Shown here: positions 1-44,923 of the stretch, one piece after another
Layout of the letters: each line of letters begins with the position of its first letter
Numbering within the stretch: position 1 is the stretch's first letter
Virus record (IMG/VR): IMGVR_UViG_3300008111_000288
Coordinates: 1-44,923 of that record
Strand: one strand, 5' to 3'
Origin: a virus
Length of the DNA: 44,923 nucleotides
The notes under the pieces: model-generated
The model's database searches: none
The model's input: only the letters and a program-made list of their open reading frames with translations
What the model was told of the DNA's origin: nothing
Position numbers and translations under genes: made by a program

Positions 1-1130
1 GTTGAGAATTGAATTGACTTACCTGACTGATAGCGGAAAAATCTGCGTGACTGACGCATTGTCTGTGTTCCGCAAACGTTATTTCCTGTAGACATAATAA
101 CTCCGCCGTCCATTGGTCGGTGGTTAACATATCCTTCTGGTTTTGCATAGAACCCTTGATCTGTTGTGTTAATTGGGTTATTAATTTGAGATGTTGCCAT
201 AAATGACATTGAGTTTGGTGTTGACACTGTATCAACAAAAAAGCTTCCAAAGAAGTTGCTTCCTTCTTTTTTTGTAACAAGAACTGGTGTTCCTGGAAGA
301 AGCCCGTGTGGCTTTGTCGTAACTATAGTAATTCTTGAAGGTGTTGCCTGGTCGGATACTGCTGAAAATGATCCTAGCTGTCCTACAACTCCTCCCATGA
401 TGTGGGCATTATCAAAAATTCCTCCGCCATATACAGATGTTAAAGTTCCGTCTTGAATATTTCCTGATACTATTCCTTTTGCTGTATATGTAAATGCTGT
501 TGCAGAAGTAGGGAAGACTAAAAATGTTCCGTCTGCTTGATCGTTTGTTGTTTCTTGAACTGAAATTACATCTCCTGAGCTTAATCCGTGAGGAGAATTA
601 CATGAAACAGTTACTGTAGAAACAGGGGTAGCTCCATTTCCTTCAATTAACTGAACATCTAAAGCGTTTCCTCCTGAAGATCTGCCAAAAAATCCTGGGT
701 AGTTTTGAATCATCGTAAGTGTTTCCCACTTAGAGTTCTGAATACCGTATTCGAAGTCTGTATCAATAAGAGACTTAGGGTTTGATGTTCTAAGTTTTCC
801 TACGGCGTCAACCATGTAATCGGCTGGCTCAAATCTTTCGTTTTCTGTGTCATAAACAATCTGCCATGAATCTGTTGGAAGCATGTTTGCGGTATTGTAT
901 TTTAATACAAGAATTGTCTTTGAGTGAGTGGAATCTCCATATTCGCCGCCATGATCAATTGTGTGAGAATAAAGGCCAAGTGCTGGGTCAGCAAAATTGT
1001 ATACAATCTTATTGGCTGTCGTATTAGTAATTAATAAAAGTTTTTCTCTACGAATAATTTGTGGAAGAGTAAGTGTGCCCGTTCCTGGTACAAAACCAAT
1101 TCCTGTAAGATTTACAATTTTTCTTGCCAT
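1..1130 (-). CDS. Phage structural protein, N-terminal part (runs off the left edge)
   Basis: The gene starts at the ATG at 1130 behind a TAGGAG ribosome site and stays open to base 1, so about 376 N-terminal residues are visible. The N-terminus (MARKIVNLTGIGF) is followed by beta-rich Thr/Ser/Gly sequence. Near the window edge is a RQSRRFFRYQSGKS stretch of a type I associate with tail or baseplate proteins of large phages. It is the most downstream gene seen of the minus-strand structural block. Virion role is inferred from family memory and neighbours; the exact part is unknown. Confidence 0.7.
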   Translation of the reverse strand, partial: MARKIVNLTGIGFVPGTGTLTLPQIIRREKLLLITNTTANKIVYNFADPALGLYSHTIDHGGEYGDSTHSKTILVLKYNTANMLPTDSWQIVYDTENERFEPADYMVDAVGKLRTSNPKSLIDTDFEYGIQNSKWETLTMIQNYPGFFGRSSGGNALDVQLIEGNGATPVSTVTVSCNSPHGLSSGDVISVQETTNDQADGTFLVFPTSATAFTYTAKGIVSGNIQDGTLTSVYGGGIFDNAHIMGGVVGQLGSFSAVSDQATPSRITIVTTKPHGLLPGTPVLVTKKEGSNFFGSFFVDTVSTPNSMSFMATSQINNPINTTDQGFYAKPEGYVNHRPMDGGVIMSTGNNVCGTQTMRQSRRFFRYQSGKSIQFS

Positions 1131-1142
1131 ATTTTTTTTCTC

Positions 1143-1763
1143 CTAAAATATCATGCTTGTCGCTAATAGCGTTGCATTATTCTGTGACATGTTTGTTAAG
1201 AACTCATACTTTGGATAGTATACACCAAGATTTAAAACCTGATCCGCTTTCCAAGAATTTAATTCATTAATTACGTTCTGTACTGCTGTTTCTCCAGCTG
1301 GTCCTGTGGCACCAGTTGGTCCTGTTATTCCTTGAGCTCCCGCTGTTCCAGTGGGTCCTTTTAAATTTCCTTGCAGTACCCAGTTGGTTGTATTAGAGTC
1401 ATACTGAAAGTAATCTCCAGTTGTTGTGTTTAGATATGTGTCTAAACCTAATTTATTTGCTGGATTACTTGGTGTAGGATTATTAATTCCTACAAAAGTA
1501 TATGTACCTCTTTGTCCCGCTAAACCTTGTGTTCCTGGAGTTCCTGCTGGGCCAGTTGGTCCTTGAGGAATTTGAAAATTAAATATTGCAGCACTTGAAG
1601 ATCCGCCATTAGTAATTTGTGCTGCTTGTCCTGCTGCAACAGTTGTTACTGTTCCAACAGAAATAGTTGCGGCTGCGCCTGTTGGTCCAGTTGCGCCTTG
1701 GGGTCCTGGTCTTGAGCCAGCAACGGTAACCCATGAGGATCCGTTCCATCTTTTTAGTGACAT
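1143..1763 (-). CDS. Collagen-like phage fibre protein
   Basis: 206 aa. The N-terminus (SLKRWNGSSWVTVAG) is a short 'label plus W' module common at phage fibre starts. Three Gly-X-Y tracts (about residues 20-32, 65-85 and 133-156) are rich in GPTG/GPAG triplets and flank beta-type segments. Such collagen-like tracts form trimeric rods in phage fibres. AGGAGG precedes the ATG. The C-terminus (about 157-206) is helical and non-repetitive and could be a trimerisation or attachment piece. Being between two structural genes supports a tail-fibre or appendage role. Confidence 0.8.
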   Translation of the reverse strand: MSLKRWNGSSWVTVAGSRPGPQGATGPTGAAATISVGTVTTVAAGQAAQITNGGSSSAAIFNFQIPQGPTGPAGTPGTQGLAGQRGTYTFVGINNPTPSNPANKLGLDTYLNTTTGDYFQYDSNTTNWVLQGNLKGPTGTAGAQGITGPTGATGPAGETAVQNVINELNSWKADQVLNLGVYYPKYEFLTNMSQNNATLLATSMIF

Positions 1764-1801
1764 ATTTTTATACCCCTCCTACGTAAAGTATACCAGAATG
1801 G

Positions 1802-4681
1802 TTATTCAAATCCCATCCAGGCTAGAGCTTTTAAATCTTCAAAAACTGTCGAATTAGAACTAATAATGCTATTAATATTAGAAGAGGTCACAATGGCCAG
1901 CCATTGGCCTTGGCTTCTTACATATGCAAGTCCTGTTGCTGCGTCTGCAGCAATGTATCCATTTGGAGCATTTGCTGGAAAATTAGCAATTGTTGCATAA
2001 TTAGTAAAAGTTAAATCTTTATAATAGGTCGGGGTTTCGTTTTCATTTAAATCCACCCATAGCTGAACGTTACTTGGATTTGGAGCTTCTGTGCCAAATT
2101 CAACAATTGCTCCATCATACTCATCTGTGTCTATCCAAAGCTCGCCTGCGTAAGAGGGCGTTATTGGTTCGTCAGCACTGTAAATTAATTCTTGTATTGG
2201 CTCTACATTGTCAACCCAAAATTCGTATTGCTGAGGGTCTGGGGCAACTCCTCCAGTGAAGAATTGATTAAATGGCGTATCTACATCGTCTACGTCAATC
2301 CATAAATCTCCATTTGCTGTAGCTCCTGTTGGCGGAGCAATTAATCCAACAAAGAATGTGCTTGGCGGTGCAGTAACGTCTGTAGGAATTAATGTTAGGC
2401 CTCCGCCCCCGCCACCTGATCCTTGAATATCTTGCCATAGCAATCCGTCCCAAACTTTAAGTTTGTCTAGCGGCTTATTGTAATAAATTTGTCCGTGTAC
2501 TGGGGCTGCAGGAGGATTATCTAATCCAATAATTACACCATTTGTATAAGTATTTTTAGATGTCCATGTATTTGTTGTTGAAAGAGAAAGATCTGTTGCT
2601 ACATATTCCCAAGTAGAAGACAATGCATTCCATACCTTAAGCGATCTTGTTGTTCCACTTCTAAATTCATCTGTATCAAACCAAAATTCTCCGTCTGCTG
2701 GTGATAAAGGGGCGGATGCAGACATAATTGCTTTTGAAGGAGGAATGATTGTTTCTAAAATTAAATTGTTATTTGCGTCATCATAAGTTGCTGTAATATT
2801 TGGATTTAGCCCATGAGTAAATAGCGGAGCAATATAGTCCTGAGCCTGCTCTTGTGTAAGCTGTGCTGTGACTGCAAGATTTATTCTATTTGAGACATCG
2901 TCATATGTTGCGGTAACATTTGAGTGCCCTGCGTGGGTAAATAAGCTTGCTACAGAGTCTTGAGCAGCCTCTGTAAATCCTGGAAGGTTTGCTGTAGTTA
3001 TTTCAAAATTTAATTTGCCCGTTGGGTCATCATAAGTAACTGCAAGACCTGTAGACTCTGTATTTCCAGATACCATGCCGCCAACAACATCTTGAATTCT
3101 TTCATCAGTATCTGCTAAAGCAAGGTATGTTGATGCTGCAGTATCTATATTTAACTTGGTCGATAAAGCGGTTGTTATTGTTGTTACAAAATTTGCATCA
3201 TCCCCTATGGCTGCCGCTATTTCGTTTAGCGTATCTAGGAGGGCTGGGGCTCCATCTACAAGATTAGCTATTGCTGTATTAACATAAGACTGTGTAGCAA
3301 TAGAGTTTGTATCTACGCCTATTGTTATTGTTTGTGAAAAAGTATAAAGTGTCCAAGAACCATTTGTGGCTCCGCCTGGTTCTGGCGGATACCCTGGATT
3401 TCCTGGATTGCCAGATCTTATAAAGTATGAACCAACTATTCCGTATGGGCTTCCTTCTGGAATAATTACAACATCATTTAATGCATAGTATTCGCCATTG
3501 CCGTATTCGCCTCTATAATTTGGAGGTGTTGATGAAGATGTTTTAGTTATGCCAGTTCCCGCAGTTAAGGCTGTGGCAATTGCAGATATGGTTTCTGCTT
3601 GGTCATATGTTGCTGTTAAATTAAGTTTTGCTGCTACATCATCATAAGCAACTGTAATATTATAGTGGGTTCCATCTGTTATTAACTTTGCAGCTTTGTC
3701 TTGAATTCTTTCATCAATGTCTAATTGCGACTGTGGCACAAATCCATTTTCATCAAGTTCTGCTACGCCATCTACCGCTCCCATTAAATTAAGTGGTATA
3801 TATGTTGCTGCAGATGTATTGCTTAATCCAGATACTGCTGTATCGACGTATATTTTTGATGCCATTGTGTCTGTGTTTGTCCACAGACCAGTTGTGGCGT
3901 TATATATTAAAACTTCTCCTGTTGCTGGAGCTGTTATTTTTACATTATGTAACTCTTGTAGCTCAAATCCATTTTGAACCTTAACAAATATTTCACCATT
4001 TTCACCATGTACTCTGGTTACAATTCCAATAAATACAAGATGATTTGGCGCTGCAGGCTTATTAACAAGACCATATATAAGTGTTCCATTTGCTCCAAGC
4101 CATACTGGATCTCCCGCCGTTGCAGTAGACGTATTTAAATTTGGCAATAATCCTTCTGAAACAACAAATCCAGAATCGTTTAAAGCAAGGGTTTGTCCCA
4201 TTAACCCTAAAGTTTTAGAAGATGTAGACTCTGCAGAATACGAAGCTGCAGTAACTATCATATTTGTTCCAGTTGATCCTGAAACGTAAACTGGTTGTCC
4301 TATATTTAATGCCTGTCCAGCTTTTACTATGTGTTTAACTTGTTCTGCATATCCTGCTGCTGGCACCTGGGAAACATTTAAAACAATTCTATCTGCTACT
4401 TGATTCCATGTAGCAGTTATATTTTGATGGTCAGTATGATTTAACAGACCTGCAGCAAGATCTTTAATCTCTTCTGGGTCTTGAAAATTTAATTCTAGTT
4501 GTTTTACTTTATAGTCTAAGGAATTAACATCTGTTGAATTGTTAACACCAACTTTTTGCTCAAGGGCCTCAATAGCATCATTTGCATTGGAATGCTGGGC
4601 GGCATGCGAAACCTCCTTGACAGAATCCGTACCTTGAGGATTTACAAGTTCATCTATGCTAGTTGGGAATGATGTTGCCAT
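1802..4681 (-). CDS. Large repeat-built tail fibre protein
   Basis: 959 aa, Thr/Ala/Asn-rich, no enzyme motif seen. It has at least five copies of a roughly 25-residue module of the form (H)xNITATYDDxxNRIxLxV, in the N-terminal third and between about residues 560 and 640. Low-complexity 'PADGEFWFDTDE' type modules repeat toward the C-terminus. A block around residues 275-330 (YVDTAVSGLSNT, then GVAELDENG) is nearly duplicated in the fibre gene at 7690-9114. Such repeats are typical of fibre shafts. A TATAAT lies 7 nt before the ATG, so the mRNA may be nearly leaderless. Confidence 0.8.
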   Translation of the reverse strand: MATSFPTSIDELVNPQGTDSVKEVSHAAQHSNANDAIEALEQKVGVNNSTDVNSLDYKVKQLELNFQDPEEIKDLAAGLLNHTDHQNITATWNQVADRIVLNVSQVPAAGYAEQVKHIVKAGQALNIGQPVYVSGSTGTNMIVTAASYSAESTSSKTLGLMGQTLALNDSGFVVSEGLLPNLNTSTATAGDPVWLGANGTLIYGLVNKPAAPNHLVFIGIVTRVHGENGEIFVKVQNGFELQELHNVKITAPATGEVLIYNATTGLWTNTDTMASKIYVDTAVSGLSNTSAATYIPLNLMGAVDGVAELDENGFVPQSQLDIDERIQDKAAKLITDGTHYNITVAYDDVAAKLNLTATYDQAETISAIATALTAGTGITKTSSSTPPNYRGEYGNGEYYALNDVVIIPEGSPYGIVGSYFIRSGNPGNPGYPPEPGGATNGSWTLYTFSQTITIGVDTNSIATQSYVNTAIANLVDGAPALLDTLNEIAAAIGDDANFVTTITTALSTKLNIDTAASTYLALADTDERIQDVVGGMVSGNTESTGLAVTYDDPTGKLNFEITTANLPGFTEAAQDSVASLFTHAGHSNVTATYDDVSNRINLAVTAQLTQEQAQDYIAPLFTHGLNPNITATYDDANNNLILETIIPPSKAIMSASAPLSPADGEFWFDTDEFRSGTTRSLKVWNALSSTWEYVATDLSLSTTNTWTSKNTYTNGVIIGLDNPPAAPVHGQIYYNKPLDKLKVWDGLLWQDIQGSGGGGGGLTLIPTDVTAPPSTFFVGLIAPPTGATANGDLWIDVDDVDTPFNQFFTGGVAPDPQQYEFWVDNVEPIQELIYSADEPITPSYAGELWIDTDEYDGAIVEFGTEAPNPSNVQLWVDLNENETPTYYKDLTFTNYATIANFPANAPNGYIAADAATGLAYVRSQGQWLAIVTSSNINSIISSNSTVFEDLKALAWMGFE

Positions 4682-4688
4682 ACCTAAT

Positions 4689-4694
4689 ATTATA
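4689..4694 (-). promoter_or_regulatory. -10 element before the large fibre gene
   Basis: TATAAT on the minus strand, 7 nt upstream of the ATG at 4681. This resembles the near-leaderless arrangement seen elsewhere in the window. No clear -35 is visible. Confidence 0.4.
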
Positions 4695-4702
4695 CCCCCA
4701 GA

Positions 4703-5446
4703 TTAGTTATATGTCTTTCTGTTCCAGTATTTGTTTTTGTAGTATCCTATCTTGCTTCTATCTGGAGAATCAGTTTTATTTCTAGACTGTAGGATTTTAC
4801 TAGTACCCATTTTCCAGCTTTCTCTTTTATATGGGAAAATTTGAGCAACTGGGGTGTTTTTTAAAATAACCCCTTCAAAATCTTCTTTTAAAAAGAATGG
4901 AATATTTCCTGGCGTAACCCAACCATCACTGTCTATTATCCCAGACGTAGTTGTAAAGGGTAGATCAAATCGATTAAATGGGTGTGTTACTAGAACAGAG
5001 TATCCTCTTGGAACCTTCCATCCCCATTTGCCTTGCCACACAAAATGATTTTTTAAATGACCTGCTGGCCTTGGTATTGTAGAGCCAGAATTTGATTTTC
5101 TTTCATTAATAAATCTACTTACAATTTGTGACTCTTCAATTTTATGATTGTGTTCTACTCTTTTTTTGTAAGGCTCAAAAACACCATCTTTTAAAACTCC
5201 ATCTTCTATATACAATACTCCATCTTTTTTAAAAACGTTTATATCGTCTATAGTAGTTACAACGTATCCGCTTAGCATTACGTCTAAAAATGGAACACAA
5301 GTTTTTAATCCTGCTGCGCCTTTATTGTCATAAGTTTCTCCATCTCTGTACCATTGAGGTACGTGTTCTTTTACTGGAGAAGGAGAAGTTAAATCTTGTT
5401 TTCCTAAAGGTACAACAAAATTAATTTTTTTCATGCGTCCTGTCAT
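4703..5446 (-). CDS. Conserved phage protein (DUF6065-like), function unknown
   Basis: 247 aa. I recognise the pattern of a family widespread in large phages: an N-terminal VPQWYRD segment, a PFLDVMLSGY stretch, then a PRGYSVLVTHPFNR segment and GIIDSDGW, ending in AQIFPYKRESWKM. The PGYS...GIIDSDG portion resembles the strand arrangement of dUTPase-like trimers, but the dUTPase catalytic motifs are not all present, so enzyme activity is not claimed. Start and upstream stop overlap as TAATG. The DUF number is from memory. Confidence 0.55.
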   Translation of the reverse strand: MTGRMKKINFVVPLGKQDLTSPSPVKEHVPQWYRDGETYDNKGAAGLKTCVPFLDVMLSGYVVTTIDDINVFKKDGVLYIEDGVLKDGVFEPYKKRVEHNHKIEESQIVSRFINERKSNSGSTIPRPAGHLKNHFVWQGKWGWKVPRGYSVLVTHPFNRFDLPFTTTSGIIDSDGWVTPGNIPFFLKEDFEGVILKNTPVAQIFPYKRESWKMGTSKILQSRNKTDSPDRSKIGYYKNKYWNRKTYN

Positions 5447-5730
5447 TAAGGCCTAGTAAAGTTGGTTCCGTCGTAGTTCCAGTCTGTTGTGATTGCTACT
5501 TGGGTTGTACCCTCTTCAGTCACTTCGTCTGGGAAAGTGATATCTGTGATATCTACAATTGTAGGCTGACTTAAAATTATTGCCCACATTCTTTCATCCG
5601 TAGCCAAGGTTTGAACAACTTTCCCATCAATAACATATGCTAACTTTTTTGTATTGTCAGCTGGTATTGGTTGAGAATTTTGTGCAGGTCTAGCAGGATT
5701 TGAAGCGATGTATTCTTCGTACTGTGTCAT
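5446..5730 (-). CDS. Small phage protein, possibly virion-associated
   Basis: 94 aa. It has an N-terminal Pro/Asn-rich stretch, then a beta-type domain containing KKLAYVIDGKVVQTLATDER and ending in WNYDGTNFTRP. The pattern 'VIDGKVVQTL...MWAIILSQPTIVDIT' recurs in short phage proteins beside tail genes; function is unknown. It overlaps both neighbours by start/stop fusion (ATGA upstream, TAATG downstream), so it is translationally coupled within the tail operon. Confidence 0.6.
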   Translation of the reverse strand: MTQYEEYIASNPARPAQNSQPIPADNTKKLAYVIDGKVVQTLATDERMWAIILSQPTIVDITDITFPDEVTEEGTTQVAITTDWNYDGTNFTRP

Positions 5731-5969
5731 ATTATTTCCTCCTCTTTTTTAATTTGTCCCCATTTTCCAATAGGGCAAGCTGCGTTTGGTAGCGTTACTT
5801 TTGCTGCCATTATGCAACCACATTTTTTGCATTGAGTTGTAGGCTTAATAAAAAACTCACAACCTTTACAAATATCTAGTCTTTCTTCTGCCGTAAGTTT
5901 TTCTACTCTTCCTATTTTTTTATTATATAGGTCCCACGGTCTGGCTGGTCTTTCAAAAGGATCGGTCAT
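5727..5969 (-). CDS. Small Cys-motif (zinc-binding type) phage protein
   Basis: 80 aa. Cysteines in CKGCEFF, then CKKCGC, and a later NAACPIGKW form a compact four- to six-Cys metal-binding pattern common in short phage proteins next to tail genes. No catalytic motif. ATGA overlap with the downstream gene. Likely a structural zinc ribbon or an Fe-S-like module; partner unknown. Confidence 0.6.
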   Translation of the reverse strand: MTDPFERPARPWDLYNKKIGRVEKLTAEERLDICKGCEFFIKPTTQCKKCGCIMAAKVTLPNAACPIGKWGQIKKEEEII

Positions 5970-5972
5970 TGT

Positions 5973-6350
5973 TTATAGTCCTTCTTCTATATGCTCAAGC
6001 TCAAAAAAATCTTTTAGCTCTGGATTAAACACCCAGTCTTTTCCTTCTTTTAAATTAATTTTTTTTCTTTGCTCATGATTAATTTCAACAAAGATAGGCC
6101 TTTTTTGAAGAAAGGATCCAAACTGTGGGTCTGTTGTCATAATATCCGCAACTACAAAATTTTCTGGGTCCAATATAGCTAGGTGCATTCCTAGTTTAGA
6201 TTGATCGGGAACAAATTCATGATCTTTGGGGACCCTATAACCTATTTTAATTTTGTGCCTAATAAAACTATGGATTTTATCTTTAGAGTAAACAGATATA
6301 TCCATAAAATAATTTTTTATGTTTTGTATAAAGCTAATTTTATTATTCAT
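5973..6350 (-). CDS. Hypothetical protein in the tail operon
   Basis: 125 aa, charged and soluble, with a basic N-terminal half and a beta-rich second half (FVVADIMTTDPQFGSFLQKR). No family recognised. The ATG overlaps the stop of the upstream Cys-rich gene (TAATG), so the two are likely co-translated. Confidence 0.55.
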   Translation of the reverse strand: MNNKISFIQNIKNYFMDISVYSKDKIHSFIRHKIKIGYRVPKDHEFVPDQSKLGMHLAILDPENFVVADIMTTDPQFGSFLQKRPIFVEINHEQRKKINLKEGKDWVFNPELKDFFELEHIEEGL

Positions 6351-7690
6351 TAGTTTACCCTAAATTCGTCTATGGTATATCCTTGGCTTGCATTTGAAGC
6401 TCTAGAAATTATACCATGCTCTTTGGACTTTTGTCCAGGGTGTGTCTGAGACAAAGTAGAGCCCACTTGTGAGGTTAAATTGGTATCTGAGTATGCCTGT
6501 GCTGTAATATTATTTCCGCTCAATGTGACTTTAATGCCCTGAATATTGGTTGTTAGATTAACTGTAGAATCTACAACAGTTTCTGTTCCTCCGACTTTTT
6601 TAACTAAATCTATTTTGTGATGATCTTGACATGAACAAGAGGCTGTAAAGTAGGTTGCACACCCGCAGCTAGCGTTGGGCCCATAAGTGTACCCGTTGCA
6701 GTACGTACATTGATTGTATTGAGCACAAACTGTGCATGACCCGTACCCGTTACAGTATGTGCATTGATTGTTTGCGGCACAAACCGTGCATGAGGTATAG
6801 CTTGTACAACATGTTTGCTGTGAGTATCCCGTACATGTCGAACAGGTGCCATAAGTAGAGCATTCAGTACATGTTCCTACAGCTTCGCATGTTTGTCCGC
6901 TGCATGTATAGTAATATGTACATGTTGCACAGGTATAATAAGAATCACAAAAAGTTTGTGTACACGCTGTCCATGAGGCACAGTCAACAATTCCTTTGTA
7001 AGCGCTATAATAATACGAAGTACAGCAGTATCCTTGATAGCTCCAATAACTTGCACAGCACTCGCCTGTGCTGTACGCTCCGCAGCATGAGTAGTAATAT
7101 GTGCTATAGGCAACACAACATGTTGTTTGAGTATAAGCAGTACAACAGCTTGTAAATCCATATGATGAGCATACGGTACATGTTCCGTATCCGTTGCAAC
7201 ATGATGTTGTGGTATATGATGCACATCCACAGCTTGCGTTTGCCCCGTAAGCATAAGAATTACAGCATGTTGTTTGAGTGTATGAAGCGCATCCACAACT
7301 GGAGTCTGCTCCGTAAGTTGTAGAACTACAATATGAACAGCTATTATATGCACCGCAATATGTGCAGGTTTGACATAAATTTGTTGTGTTTTTAGTTACC
7401 GACCAATAATTGCCAGAGTCTGTCACCCAAAAAGCTACTCCTACTCCTGAAGCCGTGCCTTTAGCTCTTAATACTGCATCAGTGGATGCAAACATCGTAG
7501 ATATTAAAGAACCTATTGAGGATGAGGTTCCTTTTCCACCTGAAACTCCCCAGCCAGAAACCACATGTCTCCATTTAGCAGAAGTTGCGCCAGCGTTTGT
7601 TAGGGTGGATCTAGAAAAGTTTTCAACTAGAGAAAGCAAGGCTTTTAGTCTAGAAGCAACTACATTTATTTTACGTTTTTTTCTTGACAT
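6350..7690 (-). CDS. Extremely Cys-rich tail-region protein, about 50 Cys in one insertion
   Basis: 446 aa from the ATG at 7690, chosen because it forms TAATG with the upstream stop; an upstream TTG at 7720 lacks support. Residues 1-105 and 355-446 look like two halves of one beta-sandwich of the LamG/concanavalin type (GVGVAFWVTDSGNYW ... YTIDEFRVN). Between them, residues about 106-354 hold about 50 cysteines as CC, CGC or CxxC pairs spaced by 5-11 Tyr/Ser/Thr/Asn residues. The pairing suggests dense disulphides or metal clusters on an external loop. Its place between fibre genes suggests an exposed receptor-binding or adhesive role (inference). Confidence 0.7.
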   Translation of the reverse strand: MSRKKRKINVVASRLKALLSLVENFSRSTLTNAGATSAKWRHVVSGWGVSGGKGTSSSIGSLISTMFASTDAVLRAKGTASGVGVAFWVTDSGNYWSVTKNTTNLCQTCTYCGAYNSCSYCSSTTYGADSSCGCASYTQTTCCNSYAYGANASCGCASYTTTSCCNGYGTCTVCSSYGFTSCCTAYTQTTCCVAYSTYYYSCCGAYSTGECCASYWSYQGYCCTSYYYSAYKGIVDCASWTACTQTFCDSYYTCATCTYYYTCSGQTCEAVGTCTECSTYGTCSTCTGYSQQTCCTSYTSCTVCAANNQCTYCNGYGSCTVCAQYNQCTYCNGYTYGPNASCGCATYFTASCSCQDHHKIDLVKKVGGTETVVDSTVNLTTNIQGIKVTLSGNNITAQAYSDTNLTSQVGSTLSQTHPGQKSKEHGIISRASNASQGYTIDEFRVN

Positions 7691-9114
7691 TATGCAGTTG
7701 TATCTCCAGTAACGTACCAAGAGTTGGTAGCATGTTTTTCAACAATAATTGAAGAATACTGAACTCTAGTTTTAAATCCGTTATCTGAAGCAACTGCTGT
7801 TGCTGGGCTGGTTACAGATACAGTTACTTGTCCAGCTCCCATTTGTCTAATTTCTAAATAAGAACCTACAGGAAACAAAACATCCCCAACATCGTTGGGT
7901 ATTGTTATTGTAATATTAGATCCTGAAGAGGTATGAATAACCTTGTATAAATCAGAAGCAGATAATGTTCTTGATGTTCCTGATTCGCTAATATATGATA
8001 TTTTTTCATCAGACTTTAAATCTAATGCTGTCTGTGTTGCTGTTGATATTGGTTTGTTTATATCAGATGTATTGTTTACGTTTGATAAGTCTGCTATTGC
8101 TTTTGCTGTAGCAGCTCTGTTTCCTACAAATATTGTTCCCGCCATTGATGGGTGATATTGACATGCGTAAAATAAGCTTGGCTCTGGAGCTAATTGATCT
8201 AGTTCTACTAAAATAGAACCATTATCTGTTCCGTTATTTGTTATTCCTGTTGAATAAACATTTGCAGAGCTATAAGCCCCAGAAACAGATTGTATCCAAA
8301 ATGGGTGTCCTGATGCATTAACTACTATTCTATATCTTTTACCCTTTTCAAAATGCAAAGTTCCATTAGAAATTCCGTTTACCATATATGCGCCCATGCC
8401 TGCGTTTGTTATATAGTAATCTATTGAAGCTTCTGTTTTTGGAACATATGTTGCAGTGGCTGTAGATGTTTCTAGCTTTGTTCCTAGCGCCGTAGTAATA
8501 GTTGCTGCATATGAAGCATCATCATTTATTGCTTGAGCTAACTCATTTAAAGTATCTAATGTTGTCGGTGCAGAATCAATAAGGTTTCCTATTGCCGTTG
8601 ATATTGCAGTATTTCTATCGGTAACTTCTTGAGTAATTGCAGCAGTAAGCTCTGAGTCTCTTGTGATTGATGGATTTAGCTGATTATCTGGAACATACCC
8701 GTTTGAATCAAGTTCTGCAACTCCATCTACTGTTCCCATTAAAGATAATGGTATGTATCCGCTTGTTACTGTATTAGAAAGTCCGCTAACAGCTGTATCT
8801 ACGTAAGATTTATCTGCAATTACAGAAGTATCTACGGATATGGAGTAAACTCCAGTCACATCGTTATATGATTTTGATATTCCGTTTCCGTTTGAAATAG
8901 TATCGTTTAAATAGTCTTGTACTAGCTCTAATAATTCTGCGGGAGTAATATTTAAATACGGAAGAACATTCCATCTTGAAGTAGCATCATTTGCGATACC
9001 AACTTTAAACTTTTTATTTGTAAAGTCATAACCAATTTCTCCTGATTGCAAAATAGGATTGTTTGCCAACCAGTTTGCAGCAGTATCTCTTCTTATCTGT
9101 ATTCTAATTGCCAT
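7690..9114 (-). CDS. Tail fibre protein with embedded cupredoxin-like domain
   Basis: 474 aa. The N-terminus (IQIRRDTAANWLANNPIL ... GEIGYD) is a classic phage fibre head module. Residues about 64-215 carry the repeat unit and the YVDTAVSGLSNT block shared with the fibre at 1802-4681. Residues about 250-332 look like a type 1 copper (plastocyanin-like) fold with a complete ligand set: His270 (GHPFW), Cys318, His321 and Met324 in FYACQYHPSMAGTIFV. The C-terminus is another beta domain. TAATG overlaps link it to both neighbours. Copper binding is inferred from ligand spacing only. Confidence 0.75.
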   Translation of the reverse strand: MAIRIQIRRDTAANWLANNPILQSGEIGYDFTNKKFKVGIANDATSRWNVLPYLNITPAELLELVQDYLNDTISNGNGISKSYNDVTGVYSISVDTSVIADKSYVDTAVSGLSNTVTSGYIPLSLMGTVDGVAELDSNGYVPDNQLNPSITRDSELTAAITQEVTDRNTAISTAIGNLIDSAPTTLDTLNELAQAINDDASYAATITTALGTKLETSTATATYVPKTEASIDYYITNAGMGAYMVNGISNGTLHFEKGKRYRIVVNASGHPFWIQSVSGAYSSANVYSTGITNNGTDNGSILVELDQLAPEPSLFYACQYHPSMAGTIFVGNRAATAKAIADLSNVNNTSDINKPISTATQTALDLKSDEKISYISESGTSRTLSASDLYKVIHTSSGSNITITIPNDVGDVLFPVGSYLEIRQMGAGQVTVSVTSPATAVASDNGFKTRVQYSSIIVEKHATNSWYVTGDTTA

Positions 9115-9413
9115 TATGAAACTCCCCCATCAATTCCTGTTTGAGAATTGTATTGCTGTCCAGAAGTACCGCCATCAAATATAGATAGGTTTGGATTATA
9201 CGACCCAGCGTATACTGTGTGTACATCTCCATCATATGTATGTATGTGGTTTTCAAGAACATATTGAGAAGCATTTACTGGCATCCAATCTGATCCAGTG
9301 TGCATCATCAATGCATTCATTGTTGTATTATAGTATAAAGATCCAGCATGTCCCGTCGAAGGGTTTTCTGATAGTGAAGGCAGTGACAGTGTTGCTAGAA
9401 ATTGTCTTGCCAT
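9114..9413 (-). CDS. Short fibre-like protein
   Basis: 99 aa. The N-terminus (MARQFLATLSLPSLSENP, then GSLYYNTTMNALMMHTGSDW) is the 'label' module seen at the start of phage fibre proteins and resembles the start of the next gene upstream. The C-terminus is Gly/Asn/His-rich with no repeats. It could be an adaptor or a remnant fibre head. TAATG overlap with the downstream fibre gene. Confidence 0.6.
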   Translation of the reverse strand: MARQFLATLSLPSLSENPSTGHAGSLYYNTTMNALMMHTGSDWMPVNASQYVLENHIHTYDGDVHTVYAGSYNPNLSIFDGGTSGQQYNSQTGIDGGVS

Positions 9414-9415
9414 GG

Positions 9416-10621
9416 TTATCCTGTGATAACTACTCTATATGCTCCACTTGCTGGTGCTGTAGCAAATCTTAAAGTTGTTGTATTTACTGATGTTCGCTCT
9501 ACATCTGTTTCAACAAGTGCTTTTGAGCCACCTGTTTCATAAACATTTACTGTAACATCCTCTGTATTTAATCCATGTGTTATTACAAAAGATGTTGCGT
9601 TGGTTGTATTAGCTATGTCTTGTGCAAACTTTCTAGTAATTGCATGATAGGCTCCACCAACCTGGCCAATTTGCCATACATCTGAGGTCTCGTTCCATAG
9701 AATTTCTGCATCTGCAGAATCTCCACGCTCAACCTTAATTCCAGCATCTGCTACTGGTGTGCCAGTTGCATTGCTATTAAGATTTACTTTATTGTCAACA
9801 ATATTAATTTCTGTTGTGTTAACAGAGTTAATTGTTCCAGATACGTTTAGGTTTCCGCCTACGTTTAAGTTGTTAGTAATTGTTACGTCATCTGGAAGTC
9901 CAATTGTTACTGTTGCGGCTTCTCCAGATGTTGGAGCAACTGTAATTTCATTCGCTGTACCTTGAATGTTAGCAACATAGTCGCCAGTTGTCTGTGTTCC
10001 AAGATTTACGTTCTTGATTGTTACTGCGCCATCTGATACCGTAAAATCTGCATCCGCAAATGATGCTACGCCTTTATTTGTTGTGCTTGCATTTTCAGCG
10101 GATACTGTAACTGTATTATTTGTTACAGCTACATCAATACCTTCTCCGCCAGCTACAGTTAATGTGTCTGTGAGAAGATTTACGGTGTCTGTGCCTGTAT
10201 CTCCAGCTATCGAAAGATTAGTTGCTACGTCTGCTTCGCTTGCTGCGGTTAAACGACCTTGTGCGTCAACTGTAAATGTTGGAATCTTAGTTGTTGATCC
10301 GTAAGATCCTGCTGTTACTGCGGTATTATCTAAATCTAATGTTGTTGTTCCAGCTGAGTCGCTGTATGTAGCTGTTAAACCTGTTCCGCCAAGTACTGAT
10401 GAACCAATTACATCTTGAATAACTTCTGTCGAAGCTCCCATCGGCATCCATGGGCCGTCTGGTGCGGTTAAACCGTTGTAGTAGTAAAGAACATTATCGC
10501 CAGTGTTGTAGTATATCTGTCCTGTTACTGGGTTAAGTGGTGCTGATCCAAGTCCTTGGATTCTAGCATTAAGAAGTTCATTCTTATTTAAATCTATACT
10601 CGTTACAAATAATCTTGCCAT
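9416..10621 (-). CDS. Tail fibre protein
   Basis: 401 aa. The N-terminal module MARLFVTSIDLNKNELLNAR followed by GQIYYNTGDNVLYYYNG is typical of T4-like and actinophage fibre proteins. One IQDVIGSSVLGGTGLTATYS unit matches the repeat of the two other fibres. Long Thr/Val/Asn beta-helix-like sequence follows (about 110-290), then a C-terminal sandwich ending AYRVVITG. No enzyme motif. SD AAGGAGATTT precedes the ATG. Confidence 0.75.
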   Translation of the reverse strand: MARLFVTSIDLNKNELLNARIQGLGSAPLNPVTGQIYYNTGDNVLYYYNGLTAPDGPWMPMGASTEVIQDVIGSSVLGGTGLTATYSDSAGTTTLDLDNTAVTAGSYGSTTKIPTFTVDAQGRLTAASEADVATNLSIAGDTGTDTVNLLTDTLTVAGGEGIDVAVTNNTVTVSAENASTTNKGVASFADADFTVSDGAVTIKNVNLGTQTTGDYVANIQGTANEITVAPTSGEAATVTIGLPDDVTITNNLNVGGNLNVSGTINSVNTTEINIVDNKVNLNSNATGTPVADAGIKVERGDSADAEILWNETSDVWQIGQVGGAYHAITRKFAQDIANTTNATSFVITHGLNTEDVTVNVYETGGSKALVETDVERTSVNTTTLRFATAPASGAYRVVITG

Positions 10622-10633
10622 GTTTAAATCTCC

Positions 10634-11074
10634 TTAAGACAGATATGCTGTCCCTGAGAATGGTTGTGCCATCGTCAGTGTAATTTGGTTAATACTATTA
10701 TAGTCTATTCCTGTTTCTAATATGTCGCCTGCGCTAGTTTTTACGGTTACGTTAGGGTGATATCCCAAATTGTGGTTAACAATAAGAGACCATACCCCAT
10801 TAGAAGGCCCAGTTACTTGATTTATTGAAAATGGGTATGTTAAGGTTCCAGTTGATAGAAAGTAGTTGGTTGCGCCATCCCAGGTTAGGTCATTTAGCTT
10901 AGGTCCGTAGAACTTTGTTGTGACTTTGTCGTAATAAAAATCACCCTCAACTCCAAGGCTGGGTGGGGGAGCGCCTACCCCATTTAGAATAGACTTTCCT
11001 CTTGGACCCTGTGGTCCTGGGGCTGATATGACTACGTCATTTTTTACTTCTGTTACTATTATTTTTTCTGTCAT
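10634..11074 (-). CDS. Short collagen-tract fibre or baseplate protein
   Basis: 146 aa. One short Gly-X-Y piece (APGPQGPRGKS, about residues 18-28), a 'GDFYYDKVTTKFYGPK' module, and a beta-rich C-terminal domain (NHNLGYHPNVTVKTSAGD). The last domain is of a type often annotated as a receptor-binding tip in small phage fibres. ATGA overlap with the gene upstream. Confidence 0.6.
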   Translation of the reverse strand: MTEKIIVTEVKNDVVISAPGPQGPRGKSILNGVGAPPPSLGVEGDFYYDKVTTKFYGPKLNDLTWDGATNYFLSTGTLTYPFSINQVTGPSNGVWSLIVNHNLGYHPNVTVKTSAGDILETGIDYNSINQITLTMAQPFSGTAYLS

Positions 11075-11418
11075 ATTGTCACCGACCTACTTAAAGTTAT
11101 ATAGCCTTCAAGCAATTTTGTTTTATTTCCATTTGAATCTGTTATCATGATGTCATATGAAGACTTTGGATAAAATAAAGAATTGGTTTGAGCCGCAGAC
11201 ATCTTAATGGTTAATTTTCCGTTTGGCGCATCTATTACTATACCAGACGCTGGTGAACTTAGGGTGAATGCCAATTTTGATCCGCCTTTTGTATCCCTAA
11301 CTTGCATTTTTGCTGTTGCATTTGTTAGGGCTATTGGTTGATCTGCACTGTCTTTGTATTCTACTACAAAAGAAAATGTTGTATTTTGGTCGACTTCAAA
11401 ATTTTTCTGGGCTGCCAT
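11071..11418 (-). CDS. Ig-like/BppU-type baseplate protein
   Basis: 115 aa single beta domain. N-terminal QNTTFSFVVEYKDSADQPI, a central 'AKMQVRDTKGG' and terminal YDIMITDSNGNKTKLLEGYITLS resemble the N-terminal domain of BppU-like baseplate proteins found in Gram-positive phages. No transmembrane segment. AGGAG ribosome site. First gene of the minus-strand fibre operon after the terminator at 11440-11465. Confidence 0.6.
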   Translation of the reverse strand: MAAQKNFEVDQNTTFSFVVEYKDSADQPIALTNATAKMQVRDTKGGSKLAFTLSSPASGIVIDAPNGKLTIKMSAAQTNSLFYPKSSYDIMITDSNGNKTKLLEGYITLSRSVTI

Positions 11419-11439
11419 AAATCTCCTAAAATAGGAAAA

Positions 11440-11465
11440 CTCCTATGCTCATTTTAGCATAGGAG
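11440..11465 (-). terminator. Terminator-like hairpin after the holin-like gene
   Basis: Perfect 10-bp inverted repeat CTCCTATGCT / AGCATAGGAG with a 6-nt loop, between the stop of the holin-like gene (11489) and the start of the baseplate gene (11418). Confidence 0.6.
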
Positions 11466-11488
11466 CCATCCTAATTACTTAATTAGCT

Positions 11489-11722
11489 TTACTTCTTTGT
11501 AAATCCAAATGAACTTTCGTTTGGATTAAGTGCTTTCAAAATAACTGGTAGACAAGCCGCAATACCACCCTTAATTAGGTCTCCTGGGTCAGTATTTCCA
11601 GTCATGTAAAGAGCAATAGCCGCACCTAAAAAGTGACGACCATAGCTTGCTAACGCTGCTAGAATTTTCTCTTGCATTGTTACCTTTCCATCATTGTTAA
11701 GATCTTCTTTTGTTTTTGACAA
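11489..11722 (-). CDS. Holin-like small membrane protein
   Basis: 77 aa, TTG start at 11722 supported by a strong AAGGAGG 8 nt upstream. The N-terminus has a dockerin/EF-hand-like DLNNDGKVTMQEK loop (Asp/Asn/Asp ligands). It is followed by a hydrophobic segment (about 24-42, HFLGAAIALYMTG) and a second weaker one (about 50-63). Size and hydropathy fit small holins of actinophages. It stands alone between two hairpins, apart from the CHAP endolysin at 43 kb, so holin function is tentative. Confidence 0.5.
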   Translation of the reverse strand: MSKTKEDLNNDGKVTMQEKILAALASYGRHFLGAAIALYMTGNTDPGDLIKGGIAACLPVILKALNPNESSFGFTKK

Positions 11723-11740
11723 TTTAGATCCTCCTTATTT

Positions 11741-11757
11741 CTGGGCCCTATGCCCAG
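11741..11757 (-). terminator. Terminator-like hairpin after the RNR gene
   Basis: CTGGGC / GCCCAG stem with a 5-nt loop, followed by T-rich sequence on the minus strand. It lies 37 nt past the RNR stop. Confidence 0.5.
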
Positions 11758-11793
11758 GAATTTTGGGTTTCCCCAATCTTTATTATATACCCT

Positions 11794-12468
11794 TTAGGCA
11801 GAAATGTCTACAATCTCGCAATTTCCGTCTGATGTACAGGCAAGAGTAGAGTTTGTGGAAGTTCCGTCTTCTGTCTCGTAAAAAGACAAGTCTTCCCAAC
11901 GAATATTCTTGGGCATCTTTGAAAGAAGATCTTCGTACTCTTCTTTTGTTACTTCCTGATATGGTGCTTGCTTGTAGGAATGGTCTGAATGCGGAAGGAA
12001 TGAAATTCCAGATACTTCGTCAAAATGTTTATATACCCATGCTCCAACTTCCATCCACTCATCTTCTTTAACAGACACAGTAATAGATGGCTTATGCTCA
12101 CACCATGCACGTTGATAAACTAGCCAAATGTTTAGATGATCTAACGCAGTTAAATCATTTCTAACAATTGCTCCGTTTGGCGCCTTTACTGGAAATGAAA
12201 AAACATATGTATCATTTGGCTTCATAACATCATCTTCTACTGGAATTCCTACTTCCTTTAGAAATGTAGAGATTGGATCTCCCTTAGAGCCACGAACTGT
12301 GCGAATGTAATATGGTGAATGCCAAGGATGCATTCCTGAAGATACCCCGACCAATTGAGACACTGTACCAGAAGGCTTTACGCATGTAATAGCTGCAGAC
12401 TCAGGAATCCCAATTGTCCTGTTAATGAAACTCCAAGCAATCTTTCTTCTTCTGTGTTGTCTTTCCAA
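11794..12468 (-). pseudogene. nrdJ: Class II ribonucleotide reductase, C-terminal part (out of frame)
   Basis: Homology to adenosylcobalamin-dependent RNR resumes at GIPESAAITCVKPSGT (about 12411) and continues to the end, closing with LACTSDGNCEIV, the usual redox-shuttle Cys pair at the C-terminus. The upstream 19 codons (Arg/Lys-rich) are the wrong frame of the N-terminal part. No ribosome site precedes it, so it is probably not expressed alone. With the N-terminal part it totals about 607 residues, short of the usual 640-740 for this family. Confidence 0.7.
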
Positions 12469-13619
12469 ATTTTACGAAGGTATTTAAAGTCTGTTAGCGT
12501 TGATTGCCAAGTTCCAAGAATTGTTGCAAGACGGACTTTATTTGCAACATCTTCATTTGTATCTTTTTCACGTAATACGACTTCTGAAAGATTACAAAAC
12601 TGGTAAGGACGTAAGATAATTTCTGAGCATGGGTTAGTTCCATAGTGAATATCTGGATCTCTTCTTCCATACTTGGCTGCTTGGGCTTGAGCTGCGGCCA
12701 CATTGTATATACCTCGTTCTCCTGACTTTGAATCATAAAGATTCTTCCATTCTGCTATAAACTGCTCCATCTCTGGTTTGCGTGAATATGCAACAGAGTT
12801 ATTTGAAAGTGCACGTTGAGTATTGTTCTCCCACCAATTACCTGATTTGGCTGCAGCCATTTCAATATCATTAATATTAGAAAGAGAAATCATTGCTGAG
12901 CGTCTTACTCCGCCAACTACTACAACTTCTCCAATCTTACACATAATGTCATGTGCTTCAATTGGCTTAAGTTGACGGCCTGCCGCATTCTTAAATTTTG
13001 CAATAGTAAAATCAAATAGGTTTATAAGTGGCTGTGGACCAGATGATCTTCCTCCCATAGTCTTAAGACGAGCACCTGCTGGTCTAACTTTAGAAACATC
13101 AATTGCTGGAACTTGTCCTGTCCACAAAAGAGCTAGCAGTTCACGATATGCTTTGGCCCAACCTTGTTTTGAATCTTCTACAACAATTACTGTTGTTGTT
13201 TTTTCAAACGTCTCTGGGACGGAAGGAAGTTTGTTAACATACTTGTATTCTACAGAAAACCCAACACCTGTTCCACACATAAGGATATACATAGTTTCAT
13301 CAAATGAGCGTGGTGAATCTACTGGAACAAATGAGCAGTTATATCCTGCAACATTGTCTCTATCTAATGCGGCACCTGCAGTCATTACAGATCTCATAGA
13401 AGGCATTACGTTACGATTAAATACAGCATCTTTTAATTCTGTGACTAGGCTTTCTGATGGAACATAGTTATTGTTTACCTTTAGATGATCTAACATAAAG
13501 TTAAAATATCTGTCTACTGTTTCGCCCCAAGTTTCACGGCGTCCTTCTTCTGGAATCCATCTCGCATAACGAGACAGAGCAATGAAATTTTCATATGGGT
13601 TTGCAATAGTTTTTGACAT
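12378..13619 (-). pseudogene. nrdJ: Class II (B12-dependent) ribonucleotide reductase, N-terminal part, frameshifted
   Basis: Reduces ribonucleoside triphosphates to deoxy forms. Visible signatures of the monomeric RTPR type: RWIPEEGRRETWGETVDRY (about 20-38), GYNCSFV with Cys95, MCGTGVGFSVE, and NPCSEIILRPYQFCNL with the thiyl Cys331 and Glu333. Homology runs to LLGVSLTGQ (residue 402). The next expected helix (roughly 25-35 aa before GIPESAAITC) is absent and the frame shifts at about 12411-12414. The piece therefore reads 11 unrelated residues and stops. Either a real inactivating deletion or an assembly/sequence collapse. ATG at 13619 behind AAAGGTG. Confidence 0.8.
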
Positions 13620-13709
13620 TTTTTAAATAACACCTTTTCTCCGCCTTGCGGTTCTATAATTTTTAGTTGAAGCTCAATTCTACCAAACTTTAATTCAAAG
13701 GGGAAGAGC

Positions 13710-14696
13710 TTATTTAAATTTTTTAAAAATTGGATCAAAGCTATTCTTAGTCAACTGGATCCAATTATATTCATTATGTATTTCTTCAGATTGTTTATAG
13801 TAGTATCCAGAATATGCTTTAAAATTTTGAGTAACATCTCTCATAAGCTCAAGTAGGTGTTGATAGTTTGGTTCATATACTTTACCAGGAAGATTAAAAA
13901 ATTTTGAATCTTGTAAAGTTGATTTTAAAACAAGTGGTCCTAAAAATTTAAAGTAATGTGCCCATCCACCAGTACATATAGTTGGCATACCAGTAGCTAA
14001 GGCTTGAAGCGGTATAAATCCAAATCCCTCACCGTAACTTGGATAAACTAAAACATCGTGATCGTGATACAACCTAACCAATTCTTCTTCAGACATGTCT
14101 TCGGTAATAACCTTTATATTATTATACATTTTGTCTGGCAAACCAATTATTTCTTTATCTATAAAATTATTAAAAACTCTTGTTGTGTTTTCTCTATATG
14201 CTTTTATAGTTAAACTATACTTTGGGTTATTACCAAATAAAGAAACAAATGCATTCACAACCATCTGTCCCGCTTTTCTAGGAGCTGGCTCGCCAACATG
14301 CAAAAATTTAATAACATCAGACTCTTGTCTTTTTTTAGGCTTCCATGCTGGACTAATTCCATGAGGATAAACTTTTACATTTTTCATTCCATTATCTTCA
14401 AAAACATTTGCACACCAATCTGATGTAGCCCAGACTTCATCACAATAATTTACCATTGGAAACCATGTTTTTGGAACTACTGTAGATTCCCAAGGTGTAT
14501 AACTAATTTGGTATTGATTTTTATGAAGTTTATGTTGAAATGGCTGTGCAAAATTTAATTGTACTGGAGCACGGTAATCTTGAAATGGTGTTTGATGCCC
14601 TAATTTTTGCAAAGATTGTATAATATTCCAGCTAGCATAGCCATAACCAGTATTTTGAGTTAAGTTAATTTTAGGCGTAGAGAATGATATTTGCAT
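13710..14696 (-). CDS. GT4-type glycosyltransferase
   Basis: 328 aa. N-terminal Gly-rich loop (NTGYGYASWNII, about 14-25), then LHVGEPAPRKAG (about 130-141), and the EX7E-type donor site YGEGFGFIPLQALATGMP (about 220-237). These mark the GT-B fold, GT4 family of retaining glycosyltransferases. It probably transfers a sugar from a nucleotide donor onto phage DNA, virion protein or host surface glycan; the acceptor is unknown. It lies upstream of the RNR on the minus strand, divergent from the transglycosylase. No good ribosome site before the ATG. Confidence 0.8.
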   Translation of the reverse strand: MQISFSTPKINLTQNTGYGYASWNIIQSLQKLGHQTPFQDYRAPVQLNFAQPFQHKLHKNQYQISYTPWESTVVPKTWFPMVNYCDEVWATSDWCANVFEDNGMKNVKVYPHGISPAWKPKKRQESDVIKFLHVGEPAPRKAGQMVVNAFVSLFGNNPKYSLTIKAYRENTTRVFNNFIDKEIIGLPDKMYNNIKVITEDMSEEELVRLYHDHDVLVYPSYGEGFGFIPLQALATGMPTICTGGWAHYFKFLGPLVLKSTLQDSKFFNLPGKVYEPNYQHLLELMRDVTQNFKAYSGYYYKQSEEIHNEYNWIQLTKNSFDPIFKKFK

Positions 14697-14717
14697 ATAT
14701 TTTTTTAGTTAACTAGG

Positions 14718-14747
14718 TTGACAGGCTTATCCAATCAATGCTACTAT
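14718..14747 (+). promoter_or_regulatory. Promoter of the transglycosylase gene
   Basis: TTGACA, 18 nt, TACTAT. It lies in the divergent gap with the glycosyltransferase; an AGTTAACT palindrome sits just upstream (14707-14714). Confidence 0.6.
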
Positions 14748-14780
14748 TATAGTTCGTTATCTCTAAAGGAGGAAATGCCA

Positions 14781-15332
14781 ATGGAGAAAATAAAACAACA
14801 GGTAAGTGATTTGGCTCATAACCTGGTAACAATAGTAATGATAACATTATTTTTGTTTCCAGTCCAGCCTGCAAATGCCTTAAAAGTAAAACCTTTAGTG
14901 AAAACTGAAGCCCAATTAAAGCAAGAAGTCTTAGATAGTTTTAGTAAAGAGATTTACAAGCCATCTGAGATGCTTACAGATCAAGAGTTGCTAACGCTAC
15001 TTAAGACTGTAGGATTCGAAGGAACAGGCCTTAAGAAAGCCTGGTCAATAGCAAAGCGTGAATCTAATGGAAGACCGCTTGCATATAACGGGAATAAGAA
15101 AACTGGAGACAATTCCTATGGAATATTCCAGATAAATATGATCGGAGACTTAGGTCCTGAAAGACTTGAGAAATTCGACCTAAAGAGTAACAAAGAGTTA
15201 TTCGACCCAGTAACAAACGCAGAGATAACGTACTACATGACCAATGGCGGTATTGATTGGTCAGCTTGGAAGGGTATGACCCCAAAAGCACAGGAATGGC
15301 TATTGCAATTCCCGACTGATAACAAGAAGTAG
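14781..15332 (+). CDS. Secreted SLT-type lytic transglycosylase/lysozyme
   Basis: 183 aa from the second ATG, 8 nt after AAAGGAGG (the first ATG at 14775 is also possible). A signal peptide is visible (about residues 14-33, LVTIVMITLFLF ... PANA). The catalytic domain shows AKRESNG with the catalytic Glu94, then DNSYGIFQINM and a TNGGIDWSAW end, as in SLT lysozyme-like proteins. Cleaves peptidoglycan outside the membrane; could act in lysis or in entry if packaged. Expressed from its own promoter, opposite to the rest of the lysis genes at 43 kb. Confidence 0.8.
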   Translation: MEKIKQQVSDLAHNLVTIVMITLFLFPVQPANALKVKPLVKTEAQLKQEVLDSFSKEIYKPSEMLTDQELLTLLKTVGFEGTGLKKAWSIAKRESNGRPLAYNGNKKTGDNSYGIFQINMIGDLGPERLEKFDLKSNKELFDPVTNAEITYYMTNGGIDWSAWKGMTPKAQEWLLQFPTDNKK

Positions 15333-15337
15333 GTCAG

Positions 15338-15544
15338 ATGCAGATACAATACGTATCTAAATATATAGCCTTATCAAGAGAAGGCCTTGTTCCAAGACTC
15401 GATTGTCCTCTGGATCAGGGCCTTCTTATGTCTAATGAAGACTTAAATGGTAATATATACTTATACTGCTTATCATGTTCTTATAAAAAAAATATAGGCT
15501 TAGATTTTTATGATAAGCTCTGCAAACAGATAAAGGGGTTGTAG
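15338..15544 (+). CDS. Small zinc-ribbon-like phage protein
   Basis: 68 aa. Two Cys groups, DCPLDQGLL and YCLSCSYK, fit a knuckle-type zinc site. Similar short proteins accompany glycosyltransferase genes in actinophages, as I recall. The stop overlaps the GTG start of the next gene (TAGTG). Confidence 0.6.
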   Translation: MQIQYVSKYIALSREGLVPRLDCPLDQGLLMSNEDLNGNIYLYCLSCSYKKNIGLDFYDKLCKQIKGL

Positions 15545-16725
15545 TGGCTGCTGGTCCAATTAAAGGAATAACAATAACTCATCCAGAAGTAAGAGAAGCC
15601 TTTTTTGAAGAAATAAGATCTTTAGAGCAAGTTGAGGATGTTAAGCCTTACGGAGAATTTGGGTTTTATGTAAAAGTAAAAAATCCTGTAATAAATTATA
15701 GACATCAGTTTAATGGAATAATGATTCCTATGGTTGGTGAATTTAATAATAAGCAAGAAGAACATTACGATGGAGCTATACTTACAATACCAATTACAAA
15801 AAAATATTTTCACGACATGCTTGAAATTATGCCAATAATTCTTACGCTAAAAGAAAATAATGAAAAATTTAAAGTTGTTTTTAATGCCAGAGAAAGCATG
15901 ATTACTGAAGATAAAATATATAAAACGTTTTTAATGACTGCTCAACAGGCGAAAGACATAAACACTGAACCTTTGAGATATTGGCTTGATTTTTTAAATT
16001 TTTATGAAATTGATTATGAGTGTACAGACTCTAAGTTTAATAAAGTAATATCTGCAGACTCAGCTTATGTATTTTATTATACCGACATGGGATTTGAGCC
16101 TGCTAACGACAGTGAGACATATACAACTAACTACATTCATTGGTCAAACAATACTGGGCTATCTGGAGTAAAAAGAGTCTTTCCTACAAGACACGAAAGC
16201 TTAGCCTTTAAGCTATCTTATCAAATCATTACATTTGGACAACCTACTTTACTTCTGTACTCAGATTCTTTTGAGATTTTAAAAAGAAATTTTGCCGAAA
16301 GCGGTCTTATAAGTAGAACCATTCCTGGAAAAAAAATATTCATAGCTAGAAACACTAAACTCTATAGCGATAGAGCAATTTCAAATACAGATAAATTAAA
16401 TGACTATATGGAATCTAAAGGATTTGAAATTTTTTATAATGAAGACATTAATATGATGGATCAGATTAAATCTGTTACTGAAGCTGAGTGTATTGTTGGA
16501 ATAGTTGGAAGTAACTTTTTAAATGCTATGTATGCAGATAAAGGAACCCAACAAATTATATTTTATCCAGACAAAAGTCAGGACTGGTTAATATATTCAA
16601 ACCAGTCTGCTAGATGGGACCATGAGGTTAAAAATATTTATACAGATAATAACCCTGAAAGCATGATAGAGTATTTAGAAACAACTGAAAGCCCTATAAT
16701 TAAGAAATGGTTTCAAAATGTGTGA
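15544..16725 (+). CDS. GT61-like glycosyltransferase
   Basis: 393 aa, GTG start at 15544 with AAAGGGG upstream and 1-nt overlap with the preceding stop. The C-terminal half carries the GT61/DUF563 signature: KIFIARNTKLYSDRAISN, then a Glu-rich helix, then AECIVGIVGSNFLNAMYA and GTQQIIFYP. The N-terminal half is unassigned. Likely sugar transfer to a surface or virion acceptor. It and the GT4 gene at 13.7 kb could form a glycan-modification pair. Confidence 0.65.
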   Translation: MAAGPIKGITITHPEVREAFFEEIRSLEQVEDVKPYGEFGFYVKVKNPVINYRHQFNGIMIPMVGEFNNKQEEHYDGAILTIPITKKYFHDMLEIMPIILTLKENNEKFKVVFNARESMITEDKIYKTFLMTAQQAKDINTEPLRYWLDFLNFYEIDYECTDSKFNKVISADSAYVFYYTDMGFEPANDSETYTTNYIHWSNNTGLSGVKRVFPTRHESLAFKLSYQIITFGQPTLLLYSDSFEILKRNFAESGLISRTIPGKKIFIARNTKLYSDRAISNTDKLNDYMESKGFEIFYNEDINMMDQIKSVTEAECIVGIVGSNFLNAMYADKGTQQIIFYPDKSQDWLIYSNQSARWDHEVKNIYTDNNPESMIEYLETTESPIIKKWFQNV

Positions 16726-16831
16726 GCCTGAAAAAATAGAATATGAAGGATCTGCAATGTATGTTACAGATGCAATGGGTAGAGAGGTATTTTGGCTAGA
16801 TGCAGGAAGACCAGAATCAACAGACGAATAG
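16718..16831 (+). CDS. 37-aa hypothetical protein
   Basis: ATG at 16718 overlaps the end of the GT61 gene by 8 nt; 37 aa, acidic (MCEPEKIEYEG ...). It overlaps the following gene by 32 nt in another frame. The tight packing supports translation, but there is no strong ribosome site. Confidence 0.45.
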   Translation: MCEPEKIEYEGSAMYVTDAMGREVFWLDAGRPESTDE

Positions 16832-17018
16832 CATAGAAGATAATTTGCCACTAGTAAATTATATTATGCTGCACAGAATATATGACATGCTTACCCTTAT
16901 TGCAAAAGAGGTTGCTGGTAGCCAAGACGTAGAAAAAATGGTAGAATATCATGAGAAGGGTTACTTATTGGGACCAGTCCCTTCTTACGTCCCTAACAAT
17001 GAAGAGGAAAATAAATGA
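16800..17018 (+). CDS. Hypothetical protein
   Basis: 72 aa, acidic ends and a central helix (NYIMLHRIYDMLTLIAKEV). ATG at 16800 lies inside the 37-aa gene; the ATG at about 16866 is an alternative start. ATGA overlap with the next gene. No family recognised. Confidence 0.55.
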   Translation: MQEDQNQQTNSIEDNLPLVNYIMLHRIYDMLTLIAKEVAGSQDVEKMVEYHEKGYLLGPVPSYVPNNEEENK

Positions 17019-17212
17019 CAAAAGAACAAGTAGTCTTGCTTATGGTCGAAAAGATTAATAACGATAATCGTTTGGCGGCTGTGAATCAAGAAGGTACTAA
17101 ACTCGCTGATTTAGAGAAATATATCGAAGAAATGAGACCACAGCTAGAATATATGTGCGGTGGACTTTATGATATATTGGCCTCTAAGGGCGTCATCAAT
17201 TTTGATGCCTAA
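17015..17212 (+). CDS. Hypothetical protein
   Basis: 65 aa, helical and charged, with one Cys. Coupled to the upstream gene by ATGA. Last gene of the run; followed directly by the promoter of a candidate small RNA. Confidence 0.55.
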   Translation: MTKEQVVLLMVEKINNDNRLAAVNQEGTKLADLEKYIEEMRPQLEYMCGGLYDILASKGVINFDA

Positions 17213-17216
17213 ACTA

Positions 17217-17245
17217 TTGACATTGTAAAATTATTATTTTACAAT
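17217..17245 (+). promoter_or_regulatory. Promoter of the candidate small RNA
   Basis: TTGACA, 17 nt, TACAAT. The spacer and -10 also form a 10-bp inverted repeat (ATTGTAAAAT / ATTTTACAAT). Confidence 0.6.
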
Positions 17246-17251
17246 TAAGAA

Positions 17252-17338
17252 GTGCTGGTAGAGCAGAGATGTTCCCAGTATAATGTATAGTAATATACTA
17301 CATAAACCCAATCGGATCCGCCTCTGGTTGGGTTTTGT
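17252..17338 (+). ncRNA. Candidate small RNA, about 87 nt
   Basis: The segment starts about 7 nt after a near-consensus promoter and ends in the hairpin at 17304-17336 plus TTTT. It has no credible ORF. A short hairpin (GTATA/TATAC) lies in the middle. It does not fold as a tRNA. Expression and function are unknown. Confidence 0.5.
17304..17336 (+). terminator. Terminator hairpin of the small RNA
   Basis: 8-bp stem AAACCCAA / TTGGGTTT followed by T; the loop contains the CGGATCCG palindrome. Confidence 0.6.
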
Positions 17339-17351
17339 GTTTATATGGGTG

Positions 17352-17357
17352 TATAAT
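17352..17357 (+). promoter_or_regulatory. -10 of a leaderless transcript
   Basis: TATAAT exactly 6 nt before the ATG at 17364; TTGTGT lies 11 nt further upstream. Confidence 0.6.
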
Positions 17358-17363
17358 TAGGGT

Positions 17364-17642
17364 ATGATTAGAACCAAGCTAGTAACGGCAAATGCGACTC
17401 CTGTGGAGCTTAGCTTTCCAGATGAAGTGCAATCTTATTACAAAATAATTATTACAAATTTAAGTGCAAATAAGCATGTACTAGTTGGTGGACCAGATGT
17501 ATCTTTAACTAAATATGGCATAAGAGTAGAACACGATCAGCCTCCAGTTACAATAGAGGGTGTGCCTTATAACGATAGGCTATATGCAATATCTGAAGAT
17601 CCTTTGCAATCAATTTCTGTTGCAGTTATGGTAATAGAATAA
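17364..17642 (+). CDS. Hypothetical small beta-rich protein
   Basis: 92 aa, beta-rich (KIIITNLSANKHVLVGG). No signal peptide, no Cys. The ATG lies 6 nt after a TATAAT box and has no ribosome site, so the mRNA is probably leaderless. The pattern resembles small phage 'decoration-like' proteins, but this is weak. Confidence 0.6.
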   Translation: MIRTKLVTANATPVELSFPDEVQSYYKIIITNLSANKHVLVGGPDVSLTKYGIRVEHDQPPVTIEGVPYNDRLYAISEDPLQSISVAVMVIE

Positions 17643-17684
17643 AATAGTGCGAAAAAGTGCGGCGAAAAAAGAAAGGTTTGGGGG

Positions 17685-17690
17685 TATAAT
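17685..17690 (+). promoter_or_regulatory. -10 of a leaderless transcript
   Basis: TATAAT exactly 6 nt before the ATG at 17697. Confidence 0.55.
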
Positions 17691-17696
17691 TAAAAT

Positions 17697-17888
17697 ATGA
17701 GCCCACATCATTTTTCGAAGCAGATGAATAACCCATACTTCCGAACTAAGTATTTTCAGGAAGAGTCTAATACTGCTAAGATAGAGAAGAAAATAGAAGC
17801 TCGTATATATAAAATATTAAATGCGCTTAATCCTTTATATTGGATTAAAAAAGTGAAAGTGCGGCGGGAGAAGAAGAACCTAATTTAA
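17697..17888 (+). CDS. Hypothetical basic protein
   Basis: 63 aa, Lys-rich, with an amphipathic C-terminal helix (LNPLYWIKKVKVRREKK). Leaderless start as above. It converges with the next minus-strand gene and overlaps its end by 4 nt. Confidence 0.5.
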   Translation: MSPHHFSKQMNNPYFRTKYFQEESNTAKIEKKIEARIYKILNALNPLYWIKKVKVRREKKNLI

Positions 17889-18187
17889 TCCCATAGGTTC
17901 AATTGCTTACCATCAGCAGGTTCAGATAGTAACCTATCACCATATACTGCCTTATATTTAATATTTCCAGTCAATTCGAATAACATTTCCATCAATTTAT
18001 TACAATCATCATGTCTCCACCAAGTAGAGCACTTTGAATATTCTACATTTGGACATTCTAGCAACTTTTCTAGGATATAGTCTATAAATACTCCAAGGGC
18101 CTTTTTAGCCAAGATCTCATCTCCAAGGTAGAAGTTCTTGTTTTCGAGTCTTGAGCTCTCATAGGCCAATCTGAGACGATTTTCCAT
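17885..18187 (-). CDS. Hypothetical protein
   Basis: 100 aa from the ATG at 18187, chosen because GGGGGGAT lies just upstream; further upstream TTG coincides with a TTGACT promoter-like element. Helical, with a CxxxxW-type piece (SKCSTWWRHDDC). Resembles small uncharacterised actinophage proteins; function unknown. Confidence 0.55.
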   Translation of the reverse strand: MENRLRLAYESSRLENKNFYLGDEILAKKALGVFIDYILEKLLECPNVEYSKCSTWWRHDDCNKLMEMLFELTGNIKYKAVYGDRLLSEPADGKQLNLWD

Positions 18188-18236
18188 ATATCCCCCCGTT
18201 TTATTATTCATATATATCTTAGTCAACTAGAATATA

Positions 18237-18521
18237 TTACTTATTTATCTTTTTAATTTTTCTTAAATGAGTTCTTATTCTATGACAATTAGAACAAACA
18301 ATCTCACATTTAGATATTTCTTCATCTATTCTTTTCTTAGATAAAGTAGAAACTAGTTCCATTACATTTGCTTGCTTCCGCCCACGCACATGATCAAAAT
18401 CCATTACGTAGTATGGATATGATTCTTTGCAATCCATACAGGGAGTTTTACTTTTTAATTCTTGAATATATCTAGTCAGAAATGCCTTTTGTTTAGCTAC
18501 AGAAGACTTTTCTGATTTCAT
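18237..18521 (-). CDS. Small HNH-type endonuclease protein
   Basis: 94 aa. Zinc Cys pairs CMDCKES and CSNCHRIRTH enclose a DFDHVRGRK core, matching short HNH nucleases (D-H ... N ... H). Freestanding phage HNH proteins are often homing endonucleases or packaging aids; there is no intron nearby. Its ATG is 6 nt after TAGAAT, so it is probably leaderless. Confidence 0.75.
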   Translation of the reverse strand: MKSEKSSVAKQKAFLTRYIQELKSKTPCMDCKESYPYYVMDFDHVRGRKQANVMELVSTLSKKRIDEEISKCEIVCSNCHRIRTHLRKIKKINK

Positions 18522-18527
18522 AGCTAC

Positions 18528-18533
18528 ATTCTA
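18528..18533 (-). promoter_or_regulatory. -10 of the HNH gene (leaderless)
   Basis: TAGAAT exactly 6 nt before the ATG at 18521 on the minus strand. Confidence 0.5.
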
Positions 18534-18557
18534 TCATTAGTACTATATATAATAAAC

Positions 18558-18668
18558 CTAGTCGACTGAGATATTTATAGCATGATCTGAACAATAATAT
18601 ATAATTTTGCCTTCTGAAGTTAATTTAGAAGTATATGATAGCTTATCGCAATAAGTACAAAATTTCAT
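18558..18668 (-). CDS. 36-aa zinc-ribbon protein
   Basis: 36 aa with CTYCDK near the N-terminus and YYCSDH later, a treble-clef-like zinc site. ATGA overlap with the end of deoC shows coupling. Its stop lies in the AGTCGACT palindrome. Confidence 0.6.
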   Translation of the reverse strand: MKFCTYCDKLSYTSKLTSEGKIIYYCSDHAINISVD

Positions 18669-19474
18669 AGTTGATTTAACATCGCATCTGTTACTTTATG
18701 ATCTTTGTAATCTGGATTATCCCAATCTAAATCAATTAATCCATGCATAATACGCCAATCATCACATATTTTCTTAGTTGCAGTAAGTCCTAGTCTATCT
18801 GCTCCTGCATCTATCATTGCAAGTGCTGATTCTAATGTTCTAATTCCACCCGCTGCTTTTACTCCAACAGCTGAGCTAACAGAATTTTTCATAATCTCAA
18901 TATCTTTTAGTGTTGCTCCTCTAGGACCATATCCACTAGATGTCTTTACAAAATCTCCACCTGCTTGCTCTACAAGTTTGCAAGCATCAGCAATCTCATC
19001 ATCTGTTAGATGTCCAACTTCAATAATTACCTTTAGCACAGAACCTGAACCATTATGAGATCTAGAATCTCCACTTGGCAAAGTAACACCTGGAGCTGTA
19101 TTAATAACATTATTTAAAGCATTTTTTACAGCTATAATTTCATCTTCTACATACTTAAACTTTTTAGATCTAAATGCACCTATATTCATAACCATATCAG
19201 CTTCCTTACACATAAATGTATGCAAATACTGAGCTTCGATTATCTTACTTCTCATTGAGTTTCCGCCATGAGGAAATCCGATAGTGCTTATTATATTACC
19301 ACCTGGAACAGTTTTTGTTATAGGCAAGTGATGTGGTTTTACAATAGCATACTTAGTTCTGTACCAAGCAGACACTTTAACTTCTTCTATAGCTTCATCA
19401 TCTGTGTATGAAGGGTTTAATACTGAGTGATCAATTTTACTTGAAAATTGCAAAAATTCTAATTCAGATGCCAT
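18665..19474 (-). CDS. deoC: Deoxyribose-phosphate aldolase
   Basis: 269 aa from the ATG at 19474 (an upstream in-frame TTG at 19507 is weaker). Interconverts deoxyribose 5-phosphate with acetaldehyde plus glyceraldehyde 3-phosphate, feeding on deoxynucleosides from host DNA. Class I aldolase residues: Asp93 (ADMVMNIG), Schiff-base Lys177 (VKTSSGYGPRGAT) and Lys206 (VKAAGGIRT). There is an unusual Gly/Ser insertion of about 20 residues (126-145). The start overlaps a 31-aa membrane peptide gene by 16 nt and its stop is coupled to the zinc ribbon. Confidence 0.85.
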   Translation of the reverse strand: MASELEFLQFSSKIDHSVLNPSYTDDEAIEEVKVSAWYRTKYAIVKPHHLPITKTVPGGNIISTIGFPHGGNSMRSKIIEAQYLHTFMCKEADMVMNIGAFRSKKFKYVEDEIIAVKNALNNVINTAPGVTLPSGDSRSHNGSGSVLKVIIEVGHLTDDEIADACKLVEQAGGDFVKTSSGYGPRGATLKDIEIMKNSVSSAVGVKAAGGIRTLESALAMIDAGADRLGLTATKKICDDWRIMHGLIDLDWDNPDYKDHKVTDAMLNQL

Positions 19475-19554
19475 ATATACCAAATCCAACCAGCTATCCA
19501 GATCCAAGAAAATACTAGGACTGCATTCTTCATTTTCTTTAACTTTTTATCCAT
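19459..19554 (-). CDS. 31-aa Trp-rich membrane peptide
   Basis: ATG at 19554 with AAGGAT 5 nt upstream. 31 aa: a basic head (MDKKLKKMKN) then a single hydrophobic helix of about 20 residues with five Trp (FSWIWIAGWIWYIW). Its end overlaps the deoC start, so it is the first gene of that operon, driven by the promoter at 19628-19657. Could be a small membrane effector or a leader whose translation controls deoC. Confidence 0.5.
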   Translation of the reverse strand: MDKKLKKMKNAVLVFSWIWIAGWIWYIWHLN

Positions 19555-19627
19555 ATTATCCTTATATATTATATATATTAAATATTTGTTATTTGTTGAT
19601 TTGCTGACCCCCCGACCCCCCTATGGA

Positions 19628-19657
19628 ATTATAACATTATCAAAATTTCACTGTCAA
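19628..19657 (-). promoter_or_regulatory. Promoter of the deoC operon
   Basis: TTGACA, 18 nt, TATAAT on the minus strand, just downstream of the tRNA-Ile 3' end. Between it and the ATG lie two GGGGGGTC direct repeats (around 19605-19620). Confidence 0.7.
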
Positions 19658-19665
19658 GACTTTAG

Positions 19666-19740
19666 TAGGGATACTGGGATTTGAACCCAGAATCGTTTGT
19701 ATATAAGACAAATGCTTTAACCAGATTAAGCTATATCCCC
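19666..19740 (-). tRNA. trnI: tRNA-Ile (anticodon UAU)
   Basis: 75 nt cloverleaf on the minus strand. Acceptor GGGGATA/TATCCCT (one G-U), D arm GCTT/AAGC, anticodon stem TTTGT/ACAAA with loop CTTATAT giving UAU, and T arm CTGGG/CCCAG with loop TTCAAAT. No encoded CCA. It would read AUA directly, which bacteria normally decode with lysidine-modified CAU tRNA. It fits the AUA-rich coding of this phage. Confidence 0.85.
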
Positions 19741-19769
19741 AAAGGATTAGCGTATTCGGTTCCCGCTTT

Positions 19770-19877
19770 TTAACAATTGTGAGTACATCCACAATCTGGA
19801 CATTCTCCCCCTGGAGCAGCATTGCAATCATCACACCAATCTGGTGGAGTCTGCTTATATCCTGGGATCTTTTCCAT
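19770..19877 (-). CDS. 35-aa Cys-rich zinc-type protein
   Basis: 35 aa with seven... six visible cysteines arranged WCDDC, ECPDCGC and a terminal HNC. Leaderless ATG 6 nt after TACAAT. Likely folds around one zinc. First gene of the minus cluster, upstream of the tRNA. Confidence 0.55.
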   Translation of the reverse strand: MEKIPGYKQTPPDWCDDCNAAPGGECPDCGCTHNC

Positions 19878-19883
19878 ATATCT

Positions 19884-19906
19884 ATTGTACTATATATTTC
19901 AGTCAA
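19884..19906 (-). promoter_or_regulatory. Promoter of the 35-aa gene (leaderless)
   Basis: TTGACT, 11 nt, TACAAT, then 6 nt to the ATG at 19877. The short 11-nt spacing mirrors the early plus-strand promoters. Confidence 0.55.
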
Positions 19907-20011
19907 CTACTATTTCATATTTTCTAAAATGTTAATATATTTTTAATTTGTATGATGCTGAACCTAAAACATGTCCGATTTGTCCGATAGTGCGCCCATA
20001 ATGAGCCTAAA

Positions 20012-20027
20012 TGTGATGTATCTCACT
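20012..20027 (+). promoter_or_regulatory. Crp/GlxR-like site
   Basis: TGTGATGTATCTCACT, one mismatch to TGTGA-N6-TCACA. Centre 72.5 bp before the -10 at 20092. TGTCCGAT repeats at about 19973, 19981 and 20053 lie in the same gene-free gap (19878-20148). Confidence 0.6.
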
Positions 20028-20074
20028 AACTATTTTTTCAAATTGTCCTGAATGTCCGATTTTCGACTTGATAT

Positions 20075-20097
20075 TTGTCAGACCCCCCCTGTATAGT
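20075..20097 (+). promoter_or_regulatory. Early promoter P1
   Basis: TTGTCA, 11 nt, TATAGT. Leads the first gene of the early plus block. Confidence 0.65.
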
Positions 20098-20148
20098 TAT
20101 AGGTATAAGAAAGAAAGTAACAAGGTGTTACTAAAGAAAGGAGTTCAA

Positions 20149-20361
20149 ATGAACTCACTAAATGTAAGCGTAGTAGTAGAACCTACTCATCCAATGTCCT
20201 CTAGTAACACTAAGGATAACAATATCTTCCGTCTTGCTAATGGTAACTACATTAGCCGTATGGCTTATGTCTATATGGTAGCCGATAAGGGTCTAATCTC
20301 TCACCGCTACCTATCACCTAGCGAGTCCGCTTGGGTGTTCGCTAATAGAAAGGCTAACTAA
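20149..20361 (+). CDS. Hypothetical early protein
   Basis: 70 aa from the ATG at 20149 behind AAAGGAG; longer upstream frames lack a ribosome site. Contains a helix-rich YISRMAYVYMVADKGLISHR stretch. No family recognised. Confidence 0.6.
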   Translation: MNSLNVSVVVEPTHPMSSSNTKDNNIFRLANGNYISRMAYVYMVADKGLISHRYLSPSESAWVFANRKAN

Positions 20362-20362
20362 T

Positions 20363-20515
20363 ATGACTAATCGTATTTGGGAAAGTCGTAACGACTATCA
20401 CACACCTAGCCACTATGTGGCGTGTTCTAATGGTTGCGGTAGGGTAACCGCTTGGACACTATGCGTAATGTGTGGCGGTAACTACGCTACACACGCCCTA
20501 GTCAATGTGAGGTAA
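20363..20515 (+). CDS. 50-aa zinc-type early protein
   Basis: 50 aa with VACSNGCGR and TLCVMCGGN, a four-Cys zinc ribbon. Its stop codon lies inside the Crp-like site of the next promoter. Confidence 0.6.
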   Translation: MTNRIWESRNDYHTPSHYVACSNGCGRVTAWTLCVMCGGNYATHALVNVR

Positions 20516-20521
20516 CTCACA
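20506..20521 (+). promoter_or_regulatory. Crp/GlxR site, perfect
   Basis: TGTGAGGTAACTCACA. Centre 52.5 bp upstream of the -10 at 20566; overlaps the preceding stop codon. Confidence 0.7.
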
Positions 20522-20548
20522 CACGACACACCCCCTATAAGGTTGAAA

Positions 20549-20571
20549 ATGTCAGACCTATAGTGTAGTCT
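20549..20571 (+). promoter_or_regulatory. Early promoter P2
   Basis: ATGTCA, 11 nt, TAGTCT (weak -10). The leader (20580-20688) carries a direct repeat GTGAGCCTAGCAAATAA, twice. Confidence 0.5.
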
Positions 20572-20688
20572 TACAGACATAACAATTAAATAAGAATTAA
20601 AGCGTGAGCCTAGCAAATAATCCGAAAGGTGAGCCTAGCAAATAACCGCTTAACAACTAACTAACTACTAACGAAAGAAGAACAGATA

Positions 20689-20862
20689 ATGACAATCACT
20701 TACTCAATTTGGCAAGGCTCTCGCCTACTATCTATTGACAATGTAGCCCACGATATAAAGGCTATTGACCACCTAATCGAATCGCTTAACGCTAGCGAAC
20801 TAGGTAAGAAAACTAAGTTTTCTGCTAATGTAATGACTATCAAGACAGGAGATAATAAGTAA
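20689..20862 (+). CDS. Hypothetical early protein
   Basis: 57 aa, mixed alpha/beta, no motif recognised. AAAGAAG upstream. TAATG overlap with the next gene. Confidence 0.55.
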   Translation: MTITYSIWQGSRLLSIDNVAHDIKAIDHLIESLNASELGKKTKFSANVMTIKTGDNK

Positions 20863-21038
20863 TGATGACTAAATGGGATACTATCCAAGCAGATGTAAGC
20901 GATGCTTATGTCTATCTTGATGAAGAAGAAATGTATAACAAGGCTCTAGAAGAGGGCTTAATAGAGTTAGGCTCTGATGAGTATGATGAAGATGAGATGT
21001 CTAAATCTCTTACACTAGATTGGGAGACATACGAATAA
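20862..21038 (+). CDS. Acidic hypothetical early protein
   Basis: 58 aa, very acidic (LDEEE, YDEDE). Coupled by TAATG on both sides. Could be a DNA mimic by charge, but nothing specific supports that. Confidence 0.55.
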   Translation: MMTKWDTIQADVSDAYVYLDEEEMYNKALEEGLIELGSDEYDEDEMSKSLTLDWETYE

Positions 21039-21181
21039 TGGAGATTGAAATTACTTGGGATTTCTTATATATAAACTCCGATTTCTTAGGGCTCTATGCT
21101 AATATCCCGCTCTATTTGCTTATCGGTATTCCCGCCCTTGTGTGGTCGTGGCGTTTAGCAATGCGAGATAAATCACAGTAA
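21038..21181 (+). CDS. Small membrane protein
   Basis: 47 aa with one hydrophobic segment (NIPLYLLIGIPALVWSW) and a basic C-terminus. Third gene of a TAATG-coupled trio. Confidence 0.55.
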   Translation: MEIEITWDFLYINSDFLGLYANIPLYLLIGIPALVWSWRLAMRDKSQ

Positions 21182-21237
21182 ATTAGCGGCGTGTCGGTTT
21201 GACAATTGTCAGATCGGCCCGCAGCTTTTTGGGGGCG

Positions 21238-21299
21238 TTATCCACAGCTTTATACACAGGTGTGGAAATCCCTGGAATTTTGAGCGTAAGTTATCCACA
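21238..21299 (+). promoter_or_regulatory. Two DnaA boxes
   Basis: TTATCCACA at 21238-21246 and 21291-21299, with imperfect TATACACAG and TGTGGAAA between. In a 228-nt gene-free gap (21182-21409) that also holds GGCCCGC at 21216 and a GGCGTGTCG/CGACACGCC inverted pair (21188, 21326). Confidence 0.55.
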
Positions 21300-21313
21300 T
21301 GACCTAAATCACA
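21298..21313 (+). promoter_or_regulatory. Crp-like site, degenerate
   Basis: CATGACCTAAATCACA: the right half is intact, the left is CATGA. Centre 62.5 bp before the -10 at 21368. Overlaps the second DnaA box. Confidence 0.4.
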
Positions 21314-21350
21314 AAAATAGTTTTGCGACACGCCCGAAAAACGGGTCAAA

Positions 21351-21373
21351 ATGTCAGTGGTCTATGTTAGGAT
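21351..21373 (+). promoter_or_regulatory. Early promoter P3
   Basis: ATGTCAGTG, 11 nt after ATGTCA, TAGGAT. Confidence 0.6.
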
Positions 21374-21409
21374 ACTAGGTATCAAGATAAAAAAAGAAAG
21401 GTGGTCAAA

Positions 21410-21598
21410 ATGACTACACTAAATAAAATCCGAGAGATTACTCTCGAAAATGTAAGTGCCGATGAGGCAAATCTAATTGTCTGCGTTTTTTGCTCAGACT
21501 ACGCAGGAGAAATTTTCTGCGGAAATTGTAATGAGTATAAAGGAATTATGACACTCGGTGAGTGGTTATCCTACACTCAAGAAAGTTGGGTGGCATAA
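21410..21598 (+). CDS. Zinc-ribbon early protein
   Basis: 62 aa from the ATG at 21410 after GAAAGGTGG. CVFCSDYAGEIFCGNC is a clear four-Cys ribbon. TAATG overlap with the next gene. Probably nucleic-acid or protein binding. Confidence 0.65.
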   Translation: MTTLNKIREITLENVSADEANLIVCVFCSDYAGEIFCGNCNEYKGIMTLGEWLSYTQESWVA

Positions 21599-21753
21599 TG
21601 TTATCCGATAAAACTTTAGAAAAAATCGTGTTTGAGTATCAACACGGAGGTGTGAAAAACTTTCACCCTGAAATTTCTTTCGCAGAGCGTAAGGCTTTGC
21701 TAAAGTATTTATTCTCTATCCCTACTCATAAAGATTGCGAGTGTGTAAAATGA
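21598..21753 (+). CDS. Hypothetical early protein
   Basis: 51 aa, helical, ending DCECVK. Start chosen for the TAATG overlap. ATGA overlap downstream. Confidence 0.55.
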   Translation: MLSDKTLEKIVFEYQHGGVKNFHPEISFAERKALLKYLFSIPTHKDCECVK

Positions 21754-21845
21754 ATTTAGAAGAATTCAGAAAACACGTTGAACAACAACGTGAAGCAAGC
21801 AAGGCTGAAGCCCTTGCTGTTTTAGCCGCCACTATTAAAAAATAG
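21750..21845 (+). CDS. 31-aa helical peptide
   Basis: 31 aa, predicted as one charged helix (VEQQREASKAEALAVLAA). ATGA-coupled to the upstream gene. Confidence 0.4.
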   Translation: MNLEEFRKHVEQQREASKAEALAVLAATIKK

Positions 21846-21861
21846 TGTGATCTAAATCATT
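21846..21861 (+). promoter_or_regulatory. Crp-like site, degenerate
   Basis: TGTGATCTAAATCATT, directly after a stop codon. Farther from P4 than the perfect site at 21973. Confidence 0.35.
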
Positions 21862-21972
21862 TCGACACAACGGCGTGTCGACTTGACACGGCCCGCAAAA
21901 GCTATGGGGGCGATTTGTCGTTTATGTCCGATTTACGAAACACCCTAGATCCCTGCGACACGCCCGAGATTT

Positions 21973-21988
21973 TGTGATTTTTCTCACA
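21973..21988 (+). promoter_or_regulatory. Crp/GlxR site, perfect
   Basis: TGTGA-TTTTTC-TCACA. Centre 73.5 bp before the -10 at 22054. The gap 21846-22092 also has GGCCCGC (21890), TTTACGA (21932) and a GGCGTGTCG/CGACACGCC pair (21872, 21956). Confidence 0.7.
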
Positions 21989-22036
21989 CGGCTTGAGCGT
22001 CTCATTATTTGGAATTACTGGCTAGTAAGTAGAAAA

Positions 22037-22059
22037 TTGTCAGTGGGGTCGTGTATAAT
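22037..22059 (+). promoter_or_regulatory. Early promoter P4
   Basis: TTGTCAGTG; TTGTCA, 11 nt, TATAAT. Confidence 0.75.
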
Positions 22060-22092
22060 TCCAGACATAGAAACAAACGAAAGGACAACTAA

Positions 22093-22299
22093 ATGTCAGC
22101 AAAACTCTATACTATCGAAAACCTACTTGTAGGAAAAACTTATCGCTCAAACTCTCGCCACTTTTCAGGTGAGATTATTTCTGCTGAGCCTCGCCCAGCA
22201 ATTTGGTATGGCGAAAATACCGAAGCATTTTTAATTGAAGTAAATGCTGGCGGTCTGCGAAATAAATTCGCAACTATCGCAGTTAAGGTAGGTGAATAA
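22093..22299 (+). CDS. Hypothetical early protein
   Basis: 68 aa, beta-rich with an SH3-like look (LLVGKTYRSNSRHFSGEIIS). AAAGGA upstream, P4 leader of about 27 nt. Function unknown. Confidence 0.6.
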   Translation: MSAKLYTIENLLVGKTYRSNSRHFSGEIISAEPRPAIWYGENTEAFLIEVNAGGLRNKFATIAVKVGE

Positions 22300-22301
22300 T
22301 A

Positions 22302-22424
22302 ATGGGATACATTGAAATTTTTCGCTTAGATGAAAACGGAGCGGGTTGGGTAGATTTATCCGAAGCCACTCCCGATGAAATGCTAACTCTTGAAATTGGT
22401 TTATTTCAAGAGGGTGCCCTCTAA
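22302..22424 (+). CDS. 40-aa hypothetical protein
   Basis: 40 aa, acidic (MGYIEIFRLDENGAGWVDLS). Starts 3 nt after the previous stop. Its end abuts P5. Confidence 0.5.
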   Translation: MGYIEIFRLDENGAGWVDLSEATPDEMLTLEIGLFQEGAL

Positions 22425-22425
22425 T

Positions 22426-22448
22426 TTGTCAGTGCTAACTGATACAAT
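22426..22448 (+). promoter_or_regulatory. Early promoter P5
   Basis: TTGTCAGTG; TTGTCA, 11 nt, TACAAT. No Crp-like site seen upstream. Confidence 0.6.
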
Positions 22449-22521
22449 ACTAACAACAAAAGCCTTGCGAATGTGTCGCAGATGTAGCAGATGAACTAAC
22501 AGTAGATTGGGTGAATGGATA

Positions 22522-22725
22522 ATGTATAAACTAACTATCGCTTATGACGGAAATCCGCCACTAATAACTGAAACTTATTCAGACGCTCTAACTGCCGTTC
22601 ATTCTTTTGATAAATGCTCAGACTTTGGGGACGCTAAAGAATACGCAACCTATAATTTGTCAGAGCCTAATGGTAAAATGCACACTAAGAACTTCTATCG
22701 AAATGGAAAGGTATCAACAAAATGA
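22522..22725 (+). CDS. Hypothetical early protein
   Basis: 67 aa from the ATG at 22522. Beta-rich N-terminus (YKLTIAYDGNPPLITETY). It contains promoter P5b in its 3' part. ATGA overlap with the next gene. Confidence 0.55.
   Translation: MYKLTIAYDGNPPLITETYSDALTAVHSFDKCSDFGDAKEYATYNLSEPNGKMHTKNFYRNGKVSTK
22657..22679 (+). promoter_or_regulatory. Early promoter P5b, inside a coding region
   Basis: TTGTCAGAG; TTGTCA, 11 nt, TAAAAT, 43 nt before the ATG at 22722. Confidence 0.45.
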
Positions 22726-22913
22726 TGACACGCAAGGACTACATAGCAACCGCAGAAATTCTAAAGTATGCTAGCAATAAAACTCACCCCGCTGTATTTT
22801 CTAAAATTGTAAATGATTTTGCGGAGATGTTTGCAAAAGATAATGAGCGATTTGATGTAAAACGATTTCACGAAGCGAGTGGGTATCATGTTCCAAACTT
22901 CAGTTCGAGATAA
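22722..22913 (+). CDS. Hypothetical early protein
   Basis: 63 aa, helical (ILKYASNKTHPAVFSKIVNDF), resembling short mycobacteriophage early proteins by composition only. ATGA-coupled. Confidence 0.55.
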   Translation: MMTRKDYIATAEILKYASNKTHPAVFSKIVNDFAEMFAKDNERFDVKRFHEASGYHVPNFSSR

Positions 22914-23016
22914 AGTAAAACGCATTCAGGAATTGCGTCGCAGTAATGCGGCGCAACCTGTTCGCAATAAAAAAAAATACACACGAAAAATAAAACATAA
23001 AAATAAAACTGATTGA
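22888..23016 (+). CDS. 42-aa strongly basic protein
   Basis: 42 aa, about one third Lys/Arg. ATG at 22888 within the end of the upstream gene (26-nt overlap). Likely nucleic-acid binding by charge. Confidence 0.45.
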   Translation: MFQTSVRDKVKRIQELRRSNAAQPVRNKKKYTRKIKHKNKTD

Positions 23017-23026
23017 AATTTCAACT

Positions 23027-23080
23027 AGCCCGCACATGTGCGGCCTCGGGCGTGTCGTTAAGAATGTGATTAAAAACACC
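23027..23080 (+). repeat. Intergenic cassette with palindromes and a half Crp site
   Basis: AGCCCGC leads into the 14-bp palindrome CCGCACATGTGCGG, then GGCGTGTCG (23049) and a degenerate Crp-like TGTGATTAAAAACACC (23065-23080, 51.5 bp before the -10 at 23124). Confidence 0.45.
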
Positions 23081-23106
23081 CTAGATCTGCGGGCCTGTTG
23101 TAGAAA

Positions 23107-23129
23107 ATGTCAGTGCATTCTGTTATACT
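23107..23129 (+). promoter_or_regulatory. Early promoter P6
   Basis: ATGTCAGTG; ATGTCA, 11 nt, TATACT. Confidence 0.7.
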
Positions 23130-23154
23130 AGGGCACACAACGAAAGGTTAACTA

Positions 23155-23874
23155 ATGAAATTAAAACGCTCTAACGATAGAAAGGTGGCTAATCTTGTCA
23201 CAAAAAATGGAAAGCAAGCAGCAATTGCTAACACGTTCGGATTACCTGCAGGAAAAGACTATTCATGTCCTGGCGCTACGTCTATCTGCGAAAGCGTTTG
23301 CTACGCTGGCAAATTGGAAAAGTTATTCAAAGGTGTAAAGGCTAATCTTCTTCACAATTGGGAGCTCCTACGTAATGCAGACATGGATAGCATGTTGTTG
23401 CTCCTGGATGAAATGATTGTTGATTTTGTTAACGATTGTGATAAGAAAGACGCTCCTAAATTGTTCCGTATCCACTGGGACGGAGATTTCTTTAACGATA
23501 CCTACGCATATGCATGGAAGACTGTTATCTCTAATCATCCCGATGTTCAATTTTGGGTATATACACGAGTAAAGTCTGCAGCGCTTATCCTTAAGGATAT
23601 ATCTAACCTGTCTCTTTATTATTCTACCGACGATGAGAATAAAGAAATTGCTCATGATCTAAAACTAAATGACGGAATTCGTCTTGCATACTTAGGAAAG
23701 ACATTTGCTGTCACTGAAAGCACAATGAAAGAATTAACTGGTAAGCCTGGCGCTAAGTGTCCTGAAAACTTAAAGTCAATTCCACTAATTAGCAATGCAG
23801 GGTCCGCATGTGTTTCATGTGGTTTATGTGTTTATGGTAAAGCAGACATTCGATTTAGCGCAACTAAAAAATAA
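23155..23874 (+). CDS. Mycobacteriophage gp88-family protein
   Basis: 239 aa. GLPAGKDYSCPGATSICES followed by VCYAGK is the hallmark of the gp88 family of actinophages. C-terminal Cys cluster: GAKCP and SACVSCGLCVYG. The conserved Cys set suggests a metal or Fe-S site; the molecular function is unknown. Full length for the family. Expressed from P6. Confidence 0.75.
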   Translation: MKLKRSNDRKVANLVTKNGKQAAIANTFGLPAGKDYSCPGATSICESVCYAGKLEKLFKGVKANLLHNWELLRNADMDSMLLLLDEMIVDFVNDCDKKDAPKLFRIHWDGDFFNDTYAYAWKTVISNHPDVQFWVYTRVKSAALILKDISNLSLYYSTDDENKEIAHDLKLNDGIRLAYLGKTFAVTESTMKELTGKPGAKCPENLKSIPLISNAGSACVSCGLCVYGKADIRFSATKK

Positions 23875-23885
23875 GGAGAAATAAA

Positions 23886-23999
23886 ATGGAGTACTTTAAT
23901 GCATTAATGGCCACGGTAATGGGTACAGAAGATCAGAAAAAAGCTGCTAAAGAATATTTAGCAGAAGTGGATCCTGAAATTTGGGGCCAGGAGGAATAA
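23886..23999 (+). CDS. 37-aa hypothetical protein
   Basis: 37 aa, helical, acidic end. AAGGAG 6-7 nt before the ATG. Co-transcribed with the gp88-like gene. Confidence 0.55.
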   Translation: MEYFNALMATVMGTEDQKKAAKEYLAEVDPEIWGQEE

Positions 24000-24018
24000 G
24001 GCCCGCATCTGTGCGGGG

Positions 24019-24050
24019 TTATCCACAGGCTTACGAGTAATTGTGGATAA
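24019..24050 (+). promoter_or_regulatory. DnaA box pair, inverted
   Basis: TTATCCACA (24019-24027) and its reverse complement TGTGGATAA (24042-24050), with TTACGA between. GGCCCGC and a CCCGCA/TGCGGG hairpin precede them. Confidence 0.55.
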
Positions 24051-24060
24051 CTCCTGAAAA

Positions 24061-24076
24061 TGTGAGAAACCTCACA
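24061..24076 (+). promoter_or_regulatory. Crp/GlxR site, perfect
   Basis: TGTGA-GAAACC-TCACA. Centre 57.5 bp before the -10 at 24126; the one site out of the 10-bp phase. Confidence 0.7.
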
Positions 24077-24108
24077 AAAGCTGCGACACGCCGTAAATGG
24101 ATTAGGTA

Positions 24109-24131
24109 ATGTCGGTGGCCTATGCTAAAAT
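24109..24131 (+). promoter_or_regulatory. Early promoter P7
   Basis: ATGTCGGTG; ATGTCG, 11 nt, TAAAAT. Confidence 0.6.
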
Positions 24132-24159
24132 ACTCTCATCCAACAACGAAAGGTAAGTT

Positions 24160-24384
24160 ATGTCTAATCTAATGAAAGTTCCACACACAGTTGTATTCGA
24201 GGCCATTATTGACTTGGATAAAATTCCTGCAAACTTATTGCCACAATTAATTGCACTTGATAAAAGTTCAATTGAGCAAATGTGCAAAGAAGCAACACTA
24301 CACGCTCTCCACGAGTCTAATGTATTACAAACTGCAAATGAAAACAACACTTGGGCAGAAGTAACAATTAAGGAGAATAACTAA
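24160..24384 (+). CDS. Hypothetical early protein
   Basis: 74 aa, helical middle (LPQLIALDKSSIEQMC). AAAGG leader. TAATG overlap with the next gene. Function unknown. Confidence 0.6.
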   Translation: MSNLMKVPHTVVFEAIIDLDKIPANLLPQLIALDKSSIEQMCKEATLHALHESNVLQTANENNTWAEVTIKENN

Positions 24385-24650
24385 TGGGATACACAACAGC
24401 ACAAACAATTGCAGATGAGTTATCACTAGAGGCAGGACTTGCCTATCACTTGCAGGGTAATCATTACCCACCCGTCCCCGTTGCTATGGTGCAACCTTGC
24501 ATAGATGCTATTGACGCATACTATGAGGAGGATTTTGATCGTGAGATTAACTTACCTGAAGGTATCTCTTGGCGTGGGCAGACTTCCTGCCCTGCGTCTG
24601 CCATAGTAGATGCTCACCACCTAGAAGCGTGGCTACCTGAAGAATTGTGA
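24384..24650 (+). CDS. Conserved actinophage-type early protein
   Basis: 88 aa. The segment HYPPVPVAMVQPCIDAIDAY and LPEGISWRGQTSCPAS match a pattern I recall in mycobacteriophage early proteins of unknown function. Its TGA is part of the Crp-like site at 24646. Confidence 0.6.
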   Translation: MGYTTAQTIADELSLEAGLAYHLQGNHYPPVPVAMVQPCIDAIDAYYEEDFDREINLPEGISWRGQTSCPASAIVDAHHLEAWLPEEL

Positions 24651-24661
24651 GATAACTCACA
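24646..24661 (+). promoter_or_regulatory. Crp/GlxR site, perfect, over a stop codon
   Basis: TGTGAGATAACTCACA. Centre 42.5 bp before the -10 at 24696. Confidence 0.7.
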
Positions 24662-24664
24662 CTC

Positions 24665-24692
24665 TAGGGGGTTGATAAATGTCAGCCCCCTA
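24665..24692 (+). terminator. Hairpin overlapping promoter P8
   Basis: 11-bp stem (one G-U) from TAGGGGGTTGA and TCAGCCCCCTA with a 6-nt loop. The TGTCAG box lies in the loop and 3' arm. Confidence 0.5.
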
Positions 24693-24701
24693 TGCTAAAA
24701 T
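24679..24701 (+). promoter_or_regulatory. Early promoter P8
   Basis: ATGTCAGCC; ATGTCA, 11 nt, TAAAAT. Confidence 0.65.
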
Positions 24702-24726
24702 ACTACCCTAACAGAAAGGAAGCAAA

Positions 24727-24903
24727 ATGACAGTAAATGGATACACTTACAAGGTTGGCGATTTATTCACCACCCTAAAGTCAAAGAAAACAGGCGTAAT
24801 CAAGGAGATTATTCCTAACGCATCTGGCTCGGTGCGTGTATTGCTAGAAATGCCAACGAAGGAAACTCGTTGGACAACAGTTAGCAATTCTGCCCTAGTA
24901 TAA
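24727..24903 (+). CDS. Hypothetical early protein
   Basis: 58 aa, beta-barrel-like (YKVGDLFTTLKSKKTGVIKE), similar in style to small SH3-like phage proteins. AAAGGAAG leader from P8. Confidence 0.6.
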   Translation: MTVNGYTYKVGDLFTTLKSKKTGVIKEIIPNASGSVRVLLEMPTKETRWTTVSNSALV

Positions 24904-24909
24904 AAAGAG

Positions 24910-24935
24910 GCAGGGGGGTTGTCAGACCCCCCTGC
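24910..24935 (+). terminator. Hairpin overlapping promoter P9
   Basis: Perfect 10-bp stem GCAGGGGGGT / ACCCCCCTGC with the loop TGTCAG, which is the promoter box itself; TATAAT follows directly. Confidence 0.55.
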
Positions 24936-24941
24936 TATAAT
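24919..24941 (+). promoter_or_regulatory. Early promoter P9
   Basis: TTGTCAGAC; TTGTCA, 11 nt, TATAAT. Confidence 0.7.
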
Positions 24942-24977
24942 ACTCTCAACATCAACCAACCAACGAAAGGAAATACA

Positions 24978-25400
24978 ATGTCAAGAGGAAAATCTATAAA
25001 TGTCAAGATTGCTACACCAAAGGTAATCAAGGCACTAGAAACTGCTCTAGCAAAACTAGAGAAGGACTACGCCACACAAGGCGAGAACGAAGCAAAGTAT
25101 CAGAAAGCCCGTGAAAAGTGGCAGAAGGAAATCGGCAAGTATGCTATTGCTCATTTTGCTAAGGCTGAAAATCTACGCACCAACTATCGTGCTTGGAACA
25201 AAACTCTCAATGTAGATTTTGACCTAACAGTTAGCGAAAATGATTTTCCTGCTGAGCCTGAGAAGGACTTTGAGGTAATTCACTCTCACACTTATCGTGA
25301 GCAAAAAGAGGAAATCACAAACGCAATTCGCATCTTAAAGATGACAGATGAGGAAGTAGTCAATACTTCCACATACAACGCAGTTGCTCGTTATCTATAA
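24978..25400 (+). CDS. Hypothetical coiled-coil early protein
   Basis: 140 aa, highly charged and mainly helical (LETALAKLEKDYATQGENEA ... EKWQKEIGKY). No catalytic motif. AAAGGAAA leader from P9. Could be a DNA-associated or scaffold protein; unknown. Confidence 0.65.
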   Translation: MSRGKSINVKIATPKVIKALETALAKLEKDYATQGENEAKYQKAREKWQKEIGKYAIAHFAKAENLRTNYRAWNKTLNVDFDLTVSENDFPAEPEKDFEVIHSHTYREQKEEITNAIRILKMTDEEVVNTSTYNAVARYL

Positions 25401-25410
25401 ATAAATGGCA

Positions 25411-25435
25411 GGGGGCTAGACAAAATCTAGCCCCC
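25411..25435 (+). terminator. Hairpin before a -10 box
   Basis: 10-bp stem GGGGGCTAGA / TCTAGCCCCC with loop CAAAA. TATAAT follows at 25441-25446 without a clear TGTCAG box. Confidence 0.55.
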
Positions 25436-25440
25436 AATGC

Positions 25441-25446
25441 TATAAT
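25441..25446 (+). promoter_or_regulatory. -10 of the 80-aa gene
   Basis: TATAAT 27 nt before the ATG at 25474. The upstream box is replaced by the hairpin arm. Confidence 0.5.
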
Positions 25447-25473
25447 TCTAATCCCTACTAACTAAGGAACAAA

Positions 25474-25716
25474 ATGAAAAATCGTTATCGTGTAGAAATC
25501 TATGATGAAAACAAGGCAAATGATTTAACTATTTATTCAGAACAAGGCGTTGATAAAGAATACCTAACTGAATTAGTATTTTCTAATTTGCGTAAGTTTG
25601 ACGGAACTATTCGTGCTTATGTTTATGATAATCTAAAGAAAAAGAAAACAACTGCGCTAATTCTTCCAGCAGAATTTATTCCTAAGAAAAATCCTTTAAC
25701 TAATTTATTTGCGTAA
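25474..25716 (+). CDS. Hypothetical early protein
   Basis: 80 aa, basic, alpha/beta (NRYRVEIYDENKANDLTIY). AAGGAAC leader. No family recognised. Confidence 0.6.
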   Translation: MKNRYRVEIYDENKANDLTIYSEQGVDKEYLTELVFSNLRKFDGTIRAYVYDNLKKKKTTALILPAEFIPKKNPLTNLFA

Positions 25717-25757
25717 TTGCGGGGATCTTCTCTAAGCTGGCCCCCATATGTGCGGGG

Positions 25758-25787
25758 TTTTCCACAGAATTACGAGAGTTATCCACA
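25758..25787 (+). promoter_or_regulatory. DnaA boxes
   Basis: TTTTCCACA (25758-25766, one mismatch) and TTATCCACA (25779-25787), with TTACGA between. Same module order as at 24.0 kb. Confidence 0.5.
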
Positions 25788-25799
25788 ACCCCTGGATTT

Positions 25800-25815
25800 T
25801 GTGAGAATGATCACA
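25800..25815 (+). promoter_or_regulatory. Crp/GlxR site, perfect
   Basis: TGTGAGAATGATCACA. Centre 62.5 bp before the -10 at 25870. Confidence 0.7.
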
Positions 25816-25852
25816 CTGGACAATTCGGACAAATGATTAACTAATCTAGACA

Positions 25853-25875
25853 ATGTCAGTGCCACCTGTTATAAT
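25853..25875 (+). promoter_or_regulatory. Early promoter P10
   Basis: ATGTCAGTG; ATGTCA, 11 nt, TATAAT. Confidence 0.75.
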
Positions 25876-25906
25876 TGCACAATCAACCAATCGAAAGGAT
25901 AAATCT

Positions 25907-26911
25907 ATGGCTCATAACCTAGAAACAAATGGCAATGAAGTTGCCTTTGCTTTGCGTGGAAAACCCGCTTGGCATAATCTCGCAAATCGCATCTTTAATC
26001 AAGATGAAGATGTAACTACTCAAACAATGCTTGAAGAAGCAAAACTAGCGAATTGGAATGTTCGCTTGTCTCCACTAACTGACCACATTTCAGAATCTTG
26101 GAATGATGTTTCAGATGCTCACCTTGTGCTACGCACAAATCCATTTAATCAGGAAACTGATGTTCTAGCAACTGTGGGCAAGCGCTATAAGCCTGTTCAG
26201 AATGAAGAACTATTTGCTTTTGCTGATGCAATTCACGATGCCAATGCTGATTGCCGTTGGGAATCTGCTGGCTCACTAAAAAAGGGTAAAGTTGTTTTCG
26301 GCACTGTCGATATTCCCCGCACAATGGTATTAGACCCACAAGGCGCTAATGACCAAACAAAACTTTATCTTATTGTATGGACATCACACGATGGCTCTGT
26401 TGCTGTTCAAGCAGCGGTTACACCTGTTCGTGTTGTATGCCAAAATACTTTGAATCTTGCTATGCGTAATGCTAAGCAATCATTCAAAATTCGTCATACT
26501 CAATCTGTTGAAGGACGAATTCAAGTTGCTCGTGAAACTCTAGGGCTTGCTCTAGGTTACTTTGATGAATTTGAAAAGGAAGCGCAAGAACTCTTTAAGC
26601 AAGAGATTACTAACGCAGAATTTTCTAAGTTGATTCAAACAATTTACCCTAAGCCTGAAAAGGATTCTAAGGGTGCGCTAAAGAAGTGGGAAAATAAAGT
26701 TGTCTTGCTTGATGACCTTTATCATAACTCACCAACTAACGCCACAATTAAAGGAACTAAGTGGGGCGCATTTAACGCTCTAACTGAACGCCTTGATTAC
26801 TACCGCTCTGGTCGTGGTAATTCAGAATCACTAATGGCTGGTGCAAGTGGTTTTGACCCTGTTCTAACTGCTGAGAAAAATAAAATTCTCAAGTTGGTAA
26901 AAGCGTTTTAA
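25907..26911 (+). CDS. DUF932/TIGR03299-type phage-plasmid protein
   Basis: 334 aa from the ATG at 25907 after CGAAAGGA; an earlier in-frame ATG at 25853 is the promoter box. The order GKPAWHNLANRI, ATVGKRYKPVQNEELFAFAD, and VRVVCQNTLNLAMRNAK matches the DUF932 family ('phage/plasmid-like protein'), common in actinophage early regions. Full length. Biochemical role unknown. Followed by two tRNA genes. Confidence 0.8.
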   Translation: MAHNLETNGNEVAFALRGKPAWHNLANRIFNQDEDVTTQTMLEEAKLANWNVRLSPLTDHISESWNDVSDAHLVLRTNPFNQETDVLATVGKRYKPVQNEELFAFADAIHDANADCRWESAGSLKKGKVVFGTVDIPRTMVLDPQGANDQTKLYLIVWTSHDGSVAVQAAVTPVRVVCQNTLNLAMRNAKQSFKIRHTQSVEGRIQVARETLGLALGYFDEFEKEAQELFKQEITNAEFSKLIQTIYPKPEKDSKGALKKWENKVVLLDDLYHNSPTNATIKGTKWGAFNALTERLDYYRSGRGNSESLMAGASGFDPVLTAEKNKILKLVKAF

Positions 26912-26953
26912 TTAACGCAAAACCTGAGCAAGTTTTAAAACTGCTCACCATTT

Positions 26954-27027
26954 GGTTCCGTAGAATAGTTGGTTAATTCGCTACCCTGTCACGGTAGAGA
27001 TCACGGGTTCAAGTCCCGTCGGAATCG
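26954..27027 (+). tRNA. trnD: tRNA-Asp (anticodon GUC)
   Basis: 74 nt. Acceptor GGTTCCG/CGGAATC, anticodon stem CTACC/GGTAG with loop CTGTCAC, T arm ACGGG/CCCGT. Discriminator G, no encoded CCA. Confidence 0.9.
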
Positions 27028-27031
27028 CAAG

Positions 27032-27105
27032 GTGCTGTTAGCTTAGTTGGTTAAAGCCCCGAACTCATAATTCGGTAATCGTAGGTTCAAGTCCTACACA
27101 GCACA
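27032..27105 (+). tRNA. tRNA with anticodon CAU (Met elongator, or Ile2)
   Basis: 74 nt. Acceptor GTGCTGT/ACAGCAC, anticodon stem CCGAA/TTCGG with loop CTCATAA, T arm GTAGG/CCTAC. The paired first base and short stem lack initiator features. Met versus lysidine-Ile cannot be told by eye. Confidence 0.85.
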
Positions 27106-27133
27106 CGGCCCGCAAATGTGAAGGCGGAACTTT

Positions 27134-27149
27134 TGTGTTACGAATCACA
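27134..27149 (+). promoter_or_regulatory. Crp-like site, one mismatch
   Basis: TGTGTTACGAATCACA. Centre 51.5 bp before the -10 at 27193. TTACGA lies within it. Confidence 0.55.
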
Positions 27150-27175
27150 TAAAAAAGCTCCTGAAATGCTTGTAA

Positions 27176-27198
27176 ATGTCAGTGAGGCCTGGTACAAT
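27176..27198 (+). promoter_or_regulatory. Early promoter P11 (leaderless)
   Basis: ATGTCAGTG; ATGTCA, 11 nt, TACAAT, then 6 nt to the ATG at 27205. Confidence 0.7.
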
Positions 27199-27204
27199 TC
27201 TTCC

Positions 27205-27849
27205 ATGACCAACGAACTCATATCAAGTAAGTACACATTTGTCTGCGATCCAGATGAATGCGATTCTTTAATTGAATTAACATCATCTGACGGATTTGGA
27301 TTCCCGTCAGGTGTGACAGAACTCACATGCCCGTGTGGTCGTAAAACTACATTATTGTCAGTGGAGCATGCTACACTACAACCTACACAAACGAAAGAGG
27401 AGCAAATGGAAACAACAATAACAACCGTCCCTGAGTCATATAACTCTAATCTATTAGTAACCTATAAGGTTATTCGTGGATATTCGGATGCAGAATATGC
27501 AACTGATAAAGTTGCTAGCATTGAGTGGGACCTACACAATGGACGTCAGGCACAAAAGCGTGTTGGAGTATTTGAATCCAACATTAATACAGTTAAAGAT
27601 ATTATTACTGAAGCGTATGCAGATTCAGAGGACCAAGATACTCTTCGTGCAATTGCTGAAGCGCTTAACATTGAATTAACTAGAACAATTGAATTCACCG
27701 CAACTATTGAAGTTAGTGGAACAATTGACCTAAACATCCTTGAAGACTATGATTTCGAAACAGAAATCACAGACAATCTTTTCGTTGATTCACAAAGTGG
27801 CAACATTGAGATTGGCGATACTGAAATCTGTTATGTGAGGGAAGCATAA
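27205..27849 (+). CDS. Two-part early protein with nested internal gene
   Basis: 214 aa from the leaderless ATG at 27205. Residues 1-67 form a zinc ribbon (FVCDPDECDS, then LTCPCGRK). An in-frame ATG at 27406, with GAGG before it and its own P12 promoter, begins a second domain (METTITTVPES onward, 147 aa) that is acidic and repeat-like (IELTRTIEFTATIEVSGTID). Both forms are likely made. No family recognised for the C-terminal part. Confidence 0.6.
   Translation: MTNELISSKYTFVCDPDECDSLIELTSSDGFGFPSGVTELTCPCGRKTTLLSVEHATLQPTQTKEEQMETTITTVPESYNSNLLVTYKVIRGYSDAEYATDKVASIEWDLHNGRQAQKRVGVFESNINTVKDIITEAYADSEDQDTLRAIAEALNIELTRTIEFTATIEVSGTIDLNILEDYDFETEITDNLFVDSQSGNIEIGDTEICYVREA
27312..27327 (+). 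promoter_or_regulatory. Crp/GlxR site, perfect, inside a coding region
   Basis: TGTGACAGAACTCACA. Centre 52.5 bp before the -10 at 27372. Confidence 0.65.
27355..27377 (+). promoter_or_regulatory. Early promoter P12, internal
   Basis: TTGTCAGTG; TTGTCA, 11 nt, TACACT; drives the internal start at 27406. Confidence 0.65.
27406..27849 (+). CDS. Internal-start product of the two-part gene
   Basis: 147 aa, same frame as the longer product. CGAAAGAGG lies about 8 nt upstream and the P12 transcript begins about 22 nt before. It would give the C-terminal domain without the zinc ribbon. Confidence 0.55.
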   Translation: METTITTVPESYNSNLLVTYKVIRGYSDAEYATDKVASIEWDLHNGRQAQKRVGVFESNINTVKDIITEAYADSEDQDTLRAIAEALNIELTRTIEFTATIEVSGTIDLNILEDYDFETEITDNLFVDSQSGNIEIGDTEICYVREA

Positions 27850-28061
27850 TGTATTTTGAGTTAACTGCTCCTGATAGGCTCTCCATGGAGAGGGCCTATT
27901 GGGATGCACAAATTATGGGTCTGGACCCAGAGGCAATGGACCCATTGACATTCAATATTGGAACTGGTAGTATTGAGAAAGTAAGTCGGATAAGAGATAA
28001 GTTTAATTTAACCGAAACTTATTTTTCAGAATACGAACCGACAGGATACACGAGGAGATAG
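27849..28061 (+). CDS. Hypothetical early protein
   Basis: 70 aa. TAATG overlap with the preceding gene. Contains SMERAYWDAQIMGLDPEAMD. Unknown. Confidence 0.55.
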   Translation: MYFELTAPDRLSMERAYWDAQIMGLDPEAMDPLTFNIGTGSIEKVSRIRDKFNLTETYFSEYEPTGYTRR

Positions 28062-28062
28062 T

Positions 28063-28218
28063 ATGGATTACCAAGACGGTTTTGAAGATGGAGTTAAGTT
28101 TGCCCGTGAGGTTATAATTAACAACATCAGACTATGGGCTGAATCAGAAGATGATGGCCAAGTATATGACGACATTGCAGACCGCATTGAATTTGGAACC
28201 GTTGACTATGACCTCTGA
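28063..28218 (+). CDS. 51-aa acidic protein
   Basis: 51 aa, MDYQDGFEDGVKFAREV motif of a kind seen in short phage proteins. GAGGAG upstream. Confidence 0.55.
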   Translation: MDYQDGFEDGVKFAREVIINNIRLWAESEDDGQVYDDIADRIEFGTVDYDL

Positions 28219-28417
28219 AGATCTAAACAAATGGATTGGCTGTGATCAATGCAGCTCAGCTCAAGCTATGTACTTAGTTAAACTAATAGATGGCGAGCTA
28301 GCTTTCTGTGGCCACCATTATAACAAAAACAAAGAGGCCCTTGACAAAAAGGCTTATGAAGTTATAGAATTAAACAAAATGGAAGAAGCAATACCTCAAC
28401 TAGAAAAGGCGGAATAA
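28208..28417 (+). CDS. DUF7455-like small zinc protein
   Basis: 69 aa from the ATG at 28208. CDQCSSAQAMYLVKL then LAFCGHHYNK matches a small Cys/His domain common in Actinobacteria and their phages. Zinc binding is expected; partner unknown. Confidence 0.65.
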   Translation: MTSEDLNKWIGCDQCSSAQAMYLVKLIDGELAFCGHHYNKNKEALDKKAYEVIELNKMEEAIPQLEKAE

Positions 28418-28418
28418 A

Positions 28419-28784
28419 ATGGGAGACAGAGCAAACTTTGGGTTTCAGGACCGTAAGGGAGACACAGTCTTTTTATACGGGCACTGGGCTGGATATCAGA
28501 TGTTAGAACGTTTAGCAAATGCTGTGCAAAAAGCGGAGCCAAGGTGGACGGATGAAGCATATGCAACACGTATATGTATTTCACAATTGATTAATGAAGA
28601 CTGGCCTGGCGAAACAGGTTGGGGAATTACTATTAATGAATTGTCTGACAATGAGCACAGGATTCCAATCATTAATTGGTCTAAGAAAACATTTACACTA
28701 GTAGAAGAAGATTTAAAAACAGAAGTGTTTAGCCTGCCGCTAAATTCTTTTGTAGAAAAATACAGTCGACTAGTTATGGTATAA
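28419..28784 (+). CDS. Conserved actinophage hypothetical protein
   Basis: 121 aa beginning MGDRANFGFQDRKGDTVFLY, then GHWAGYQMLERLA and YATRICISQLI, a recurring phage pattern of unknown function. Its TAA lies within the -10 of the RNA candidate downstream. Confidence 0.65.
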   Translation: MGDRANFGFQDRKGDTVFLYGHWAGYQMLERLANAVQKAEPRWTDEAYATRICISQLINEDWPGETGWGITINELSDNEHRIPIINWSKKTFTLVEEDLKTEVFSLPLNSFVEKYSRLVMV

Positions 28785-28785
28785 T
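28780..28785 (+). promoter_or_regulatory. -10 before the structured RNA
   Basis: TATAAT over the stop codon of the preceding gene. An AGTCGACT palindrome (28764-28771) lies just upstream. Confidence 0.5.
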
Positions 28786-28792
28786 ATTAGTA

Positions 28793-28900
28793 GGCCATGT
28801 GCCTTCTACATGGTAAAGGTGCGGCTACCAGGGACTCCCCTAGTCGCTAAGTAAAGCAGGGTTTTTACTTTCGTTGGTACCCTAGCAGCCTTTACACTAT
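28793..28900 (+). ncRNA. Candidate structured RNA
   Basis: No ORF. Hairpin CCATGT/ACATGG (28795-28813), then a closing stem GTAAAGG (28813-28819) with CCTTTAC (28889-28895). It encloses GACT/AGTC (28833-28845) and AAGTAAA/TTTACTT (28849-28870) hairpins; GCTA and AGGG segments have complements at 28880-28886. Multibranched fold by hand, not a tRNA. A TATAAT precedes it. Function unknown. Confidence 0.5.
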
Positions 28901-28994
28901 TTAATCTAATATATGGCCCGCAAAAGACTGAGGGTATCATATTTGTTTTACGAATGTCAAATATTTTTCCTGGAAATCCCAAGCTTTGAGATCA

Positions 28995-29010
28995 TGTGGT
29001 GTGAATCACA
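28995..29010 (+). promoter_or_regulatory. Crp-like palindrome
   Basis: TGTGGTGTGAATCACA, one mismatch; also contains the perfect odd palindrome GGTGTGAATCACACC. Centre 43.5 bp before the -10 at 29046. GGCCCGC (28915) and TTACGA (28948) precede it. Confidence 0.6.
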
Positions 29011-29028
29011 CCGATATCCTCTTCCCAA

Positions 29029-29051
29029 ATGTCAGTGGTCTGATATATAAT
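29029..29051 (+). promoter_or_regulatory. Early promoter P13
   Basis: ATGTCAGTG; ATGTCA, 11 nt, TATAAT. Confidence 0.75.
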
Positions 29052-29078
29052 TAAGCCATATCAACGAAAGGATATCAA

Positions 29079-29852
29079 ATGCCAAATTGGGTATATAACA
29101 CTTTGACCATACAAGGTCCAAAGTCAGAAATTGATTATATCAAGGATAGACTTAATAGTCCATTCACTTTAGCACAAGAGACTTATGGTATGGGTGATAT
29201 TAATGCTCATGGGTTCCCCACCAAAATTAAAGAAGTAACTTATTCTAATCCTGTCTTTGCTTTCTTCAACATTCATTCATATAAGGATGACGGCATTACT
29301 GATGAGGAATATGCCTGCCAGCCTGACCGTGGTGGTATTGACATGAAAGACCCTGATTGGTTCCGCAAGTCTGTTGAGTTTGCTAAAACTCAGAAAGATT
29401 GGTATTCATGGAATAACTCTAACTGGGGAACTAAATGGGATGTTGCTGTATCAGATGATGACCAATATCCAAACACAGAACTAATTGAATATAAATCAGA
29501 AGGTGATGACAACTGGCTTGTATATAAGTATGAGACTGCTTGGTCACCTGCTGTAACTATCTTAACTAAACTAAGTAATCTTGTTCCTAACTGCCTGCTC
29601 ACATTAGAGTATGAGGAGGAAACAGGTTGGGGTGGTGAATATGAGATTGTCCGTGGTGATGTTAAAGAAATTCTAGATTACGAGAATCGCTGCTATGCTT
29701 GCCAATCTTTTAATACATTGGACTATTGTGAAGATGACTGCGGAGAATTTTGCTCAGAATGTAACCAAGGTTCTTGGCAAGATGAAGAGGCTATGGCAAA
29801 ATGTCAGACCCACATGGTATTATTGGAATCTAGAGAAAAGGCGGATGTATGA
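29079..29852 (+). CDS. Api92-like (DUF1281) phage protein
   Basis: 257 aa. MPNWVYNTLTIQGPKSEIDYI is the usual start of the Api92-like family; the WxSCWGTKWD-type centre is present as NSNWGTKWD, followed by YETAWSPAV. It adds a Cys-rich C-terminus (CYACQSF, CEDDCGEFCSEC) that may bind zinc. Function unknown. AACGAAAGGA leader from P13. Confidence 0.7.
   Translation: MPNWVYNTLTIQGPKSEIDYIKDRLNSPFTLAQETYGMGDINAHGFPTKIKEVTYSNPVFAFFNIHSYKDDGITDEEYACQPDRGGIDMKDPDWFRKSVEFAKTQKDWYSWNNSNWGTKWDVAVSDDDQYPNTELIEYKSEGDDNWLVYKYETAWSPAVTILTKLSNLVPNCLLTLEYEEETGWGGEYEIVRGDVKEILDYENRCYACQSFNTLDYCEDDCGEFCSECNQGSWQDEEAMAKCQTHMVLLESREKADV
29801..29823 (+). promoter_or_regulatory. Early promoter P13b, inside a coding region
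   Basis: ATGTCAGAC; ATGTCA, 11 nt, TATTAT, 25 nt before the ATG at 29849. Confidence 0.45.
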
Positions 29853-30079
29853 GTTTCTTAGAAAACGAAAACCAAATGGTGATTGACGCAATCTATTCTG
29901 AAATTGGCGAAATGCTAGTTGAAGATTGGGTTAATGCAAATTTAGATGAGGGTCAGATGTATGCTGATTTTAGATTTGCTGAAATGTCAGACGACAACTA
30001 TATTAAAGGTAGGTTCAATCAATTCTATGATTTGAAACCCGAAGACCAATATTATCTAGAATGGAATGAGGAGGCATAA
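29849..30079 (+). CDS. Hypothetical early protein
   Basis: 76 aa, acidic, helical. ATGA coupling upstream, TAATG downstream. A possible weak TGTCAG promoter (29984-30006) lies in it. Confidence 0.55.
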   Translation: MSFLENENQMVIDAIYSEIGEMLVEDWVNANLDEGQMYADFRFAEMSDDNYIKGRFNQFYDLKPEDQYYLEWNEEA

Positions 30080-30243
30080 TGCTAGGCTATGACTTAGAGG
30101 ATTTAAATATCATGATGGATTCATTAGCAGACGCTATTGGTTCCGCCAAATTAGATAAGGCTACAACGGGTGGTCTTACAACAGCGCTAACATTTCTCCA
30201 AGGCTTGTGGGCTGAGGGATACTTTGATGGATATCAGGATTAA
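30079..30243 (+). CDS. 54-aa hypothetical protein
   Basis: 54 aa, helical, ends EGYFDGYQD. TAATG overlap with the preceding gene. Confidence 0.55.
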   Translation: MLGYDLEDLNIMMDSLADAIGSAKLDKATTGGLTTALTFLQGLWAEGYFDGYQD

Positions 30244-30244
30244 A

Positions 30245-30442
30245 ATGGAATCAGCATACGTAACCCGATCATCAGCATTCATTGAGTATATGAAGCTTCA
30301 TTTACTTAGTCTTGAACAGGACCTAGAAATGAATCCTGAATCTATTAATGTAATTGATATTCCAGGACAAATTGAAGCAACCAGGCATTTATTGTCAGTG
30401 GCAACTGATATAATGAATAACTCTAACGAAAGGTATGAATAA
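30245..30442 (+). CDS. Hypothetical early protein
   Basis: 65 aa from the ATG at 30245. Helical (SAFIEYMKLHLLSLEQDLEM). P14 lies in its 3' end. TAATG overlap with the secreted gene. Confidence 0.55.
   Translation: MESAYVTRSSAFIEYMKLHLLSLEQDLEMNPESINVIDIPGQIEATRHLLSVATDIMNNSNERYE
30392..30414 (+). promoter_or_regulatory. Early promoter P14, inside a coding region
   Basis: TTGTCAGTG; TTGTCA, 11 nt, TATAAT, 28 nt before the ATG at 30442. Confidence 0.65.
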
Positions 30443-30603
30443 TGAAGAAAGCAATTGTAGCAATGGTTGTATTGGGACTACTTCCTATTACTTCCGCCCC
30501 AGCAAATGCTGAGGTATGTACATACAAAAGATATCAAGTTAAAGATAAATCTAGCAAGTCATACACATATTACAGATATGTGACAAAGCGGGTGTGCCGA
30601 TGA
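30442..30603 (+). CDS. 53-aa secreted peptide
   Basis: A clear signal peptide (MKKAIVAMVVLGLLPITSAP, cleavage after ANA). The mature part of about 30 residues is Tyr/Lys-rich with two Cys (EVCTY ... RVCR), fit for one disulphide. An early, secreted disulphide peptide could act on the host surface. ATGA overlap with the next gene. Confidence 0.6.
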   Translation: MKKAIVAMVVLGLLPITSAPANAEVCTYKRYQVKDKSSKSYTYYRYVTKRVCR

Positions 30604-30872
30604 ATGCAGAAGACATTGGGCTCCCGCCCCATTTGCAACGCATGGTCAATGCAGGTGTATCAGGCCTTGACATCATGCACGGAGAACTAAAGAATCTAAT
30701 GCTCATTGCTGAGCAGGATTTAACAGTTGCACAAGAACATGAGGACCAATCAGGAGAAGCCATGGATTCCATGGAGCGAACACGCTGTGAAGGTGTCTTA
30801 GACACATTAACAGTACTTTACAAACTAACTTATGATTTATCGTTTGCGATACAGGAGGGTAAAAATGAGTAA
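30600..30872 (+). CDS. Hypothetical early protein
   Basis: 90 aa, helical, acidic; contains LPPHLQRMVNAGVSGLDIMH. ATGA-coupled. Confidence 0.55.
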   Translation: MNAEDIGLPPHLQRMVNAGVSGLDIMHGELKNLMLIAEQDLTVAQEHEDQSGEAMDSMERTRCEGVLDTLTVLYKLTYDLSFAIQEGKNE

Positions 30873-31092
30873 TTATGAGCCAGTATTAGAAATCCTGGAA
30901 ATGGAGTACTCTTGCTCACCAGGAGGAATTGACATGTTTGAAGTGTATGATAAATCTGAGATACATGGCATGCCAATATATGAGACAGAATCATTGACCG
31001 AAGCGGTCCAATTCTGTTATAATCTAGGAAAAGACTTTGTCGTTCGGACATTGGCGGAATGGCACGAAAGGGAGTTATCATATGTCAATTGA
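30865..31092 (+). CDS. Hypothetical early protein
   Basis: 75 aa from the ATG at 30865. Two Cys, mixed fold (FEVYDKSEIHGMPIYETESL). Overlaps both neighbours by about 10 nt. Confidence 0.55.
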   Translation: MSNYEPVLEILEMEYSCSPGGIDMFEVYDKSEIHGMPIYETESLTEAVQFCYNLGKDFVVRTLAEWHERELSYVN

Positions 31093-31462
31093 TTTACAAG
31101 AAGCAACACGTAGGGATGATGTCTTTACTGAGTTAGGTTTAATTAAAGAAAAGATTTCTGCTCTTCCCGTCTTCCCGTCATTAATGTGGGTATGGACCTA
31201 TGACGTCATTGACGACATCTTTAAGACTAATCAAGGGCCTGCTGAAGAATGGCAAGAACAGGTCATTGCTGAGGGTGTAACCCTAAAACAAATCTGGGAC
31301 AAGTTCTGGGAGGATACAGATTCCTTGGGACTACATTCCGACCTTGGTGGAGAAATCATTGAGGAAACAATTACTGACTGGATGAGAGAAAACAATTTCC
31401 TGGTCTCATTAGACGATGATTCCTGGTTGGATGAAGAGGAGGACGAAGATGGAGATGACTAA
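31082..31462 (+). CDS. Acidic hypothetical early protein
   Basis: 126 aa from the ATG at 31082 after AAAGGGAG. Trp-rich centre and an Asp/Glu-only tail (WLDEEEDEDGDD). Unknown. Confidence 0.55.
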   Translation: MSIDLQEATRRDDVFTELGLIKEKISALPVFPSLMWVWTYDVIDDIFKTNQGPAEEWQEQVIAEGVTLKQIWDKFWEDTDSLGLHSDLGGEIIEETITDWMRENNFLVSLDDDSWLDEEEDEDGDD

Positions 31463-31592
31463 CATCTATATCGATCAACAACTAAATAGAGCTCAGCAGC
31501 TTTTGTGGGGTGGATCTGAAACTGAAAATATTGAGGCCCACAACATCATTGCTAAATTAATTAAAGATCGGATGTCCGATAAGGGCGAATAA
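31449..31592 (+). CDS. 47-aa hypothetical protein
   Basis: ATG at 31449 after GGAGG, inside the end of the upstream gene. Helical. Followed by TGTCCGAT and TTACGA motifs. Confidence 0.5.
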   Translation: MEMTNIYIDQQLNRAQQLLWGGSETENIEAHNIIAKLIKDRMSDKGE

Positions 31593-31637
31593 TCCGATTT
31601 ACGAAGTATGGGCGAAATGCCTGGTTTACGTCAGCTA

Positions 31638-31666
31638 TTTACAAAACCGTGAAAAGTTGATATAAT
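31638..31666 (+). promoter_or_regulatory. Canonical promoter of the Lsr2-like gene
   Basis: TTTACA, 17 nt, TATAAT. No TGTCAG box; a different class from its neighbours. Confidence 0.6.
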
Positions 31667-31696
31667 TAAAACAAACCGATCTAGAAAGGATCAAAC

Positions 31697-31840
31697 ATGA
31701 CAACAAAGCGAGAATATCTAAAGACTAAGGGAATCACAGTTGGTGCCCGTGGACGTTTCTCAGGCGCAGCTAAGGTTGCTCTACAAGAGGCGGAAAAGCA
31801 GGGAATCAAGTTTTCAGCTGAGACCCCAGTCAAGAAGTAA
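31697..31840 (+). CDS. Lsr2 C-terminal-like DNA-binding protein
   Basis: 47 aa: KREYLKTKGITVGARGRFSG then AAKVALQEAEKQGIKF. The helix, RGR loop, helix order resembles the C-terminal DNA-binding domain of Lsr2, where RGR enters AT-rich minor grooves. Only that domain is present. Could bind phage DNA or compete with host Lsr2. AGAAAGGA leader. Confidence 0.6.
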   Translation: MTTKREYLKTKGITVGARGRFSGAAKVALQEAEKQGIKFSAETPVKK

Positions 31841-31857
31841 TAAATCTATCATACATT

Positions 31858-31884
31858 GAGGGGCTGGCGCAATGTCAGCCCTTC
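31858..31884 (+). terminator. Hairpin overlapping promoter P15
   Basis: 9-bp stem GAGGGGCTG / CAGCCCTTC (one G-U). The TGTCAG box is in the loop and 3' arm. Confidence 0.45.
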
Positions 31885-31894
31885 ATGATATAAT
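31872..31894 (+). promoter_or_regulatory. Early promoter P15
   Basis: ATGTCAGCC; ATGTCA, 11 nt, TATAAT. Confidence 0.7.
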
Positions 31895-31914
31895 CCAAAG
31901 ACGAAAGGCGGACT

Positions 31915-32256
31915 ATGAAAAACAAAGAACAAAATGTTGCTGATACAATTGCTAATGCCACAGAAGACCATTGGTTCAATCCTGCAACTGTAGCCCGAAT
32001 ACTGTCAGACCAACCGGTAGCATGGGTTATAGAAAAGGAAGCAAGACGGCATGAGGAAGATTGGAAGCATGGTAATACTTCCGAAGGCTTGTTCTTAGCC
32101 AAAGAACTAGATAAAAAGATAGAAGAACTGTCCAAGAAATACAAATGGGAGAATATCAAACTTCCACCTGCAGTACAAAAGGCGGCGGTAAAGAAGATCC
32201 AAAAACCAAGAGCTCAAGTCTTTGGTTATATAGAGGATAAGGATCCATTTGCCTAA
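31915..32256 (+). CDS. Hypothetical protein, last of the plus block
   Basis: 113 aa, helical, Lys/Glu-rich (AKELDKKIEELSKKYKWENI). ACGAAAGG leader. Unknown. Confidence 0.6.
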   Translation: MKNKEQNVADTIANATEDHWFNPATVARILSDQPVAWVIEKEARRHEEDWKHGNTSEGLFLAKELDKKIEELSKKYKWENIKLPPAVQKAAVKKIQKPRAQVFGYIEDKDPFA

Positions 32257-32277
32257 TTAAATATACATAGCCCAAAA

Positions 32278-32700
32278 TTATCCACAGGTTTATCCACAGC
32301 CTGTGGATTTTTTTGTGGAAAAATTGAGGGCCAAATTTCGCTTTTACGAGAGCTTATAAAATATCCCAGAATAGTTTAAAATGTGTACAAAATATGTCTA
32401 AATAATCTAAAATACATATAAAATGTCGACAAATTTGTACAGAATATATCATAAATTTAGCATACATTTAGGCCAATATTCTACATAAAATCTATTGACA
32501 ATGTGGGCCAAATATGCCATTTACGAGAGGTATTGACAAATCCCTGAACATATGCATACATGTGGAGCAAAATGGATTACGGTGGAGTAAAATGGAGGAC
32601 ATGACCCATTACATGTATATATAACTATATATAAATAGATAGTAATTGATCAAAAATTAATAGTATATTTTATGGTAGACATTCTCTAGAATAGGTCAAA
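32278..32700. other. Candidate replication origin: DnaA boxes plus AT-rich DNA
   Basis: The 555-nt gap 32257-32811 has no credible gene. It begins with TTATCCACA twice (32278-32286, 32290-32298) and inverted TGTGGATTT and TGTGGAAAA (32302, 32314), then about 300 nt of very AT-rich DNA. TTACGA recurs at 32344 and 32521. Converging gene blocks end here. Spacing of boxes and an adjacent unwinding-type tract fit an origin, but no initiator gene is in view. Confidence 0.45.
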
Positions 32701-32811
32701 AAGGGCTCTAGAAGGCCATATAAGCCATGTTAAATGGCGGGAGGAATCTAGGATATAGCTACAAATCTGGTGTTAAATCTAGACACAACGCTTGGGTCAA
32801 GCAAGTTGTCG

Positions 32812-33057
32812 TTACATCCACCAATAGGAAAATCTGAGCTGGATGCTGCATTCTCCAACATCATCATCTTCAACATCAGATATATCTAATCCAAGGGATT
32901 CTGCTACTTCCTCAACGTCTGCCCAGGTAGATTCATTTGGAAAATTGTCGACAAATCTTTCAGCTTCAGAGTCATTTAGATCATATTTTTCTTTAGCCCT
33001 ACTAATTAAGTCAGACATTAAGTCTTTAACTAAATCAGCAACCATATATTTCTTCAT
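32812..33057 (-). CDS. Hypothetical acidic protein
   Basis: 81 aa, helical, acidic (DVEEVAESLGLDISDVEDDD). Leaderless ATG 6 nt after TATAAT. Unknown. Confidence 0.6.
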   Translation of the reverse strand: MKKYMVADLVKDLMSDLISRAKEKYDLNDSEAERFVDNFPNESTWADVEEVAESLGLDISDVEDDDVGECSIQLRFSYWWM

Positions 33058-33063
33058 TAGTCT

Positions 33064-33069
33064 ATTATA
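33064..33069 (-). promoter_or_regulatory. -10 of a leaderless transcript
   Basis: TATAAT exactly 6 nt before the ATG at 33057. Confidence 0.6.
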
Positions 33070-33076
33070 TCTCTAT

Positions 33077-33235
33077 TTATGAAGGTTCATCTTGGATGAA
33101 ATGCTTTTTACACACATCGACAACACGGTAGATTCTACCTACTTGTCCTATTTGTGTATACAAAGCCTTTTCTCCACAATAGACGCATTTGTCTTGGTGT
33201 TCAAGGTAAGCTTCTAAATTATCTAATATGCCCAT
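33077..33235 (-). CDS. 52-aa zinc-type protein
   Basis: 52 aa from the ATG at 33235 (leaderless). CVYCGEK and DVCKKHF form a CCCH zinc site. Unknown role. Confidence 0.6.
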   Translation of the reverse strand: MGILDNLEAYLEHQDKCVYCGEKALYTQIGQVGRIYRVVDVCKKHFIQDEPS

Positions 33236-33241
33236 AATCTG

Positions 33242-33265
33242 ATTATAGCATAATATTTTACTCAA
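33242..33265 (-). promoter_or_regulatory. Promoter of the 52-aa gene (leaderless)
   Basis: TTGAGT, 12 nt, TATAAT, 6 nt to the ATG. Confidence 0.55.
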
Positions 33266-33271
33266 CTAGAT

Positions 33272-33610
33272 TTATCTATTAGGTCCAAACAAGGGAGTAA
33301 TTGTTGGATGAATATCATCATCATCTGACCATTTGCCTGTAGAGTATCCTATAGATCTATTAGACATTATATCAAGTGCTTCCATTGCATCTCCTATAGT
33401 ATTCTCTTCTATATCATTAAAGTAGTACTTGTTATTATTGGTATTCCAGCCCTTCCAGCCCGCCTTTTCTTCCCAATATGCTGCTGCTGTTTTCATGGAC
33501 TCTGGATCATTAATTATTCTAGTTAATGAGTTATACATATTGACTTCATCAAATACAGCATTTCTCAGTGAGTCCCATCTCATAATCCTATTTACAATAG
33601 CTTCAATCAT
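33272..33610 (-). CDS. Hypothetical protein
   Basis: 112 aa, with WKGWNTNNNKYYFNDI and an acidic C-terminal stretch. AAAGGAT upstream. Overlaps the 34-aa gene by 8 nt. Confidence 0.55.
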   Translation of the reverse strand: MIEAIVNRIMRWDSLRNAVFDEVNMYNSLTRIINDPESMKTAAAYWEEKAGWKGWNTNNNKYYFNDIEENTIGDAMEALDIMSNRSIGYSTGKWSDDDDIHPTITPLFGPNR

Positions 33611-33707
33611 TATCTGGATCCTTTTCCCACTCTAATCTTCCATCCCTATAAACTGGCCAATATCCCAATGGACGCCAGTCCATTTTCATTATTTTAGGCT
33701 CATTCAT
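33603..33707 (-). CDS. 34-aa hypothetical protein
   Basis: 34 aa, Trp/Pro-rich (DWRPLGYWPVYRDGRLEWEK), a compact pattern. Overlaps both neighbours by 8 nt. Confidence 0.5.
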   Translation of the reverse strand: MNEPKIMKMDWRPLGYWPVYRDGRLEWEKDPDND

Positions 33708-33861
33708 TTTTAAGCCTTTCAAAGAGATCCGCATTTTCTTCAAATACCTTCTCTATGGCGATCTTAAGACGCATAGACCTATCTAGGTCATACTCATCGT
33801 CGAATTGATCTGAATTCATCTCTCTCGCCGCCGCACTTTTCGCTTCACTATATTCGGTCAT
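33700..33861 (-). CDS. 53-aa helical protein
   Basis: 53 aa, charged helix. First gene of the trio; a TATAGT box lies 5 nt before the ATG, a likely near-leaderless start. Confidence 0.5.
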   Translation of the reverse strand: MTEYSEAKSAAAREMNSDQFDDEYDLDRSMRLKIAIEKVFEENADLFERLKNE

Positions 33862-33934
33862 AATACACTATATTTCTAATATAAATAATTAAAGCTAGAG
33901 AGTTATTCCCTAGCCTTAACTTAAAACAGTTTAC

Positions 33935-34135
33935 TTATTCTGCTGCTGGTTCTTCTGCTGGTGCATTAGCAGCAAGGTGGTCCTTGAACCACTGTGGGCA
34001 ATCTGTTTCAGCGACATAATCAAATGTTACCTCGCCGTTAGCTGCGCCTTCTGCGTCCTTACGAACGAACTTCTTGCCTGGAACGTCGACTTCCCAGGTT
34101 CCGATCTTGTCTGACCAAGTTGCTTCTAGACTCAT
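33935..34135 (-). CDS. Hypothetical small protein
   Basis: 66 aa, beta-type N-terminus (WSDKIGTWEVDVPGKKFVRK), Ala/Pro/Glu-rich tail. AAGGAG upstream. Base composition is richer in GC than neighbours. Unknown. Confidence 0.55.
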   Translation of the reverse strand: MSLEATWSDKIGTWEVDVPGKKFVRKDAEGAANGEVTFDYVAETDCPQWFKDHLAANAPAEEPAAE

Positions 34136-34208
34136 GAGTTTCTCCTTATTGTTTATGACTGTGATCCCAGTCTTCTCTCCTTATTATACACTAAAAAAAA
34201 TACTACGT

Positions 34209-34349
34209 CTAGCCTTCTTGTGGTTGTTCTGGACTAGGAAATCCTTCAGATTTTTCTGGAGTTACAGTGCCTTGTGGGCTTATCTTTTTATGTGTATTGT
34301 CACAAAACGGGTAGTTTCTAGACATATTGCAATGGCACATTGCTGGCAT
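34209..34349 (-). CDS. CDGSH-type iron-sulphur protein
   Basis: 46 aa. CHCNMSRNYPFCDNTH fits C-x-C-x2-S-x3-P-x-C-D-x-T-H, the [2Fe-2S] ligand set (3 Cys, 1 His) of CDGSH proteins, with Asn replacing the Gly. The C-terminal half is Pro-rich and loose. It is coupled to speD by TAATG. Redox or cluster-transfer role expected. Confidence 0.7.
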   Translation of the reverse strand: MPAMCHCNMSRNYPFCDNTHKKISPQGTVTPEKSEGFPSPEQPQEG

Positions 34350-34735
34350 TAAATTTGACCCTGCGCTTCCACATTAAATCCATTTTCTCTATCAAACAAT
34401 ACATAGTCCATAGATACAATATCAAATCTTTCTTTAATTAATCCTATAACCTTTTCTAGTTCTAGCTTTCCGCATGTGTATAGGTCAAACTGCAACAGTC
34501 CTGGATTTACCTGGTCCCAAATATGAAATGCTATGTGGCTTGTTTCGATCATAACTATTGCTGTTAACCCAGAGTTTCCCTCTGCGTCATTATCTACAAA
34601 CTTGGCAAATGGTCCTTTGATAATTTTCATATCAATTTTGTTCACAAGGTTTTCTAAGAATGCCACTCCTTCTTCTTCAGTTCTAATTGGTGAGTTGACC
34701 TTAGCATTAACCAAAAGGTGCTTGTGGTATATCAT
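34349..34735 (-). CDS. speD: S-adenosylmethionine decarboxylase-like
   Basis: 128 aa, the usual size of small bacterial SpeD. Makes decarboxylated AdoMet for spermidine. The self-cleavage Ser66 and His67 (ETSHIAFHIW), catalytic His71 and Cys88 (FDLYTCG) are all present. The residue before Ser is Thr, not the usual Glu, so cleavage may differ. Upstream GAGGAAG. Operon: zinc ribbon, speD, CDGSH protein. Confidence 0.75.
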   Translation of the reverse strand: MIYHKHLLVNAKVNSPIRTEEEGVAFLENLVNKIDMKIIKGPFAKFVDNDAEGNSGLTAIVMIETSHIAFHIWDQVNPGLLQFDLYTCGKLELEKVIGLIKERFDIVSMDYVLFDRENGFNVEAQGQI

Positions 34736-34736
34736 T

Positions 34737-34910
34737 TTATACTTCCTCTTTATCTATTTCTTCTGTAAGATCAAACACTATCCCCTGATCGGATACTTTA
34801 CCGCATCTTAGGCATGCGTTGTAGGACCTTCTGGTATACGGGCAATTCCCAGCAAACCGAGTGTCGTGCCCTTTAAATAAGCACACAATTTTTTCAATAA
34901 TATTTAGCAT
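34737..34910 (-). CDS. 57-aa zinc-ribbon protein upstream of speD
   Basis: 57 aa with GNCPYTRRSYNACLRCGK, plus an N-terminal Cys. First gene of the speD operon. Leaderless behind a perfect promoter. Confidence 0.6.
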   Translation of the reverse strand: MLNIIEKIVCLFKGHDTRFAGNCPYTRRSYNACLRCGKVSDQGIVFDLTEEIDKEEV

Positions 34911-34916
34911 TTCTTA

Positions 34917-34945
34917 ATTATATAATTTATACAGATCCTTGTCAA
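34917..34945 (-). promoter_or_regulatory. Perfect promoter of the speD operon (leaderless)
   Basis: TTGACA, 17 nt, TATAAT, 6 nt to the ATG at 34910. Confidence 0.8.
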
Positions 34946-34980
34946 CCATAATGTCTGTTGAGCAATTTTAGTTAATTGCA

Positions 34981-35004
34981 TTGAGTATACTAGGAATGTA
35001 TAAT
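34981..35004 (+). promoter_or_regulatory. Promoter of the 98-aa gene
   Basis: TTGAGT, 12 nt, TATAAT, 9 nt to the ATG at 35014; divergent from the speD promoter. Confidence 0.55.
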
Positions 35005-35013
35005 TAAACAATT

Positions 35014-35310
35014 ATGAGTAACATGAACCCTCTACAATGGATAGTTTTGATAGGAGCCGCCCTTTCGGCTCTTATATACATAATTAACAAAGTTTCAAAG
35101 CTATTTAAAACTTGGTTTCAGTTTATTGATGATTGGTACGGCACAGAAGATAAACCAGGTATTACTAAGAGGCTAAATGACGGTCAAGAGCATTTTGAAA
35201 AAATAGATGCTGAGCTTGCAATTATTAAAGCTGAACTATTTAACAACGGCGGATCTTCATTGCGTGATTCAATTGATAGAATTGAACGTGCCGTTACTAA
35301 AGACAACTAA
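35014..35310 (+). CDS. DUF2746-like membrane/coiled-coil protein
   Basis: 98 aa. One transmembrane segment (WIVLIGAALSALIYII) then a coiled coil and a NGGSSLRDSIDRIER end, which is typical of an actinophage family annotated DUF2746 (name from memory). Found near lysis and tail genes; possible holin-associated protein. The only plus-strand gene in the right block. Confidence 0.65.
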   Translation: MSNMNPLQWIVLIGAALSALIYIINKVSKLFKTWFQFIDDWYGTEDKPGITKRLNDGQEHFEKIDAELAIIKAELFNNGGSSLRDSIDRIERAVTKDN

Positions 35311-35399
35311 ACCAATATACTAGCTTCTGATTCATCTATTGAATCATCGATTGTTCTTCCGCTATGTTCTTTTGAACAGTTCCCACAATTTTTACACAT
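35307..35399 (-). CDS. 30-aa Cys peptide
   Basis: MCKNCGNCSKEH start (three Cys), acidic tail. AGGACA upstream. Converges with the plus-strand gene, 4-nt overlap. Confidence 0.4.
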   Translation of the reverse strand: MCKNCGNCSKEHSGRTIDDSIDESEASILV

Positions 35400-35414
35400 A
35401 TTGTCCTAATATGA

Positions 35415-35443
35415 AATTCCCCCCTAAGTAATAGGGGGGAATT
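35415..35443 (-). terminator. Terminator hairpin
   Basis: 11-bp stem AATTCCCCCCT / AGGGGGGAATT with a 7-nt loop, just after the stop at 35454. Confidence 0.65.
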
Positions 35444-35453
35444 GCTTTATATA

Positions 35454-35642
35454 CTATACCTTTTTAGGCCTTGTTTTTCTAGGCGCTTTTGGAATTAGAG
35501 ATGTTTCTCTACGTATACCATGTTTATTTGTATCTATTTTTAAACCCTGTCTTGGGTTCTTTCTAGTAGCTTCTCTACTTGTTACCGCACCCGATGGTGA
35601 TGGATTAGGTGGGGTTCCCATACCAGTTCCGTTATCACTCAC
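35454..35642 (-). CDS. 62-aa basic Pro/Arg-rich protein
   Basis: GTG start overlapping the upstream stop (8 nt). Pro/Ser-rich then basic (KIDTNKHGIRRE ... KAPRKTRPKKV). Disordered; could bind DNA or virion parts. Confidence 0.55.
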   Translation of the reverse strand: MSDNGTGMGTPPNPSPSGAVTSREATRKNPRQGLKIDTNKHGIRRETSLIPKAPRKTRPKKV

Positions 35643-35793
35643 CAGATATAAATCTTTCTCTTTGTTCTGGAGTTGCTGACATATTTAATGTTAATCCTGC
35701 TTCCCCATCTCTTGTAACATCAAGGATGCCGCCAGGAATATTTGCAATACCTGTTTCGCTTCCGATGCTTTCACAACCGCATTCAACGCACAT
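35635..35793 (-). CDS. 52-aa hypothetical protein
   Basis: MCVECGCES start (three Cys), then a GIANIPGGILDVTRDGEAG segment resembling small phage virion-associated proteins. Unknown. Confidence 0.5.
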   Translation of the reverse strand: MCVECGCESIGSETGIANIPGGILDVTRDGEAGLTLNMSATPEQRERFISGE

Positions 35794-35796
35794 GAT

Positions 35797-35943
35797 TTAC
35801 TTTGGTCCCTGTGCTGATGCCTGATTTGATACATCTGTTGATGGGAATGCTGACTTTGGATCTGCAGCGTACTGCTCTCCCAAGCTGTTTGTTGCTCCTG
35901 GCTTTGTTTCGTTAAAGCCTGTTAAATTCTTTCCGTCTGACAT
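35797..35943 (-). CDS. 48-aa disordered protein
   Basis: MSDGKNLTGFNETKPGATNS onward, no hydrophobic core. AGGAG upstream. Possibly virion-associated. Confidence 0.5.
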   Translation of the reverse strand: MSDGKNLTGFNETKPGATNSLGEQYAADPKSAFPSTDVSNQASAQGPK

Positions 35944-36005
35944 TTTATTTCTCCTATAGGTTTTTATTTAGATAGGTCTAGAAGTCTATCTATCCCTCTA
36001 TTATA

Positions 36006-36122
36006 TCATTTTCTGTATTTCTCGTACCAATGGCCTTCACATATCTCTATATAGTTAGATTCGGTACTTGTAAGCCTTGTAGCAGGCTTATCACAGCCTT
36101 TTATTTCACACGTATTGGTCAT
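36006..36122 (-). CDS. 38-aa zinc-type protein
   Basis: TCEIKGCDKPATR then EICEGHWYEK, a CCCH site. Overlaps the oxygenase end by 17 nt. Confidence 0.55.
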   Translation of the reverse strand: MTNTCEIKGCDKPATRLTSTESNYIEICEGHWYEKYRK

Positions 36123-36852
36123 AGTCCTCTATAATCTGCTTAATTTTTGCTAAGCTTTCTTCGGTGCTTTGAACTTCATCTATTGTAATTTCTAGGTTTT
36201 CTATTTGTATATTTGTATCAGAGGTATAAAATTCATTATCTCCATAAAAAGATATAATGTTGTTTCTAATACCCGAAGTAACCTCTAAAACTTCATGTGC
36301 CGAGTCTAAGTTTCCTTCAAAGAATATGAATGTACCAGGCTTTGGTTTAATCTTAAAATCATTTTTTATAAATCTAATTTCTCCGCCTTCAAAATCATCA
36401 TTCAAATACAAGAGGCCTGATCTGTCGTGTTTATTAAACGGTCTTGGCTTTAAATTACCGTCTGATGTTTCATACCAATTGTCCATATGTAAAGTATTTT
36501 TCGCTCCAGACAACATCCTGCTCCAAAACATACTTTTTAGGTAATAGTCTCCATTATAATGATGAGAAATTGTCTTTGCAGTTCTATCTGCAATCCCAGC
36601 CAATAAATCCAAGCCTACTTTATAGTTAGATGCTTCTAAGGAATTGCCTTCGGCTTGATCATATTTAAAATAATTTTGTCCATCAGACAATCCCTGCTTG
36701 GGATTTTTTTCTGAAAAAGATGGTCCAGCATAAATCGATTTTCTGCTAGTAGGAGTTATAGATAAATCAAAACAATTGCTTAAAAATTTACATGTATCTA
36801 AACTTATATAATTTTCAATGGCAAATATCCCTGTAGTTATTTCTTTAATCAC
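36106..36852 (-). CDS. 2-oxoglutarate/Fe(II) oxygenase, prolyl-hydroxylase type
   Basis: 248 aa, GTG start at 36852. The facial triad is His122-x-Asp124 (LHMDNW) and His186 (SAHEV), with Arg196 (GIRNNI) for 2OG. LYLNDDFEGGEIRF between is typical of the P4H branch. Hydroxylates protein or another substrate; unknown here. The start overlaps a 49-aa gene. Confidence 0.8.
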   Translation of the reverse strand: MIKEITTGIFAIENYISLDTCKFLSNCFDLSITPTSRKSIYAGPSFSEKNPKQGLSDGQNYFKYDQAEGNSLEASNYKVGLDLLAGIADRTAKTISHHYNGDYYLKSMFWSRMLSGAKNTLHMDNWYETSDGNLKPRPFNKHDRSGLLYLNDDFEGGEIRFIKNDFKIKPKPGTFIFFEGNLDSAHEVLEVTSGIRNNIISFYGDNEFYTSDTNIQIENLEITIDEVQSTEESLAKIKQIIEDYDQYV

Positions 36853-36994
36853 GTTTAATATCAGCTCCTATATAATTAATTATATACCTTAATGTAAAGT
36901 CTGGGCTCCATGATGGAGGTATAGTTAGAGCAAGTAAACTTTGAATAACCTTTTCACGAATTATATTTTCGTGTTCTACAGGGATATCTGACAT
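36845..36994 (-). CDS. 49-aa hypothetical protein (paralogue A)
   Basis: 49 aa; EKVIQSLLALTIPPSWSPDF resembles the equally long gene at 37195 (I/L-rich helix, then P-x2-W-x-P). Overlaps the oxygenase start. Confidence 0.5.
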   Translation of the reverse strand: MSDIPVEHENIIREKVIQSLLALTIPPSWSPDFTLRYIINYIGADIKRD

Positions 36995-36998
36995 AGTA

Positions 36999-37193
36999 TT
37001 ACTTCTTCTTTGTAGTCTTTTTTGGTGCAGTCTTCTTGACAGGAGCCTTCTTAGCCTCTGACTTCTTTTCCACCTTTTTAGCTACAGTCTTCTTTGTAGT
37101 TTTTGCCACGGTAGATTCCTTCTTTCCTGAATCTTGTGCAACAATGGCATTAACCTGCTGCTCAAGCATCCATAGTCTTAGTTTCTTAAACAT
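36999..37193 (-). CDS. Histone H1-like basic protein
   Basis: 64 aa with a Lys/Ala/Pro/Thr tail (TTKKTVAKKVEKK, KKTAPKKTTKKK) after a short helix. Likely DNA compaction or tail disorder. Sits between the two 49-aa paralogues. Confidence 0.65.
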   Translation of the reverse strand: MFKKLRLWMLEQQVNAIVAQDSGKKESTVAKTTKKTVAKKVEKKSEAKKAPVKKTAPKKTTKKK

Positions 37194-37194
37194 T

Positions 37195-37344
37195 TTATTT
37201 CCGATCTAGTTTATAAGTAATATAGTCTATTACTTGTTTTGGATTCCAGTGCTCTGGTAATTCAAAGTCTTTTATTTCTTTTAATATTTGCTTTGTATAT
37301 TTTTCTTTAAAATAATTTTCTAGTTCATATACACTGGGTTCCAT
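37195..37344 (-). CDS. 49-aa hypothetical protein (paralogue B)
   Basis: 49 aa; KQILKEIKDFELPEHWNPKQ parallels the gene at 36845. Leaderless ATG 6 nt after TACAAT. Confidence 0.5.
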   Translation of the reverse strand: MEPSVYELENYFKEKYTKQILKEIKDFELPEHWNPKQVIDYITYKLDRK

Positions 37345-37350
37345 AAGTTT

Positions 37351-37356
37351 ATTGTA
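37351..37356 (-). promoter_or_regulatory. -10 of a leaderless transcript
   Basis: TACAAT exactly 6 nt before the ATG at 37344, just after the terminator. Confidence 0.5.
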
Positions 37357-37365
37357 TCATTTATA

Positions 37366-37402
37366 AATATGTGGGGCAAGAAGTTATCCTGCCCCACATA
37401 TT
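37366..37402 (-). terminator. Strong terminator
   Basis: 13-bp stem ATATGTGGGGCA core with its complement, 11-nt loop, after the stop of the secreted protein (37406). Confidence 0.7.
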
Positions 37403-37405
37403 AAA

Positions 37406-38464
37406 TTACTTCTTAAGTGTTACCTTAAGCTTAGGGAACTTAGCGTTCCACTTTTTAGCAAGGGCGTTGTATTCCTTGACGTATGTAGCCTTAGCAAGAT
37501 CTGCTGCTGCCTTATCAACAATAGCCTTAGCCTTTAGAGCATCAAGTTCTGCCTTTGCTGATGCAAGTGCTGTTCTCTCTGCTGCTAGAGATGCCTCTGC
37601 TGCTAACTTAGCAGCATTTGCTGCTGCAAGTTGTGTTGTAAGTGCTGCTAGATCTCCAGCCAAATCACGAACTGCAATAATCTTTACAGATGATGCAGAA
37701 GGTGTGCTGAATCCTGTAACCGCTGCTGCCATGTCTGCTGCTGCAGCATAGAATACAATTGTTACTGGACCTGTTGCTGGGGCAACAAACTTAACGTCTG
37801 CTGATCCAAAGTTTGTTAGTGTTGCTCCTGTTGTTACTGTTACTGTATCAAGAGTTGCACCATTTGCAATTGCATTAAGAGTCTTTCCAGAAATCTTATT
37901 TCCGAATACGTCCTGTGCTGTTGCTGTTACTGTTACAGATGTTCCTGCTGGAGCAGAATCTACACCAGTTACGGCAATCTTATCGATTAGAGTAGATGTT
38001 CCTTGTAGGAAATATGTTACAGTTGTGCCCTGATTTGTAATTGCTACAGAGCTTACTGCTGTCGTTTTAGTATATACATAAAACGTTGCTGTTGTTCCTG
38101 TACCAACATTTAGGCTCCATGTTGCTGAACCTGAAGATGCTGTTACTGGTGCTGTAGAAGTTGCAAATGCTGAAACTACTACTGCATTAGTTGCAGAAAC
38201 ATTTACTGCTGTTCCTGTATCAACTGTTACTACAAATTCAACTACATCTAGTGAGTCAACAGAGTTATCTGTTGGTACTGGAATTGTAATTGGTGATGTT
38301 GCCGATGTTCCAGCAGTCTGTGCTGTCCATGTCGGCGATGCCACTGTGCCAGTGTTCTTCTTAACAGAAGTTACAACCATTGGCGCAGCACTTGCAGGTG
38401 TTGCGAGTGTACCCATAGCAACGGCTGCAACCATTGCAAGAGCGATCTTCTTAAATGACTTCAT
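37406..38464 (-). CDS. Secreted Ig-like surface protein
   Basis: 352 aa. Signal peptide (about 1-27, AMVAAVAMGTLATPASA), then Ala/Thr/Val-rich beta domains, one matching a Big-type bacterial Ig fold (GTSVTVTATAQDVFGNKISG), then an Ala-rich coiled coil (about 280-325) and a basic end (KKWNAKFPKLKVTLKK). GC-richer than neighbours. Resembles cell-surface proteins more than virion ones. Could coat the host, block superinfection, or be a host-derived gene. GGAG upstream, terminator after. Confidence 0.65.
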   Translation of the reverse strand: MKSFKKIALAMVAAVAMGTLATPASAAPMVVTSVKKNTGTVASPTWTAQTAGTSATSPITIPVPTDNSVDSLDVVEFVVTVDTGTAVNVSATNAVVVSAFATSTAPVTASSGSATWSLNVGTGTTATFYVYTKTTAVSSVAITNQGTTVTYFLQGTSTLIDKIAVTGVDSAPAGTSVTVTATAQDVFGNKISGKTLNAIANGATLDTVTVTTGATLTNFGSADVKFVAPATGPVTIVFYAAAADMAAAVTGFSTPSASSVKIIAVRDLAGDLAALTTQLAAANAAKLAAEASLAAERTALASAKAELDALKAKAIVDKAAADLAKATYVKEYNALAKKWNAKFPKLKVTLKK

Positions 38465-38511
38465 TTAATATATTCTCCTTAATTTATCCACCTCTGAATG
38501 AGCGTGGAATC

Positions 38512-38706
38512 CTAGTTTAGCATATTTACTTTGACTTGAAAAGAGCACGGATCTCCGCCTTCATCCCACTCTTTAATTTCTTCTTCTGATAATGGTGGAC
38601 CTTCGTGTGTATTACAAAACACATCTGAAATCCAGCCCCTATCATAACCGTTCTTTATCCAAATTTCAAATTCAGCATTATCTGAATCAAAATCTTCTAT
38701 AGCCAT
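38512..38706 (-). CDS. Conserved actinophage small protein
   Basis: 64 aa: WIKNGYDRGWISDVFCNTHE, then EWDEGGDPCSF, a pattern I recall in actinophages and actinobacteria. Function unknown. Overlaps the thioredoxin end by 10 nt. Confidence 0.6.
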   Translation of the reverse strand: MAIEDFDSDNAEFEIWIKNGYDRGWISDVFCNTHEGPPLSEEEIKEWDEGGDPCSFQVKVNMLN

Positions 38707-39005
38707 TCCTTTAACTCCTTAATTAGGGAGTGTTTTGGCTTAGCTCCAATTATTCTCTTGACTGGTTTTCCATCTTTAAAAAGAATAACTGTTGGAATGC
38801 TAACAACCTCATACTCTACGGACTTAATAGGGTTATCATCAACATTTATTTTCCCAACCCAGATTCCATATTCTTCTGATATTTCATCTAATATTGGAGA
38901 AAATATTTTACATGGTCTGCACCATTCTGCCCAAAAGTCTATTAGAATTAGATTATGTGACTTTAGTACTGCATCAAAATCACTGTCGTTAACATTAATC
39001 ATCAT
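38697..39005 (-). CDS. Thioredoxin
   Basis: 102 aa, full thioredoxin fold. FWAEWCRPCK carries the active pair Cys29/Cys32, with Arg in place of the usual Gly. The cis-Pro is in SIPTVILFKDG. It could reduce the class II RNR or other targets. Confidence 0.85.
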   Translation of the reverse strand: MMINVNDSDFDAVLKSHNLILIDFWAEWCRPCKIFSPILDEISEEYGIWVGKINVDDNPIKSVEYEVVSIPTVILFKDGKPVKRIIGAKPKHSLIKELKEWL

Positions 39006-39009
39006 GTCT

Positions 39010-39222
39010 CTATTCTTTATCCTTTAGCTCTTCTGCTGCTGCATTAAATCTATCCATAAAATTTTGAATAATAAATAATGTAGTGTCATGAGCATTTTTT
39101 TGCAATGATTTAAACTTTTCTTCAGTTTTTTCTGATTGTGGAAGCGCAACTACCCACTGATTGTATAGATCAGTTGTTACGCTTTCTACAATGCCTTCAA
39201 GTACGGTATGCTGATTAGCCAT
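39010..39222 (-). CDS. Hypothetical helical protein
   Basis: 70 aa, helical, no motif. Overlaps the subtilase end by 8 nt. Confidence 0.55.
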   Translation of the reverse strand: MANQHTVLEGIVESVTTDLYNQWVVALPQSEKTEEKFKSLQKNAHDTTLFIIQNFMDRFNAAAEELKDKE

Positions 39223-40159
39223 TTATAGCCTTCTCAATATCAAATCGTGCTTTAACTGTAGGAATTTTTGAACCTTTAGTTTCTCCAGCAGTTTTTAATA
39301 CTAGAGCATAAAGTTCAGAGTACGATAAAAGTGGTTTTGCAGTTGCAAGCTTTACCCAGTTTGCAGCAGCAATTGAAGCTGAAACAGAAGTTCCAGAAAC
39401 TCTAGAAATTTTACCACCAGGCAAAGTTGCATTTGTTTCGCCAAGGGCAAAAATATCTGTTAGGTTTTTATCATAGTTTGTATAGTTATTGATACCGCCT
39501 CTTTGGTCAGTTGCAGAAACTGCAATTGCTGATGGCACACAGGCTGGCCAATTAATTTGTGTGTAATTAAAATTATTTCCTGCTGAAAAAAATGCAGGGA
39601 TTCCTAATGAAGACAGCTTGTTTATTGCTAGATCCACACTTGAAATCTTAGGGCAATAATCTGCAGATCGTGAGTGTCTACTCATAGAGCCCTGTGCCAT
39701 AGAGACTGCTTTAATGTTGTACTTGTCTTTATTTGTTGCCACCCAGTTTAATGCACTTTCAATTGTGCTGTCTGGAACTATTTGTCTCCTGCCATCGGCA
39801 GTATGCCCAACTATTCTAATAAAAACAATGTTCATGTTTGGATTAGTATTGACAGCAACAGATGCCATTTGTGTTCCATGTGAAAATTCGTTTGTAGATA
39901 TAAACTTACGATCTACTACTGAAGCTCCCAAACCTTCTTGGTATCCTGAACCATTTGGACATGTGCTCCATCCAATTAAACAAACTTCATGGATTACTTT
40001 GCCTGAAAAAATTGGCAATGAGGTGTCTAGCCCAGTATCAAGTATGGCTAGCGATGGTGTATTGATTGTGTTATTCTTTACTGCTGCGTTACCAGCATAA
40101 GAATATTGAGATAATATTACGCTTAGTGAGGCGAATACCGCCATTATTTTTTTGTTCAT
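39215..40159 (-). CDS. Secreted subtilisin-like protease
   Basis: 314 aa. Signal peptide (about 1-22). Catalytic triad Asp41 (LDTGLD), His94 (FSHGTQMAS) and Ser258 (SGTSVSAS), oxyanion Asn195 (SAGNN). No long propeptide, so it may need no maturation. Acts outside the cell, on host surface proteins or competing factors. Leaderless from a near-perfect promoter. Confidence 0.85.
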   Translation of the reverse strand: MNKKIMAVFASLSVILSQYSYAGNAAVKNNTINTPSLAILDTGLDTSLPIFSGKVIHEVCLIGWSTCPNGSGYQEGLGASVVDRKFISTNEFSHGTQMASVAVNTNPNMNIVFIRIVGHTADGRRQIVPDSTIESALNWVATNKDKYNIKAVSMAQGSMSRHSRSADYCPKISSVDLAINKLSSLGIPAFFSAGNNFNYTQINWPACVPSAIAVSATDQRGGINNYTNYDKNLTDIFALGETNATLPGGKISRVSGTSVSASIAAANWVKLATAKPLLSYSELYALVLKTAGETKGSKIPTVKARFDIEKAING

Positions 40160-40165
40160 AGACTC

Positions 40166-40194
40166 ATTCTACTAAATAGGTACAAGCTTGTCAA
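40166..40194 (-). promoter_or_regulatory. Promoter of the subtilase (leaderless)
   Basis: TTGACA, 17 nt, TAGAAT, 6 nt to the ATG at 40159. Confidence 0.75.
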
Positions 40195-40198
40195 CAAC

Positions 40199-40360
40199 TT
40201 ATTCTTTTGGCTTTGTATACCACTTACCAGACTCAAGCTCTTTACGCTCAAGCTTTCTAATCTCTATTAAATTAAGTAATGTTTCTGTTAAAACTCCGAC
40301 TCTTTCTGATAAAACAGCCATTTGAATTTCAAGTTCTCTTAGTCTTTCAGACTTTCTCAT
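40199..40360 (-). CDS. 53-aa coiled-coil protein
   Basis: 53 aa from the ATG at 40360 (ATGA overlap). ERLRELEIQMAVLSERVGVL is a heptad helix. Possible partner of the upstream membrane protein. Confidence 0.55.
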   Translation of the reverse strand: MRKSERLRELEIQMAVLSERVGVLTETLLNLIEIRKLERKELESGKWYTKPKE

Positions 40361-40695
40361 TCCTGTATCTCTCTGTCTAGTGGGGTTGGTGCTGTTGCCA
40401 AAGATCCACATCTGGCACATTCCATATCTAGAAAATACTGAGCTATTTGATAATCATCAAATTGTGCATGAACTTTCCATATTACAGAGCCGCATACACA
40501 TTCATGCGTAGGGTTTCCCCTTAAGTCCATAGCTTCCATATTTTGCTTGCTTATTTCTAAGTCATTGTCTTCTAAAAATGGCTCTACATCGTTTTTATCA
40601 ACTACCATTAAAACATTTTTAGAAAAAAAATCATTTGCTTTCTTATAAGCAGAAAAACCTAAAACAGATAATATAGCAACAATGAAAGTATTCAT
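40357..40695 (-). CDS. Membrane-anchored zinc-ribbon protein
   Basis: 112 aa: an N-terminal hydrophobic segment (FIVAILSVLGFSAY), then HECVCGS and MECARCGS forming a zinc ribbon. Leaderless ATG 6 nt after TATAAT. Confidence 0.6.
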   Translation of the reverse strand: MNTFIVAILSVLGFSAYKKANDFFSKNVLMVVDKNDVEPFLEDNDLEISKQNMEAMDLRGNPTHECVCGSVIWKVHAQFDDYQIAQYFLDMECARCGSLATAPTPLDREIQE

Positions 40696-40701
40696 AGTCT
40701 T

Positions 40702-40707
40702 ATTATA
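40702..40707 (-). promoter_or_regulatory. -10 of a leaderless transcript
   Basis: TATAAT exactly 6 nt before the ATG at 40695. Confidence 0.6.
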
Positions 40708-40709
40708 CC

Positions 40710-41264
40710 TTAAACCTTGATATAAGAAAAGGGTGCCTTTACAGCCATATTAAACTCTGCCGCTGCTTCAAGTGCTGACTTGAGTCTTACTTGAGGATTC
40801 TTTTGATTTCTGGTTGCATACAATGCTCCCAGAGCTATTGCTCCGCCGCTTCCTTCTGCCATAAAGTTTACAACATTTTCACCTATATGAAAGTCTTCGT
40901 CCATAGTAAAGATTCTTCCTTCTACTCCAATAAGAAAAATTCCGCCTTCGTCTTCTTGCCCAGAAACTTGAGATCCAAAACCTTGTGACCTGAAAGCATC
41001 TTTTACAGAATCAACAAATTTTGTTCTCATAAATTTATCTAAACCAGAATTTGTTTTTGTTGGAGTATACTTTGGTGGTGTCCAGTTGTATTGAAGAATT
41101 TGACCCATTCTAAAGGAATCTGTAAATGCAATGCCGTATTGTCCAACTTTAAAAACTTTAGGATCTTTTCTAGAAAGAATCCATCCTGTTTTATCATCTG
41201 AGGCAGCGTGATCGGCTCCCATGTATACTACCCCATTTTGGGCTATTGCTACTATGCAGGTCAT
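40710..41264 (-). CDS. Proteasome/HslV-like Ntn hydrolase
   Basis: 184 aa. After Met removal the N-terminal Thr2 of MTCIVAIAQNG is the expected nucleophile; Asp18 (GADHAAS), a Lys near residue 36 (DPKVFKV) and MAEGSGGAIALGA complete the beta-subunit pattern. No propeptide, as in HslV. Might be a self-compartmentalising protease or a specialised hydrolase. Leaderless ATG after TATACT. Confidence 0.75.
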   Translation of the reverse strand: MTCIVAIAQNGVVYMGADHAASDDKTGWILSRKDPKVFKVGQYGIAFTDSFRMGQILQYNWTPPKYTPTKTNSGLDKFMRTKFVDSVKDAFRSQGFGSQVSGQEDEGGIFLIGVEGRIFTMDEDFHIGENVVNFMAEGSGGAIALGALYATRNQKNPQVRLKSALEAAAEFNMAVKAPFSYIKV

Positions 41265-41270
41265 AATATA

Positions 41271-41276
41271 AGTATA
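41271..41276 (-). promoter_or_regulatory. -10 of a leaderless transcript
   Basis: TATACT exactly 6 nt before the ATG at 41264. Confidence 0.55.
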
Positions 41277-41302
41277 CTATTTATAAATTCGAAGGTCCAG
41301 GG

Positions 41303-41539
41303 CTACAAAATGAGCTCAGAAGCAGTAATTTCTGCCCCAACATACCTCTTTTTTAGTACTTGCTCTCTAACAAATTCTGCTCCGTGCTGTCTTCCAGCAA
41401 GGATAATTACCCACCTAGGCTCAAATTTTGACTCTATGCATGTTTCGCACATTAATAGGTTTATATTTAAAAGTCCAGACGGTTTTAAATTTAATTTATT
41501 CTTGCTCTTGTTACAAGAATAGCATAGTATCTTATCCAT
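41303..41539 (-). CDS. Small zinc-type protein
   Basis: 78 aa. ILCYSCNKSK and MCETCIES are a four-Cys zinc site; the C-terminal half is helical. Starts directly after the upstream stop. Confidence 0.65.
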   Translation of the reverse strand: MDKILCYSCNKSKNKLNLKPSGLLNINLLMCETCIESKFEPRWVIILAGRQHGAEFVREQVLKKRYVGAEITASELIL

Positions 41540-41734
41540 TTATTCTTCTGTAGTCCTTTCAAAAACAAACTCGTCCAATATGGCGAATTCAGAATTATCT
41601 ATTAATTCTTCGTGCTCTTCATCATCTTTTTTATATTTAACTAAGGATGCATATGCCCCTAAAGATTCTACGGTACCTGTAGTTTGGTAGTTATGTAAAT
41701 ATACAACTATTACAGTTTCATAAAATGTTGGCAC
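41540..41734 (-). CDS. Hypothetical protein
   Basis: 64 aa from the GTG at 41734, 6 nt after AAGGAG. Beta N-terminus (TVIVVYLHNYQTTGTVESLG), acidic end. Unknown. Confidence 0.5.
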   Translation of the reverse strand: MPTFYETVIVVYLHNYQTTGTVESLGAYASLVKYKKDDEEHEELIDNSEFAILDEFVFERTTEE

Positions 41735-42020
41735 TTGGCACTCCTTCAAGTTCACATCTTACTCCATATGATTCTATTACTTTCTTTACTTTAGTAACAT
41801 AATCAATAACCATTTCTTTTTTTATTCCTTCAAATTGAAGAAAATTATCTTCATAAAGCCTTAATGCTAAAAAATCTGGGTATTTTGCTATATCTAACAA
41901 TAACATTTGAGGCTTTTGTATTTGACGTATAGCCTTTTTCATTTCTTCAGTATAAAAAACAGGTTTGTTTGGCTCACCGTTCCAATGATTTATGCCATAT
42001 TTAAAATGATCATTTGCCAT
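41718..42020 (-). CDS. Hypothetical protein
   Basis: 100 aa, helical C-terminal part. Overlaps the end of whiB by 11 nt. Unknown. Confidence 0.55.
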   Translation of the reverse strand: MANDHFKYGINHWNGEPNKPVFYTEEMKKAIRQIQKPQMLLLDIAKYPDFLALRLYEDNFLQFEGIKKEMVIDYVTKVKKVIESYGVRCELEGVPSANIL

Positions 42021-42321
42021 GTTTATCTTTTATTCTCTTCCAGACTTCTTTTGTTTTATGTACATTTCTAGATTTATCTACAGACCCTGAATTTAAATAA
42101 ACTCCGCCCCATATACCATGTTCATTATTTTTAACTCCAGTTTCATAACAAATTTTTATTACTGGACAACCCAAACAAGCTTCATCTATACTTTTTGCAA
42201 CATTAACGTCTACTTCATATTTATCATAAAATAAATTTGTATCCATACCACGGCATAAAGCTAAATGAAACCATTGAAAATCGTTTCTATCTATACCAAG
42301 CTTATCTAAAATATTTGACAT
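42010..42321 (-). CDS. whiB: WhiB-family transcription regulator
   Basis: 103 aa. [4Fe-4S] cysteines Cys23, Cys49, Cys52 and Cys58 (CLGCPVIKIC), then GIWGG (69-73) and a basic C-terminus (RIKDKHGK). All hallmarks of WhiB-like proteins, which work with the sigma factor in Actinobacteria. It strongly marks an actinobacterial host, and phage WhiB proteins are known to affect host regulation. Confidence 0.85.
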   Translation of the reverse strand: MSNILDKLGIDRNDFQWFHLALCRGMDTNLFYDKYEVDVNVAKSIDEACLGCPVIKICYETGVKNNEHGIWGGVYLNSGSVDKSRNVHKTKEVWKRIKDKHGK

Positions 42322-42535
42322 ATTTTTTTGAGAGTTTCCATGTTCCTTGATTACTAATAGATATTCTATCTACCAATCCCCATGAATTATTTTTAAAAAG
42401 CCCATTTACGCTGGTATACCCGTTGTGATCTTTATTCCATATTAATAGATCATAATTGTTCCAAAAAGATTCTCGTTGTCCATTATTATATCTTTTAATA
42501 AAGACATCTACGCCTTTTTCGGTTAGGCAGAGCAT
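42302..42535 (-). CDS. Hypothetical protein upstream of whiB
   Basis: 77 aa from the ATG at 42535. WNKDHNGYTSVNGLFKNNSW and SNQGTWKLSKKYVKYF resemble a small winged-helix (HTH) core, but this is tentative. Overlaps whiB by 20 nt. Confidence 0.5.
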   Translation of the reverse strand: MLCLTEKGVDVFIKRYNNGQRESFWNNYDLLIWNKDHNGYTSVNGLFKNNSWGLVDRISISNQGTWKLSKKYVKYFR

Positions 42536-42571
42536 TTTATTTCCAATCAATTATTCCGCCTAGGTATAACT

Positions 42572-42601
42572 ATTATACCGTTTTTAAACATGGTATGTCA
42601 A
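42572..42601 (-). promoter_or_regulatory. Promoter of the whiB operon
   Basis: TTGACA, 18 nt, TATAAT, about 36 nt before the ATG at 42535. Confidence 0.7.
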
Positions 42602-42604
42602 TAC

Positions 42605-42970
42605 CTATTTAATAAAAGTTCCATTCCATATAGACTTTTTAATTGGCTCTTCTTTATCTTCTTTATCGTATGACTTTTCTACTGGAACACAATTTGGAAC
42701 CATTCTGCCATTTTTTTCTTTCATGCCCACTTGCTTATATCCAGACCAACAAGCCTTTTCCATGTTATTCCATTTGTCTTCTTCTTCGTTATCTGATTGA
42801 TAATCTTCTGATTTAGACATATCTTCAATTTCTGTAGAGTCTTCTGACTCCATTTCTGCATCTTCTGTTTCTACCTCGTCATCAATCATTGCTTCAATAG
42901 CTTCTTGAAGATGTTCTATTACCGCATACATTTGTTCACGAGTAACTTCTGGTCTTAATCCCTTTTCCAT
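42605..42970 (-). CDS. Acidic protein with a prohead-type C-terminus
   Basis: 121 aa, acidic N-terminal half, C-terminal CWSGYKQVGMKEKNGRMVPN, a motif often at the end of phage head/protease proteins. TAATG overlap with the upstream gene; AAGGAG ribosome site. Confidence 0.55.
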   Translation of the reverse strand: MEKGLRPEVTREQMYAVIEHLQEAIEAMIDDEVETEDAEMESEDSTEIEDMSKSEDYQSDNEEEDKWNNMEKACWSGYKQVGMKEKNGRMVPNCVPVEKSYDKEDKEEPIKKSIWNGTFIK

Positions 42971-43113
42971 TATTTCTCCTTTATGCTAACTACTTTTACA
43001 TTTTTAATTTCATCATCTATGCCAAAAATATCGTTAGCATAATCTAAAGCATCACCCTCATCAAAGGCTTCTACTTCTGCCTCTACTTCAAGTTTTACTT
43101 TATAGGTGTTCAT
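42970..43113 (-). CDS. 47-aa hypothetical protein
   Basis: 47 aa, alternating beta/acidic (YKVKLEVEAEVEAFDEGDAL). Coupled to the downstream gene by TAATG; one base from the end of the endolysin. Confidence 0.55.
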   Translation of the reverse strand: MNTYKVKLEVEAEVEAFDEGDALDYANDIFGIDDEIKNVKVVSIKEK

Positions 43114-43710
43114 TTATTTACCGCAGGTTGGGCAAACTCCAGTAGATGATGTCGATGGCTTTGCCGCTCCTCCAGACTTAAACTTTGGACGGCCAAACCC
43201 TACAATAGAAACCATTACTCCTGCTTTATTTTTCTTAAATGCACGAAGTTGTTTACAAGCCTCTCCGCCATTTCTTTGGCTTCCTGACTTTTTAGAAGAA
43301 GTATTTCCTTCTATACACCAAACTGTTCCGTCTTCATTATCTTCAATCACAATTCCTACGTGAGAAATTCTATCGACACCATCTGAAGGAAAATCAAAAT
43401 AGACGATATCTCCTGGCTCTGGATCTGCAAGATCTCCATCAATCCATGCACCAGCCTTCTTAAAAGCCTGTGCACCTCCTGGGGTATAAACAGTGTTAGG
43501 AATCTTTACGCCACTTTCTGACGCACACCAGTTAACGAAACTTCCGCACCATGGTTGGAAGTTTGCTTTCATGAAAGCACCGTATTTGGTTTCGTTGTCT
43601 TTAGGACCTTCAATATATCCTACCTGAGACTTAGCAACTTGAATTAATCTAGCAGCGCTACCTTTGGGAGCTTTTGCTGTTTCTGCTGGTACTGGAAAAT
43701 CTTGTGACAT
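43114..43710 (-). CDS. CHAP-domain endolysin
   Basis: 198 aa. Catalytic Cys55 (PWCGSFVNW), His117 (ISHVGIV) and polar Asn136 (IEGN) of a CHAP amidase/endopeptidase. The Ser/Thr linker ends in CPTCGK. Cleaves peptidoglycan stem peptides for lysis. Start overlaps the DUF2061 gene (TAATG). Confidence 0.85.
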   Translation of the reverse strand: MSQDFPVPAETAKAPKGSAARLIQVAKSQVGYIEGPKDNETKYGAFMKANFQPWCGSFVNWCASESGVKIPNTVYTPGGAQAFKKAGAWIDGDLADPEPGDIVYFDFPSDGVDRISHVGIVIEDNEDGTVWCIEGNTSSKKSGSQRNGGEACKQLRAFKKNKAGVMVSIVGFGRPKFKSGGAAKPSTSSTGVCPTCGK

Positions 43711-43913
43711 TATTTAACCTTCTTTCCAAACTTAGCCCATGCTCTTTCATGAATGTAGTAGCCTATTGCTTCCCATCCTATATACAACAGTGCTCCAAGA
43801 CTTGCGTACTCCCACTCTCCAGTAAACAAGTAAATAACGCCAGCAACACCAATTAGATGGAATGTTTCCCAGCTTGCTGTTTTAATTAAACTTTTCTTAT
43901 TTGACTCTGACAT
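43710..43913 (-). CDS. DUF2061-type membrane protein
   Basis: 67 aa: LIKTASWETFHLIGVAGVIY, then FTGEWEYASLGALLYIGWEA and a HERAW end. Two transmembrane helices, typical for the DUF2061 family. Between the endolysin and a holin-like gene; may aid lysis. Confidence 0.65.
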   Translation of the reverse strand: MSESNKKSLIKTASWETFHLIGVAGVIYLFTGEWEYASLGALLYIGWEAIGYYIHERAWAKFGKKVK

Positions 43914-44323
43914 TATTCTTTATCCCAATCTGTATCAACTGGTTGTTCTGCTGGCATTGCGCCGTTTGGCTTTGCTGCTAAACGTGCTGCAGTTGCATCA
44001 ATTTCTGCTTCAAGCTTCTTGTCTGCCTGTGTGTTCTTTGCATCCATTTCTTTATTTGCCAATTGTGCTGACATAATATCCTTAGCACCAGATTGACCAA
44101 TCAGTAGACCTGCAAGTGTTCCTGTAATAAATGTTGCAACAGAACCAAGCACATTAAAGAACATCTTATCGTTCTCTGATTGTCCGCCAATTGGTTGTGT
44201 TACGAAAATTAGAGCATACAGAATGCCCAATGTTGTGCACAAAAGGATTGTGCCTAATGTGATTCCTAAAATAAATTTTAATCTAGCATCTAGATCTGAT
44301 GCAGTAAGTCTTTCTTTAGCCAT
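43913..44323 (-). CDS. Holin-like membrane protein
   Basis: 136 aa from the ATG at 44323 (an upstream TTG is less likely). Two transmembrane segments (about 17-40 and 55-77) then a charged helix and acidic tail. Next to the CHAP lysin, so a holin is plausible. Confidence 0.6.
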   Translation of the reverse strand: MAKERLTASDLDARLKFILGITLGTILLCTTLGILYALIFVTQPIGGQSENDKMFFNVLGSVATFITGTLAGLLIGQSGAKDIMSAQLANKEMDAKNTQADKKLEAEIDATAARLAAKPNGAMPAEQPVDTDWDKE

Positions 44324-44534
44324 TTGAAGTACCTGTTTCGGTTGTTGTAATTTGATCTTTACCAATTACATCTTTAGTGCATGTGCCTGTCGCTTCACAA
44401 ATTGGAGGATTACATTCTGCCTTCTCCCAATTAGCAGGATCTTGACATGGGTATCTATAAAAACCCTGATACCCGCAACTAGTTAATGATAGCATTAATA
44501 GCCCTGACAAAGCAATAGCAGTTATTCTTTTCAT
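44316..44534 (-). CDS. Small lipoprotein
   Basis: 72 aa from the leaderless ATG at 44534. Lipobox LSLTSC with Cys20; further Cys pairs (YPCQD, ECNPPICEATGTC) suggest disulphides. Would face outward; possible superinfection-exclusion or spanin-like role (inference). Confidence 0.6.
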   Translation of the reverse strand: MKRITAIALSGLLMLSLTSCGYQGFYRYPCQDPANWEKAECNPPICEATGTCTKDVIGKDQITTTETGTSNG

Positions 44535-44540
44535 ACCACT

Positions 44541-44546
44541 ATTATA
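44541..44546 (-). promoter_or_regulatory. -10 of a leaderless transcript
   Basis: TATAAT exactly 6 nt before the ATG at 44534; lies just beyond the stop of the upstream gene (44549). Confidence 0.6.
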
Positions 44547-44548
44547 CC

Positions 44549-44746
44549 CTATTCTTCGTCTTTTCTGAGAGGTATGGTAATTAGCCAAATTACAGTAACT
44601 GCCACTGTTGCTATACCCACTACATCCTGTGCCGTCCCTGTAAGGGTCAACCAGGCTATGAAGAATCCAAGGAGGGTCCATAGCTGGGCTATGCTTTCCT
44701 TTATTGCTTCCCATATCCAATTAAAGAAACCTTTAATTATTTTCAT
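44549..44746 (-). CDS. Small membrane protein
   Basis: 65 aa: an amphipathic N-terminus (KIIKGFFNWIWEAIKESIAQ) then two hydrophobic segments. AAGGAGG upstream; TAATG overlap with the partial gene. Confidence 0.6.
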   Translation of the reverse strand: MKIIKGFFNWIWEAIKESIAQLWTLLGFFIAWLTLTGTAQDVVGIATVAVTVIWLITIPLRKDEE

Positions 44747-44923
44747 TATATCCTCCTTGTCATGGCTGCTGCCACAATATTTCCTGCAATAATTACAGGT
44801 ACAACTACTTCTTGTGCTTTTTCTCTTTGGTCATCTGTCATATCCTTACCCCATTCTGATGGGCTAAGTAATTTTTCAAAATCTATATCTGCAATGGCTC
44901 CGATTGGGTCTGATAAAAATGCT
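44746..44923 (-). CDS. C-terminal end of a gene entering from the right
   Basis: 58 C-terminal residues open to the edge (FLSDPIGAIADIDFEKLLSP ... NIVAAAMTRRI). A helical hydrophobic end. Function cannot be judged. Confidence 0.6.
   Translation of the reverse strand, partial: AFLSDPIGAIADIDFEKLLSPSEWGKDMTDDQREKAQEVVVPVIIAGNIVAAAMTRRI

Follow-up and report, generated by a model that had tools for sequence, protein, structure and literature searches.

Disulfide bonds in phage tails have a precedent in Agrobacterium phage Milano, in which the tail is locked by the many disulfides of its virion proteins (PMC10811340). These are scattered inter-subunit bonds in the sheath, tube and baseplate, in proteins with about 2 percent Cys, and no Cys-rich hairpin is described for this phage (PMC10811340). 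Glycan binding by a phage fibre is described for mycobacteriophage Douge, in which the N-terminal and tip domains of the central fibre protein gp20 bind mycobacterial glycans (PMC13033339). Here we analyse a tail-region gene on a 44,923-nucleotide stretch of viral DNA (IMG/VR record IMGVR_UViG_3300008111_000288; the whole stretch is referred to as the window) and propose that its product is likely to be a lectin-like tail-associated protein into which a giant antiparallel hairpin, zipped by cross-arm disulfides, has been inserted. Literature searches found no description of such a Cys hairpin architecture, and we know of no family or described architecture with this design; a tail adhesin is a function of a known kind.

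Table 1. Features of the putative hairpin gene and its surroundings in the window
Feature	Position	Strand	Basis or remark
Cys-rich hairpin protein gene, 446 aa	6353..7690	(-)	Translation, homologues, purifying selection
Predicted sandwich, N-terminal half (residues 1-105, without Cys)	7376..7690	(-)	Alignment (WVTDSGNY motif) and AF2 of L017
Putative hairpin N arm (residues 106-223; 25 Cys, chiefly CC/CGC)	7022..7375	(-)	
Putative hairpin tip TSYYYSAYKGIVD (residues 224-236)	6983..7021	(-)	Cys mirror centre at residue 230
Putative hairpin C arm (residues 237-354; 25 Cys, as C-x5-C and CxxC)	6629..6982	(-)	
Predicted sandwich, C-terminal half (residues 355-446, without Cys)	6353..6628	(-)	Alignment (QGYTIDEF motif) and AF2 of L017
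Tail-fibre-like gene, upstream	7690..9114	(-)	Pfam Mtd_N 2.2e-11; PHROG tail families
125-aa gene, downstream	5973..6350	(-)	One-base overlap; conserved in close relatives
DUF6171 small Cys4 protein	5727..5969	(-)	Pfam; near hairpin gene in 27/31 family loci
phrog_7084 protein	4703..5446	(-)	PHROG 2e-29; near hairpin gene in 26/31 family loci

The gene is translated from an ATG at 7688-7690 to a stop codon at 6350-6352 on the minus strand (Table 1), and all 50 Cys of its product fall within residues 106-354, where they make up 20 percent of a 249-residue loop. The first-pass annotation of this DNA had claimed about 50 Cys in about 250 residues, a count that our translation confirms and coordinates that were correct, and the CC, CGC and CxxC pairs it listed are present as eight CC, three CGC and many CxxC. 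The remainder of the loop is rich in the Thr, Tyr and Ser that it had named as spacers (44, 38 and 33 residues, respectively), followed by Ala (22) and Gly (21), and is almost devoid of charge, with six acidic residues and a sole Lys that lies in the tip segment (residues 224-236). Judged by its substitutions the loop is coding sequence under purifying selection, with dN/dS of about 0.1-0.3 in most close pairs and 0.6-0.7 only in comparisons with relative L044, which is where modules have been swapped (see below). A low-complexity or frameshift artefact was rejected, and an artefact of the reading frame is ruled out by 12 full-length relatives that keep both frame and layout.

The window protein has no match in Pfam, PHROG, NCBIfam, PDB sequences, INPHARED or the GTDB genomes, and tblastn searches of INPHARED with the window, L016, L050 and L067 proteins likewise returned none, while for the L053 protein the matches, to two cultured phages, were confined to an unrelated 43-residue N-terminal stretch. 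The earlier statement that no known phage family has this layout is thus borne out for profiles, cultured phages and bacterial genomes. Scanning IMG/VR, a search among metagenomic phages that had been suggested at the same time, gave 60 distinct related complete loops of 10-50 Cys each and hence a large family, which was gathered in stages from 12 close full-length relatives through a distant branch and 50 loci to a held-out set. All complete members conserve the flanking halves, and the Cys-rich loop, positioned between WVTDSGNW and the C-terminal half, diverges strongly in sequence and length. In BFVD, A0A6J7WYT9 and five other proteins of uncultured Caudovirales (Foldseek E 8.5e-24 to 2.6e-13, 15-31 percent identity) are probably family members deposited unannotated; no function or layout is described for them. 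The family occurs on IMG/VR contigs of many metagenomes, and without these it would be missed, since none of the cultured-phage and bacterial-genome collections searched contains it.

AlphaFold2, run with 34 sequences, predicts the flanks of relative L017, whose loop holds 22 Cys, as a single beta-sandwich (pLDDT >90) that the loop splits between strands 110-114 and 238-242. This supports the part of the first-pass annotation that had the loop lying between two halves of one fold, predicted here as lectin-like; the LamG assignment itself found no profile match, as LamG and concanavalin A-like lectin profiles gave no sequence match in Pfam, NCBIfam or PHROG. A Foldseek search with the L017 sandwich returned weak matches to legume lectins, rotavirus VP8* and Douge gp20 (E 1e-3 to 0.2, low TM). 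Douge gp20 (PDB 8ZDP) was the top match (E 1.3e-3, TM 0.38), yet shares 8 percent identity, and no Cys hairpin is reported and disulfides go unmentioned for it (PMC13033339). Based on the predicted fold of L017, the Foldseek matches and the glycan-binding fibre domains of Douge, "lectin-like sandwich" is a fair description of the model.

The number of Cys is even in all 60 distinct complete loops (range 10-50), and the Cys spacings of the N-terminal side mirror those of the C-terminal side about a central turn, with r up to 0.99. When the k-th Cys from the tip on one arm is paired with the k-th on the other, the gap vectors, read outward from the tip, correlate with r = 0.98-0.99 in L051, L067, L071, L082, L088, L098 and L135. 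In L048, whose loop has 24 Cys, both arms place their Cys at eight identical irregular levels (7.5, 12.5, 20.5, 28.5, 38.5, 48.5, 58.5 and 68.5), and in L067 the gaps are 7, 18, 7, 34, 11, 12 on one arm versus 7, 18, 8, 35, 12, 11 on the other. Permutation tests of the nested gaps combine to a Fisher value of 4e-20 over 29 clusters, parallel pairing of the arms is not favoured in most families, and when an arm is compared with the partners of other families its own partner ranks first of 22 in 16 of 22 cases. The middle of the loop is short and turn-like, and of the 33 Lys in the representative loops 19 fall there, compared with 2.75 expected.

These features also bear on the suggestion in the first-pass annotation that the loop could be a metal-binding array. 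Whether metallothionein-like or built of CxxC zinc or iron-sulphur rows, such an array would be supported by the frequent CC, CxC and CxxC motifs of the loop. Metal sites neither need nor predict symmetric arms, however, and the Cys counts, though even, are often not multiples of four (for example 10, 14, 18, 22, 26, 42 and 50). In addition, His, Asp and Glu are scarce in the loop while Tyr accounts for 15 percent of it (38/249); metallothioneins are poor in aromatics. With the Cys counts, the few His, Asp and Glu, the abundant Tyr and the matched arms all disfavouring it, we consider a metal array very improbable.

The strength of the mirror symmetry depends on how it is tested. The earliest test, which scored exact mirror matches at all centres, was weak (p 0.13 for the window and 0.07 with the centre restricted), and the Fisher value of 4e-20 is inflated because a base clamp (CNCxxC ... 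CNCQTC) is shared among families. Under a strict control, in which the three outermost gaps are dropped, permutation is within arms only and each superfamily contributes one cluster, the Fisher value is 1.4e-6. The mirror-arm prediction was recorded ahead of further IMG/VR scans, and the resulting held-out set provided nine new clusters, all with even Cys, giving a Fisher value of 4e-8 and, under the strictest control, 1.5e-4; since the families are related to one another, all of these P values are guides and not exact probabilities. The placement of Lys at the tip held partly in this set, as L088 and L098 have Arg and compact loops have Lys beside the tip Cys. Nesting was not significant in the small loops L056, L061 and L062, nor individually in the compact loops L112, L116 and L126. 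These compact loops, together with L128, comprise 76-81 residues with 16-20 Cys at the same position in the sandwich, and given their lack of individual significance they may be globular knobs, a different form from the hairpins. Loops L067, L069 and L071 carry long Cys-poor stretches with NYGxxSYS-type repeats on both arms, as if non-covalent rungs had replaced disulfide rungs there.

The two arms also change together. L041 and L044, which come from different samples, show about 95-100 percent DNA identity across the gene and its 900 bases of upstream sequence, save for two blocks, and these lie at the same levels of opposite arms with their module types exchanged, such that SPSYP faces GGYYYA in one and GGYYYA faces SPSYP in the other. 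L047 has one extra CxC per arm at the same level, and in L048 the two module types trade arms at a single level. In two families the mean substitution per level matches between arms (r=0.81 and 0.89; p=0.005 and 0.001), a match that is lost when one arm is reversed, and the most variable levels lie mid-ladder while tip and base are more conserved. The exchange of sequence within the gene can also be seen in L019 and L021 (gene 5001-6035), whose loops are 99 percent identical with a dS of 0.036 compared with 0.40 in the flanks and whose surrounding genes are near-identical again, pointing to mosaic exchange within the gene. The paralogous genes L051 and L052, near each other on contig IMGVR_UViG_3300046787_000129, are more alike in their loops (73 percent) than in their sandwich halves (64 percent).

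An inverted duplication of the DNA was considered and rejected, as it would not result in mirrored protein spacing, and tandem duplication gives parallel rather than mirror symmetry. If the loop were instead a chain of local disulfide units, either stacked as in granulin or wound into a beta-solenoid whose coils each hold one disulfide, like beetle antifreeze protein, the short periods of 7, 9 or 11 residues, each containing two Cys, would be explained, and the CC-x7-CC and C-x5-C spacings are indeed reminiscent of such folds. Local units, however, predict neither mirrored arms nor matched indels, opposite-arm swaps or level-matched substitution rates, and searching 34 aligned members against Pfam at E 1 gave no match to the granulin, EGF-like or antifreeze families, making this a rather improbable explanation. 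As read from these sequences, the covariation of the arms follows from a hairpin and not from metal sites, tandem repeats or local disulfide domains. The even Cys counts and the mirrored, co-varying spacings strongly favour the disulphide-locked structure that had been one of the first-pass suggestions; its "giant Cys-rich loop" does lie inside the sandwich, but the evidence points to a hairpin of two arms.

The window belongs to a subclass with 50 or 40 Cys per member in which the plain nested-gap test fails (p=1.0), because CC on one arm stands opposite C-x5-C on the other. This failure led us to adopt, post hoc, a two-ladder reading in which alternate Cys are split into two ladders. The first ladder of the window then has eight levels equidistant from the tip on both arms (7, 18, 27, 38, 47, 56, 65 and 74; P=0.0006 versus unit shuffles), and the second has a stagger that is constant at +5 over seven levels both in the window and in L009. 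In L009 (P=0.0004) the 9- and 11-residue units follow a different order from the window, and do so alike on both arms. L010 and L011 have CC on the other arm compared with the window and a stagger of +5 to +6, and differ from each other by 11 versus 12 residues at a matching level on both arms. The tip divides the Cys 25/25, 20/20, 21/21 and 16/16, members of the subclass with 40 Cys have five fewer on each arm, and in L002, L003 and L008 an otherwise identical run is broken by one residue near the tip. The two-ladder evidence from this subclass carries less weight than that from the simple families. At low confidence, AlphaFold2 gives the window loop two long strands (pLDDT 40-58) that turn at 230-233, beside the symmetry centre at 230; across the window and L017 loop pLDDT is 23-58, too low to establish a strand, and the L017 loop is given no strands. 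Rung spacings are often odd (7, 9, 11), which sits badly with a flat ribbon whose disulfides occupy non-hydrogen-bonded sites only.

It is also conceivable that the two-arm hairpin is right and that some rungs, namely those of the slanted second ladder with its 5-residue stagger, join subunits into an interlocked, disulfide-linked multi-stranded spike. Phage fibres are often trimers, and the extra Cys keep their stagger of +5 in the window and L009 and of +5 to +6 in L010 and L011 despite the change of the CC arm. Against this, nested pairing within one chain covers all Cys without a second chain, and such extra Cys are absent from the single-ladder families; we regard inter-subunit rungs as unlikely.

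Even counts, mirrored arms and covariation by level are read directly from the sequences, as is the tail-gene context, and together they suggest the following arrangement for the intrachain hairpin. A concanavalin A-type lectin-like sandwich would be interrupted at the turn of one of its own hairpins, from which the chain would run outward for about 124 residues, turn at the YKG tip and return over about 124 residues. On chemical grounds, Cys of the outgoing arm would bond Cys of the returning arm in nested order, forming a disulfide ladder of up to 25 rungs. For the window the bonds would be 223-237, 222-243, 212-248, 211-254, 203-257 and onward to 106-354, and in its subclass the opposition of CC and C-x5-C would make straight and slanted rungs alternate. 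Upon release into an oxidising environment the ladder would lock as a stiff, protease-resistant rod standing off the tail, a shape suggested by the geometry and for which about 40 nm is an upper bound on length, calculated with both 124-residue arms fully extended. Virions assemble in the reducing cytoplasm, which counts against a disulfide ladder.

The gene context would fit a role in adhesion. The start of the hairpin gene overlaps the stop of the upstream gene by one base (TAATG), and this overlap with the Mtd_N tail-fibre-like gene together with that with the downstream gene places the hairpin gene in a tail operon; the Mtd_N domain itself is in the upstream gene and not in the hairpin gene. 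Across 31 divergent loci the phrog_7084 and DUF6171 genes are close downstream in 26 and 27, respectively, and a tail-fibre gene is upstream in most. DUF6171 is not a specific helper of the hairpin, as DUF6171 genes are present in tail modules of cultured cyanophages that lack it, and in cultured phages with DUF6171 or phrog_7084 genes no Cys hairpin was found near either. Among the about 30 window ORFs scanned, in a record that may be incomplete, no reverse transcriptase indicative of a DGR was found.

In this setting the Tyr/Ser/Thr/Asn-rich faces of the rod, variable mid-ladder and exchangeable between phages, could mediate adsorption to host surface structures, with the sandwich serving as base of the rod and possibly as glycan binder. 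Receptor binding is plausible from gene position, fold and variability, and a role as rigid, exchangeable adhesin is likely. If the hairpin were right and its role mechanical or protective instead, stiffening or shielding the tail fibre, then the low charge and dense disulfides would suit stability and the lesser conservation of the hairpin middle relative to tip and base would fit as well. The hypervariability mid-ladder and the exchange of loop blocks (L019/L021) fit recognition better, as do the lectin-like base and the Mtd_N tail gene alongside, and we regard a mechanical or protective role as possible but somewhat doubtful.

From its gene content, an actinobacterial host can be guessed: Streptomyces phages supply the closest relatives of both the B12-dependent ribonucleotide reductase (67-69 percent) and a DUF932 protein (50 percent), and those of the structural protein at 3-1130 are in cyanophages. 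The cultured relatives found for the phrog_7084 protein are mostly haloarchaeal tailed viruses (HRTV, HJTV) at about 30 percent identity. The ribonucleotide reductase (11794-13619, minus strand) is split into two ORFs in different frames that overlap at 12378-12468; in L003 it is one uninterrupted ORF, and the split in the window may be a sequencing error or a real interruption. Two glycosyltransferase genes (phrog_2170 and Pfam Glyco_transf_61, at 13710-14696 on the minus and 15544-16725 on the plus strand) adjoin the tail region.

Whether these proteins form a new architecture class, with zipped hairpins of up to 25 rungs in lectin-like tail domains whose arms co-evolve rung by rung and swap modules to give a covalently locked lance for host binding that can evolve and may be interlocked between subunits, we consider evenly balanced. 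If true, phages would encode a hairpin that is zipped covalently and exceeds by far the length of every cystine ladder we know, providing a new route to a thin, stiff, protease-resistant adhesin and a natural rule for the design of long disulfide ladders, and it would be a puzzle how 25 correct disulfides are made in a particle assembled in a reducing cytoplasm.

Finally, two known systems resemble the proposed hairpin in their working only. Theta-defensin-like cystine ladders likewise link a pair of antiparallel strands through a row of parallel disulfides that cross from strand to strand, but there the ladder is an 18-residue cyclic peptide with three rungs, whereas the phage hairpin would have about 250 residues and up to 25 rungs. 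The phage loop has no head-to-tail cyclic backbone, its 249 residues lying inside a 446-aa protein, and as a tail-protein insertion it has no detectable homology to such ladders. The ultralong CDR-H3 of bovine antibodies also extends a beta-sandwich hairpin by a very long insertion, combining a two-stranded beta-ribbon with a diversified disulfide-rich part (PMC8602281). However, it comprises 50-70 residues arranged as a stalk with a compact Cys knob (PMC8602281), while the phage hairpin would be laddered throughout.

Follow-up and report, generated by a model that had tools for sequence, protein, structure and literature searches.

Pairs of proteins encoded in one reading frame and sharing a C-terminus have been described in several settings. 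In Shigella, a promoter inside the virF gene is reported to give rise to the mRNA of the short form, VirF21, which is leaderless, and the short form in turn represses virF (PMC5101355). RepR, the replication initiator of plasmid pIGRK, is accompanied by an in-frame, N-terminally truncated RepR', and both proteins are reported to dimerise and to play opposing roles (PMC6854812). Among phage genes, the endolysins CTP1L (PMC4777826) and LysIME-EF1 (PMC7098653) each yield two products from a single frame, and CTP1L is described as forming complexes with its own N-terminally truncated product (PMC4777826).

The locus considered here belongs to a virus (IMG/VR record IMGVR_UViG_3300008111_000288), the whole record of 44,923 nucleotides (37.6% GC) being referred to as the window. 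The frame runs from an ATG at 27205, which is internal to the longest mechanical ORF (27118-27849), and the features discussed below are as follows.

27134..27149, plus strand: Crp-like site TGTGTTACGAATCACA, differing from TGTGAN6TCACA at one position; it precedes the long-form TGTCAG by 43 bp
27177..27198, plus strand: long-form promoter, TGTCAG-N7-TGG-TACAAT, its -10 ending 6 nt before ATG 27205
27205..27849, plus strand: long form, 214 aa, open frame, with predicted transcription start at or beside its own ATG (leaderless)
27205..27405, plus strand: N-terminal Cys-rich ribbon-like module (C14, C19, C42, C44) and linker, in the long form only
27312..27327, plus strand: Crp site TGTGACAGAACTCACA, a perfect palindrome within the coding sequence, 44 bp upstream of the internal TGTCAG
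27356..27377, plus strand: internal promoter, TGTCAG-N7-TGC-TACACT, with extended -10 TGCTACACT
27393..27402, plus strand: Shine-Dalgarno (SD) GAAAGAGGAG in the short-form leader, which is also coding; precedes ATG 27406
27406..27849, plus strand: short form, 147 aa, in the same frame as the long form and without the ribbon module; ribbon-less counterparts occur in distant relatives
27849..28061, plus strand: next gene, its start overlapping the long- and short-form stop (TAATG)

Like VirF30/VirF21, the phage locus has a single frame that would give two proteins sharing their C-terminus, and a gene-internal promoter; on the other hand, it is the short form that is leaderless in Shigella and the long form that would be so here, the phage short form being SD-led and its internal promoter having a Crp site (PMC5101355). 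RepR/RepR' can be likened to it by description, since one locus there gives a full-length protein and, in the same frame, an N-terminally truncated one, but it concerns a replication initiator and is not reported to have a Crp input or to have originated by fusion through a promoter (PMC6854812). In CTP1L and LysIME-EF1 the shorter protein is a secondary translation product, and a second promoter with an activator site is not reported for them (PMC4777826, PMC7098653). With regard to control, the phage promoters resemble class I Crp/GlxR promoters in having TGTGAN6TCACA upstream of the core at mostly helical distances (34, 44, 54, 64); they differ in that the phage core contains TGTCAG between the -35 and -10 positions together with an extended -10, that one phage set is off this spacing (48-49 bp), and that the Crp site here lies in coding DNA. 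A literature search of partial coverage returned no account of the nested locus, and none of promoters driven by Crp in phages of this kind. In-frame nested genes with an internal promoter are a known kind; the conservation, the Crp wiring and the module shuffling set this locus apart.

The explanation that we consider probable is that one locus with two promoters and one frame yields two proteins, that it originated by fusion, and that the host provides Crp. The long form (ribbon-like module plus body) would be transcribed from 27177 as a leaderless mRNA, and the short form (body only) from the internal extended -10 promoter at 27356, with a transcription start expected near 27384 and SD-led translation from its ATG. 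The Crp site would act at a class-I-like distance upstream of the internal promoter, Crp being supplied by the host (GlxR-type in Actinobacteria). Such an arrangement may have arisen from a small ribbon gene placed ahead of the body gene: once the ribbon gene had lost its stop, the Crp site, promoter and leader of the body gene would have turned into coding sequence. The sequences themselves show the signals, their conservation and a conserved open frame; judging from these, both promoters are expected to fire, Crp to activate, and both proteins to be made; the next gene would be co-transcribed from both promoters.

The frame from 27205 to 27849 with its internal SD-led ATG, and the perfect Crp site at 27312 inside the coding sequence, are as an earlier, sequence-only reading of this DNA had given them. 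The internal TGTCAG promoter is also present within the coding sequence, one base away from the position assigned to it (27356 instead of 27355). The promoter at 27177 and the one-mismatch Crp-like site at 27134 had been missed. These additional elements bear on the proposal that the two proteins are under separate control: two promoters there are, but both are of the TGTCAG/extended -10 type, and the long-form promoter usually has a Crp-like site as well. It is therefore probable that the same regulators act on both promoters and that what distinguishes these is strength and leader type. In this window, the Crp match is perfect at the internal promoter and has one mismatch at the long-form promoter.

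Relatives were obtained from a scan of viral contigs, which gave 243 related stretches, and 87 distinct long ORFs were drawn from the best 80 of these 243 together with two further scans, the number of loci kept being limited to 80 per scan. The relatives are kin and come partly from recurring contigs, so that the counts are not independent; with this understood, the internal TGTCAG-N10-TAnnnT is kept in 86 of the 87, and a Crp site (0-1 mismatch) stands exactly 44 bp upstream of the internal TGTCAG in 78 of 87. One relative, L077, has TGTCAT in place of TGTCAG. The internal Crp site is absent from eight distant relatives with other ribbon types, so Crp input is not essential to the nested arrangement. 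Within the alignment of long forms, the internal Met is invariant (61/61), as are C14, C19 and C44, and C42 is found in 56 of 61. The stretch between the -10 and the internal ATG varies in length among relatives, and the fusion is always in frame. In L105 and L118, for instance, the promoter is encoded in another codon phase and a leader of 29 nt instead of 3n+1 results in one open frame again. The frame is open for at least 45 codons upstream of the SD-led start at only 2 of 210 other promoters of the TGTCAG class, and one of those two, L140, is itself a member of the nested-gene family. Together with the suppression of synonymous change considered below, these comparisons lend strong support to the earlier suggestion of two related proteins.

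The same comparisons bear on a different, unlikely explanation, in which the long protein alone matters, the internal ATG is incidental, and the internal promoter serves the downstream genes from 27849 onward. This phage does have other internal promoters, at 29802 and 30393, that are placed close to the 3' end of the gene upstream, and the next gene begins at the very stop of ORF 27205-27849. The internal promoter, however, is situated away from the 3' end, approximately 28 nt ahead of the SD-led ATG 27406; the leader between them is of the ACGAAAGG type found in front of other genes in the same phage; and the downstream-gene explanation fits poorly with an invariant internal Met and with relatives in which the body is a separate gene, in some cases with a Crp-like site and promoter of its own.

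A TGTCAG promoter precedes the long ATG in 81 of 87 relatives, and in all 81 a gap of 6 or 7 nt separates the end of its -10 from the ATG; in most relatives a Crp-like site with one or two mismatches accompanies it, at 43-45 or 53 bp. Because the -10 in the window ends only 6 nt before ATG 27205, transcription would start at or beside the start codon, and the long-form mRNA is probably leaderless. Six relatives (L100, L108, L122, L125, L126 and L123) are without this promoter: the distant relatives L100, L108 and L122 have a purine-rich, SD-like stretch ahead of the long ATG, in L125 and L126 a -10 that lacks TGTCAG lies close to that ATG, and in L123 no obvious signal was found there. Neither a stop codon nor a frameshift occurs in any of the 51 distinct sequences of the first scan. 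An assembly error or a lost stop was rejected, given that a second contig (L001) encodes a protein of 100% identity and that all 51 sequences are free of stops.

It is accordingly very unlikely that the short protein alone is made and that the ribbon stretch upstream of it is a remnant, untranslated or in decay, whose frame is open by chance. The canonical leader on the short gene and the loss of one Cys in some ribbon types could be taken in that sense, but a remnant would not be expected to remain free of stops and frameshifts across the first scan, to show a ribbon dN/dS of 0.05, or to be preceded by so precisely placed a leaderless promoter (81/87), with an SD-like stretch before the long ATG in L100, L108 and L122.

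Selection on the DNA can be separated from selection on the protein. For the commonest ribbon type (61 distinct sequences), the synonymous diversity relative to expectation averages 0.07 at the ten motif codons and 0.63 at the other 40 codons of the module, a drop of about tenfold (Mann-Whitney p = 1.4e-5), and the proportion of synonymous differences in codons 51-57 is 0.04, down from about 0.5. At codons 51, 54 and 55 the amino acids vary (L/V, E/V and H/N/T, respectively) while the motif bases are fixed. The dN/dS ratio is 0.05 in the ribbon outside the motifs and 0.17 in the body, and dS collapses at the promoter. From the constancy of the motif bases and the low dN/dS of ribbon and body it follows that selection preserves these bases as a signal and the frame around them as protein. 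That the motifs are chance matches imposed by conserved protein sequence is scarcely credible, even though both fall within conserved segments (GVTELT and LSVEHAT), because motif codons are almost devoid of synonymous diversity when the average elsewhere is much higher, amino acids vary where the DNA motif is free and bases are constant where it is fixed, the same promoter is encoded by other ribbon types and in another codon phase, and the same elements precede other genes with mostly helical spacing.

The abundance of these signals in the window points in the same direction. There are 6 perfect Crp palindromes (0.07 expected), 17 TGTCAG-N10-TAnnnT sites, all on the plus strand (0.53 expected), and 4 Crp-plus-TGTCAG units (0 expected); neither signal is a chance match in the window. 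The 17 promoters lie between 20076 and 31894 in a regulon-like array, mostly with an extended -10 and several with upstream Crp sites at mostly helical spacing. At 24061-24180, TGTCGG-N10-TAAAAT, which departs from the promoter at a single base, stands about 50 bp after a Crp palindrome. Across the fetched loci, Crp-to-TGTCAG distances are mostly 34-35, 43-44, 53-54 and 62-65 bp, a helical series in which the counts include many relatives of the same genes, and one set at 48-49 bp (31 contexts) is off the series.

A cyclic-nucleotide-binding protein (Crp) was found in none of 16 related phage records, and a phage-encoded Crp was rejected as the regulator on this ground. A WhiB protein is present in 16 of 16 of these records, and among 14 control genomes only C. 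glutamicum matched; within the window, 42010-42321 on the minus strand encodes a WhiB-like protein by sequence pattern (C, CxxC, GIWGG). WhiB is an actinobacterial protein family, and the phage family probably infects actinobacteria. The absence of Crp from the 16 records and the presence of WhiB in all of them make a host Crp/GlxR the likely regulator, and it is presumably this protein that regulates the internal promoter. With its many sites at mostly helical spacing, the phage group appears to be wired to a Crp-type regulator of its host. Of the 16 related phage records, 8 encode a small protein of about 50 aa that resembles sigma region 4 (L224-L226), with matches that fall below the family cut-off. 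Candidates for binding TGTCAG are a host sigma factor, the WhiB-like phage protein and this small protein.

The long-form protein has no match of note in Pfam, PHROG, PDB sequences or GenBank phages, and a fold comparison of its predicted structure returned no match with E <= 0.001. The zinc ribbon ascribed to the long form is plausible from the C-x4-C ... C-x-C pattern of its ribbon-like module; it is unproven: the window protein has no significant match to a Zn-ribbon profile, a few relatives have weak ones, and the fold predicted for that region is of low confidence. The body is predicted to consist of a hairpin and a 35-residue helix (mean pLDDT 75, pTM 0.35), and linker residues 56-67, whose codons contain the promoter -10 and the leader, have a pLDDT under 50. 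By analogy with VirF30/21 and RepR/RepR', one may speculate that the body forms multimers and that the short form, for want of a ribbon, would tune its longer counterpart through mixed complexes, an idea that the pTM of 0.35 and the lack of a structural relative leave weak.

Both parts of the long form are also found apart. The body occurs without a ribbon in the distant relatives L124, L129, L130, L133, L134 and L139, and in L129, L130, L134 and L139 a one-mismatch Crp-like site lies 69-71 bp before the -10, about one helical turn more than the 60 bp of the nested form. Conversely, L227:685-918 is a stand-alone ribbon gene followed by a stop and another SD-led ATG. Its contig is binned as Chitinophagaceae and is probably a phage contig; this ribbon gene is the single match of a scan of genomes, and it is uninformative on the host. 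In 27 of 80 loci the ribbon is attached, by way of the same promoter linker, to a body of a second kind, and the first body is found with several types of ribbon. The simplest reading of these sequences is that a Cys-rich ribbon gene was fused in frame to the body gene across the latter's regulatory region, with later exchange of modules at that point. More tentatively, and with the balance somewhat against it, the arrangement could be a conserved gene-fusion device, in which interchangeable ribbons and bodies are joined by a live regulatory region that serves as linker, so that a locus always gives both fused and unfused forms and the cAMP-Crp state of the host determines how much of the unfused form is made. 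Those in-frame nested genes with promoters of their own for which we found descriptions are single cases. In these phages, more than 200 contig stretches encode relatives and the modules also occur apart, so that a beginning in fusion across a promoter, and a constraint acting on both DNA signal and protein, can be read from sequence.

Several other features accompany the promoters of this phage. The DnaA-box-like TTATCCACA occurs seven times in the control-rich region (21238, 21291, 24019, 24050, 25779, 32278 and 32290), and CGACACGCC is repeated in both orientations between 21196 and 24084. At 25853-25908, the mechanical start of a DUF932 ORF falls inside its own promoter (ATGTCAG), and an SD-led start lies further in, at MAHNLE.
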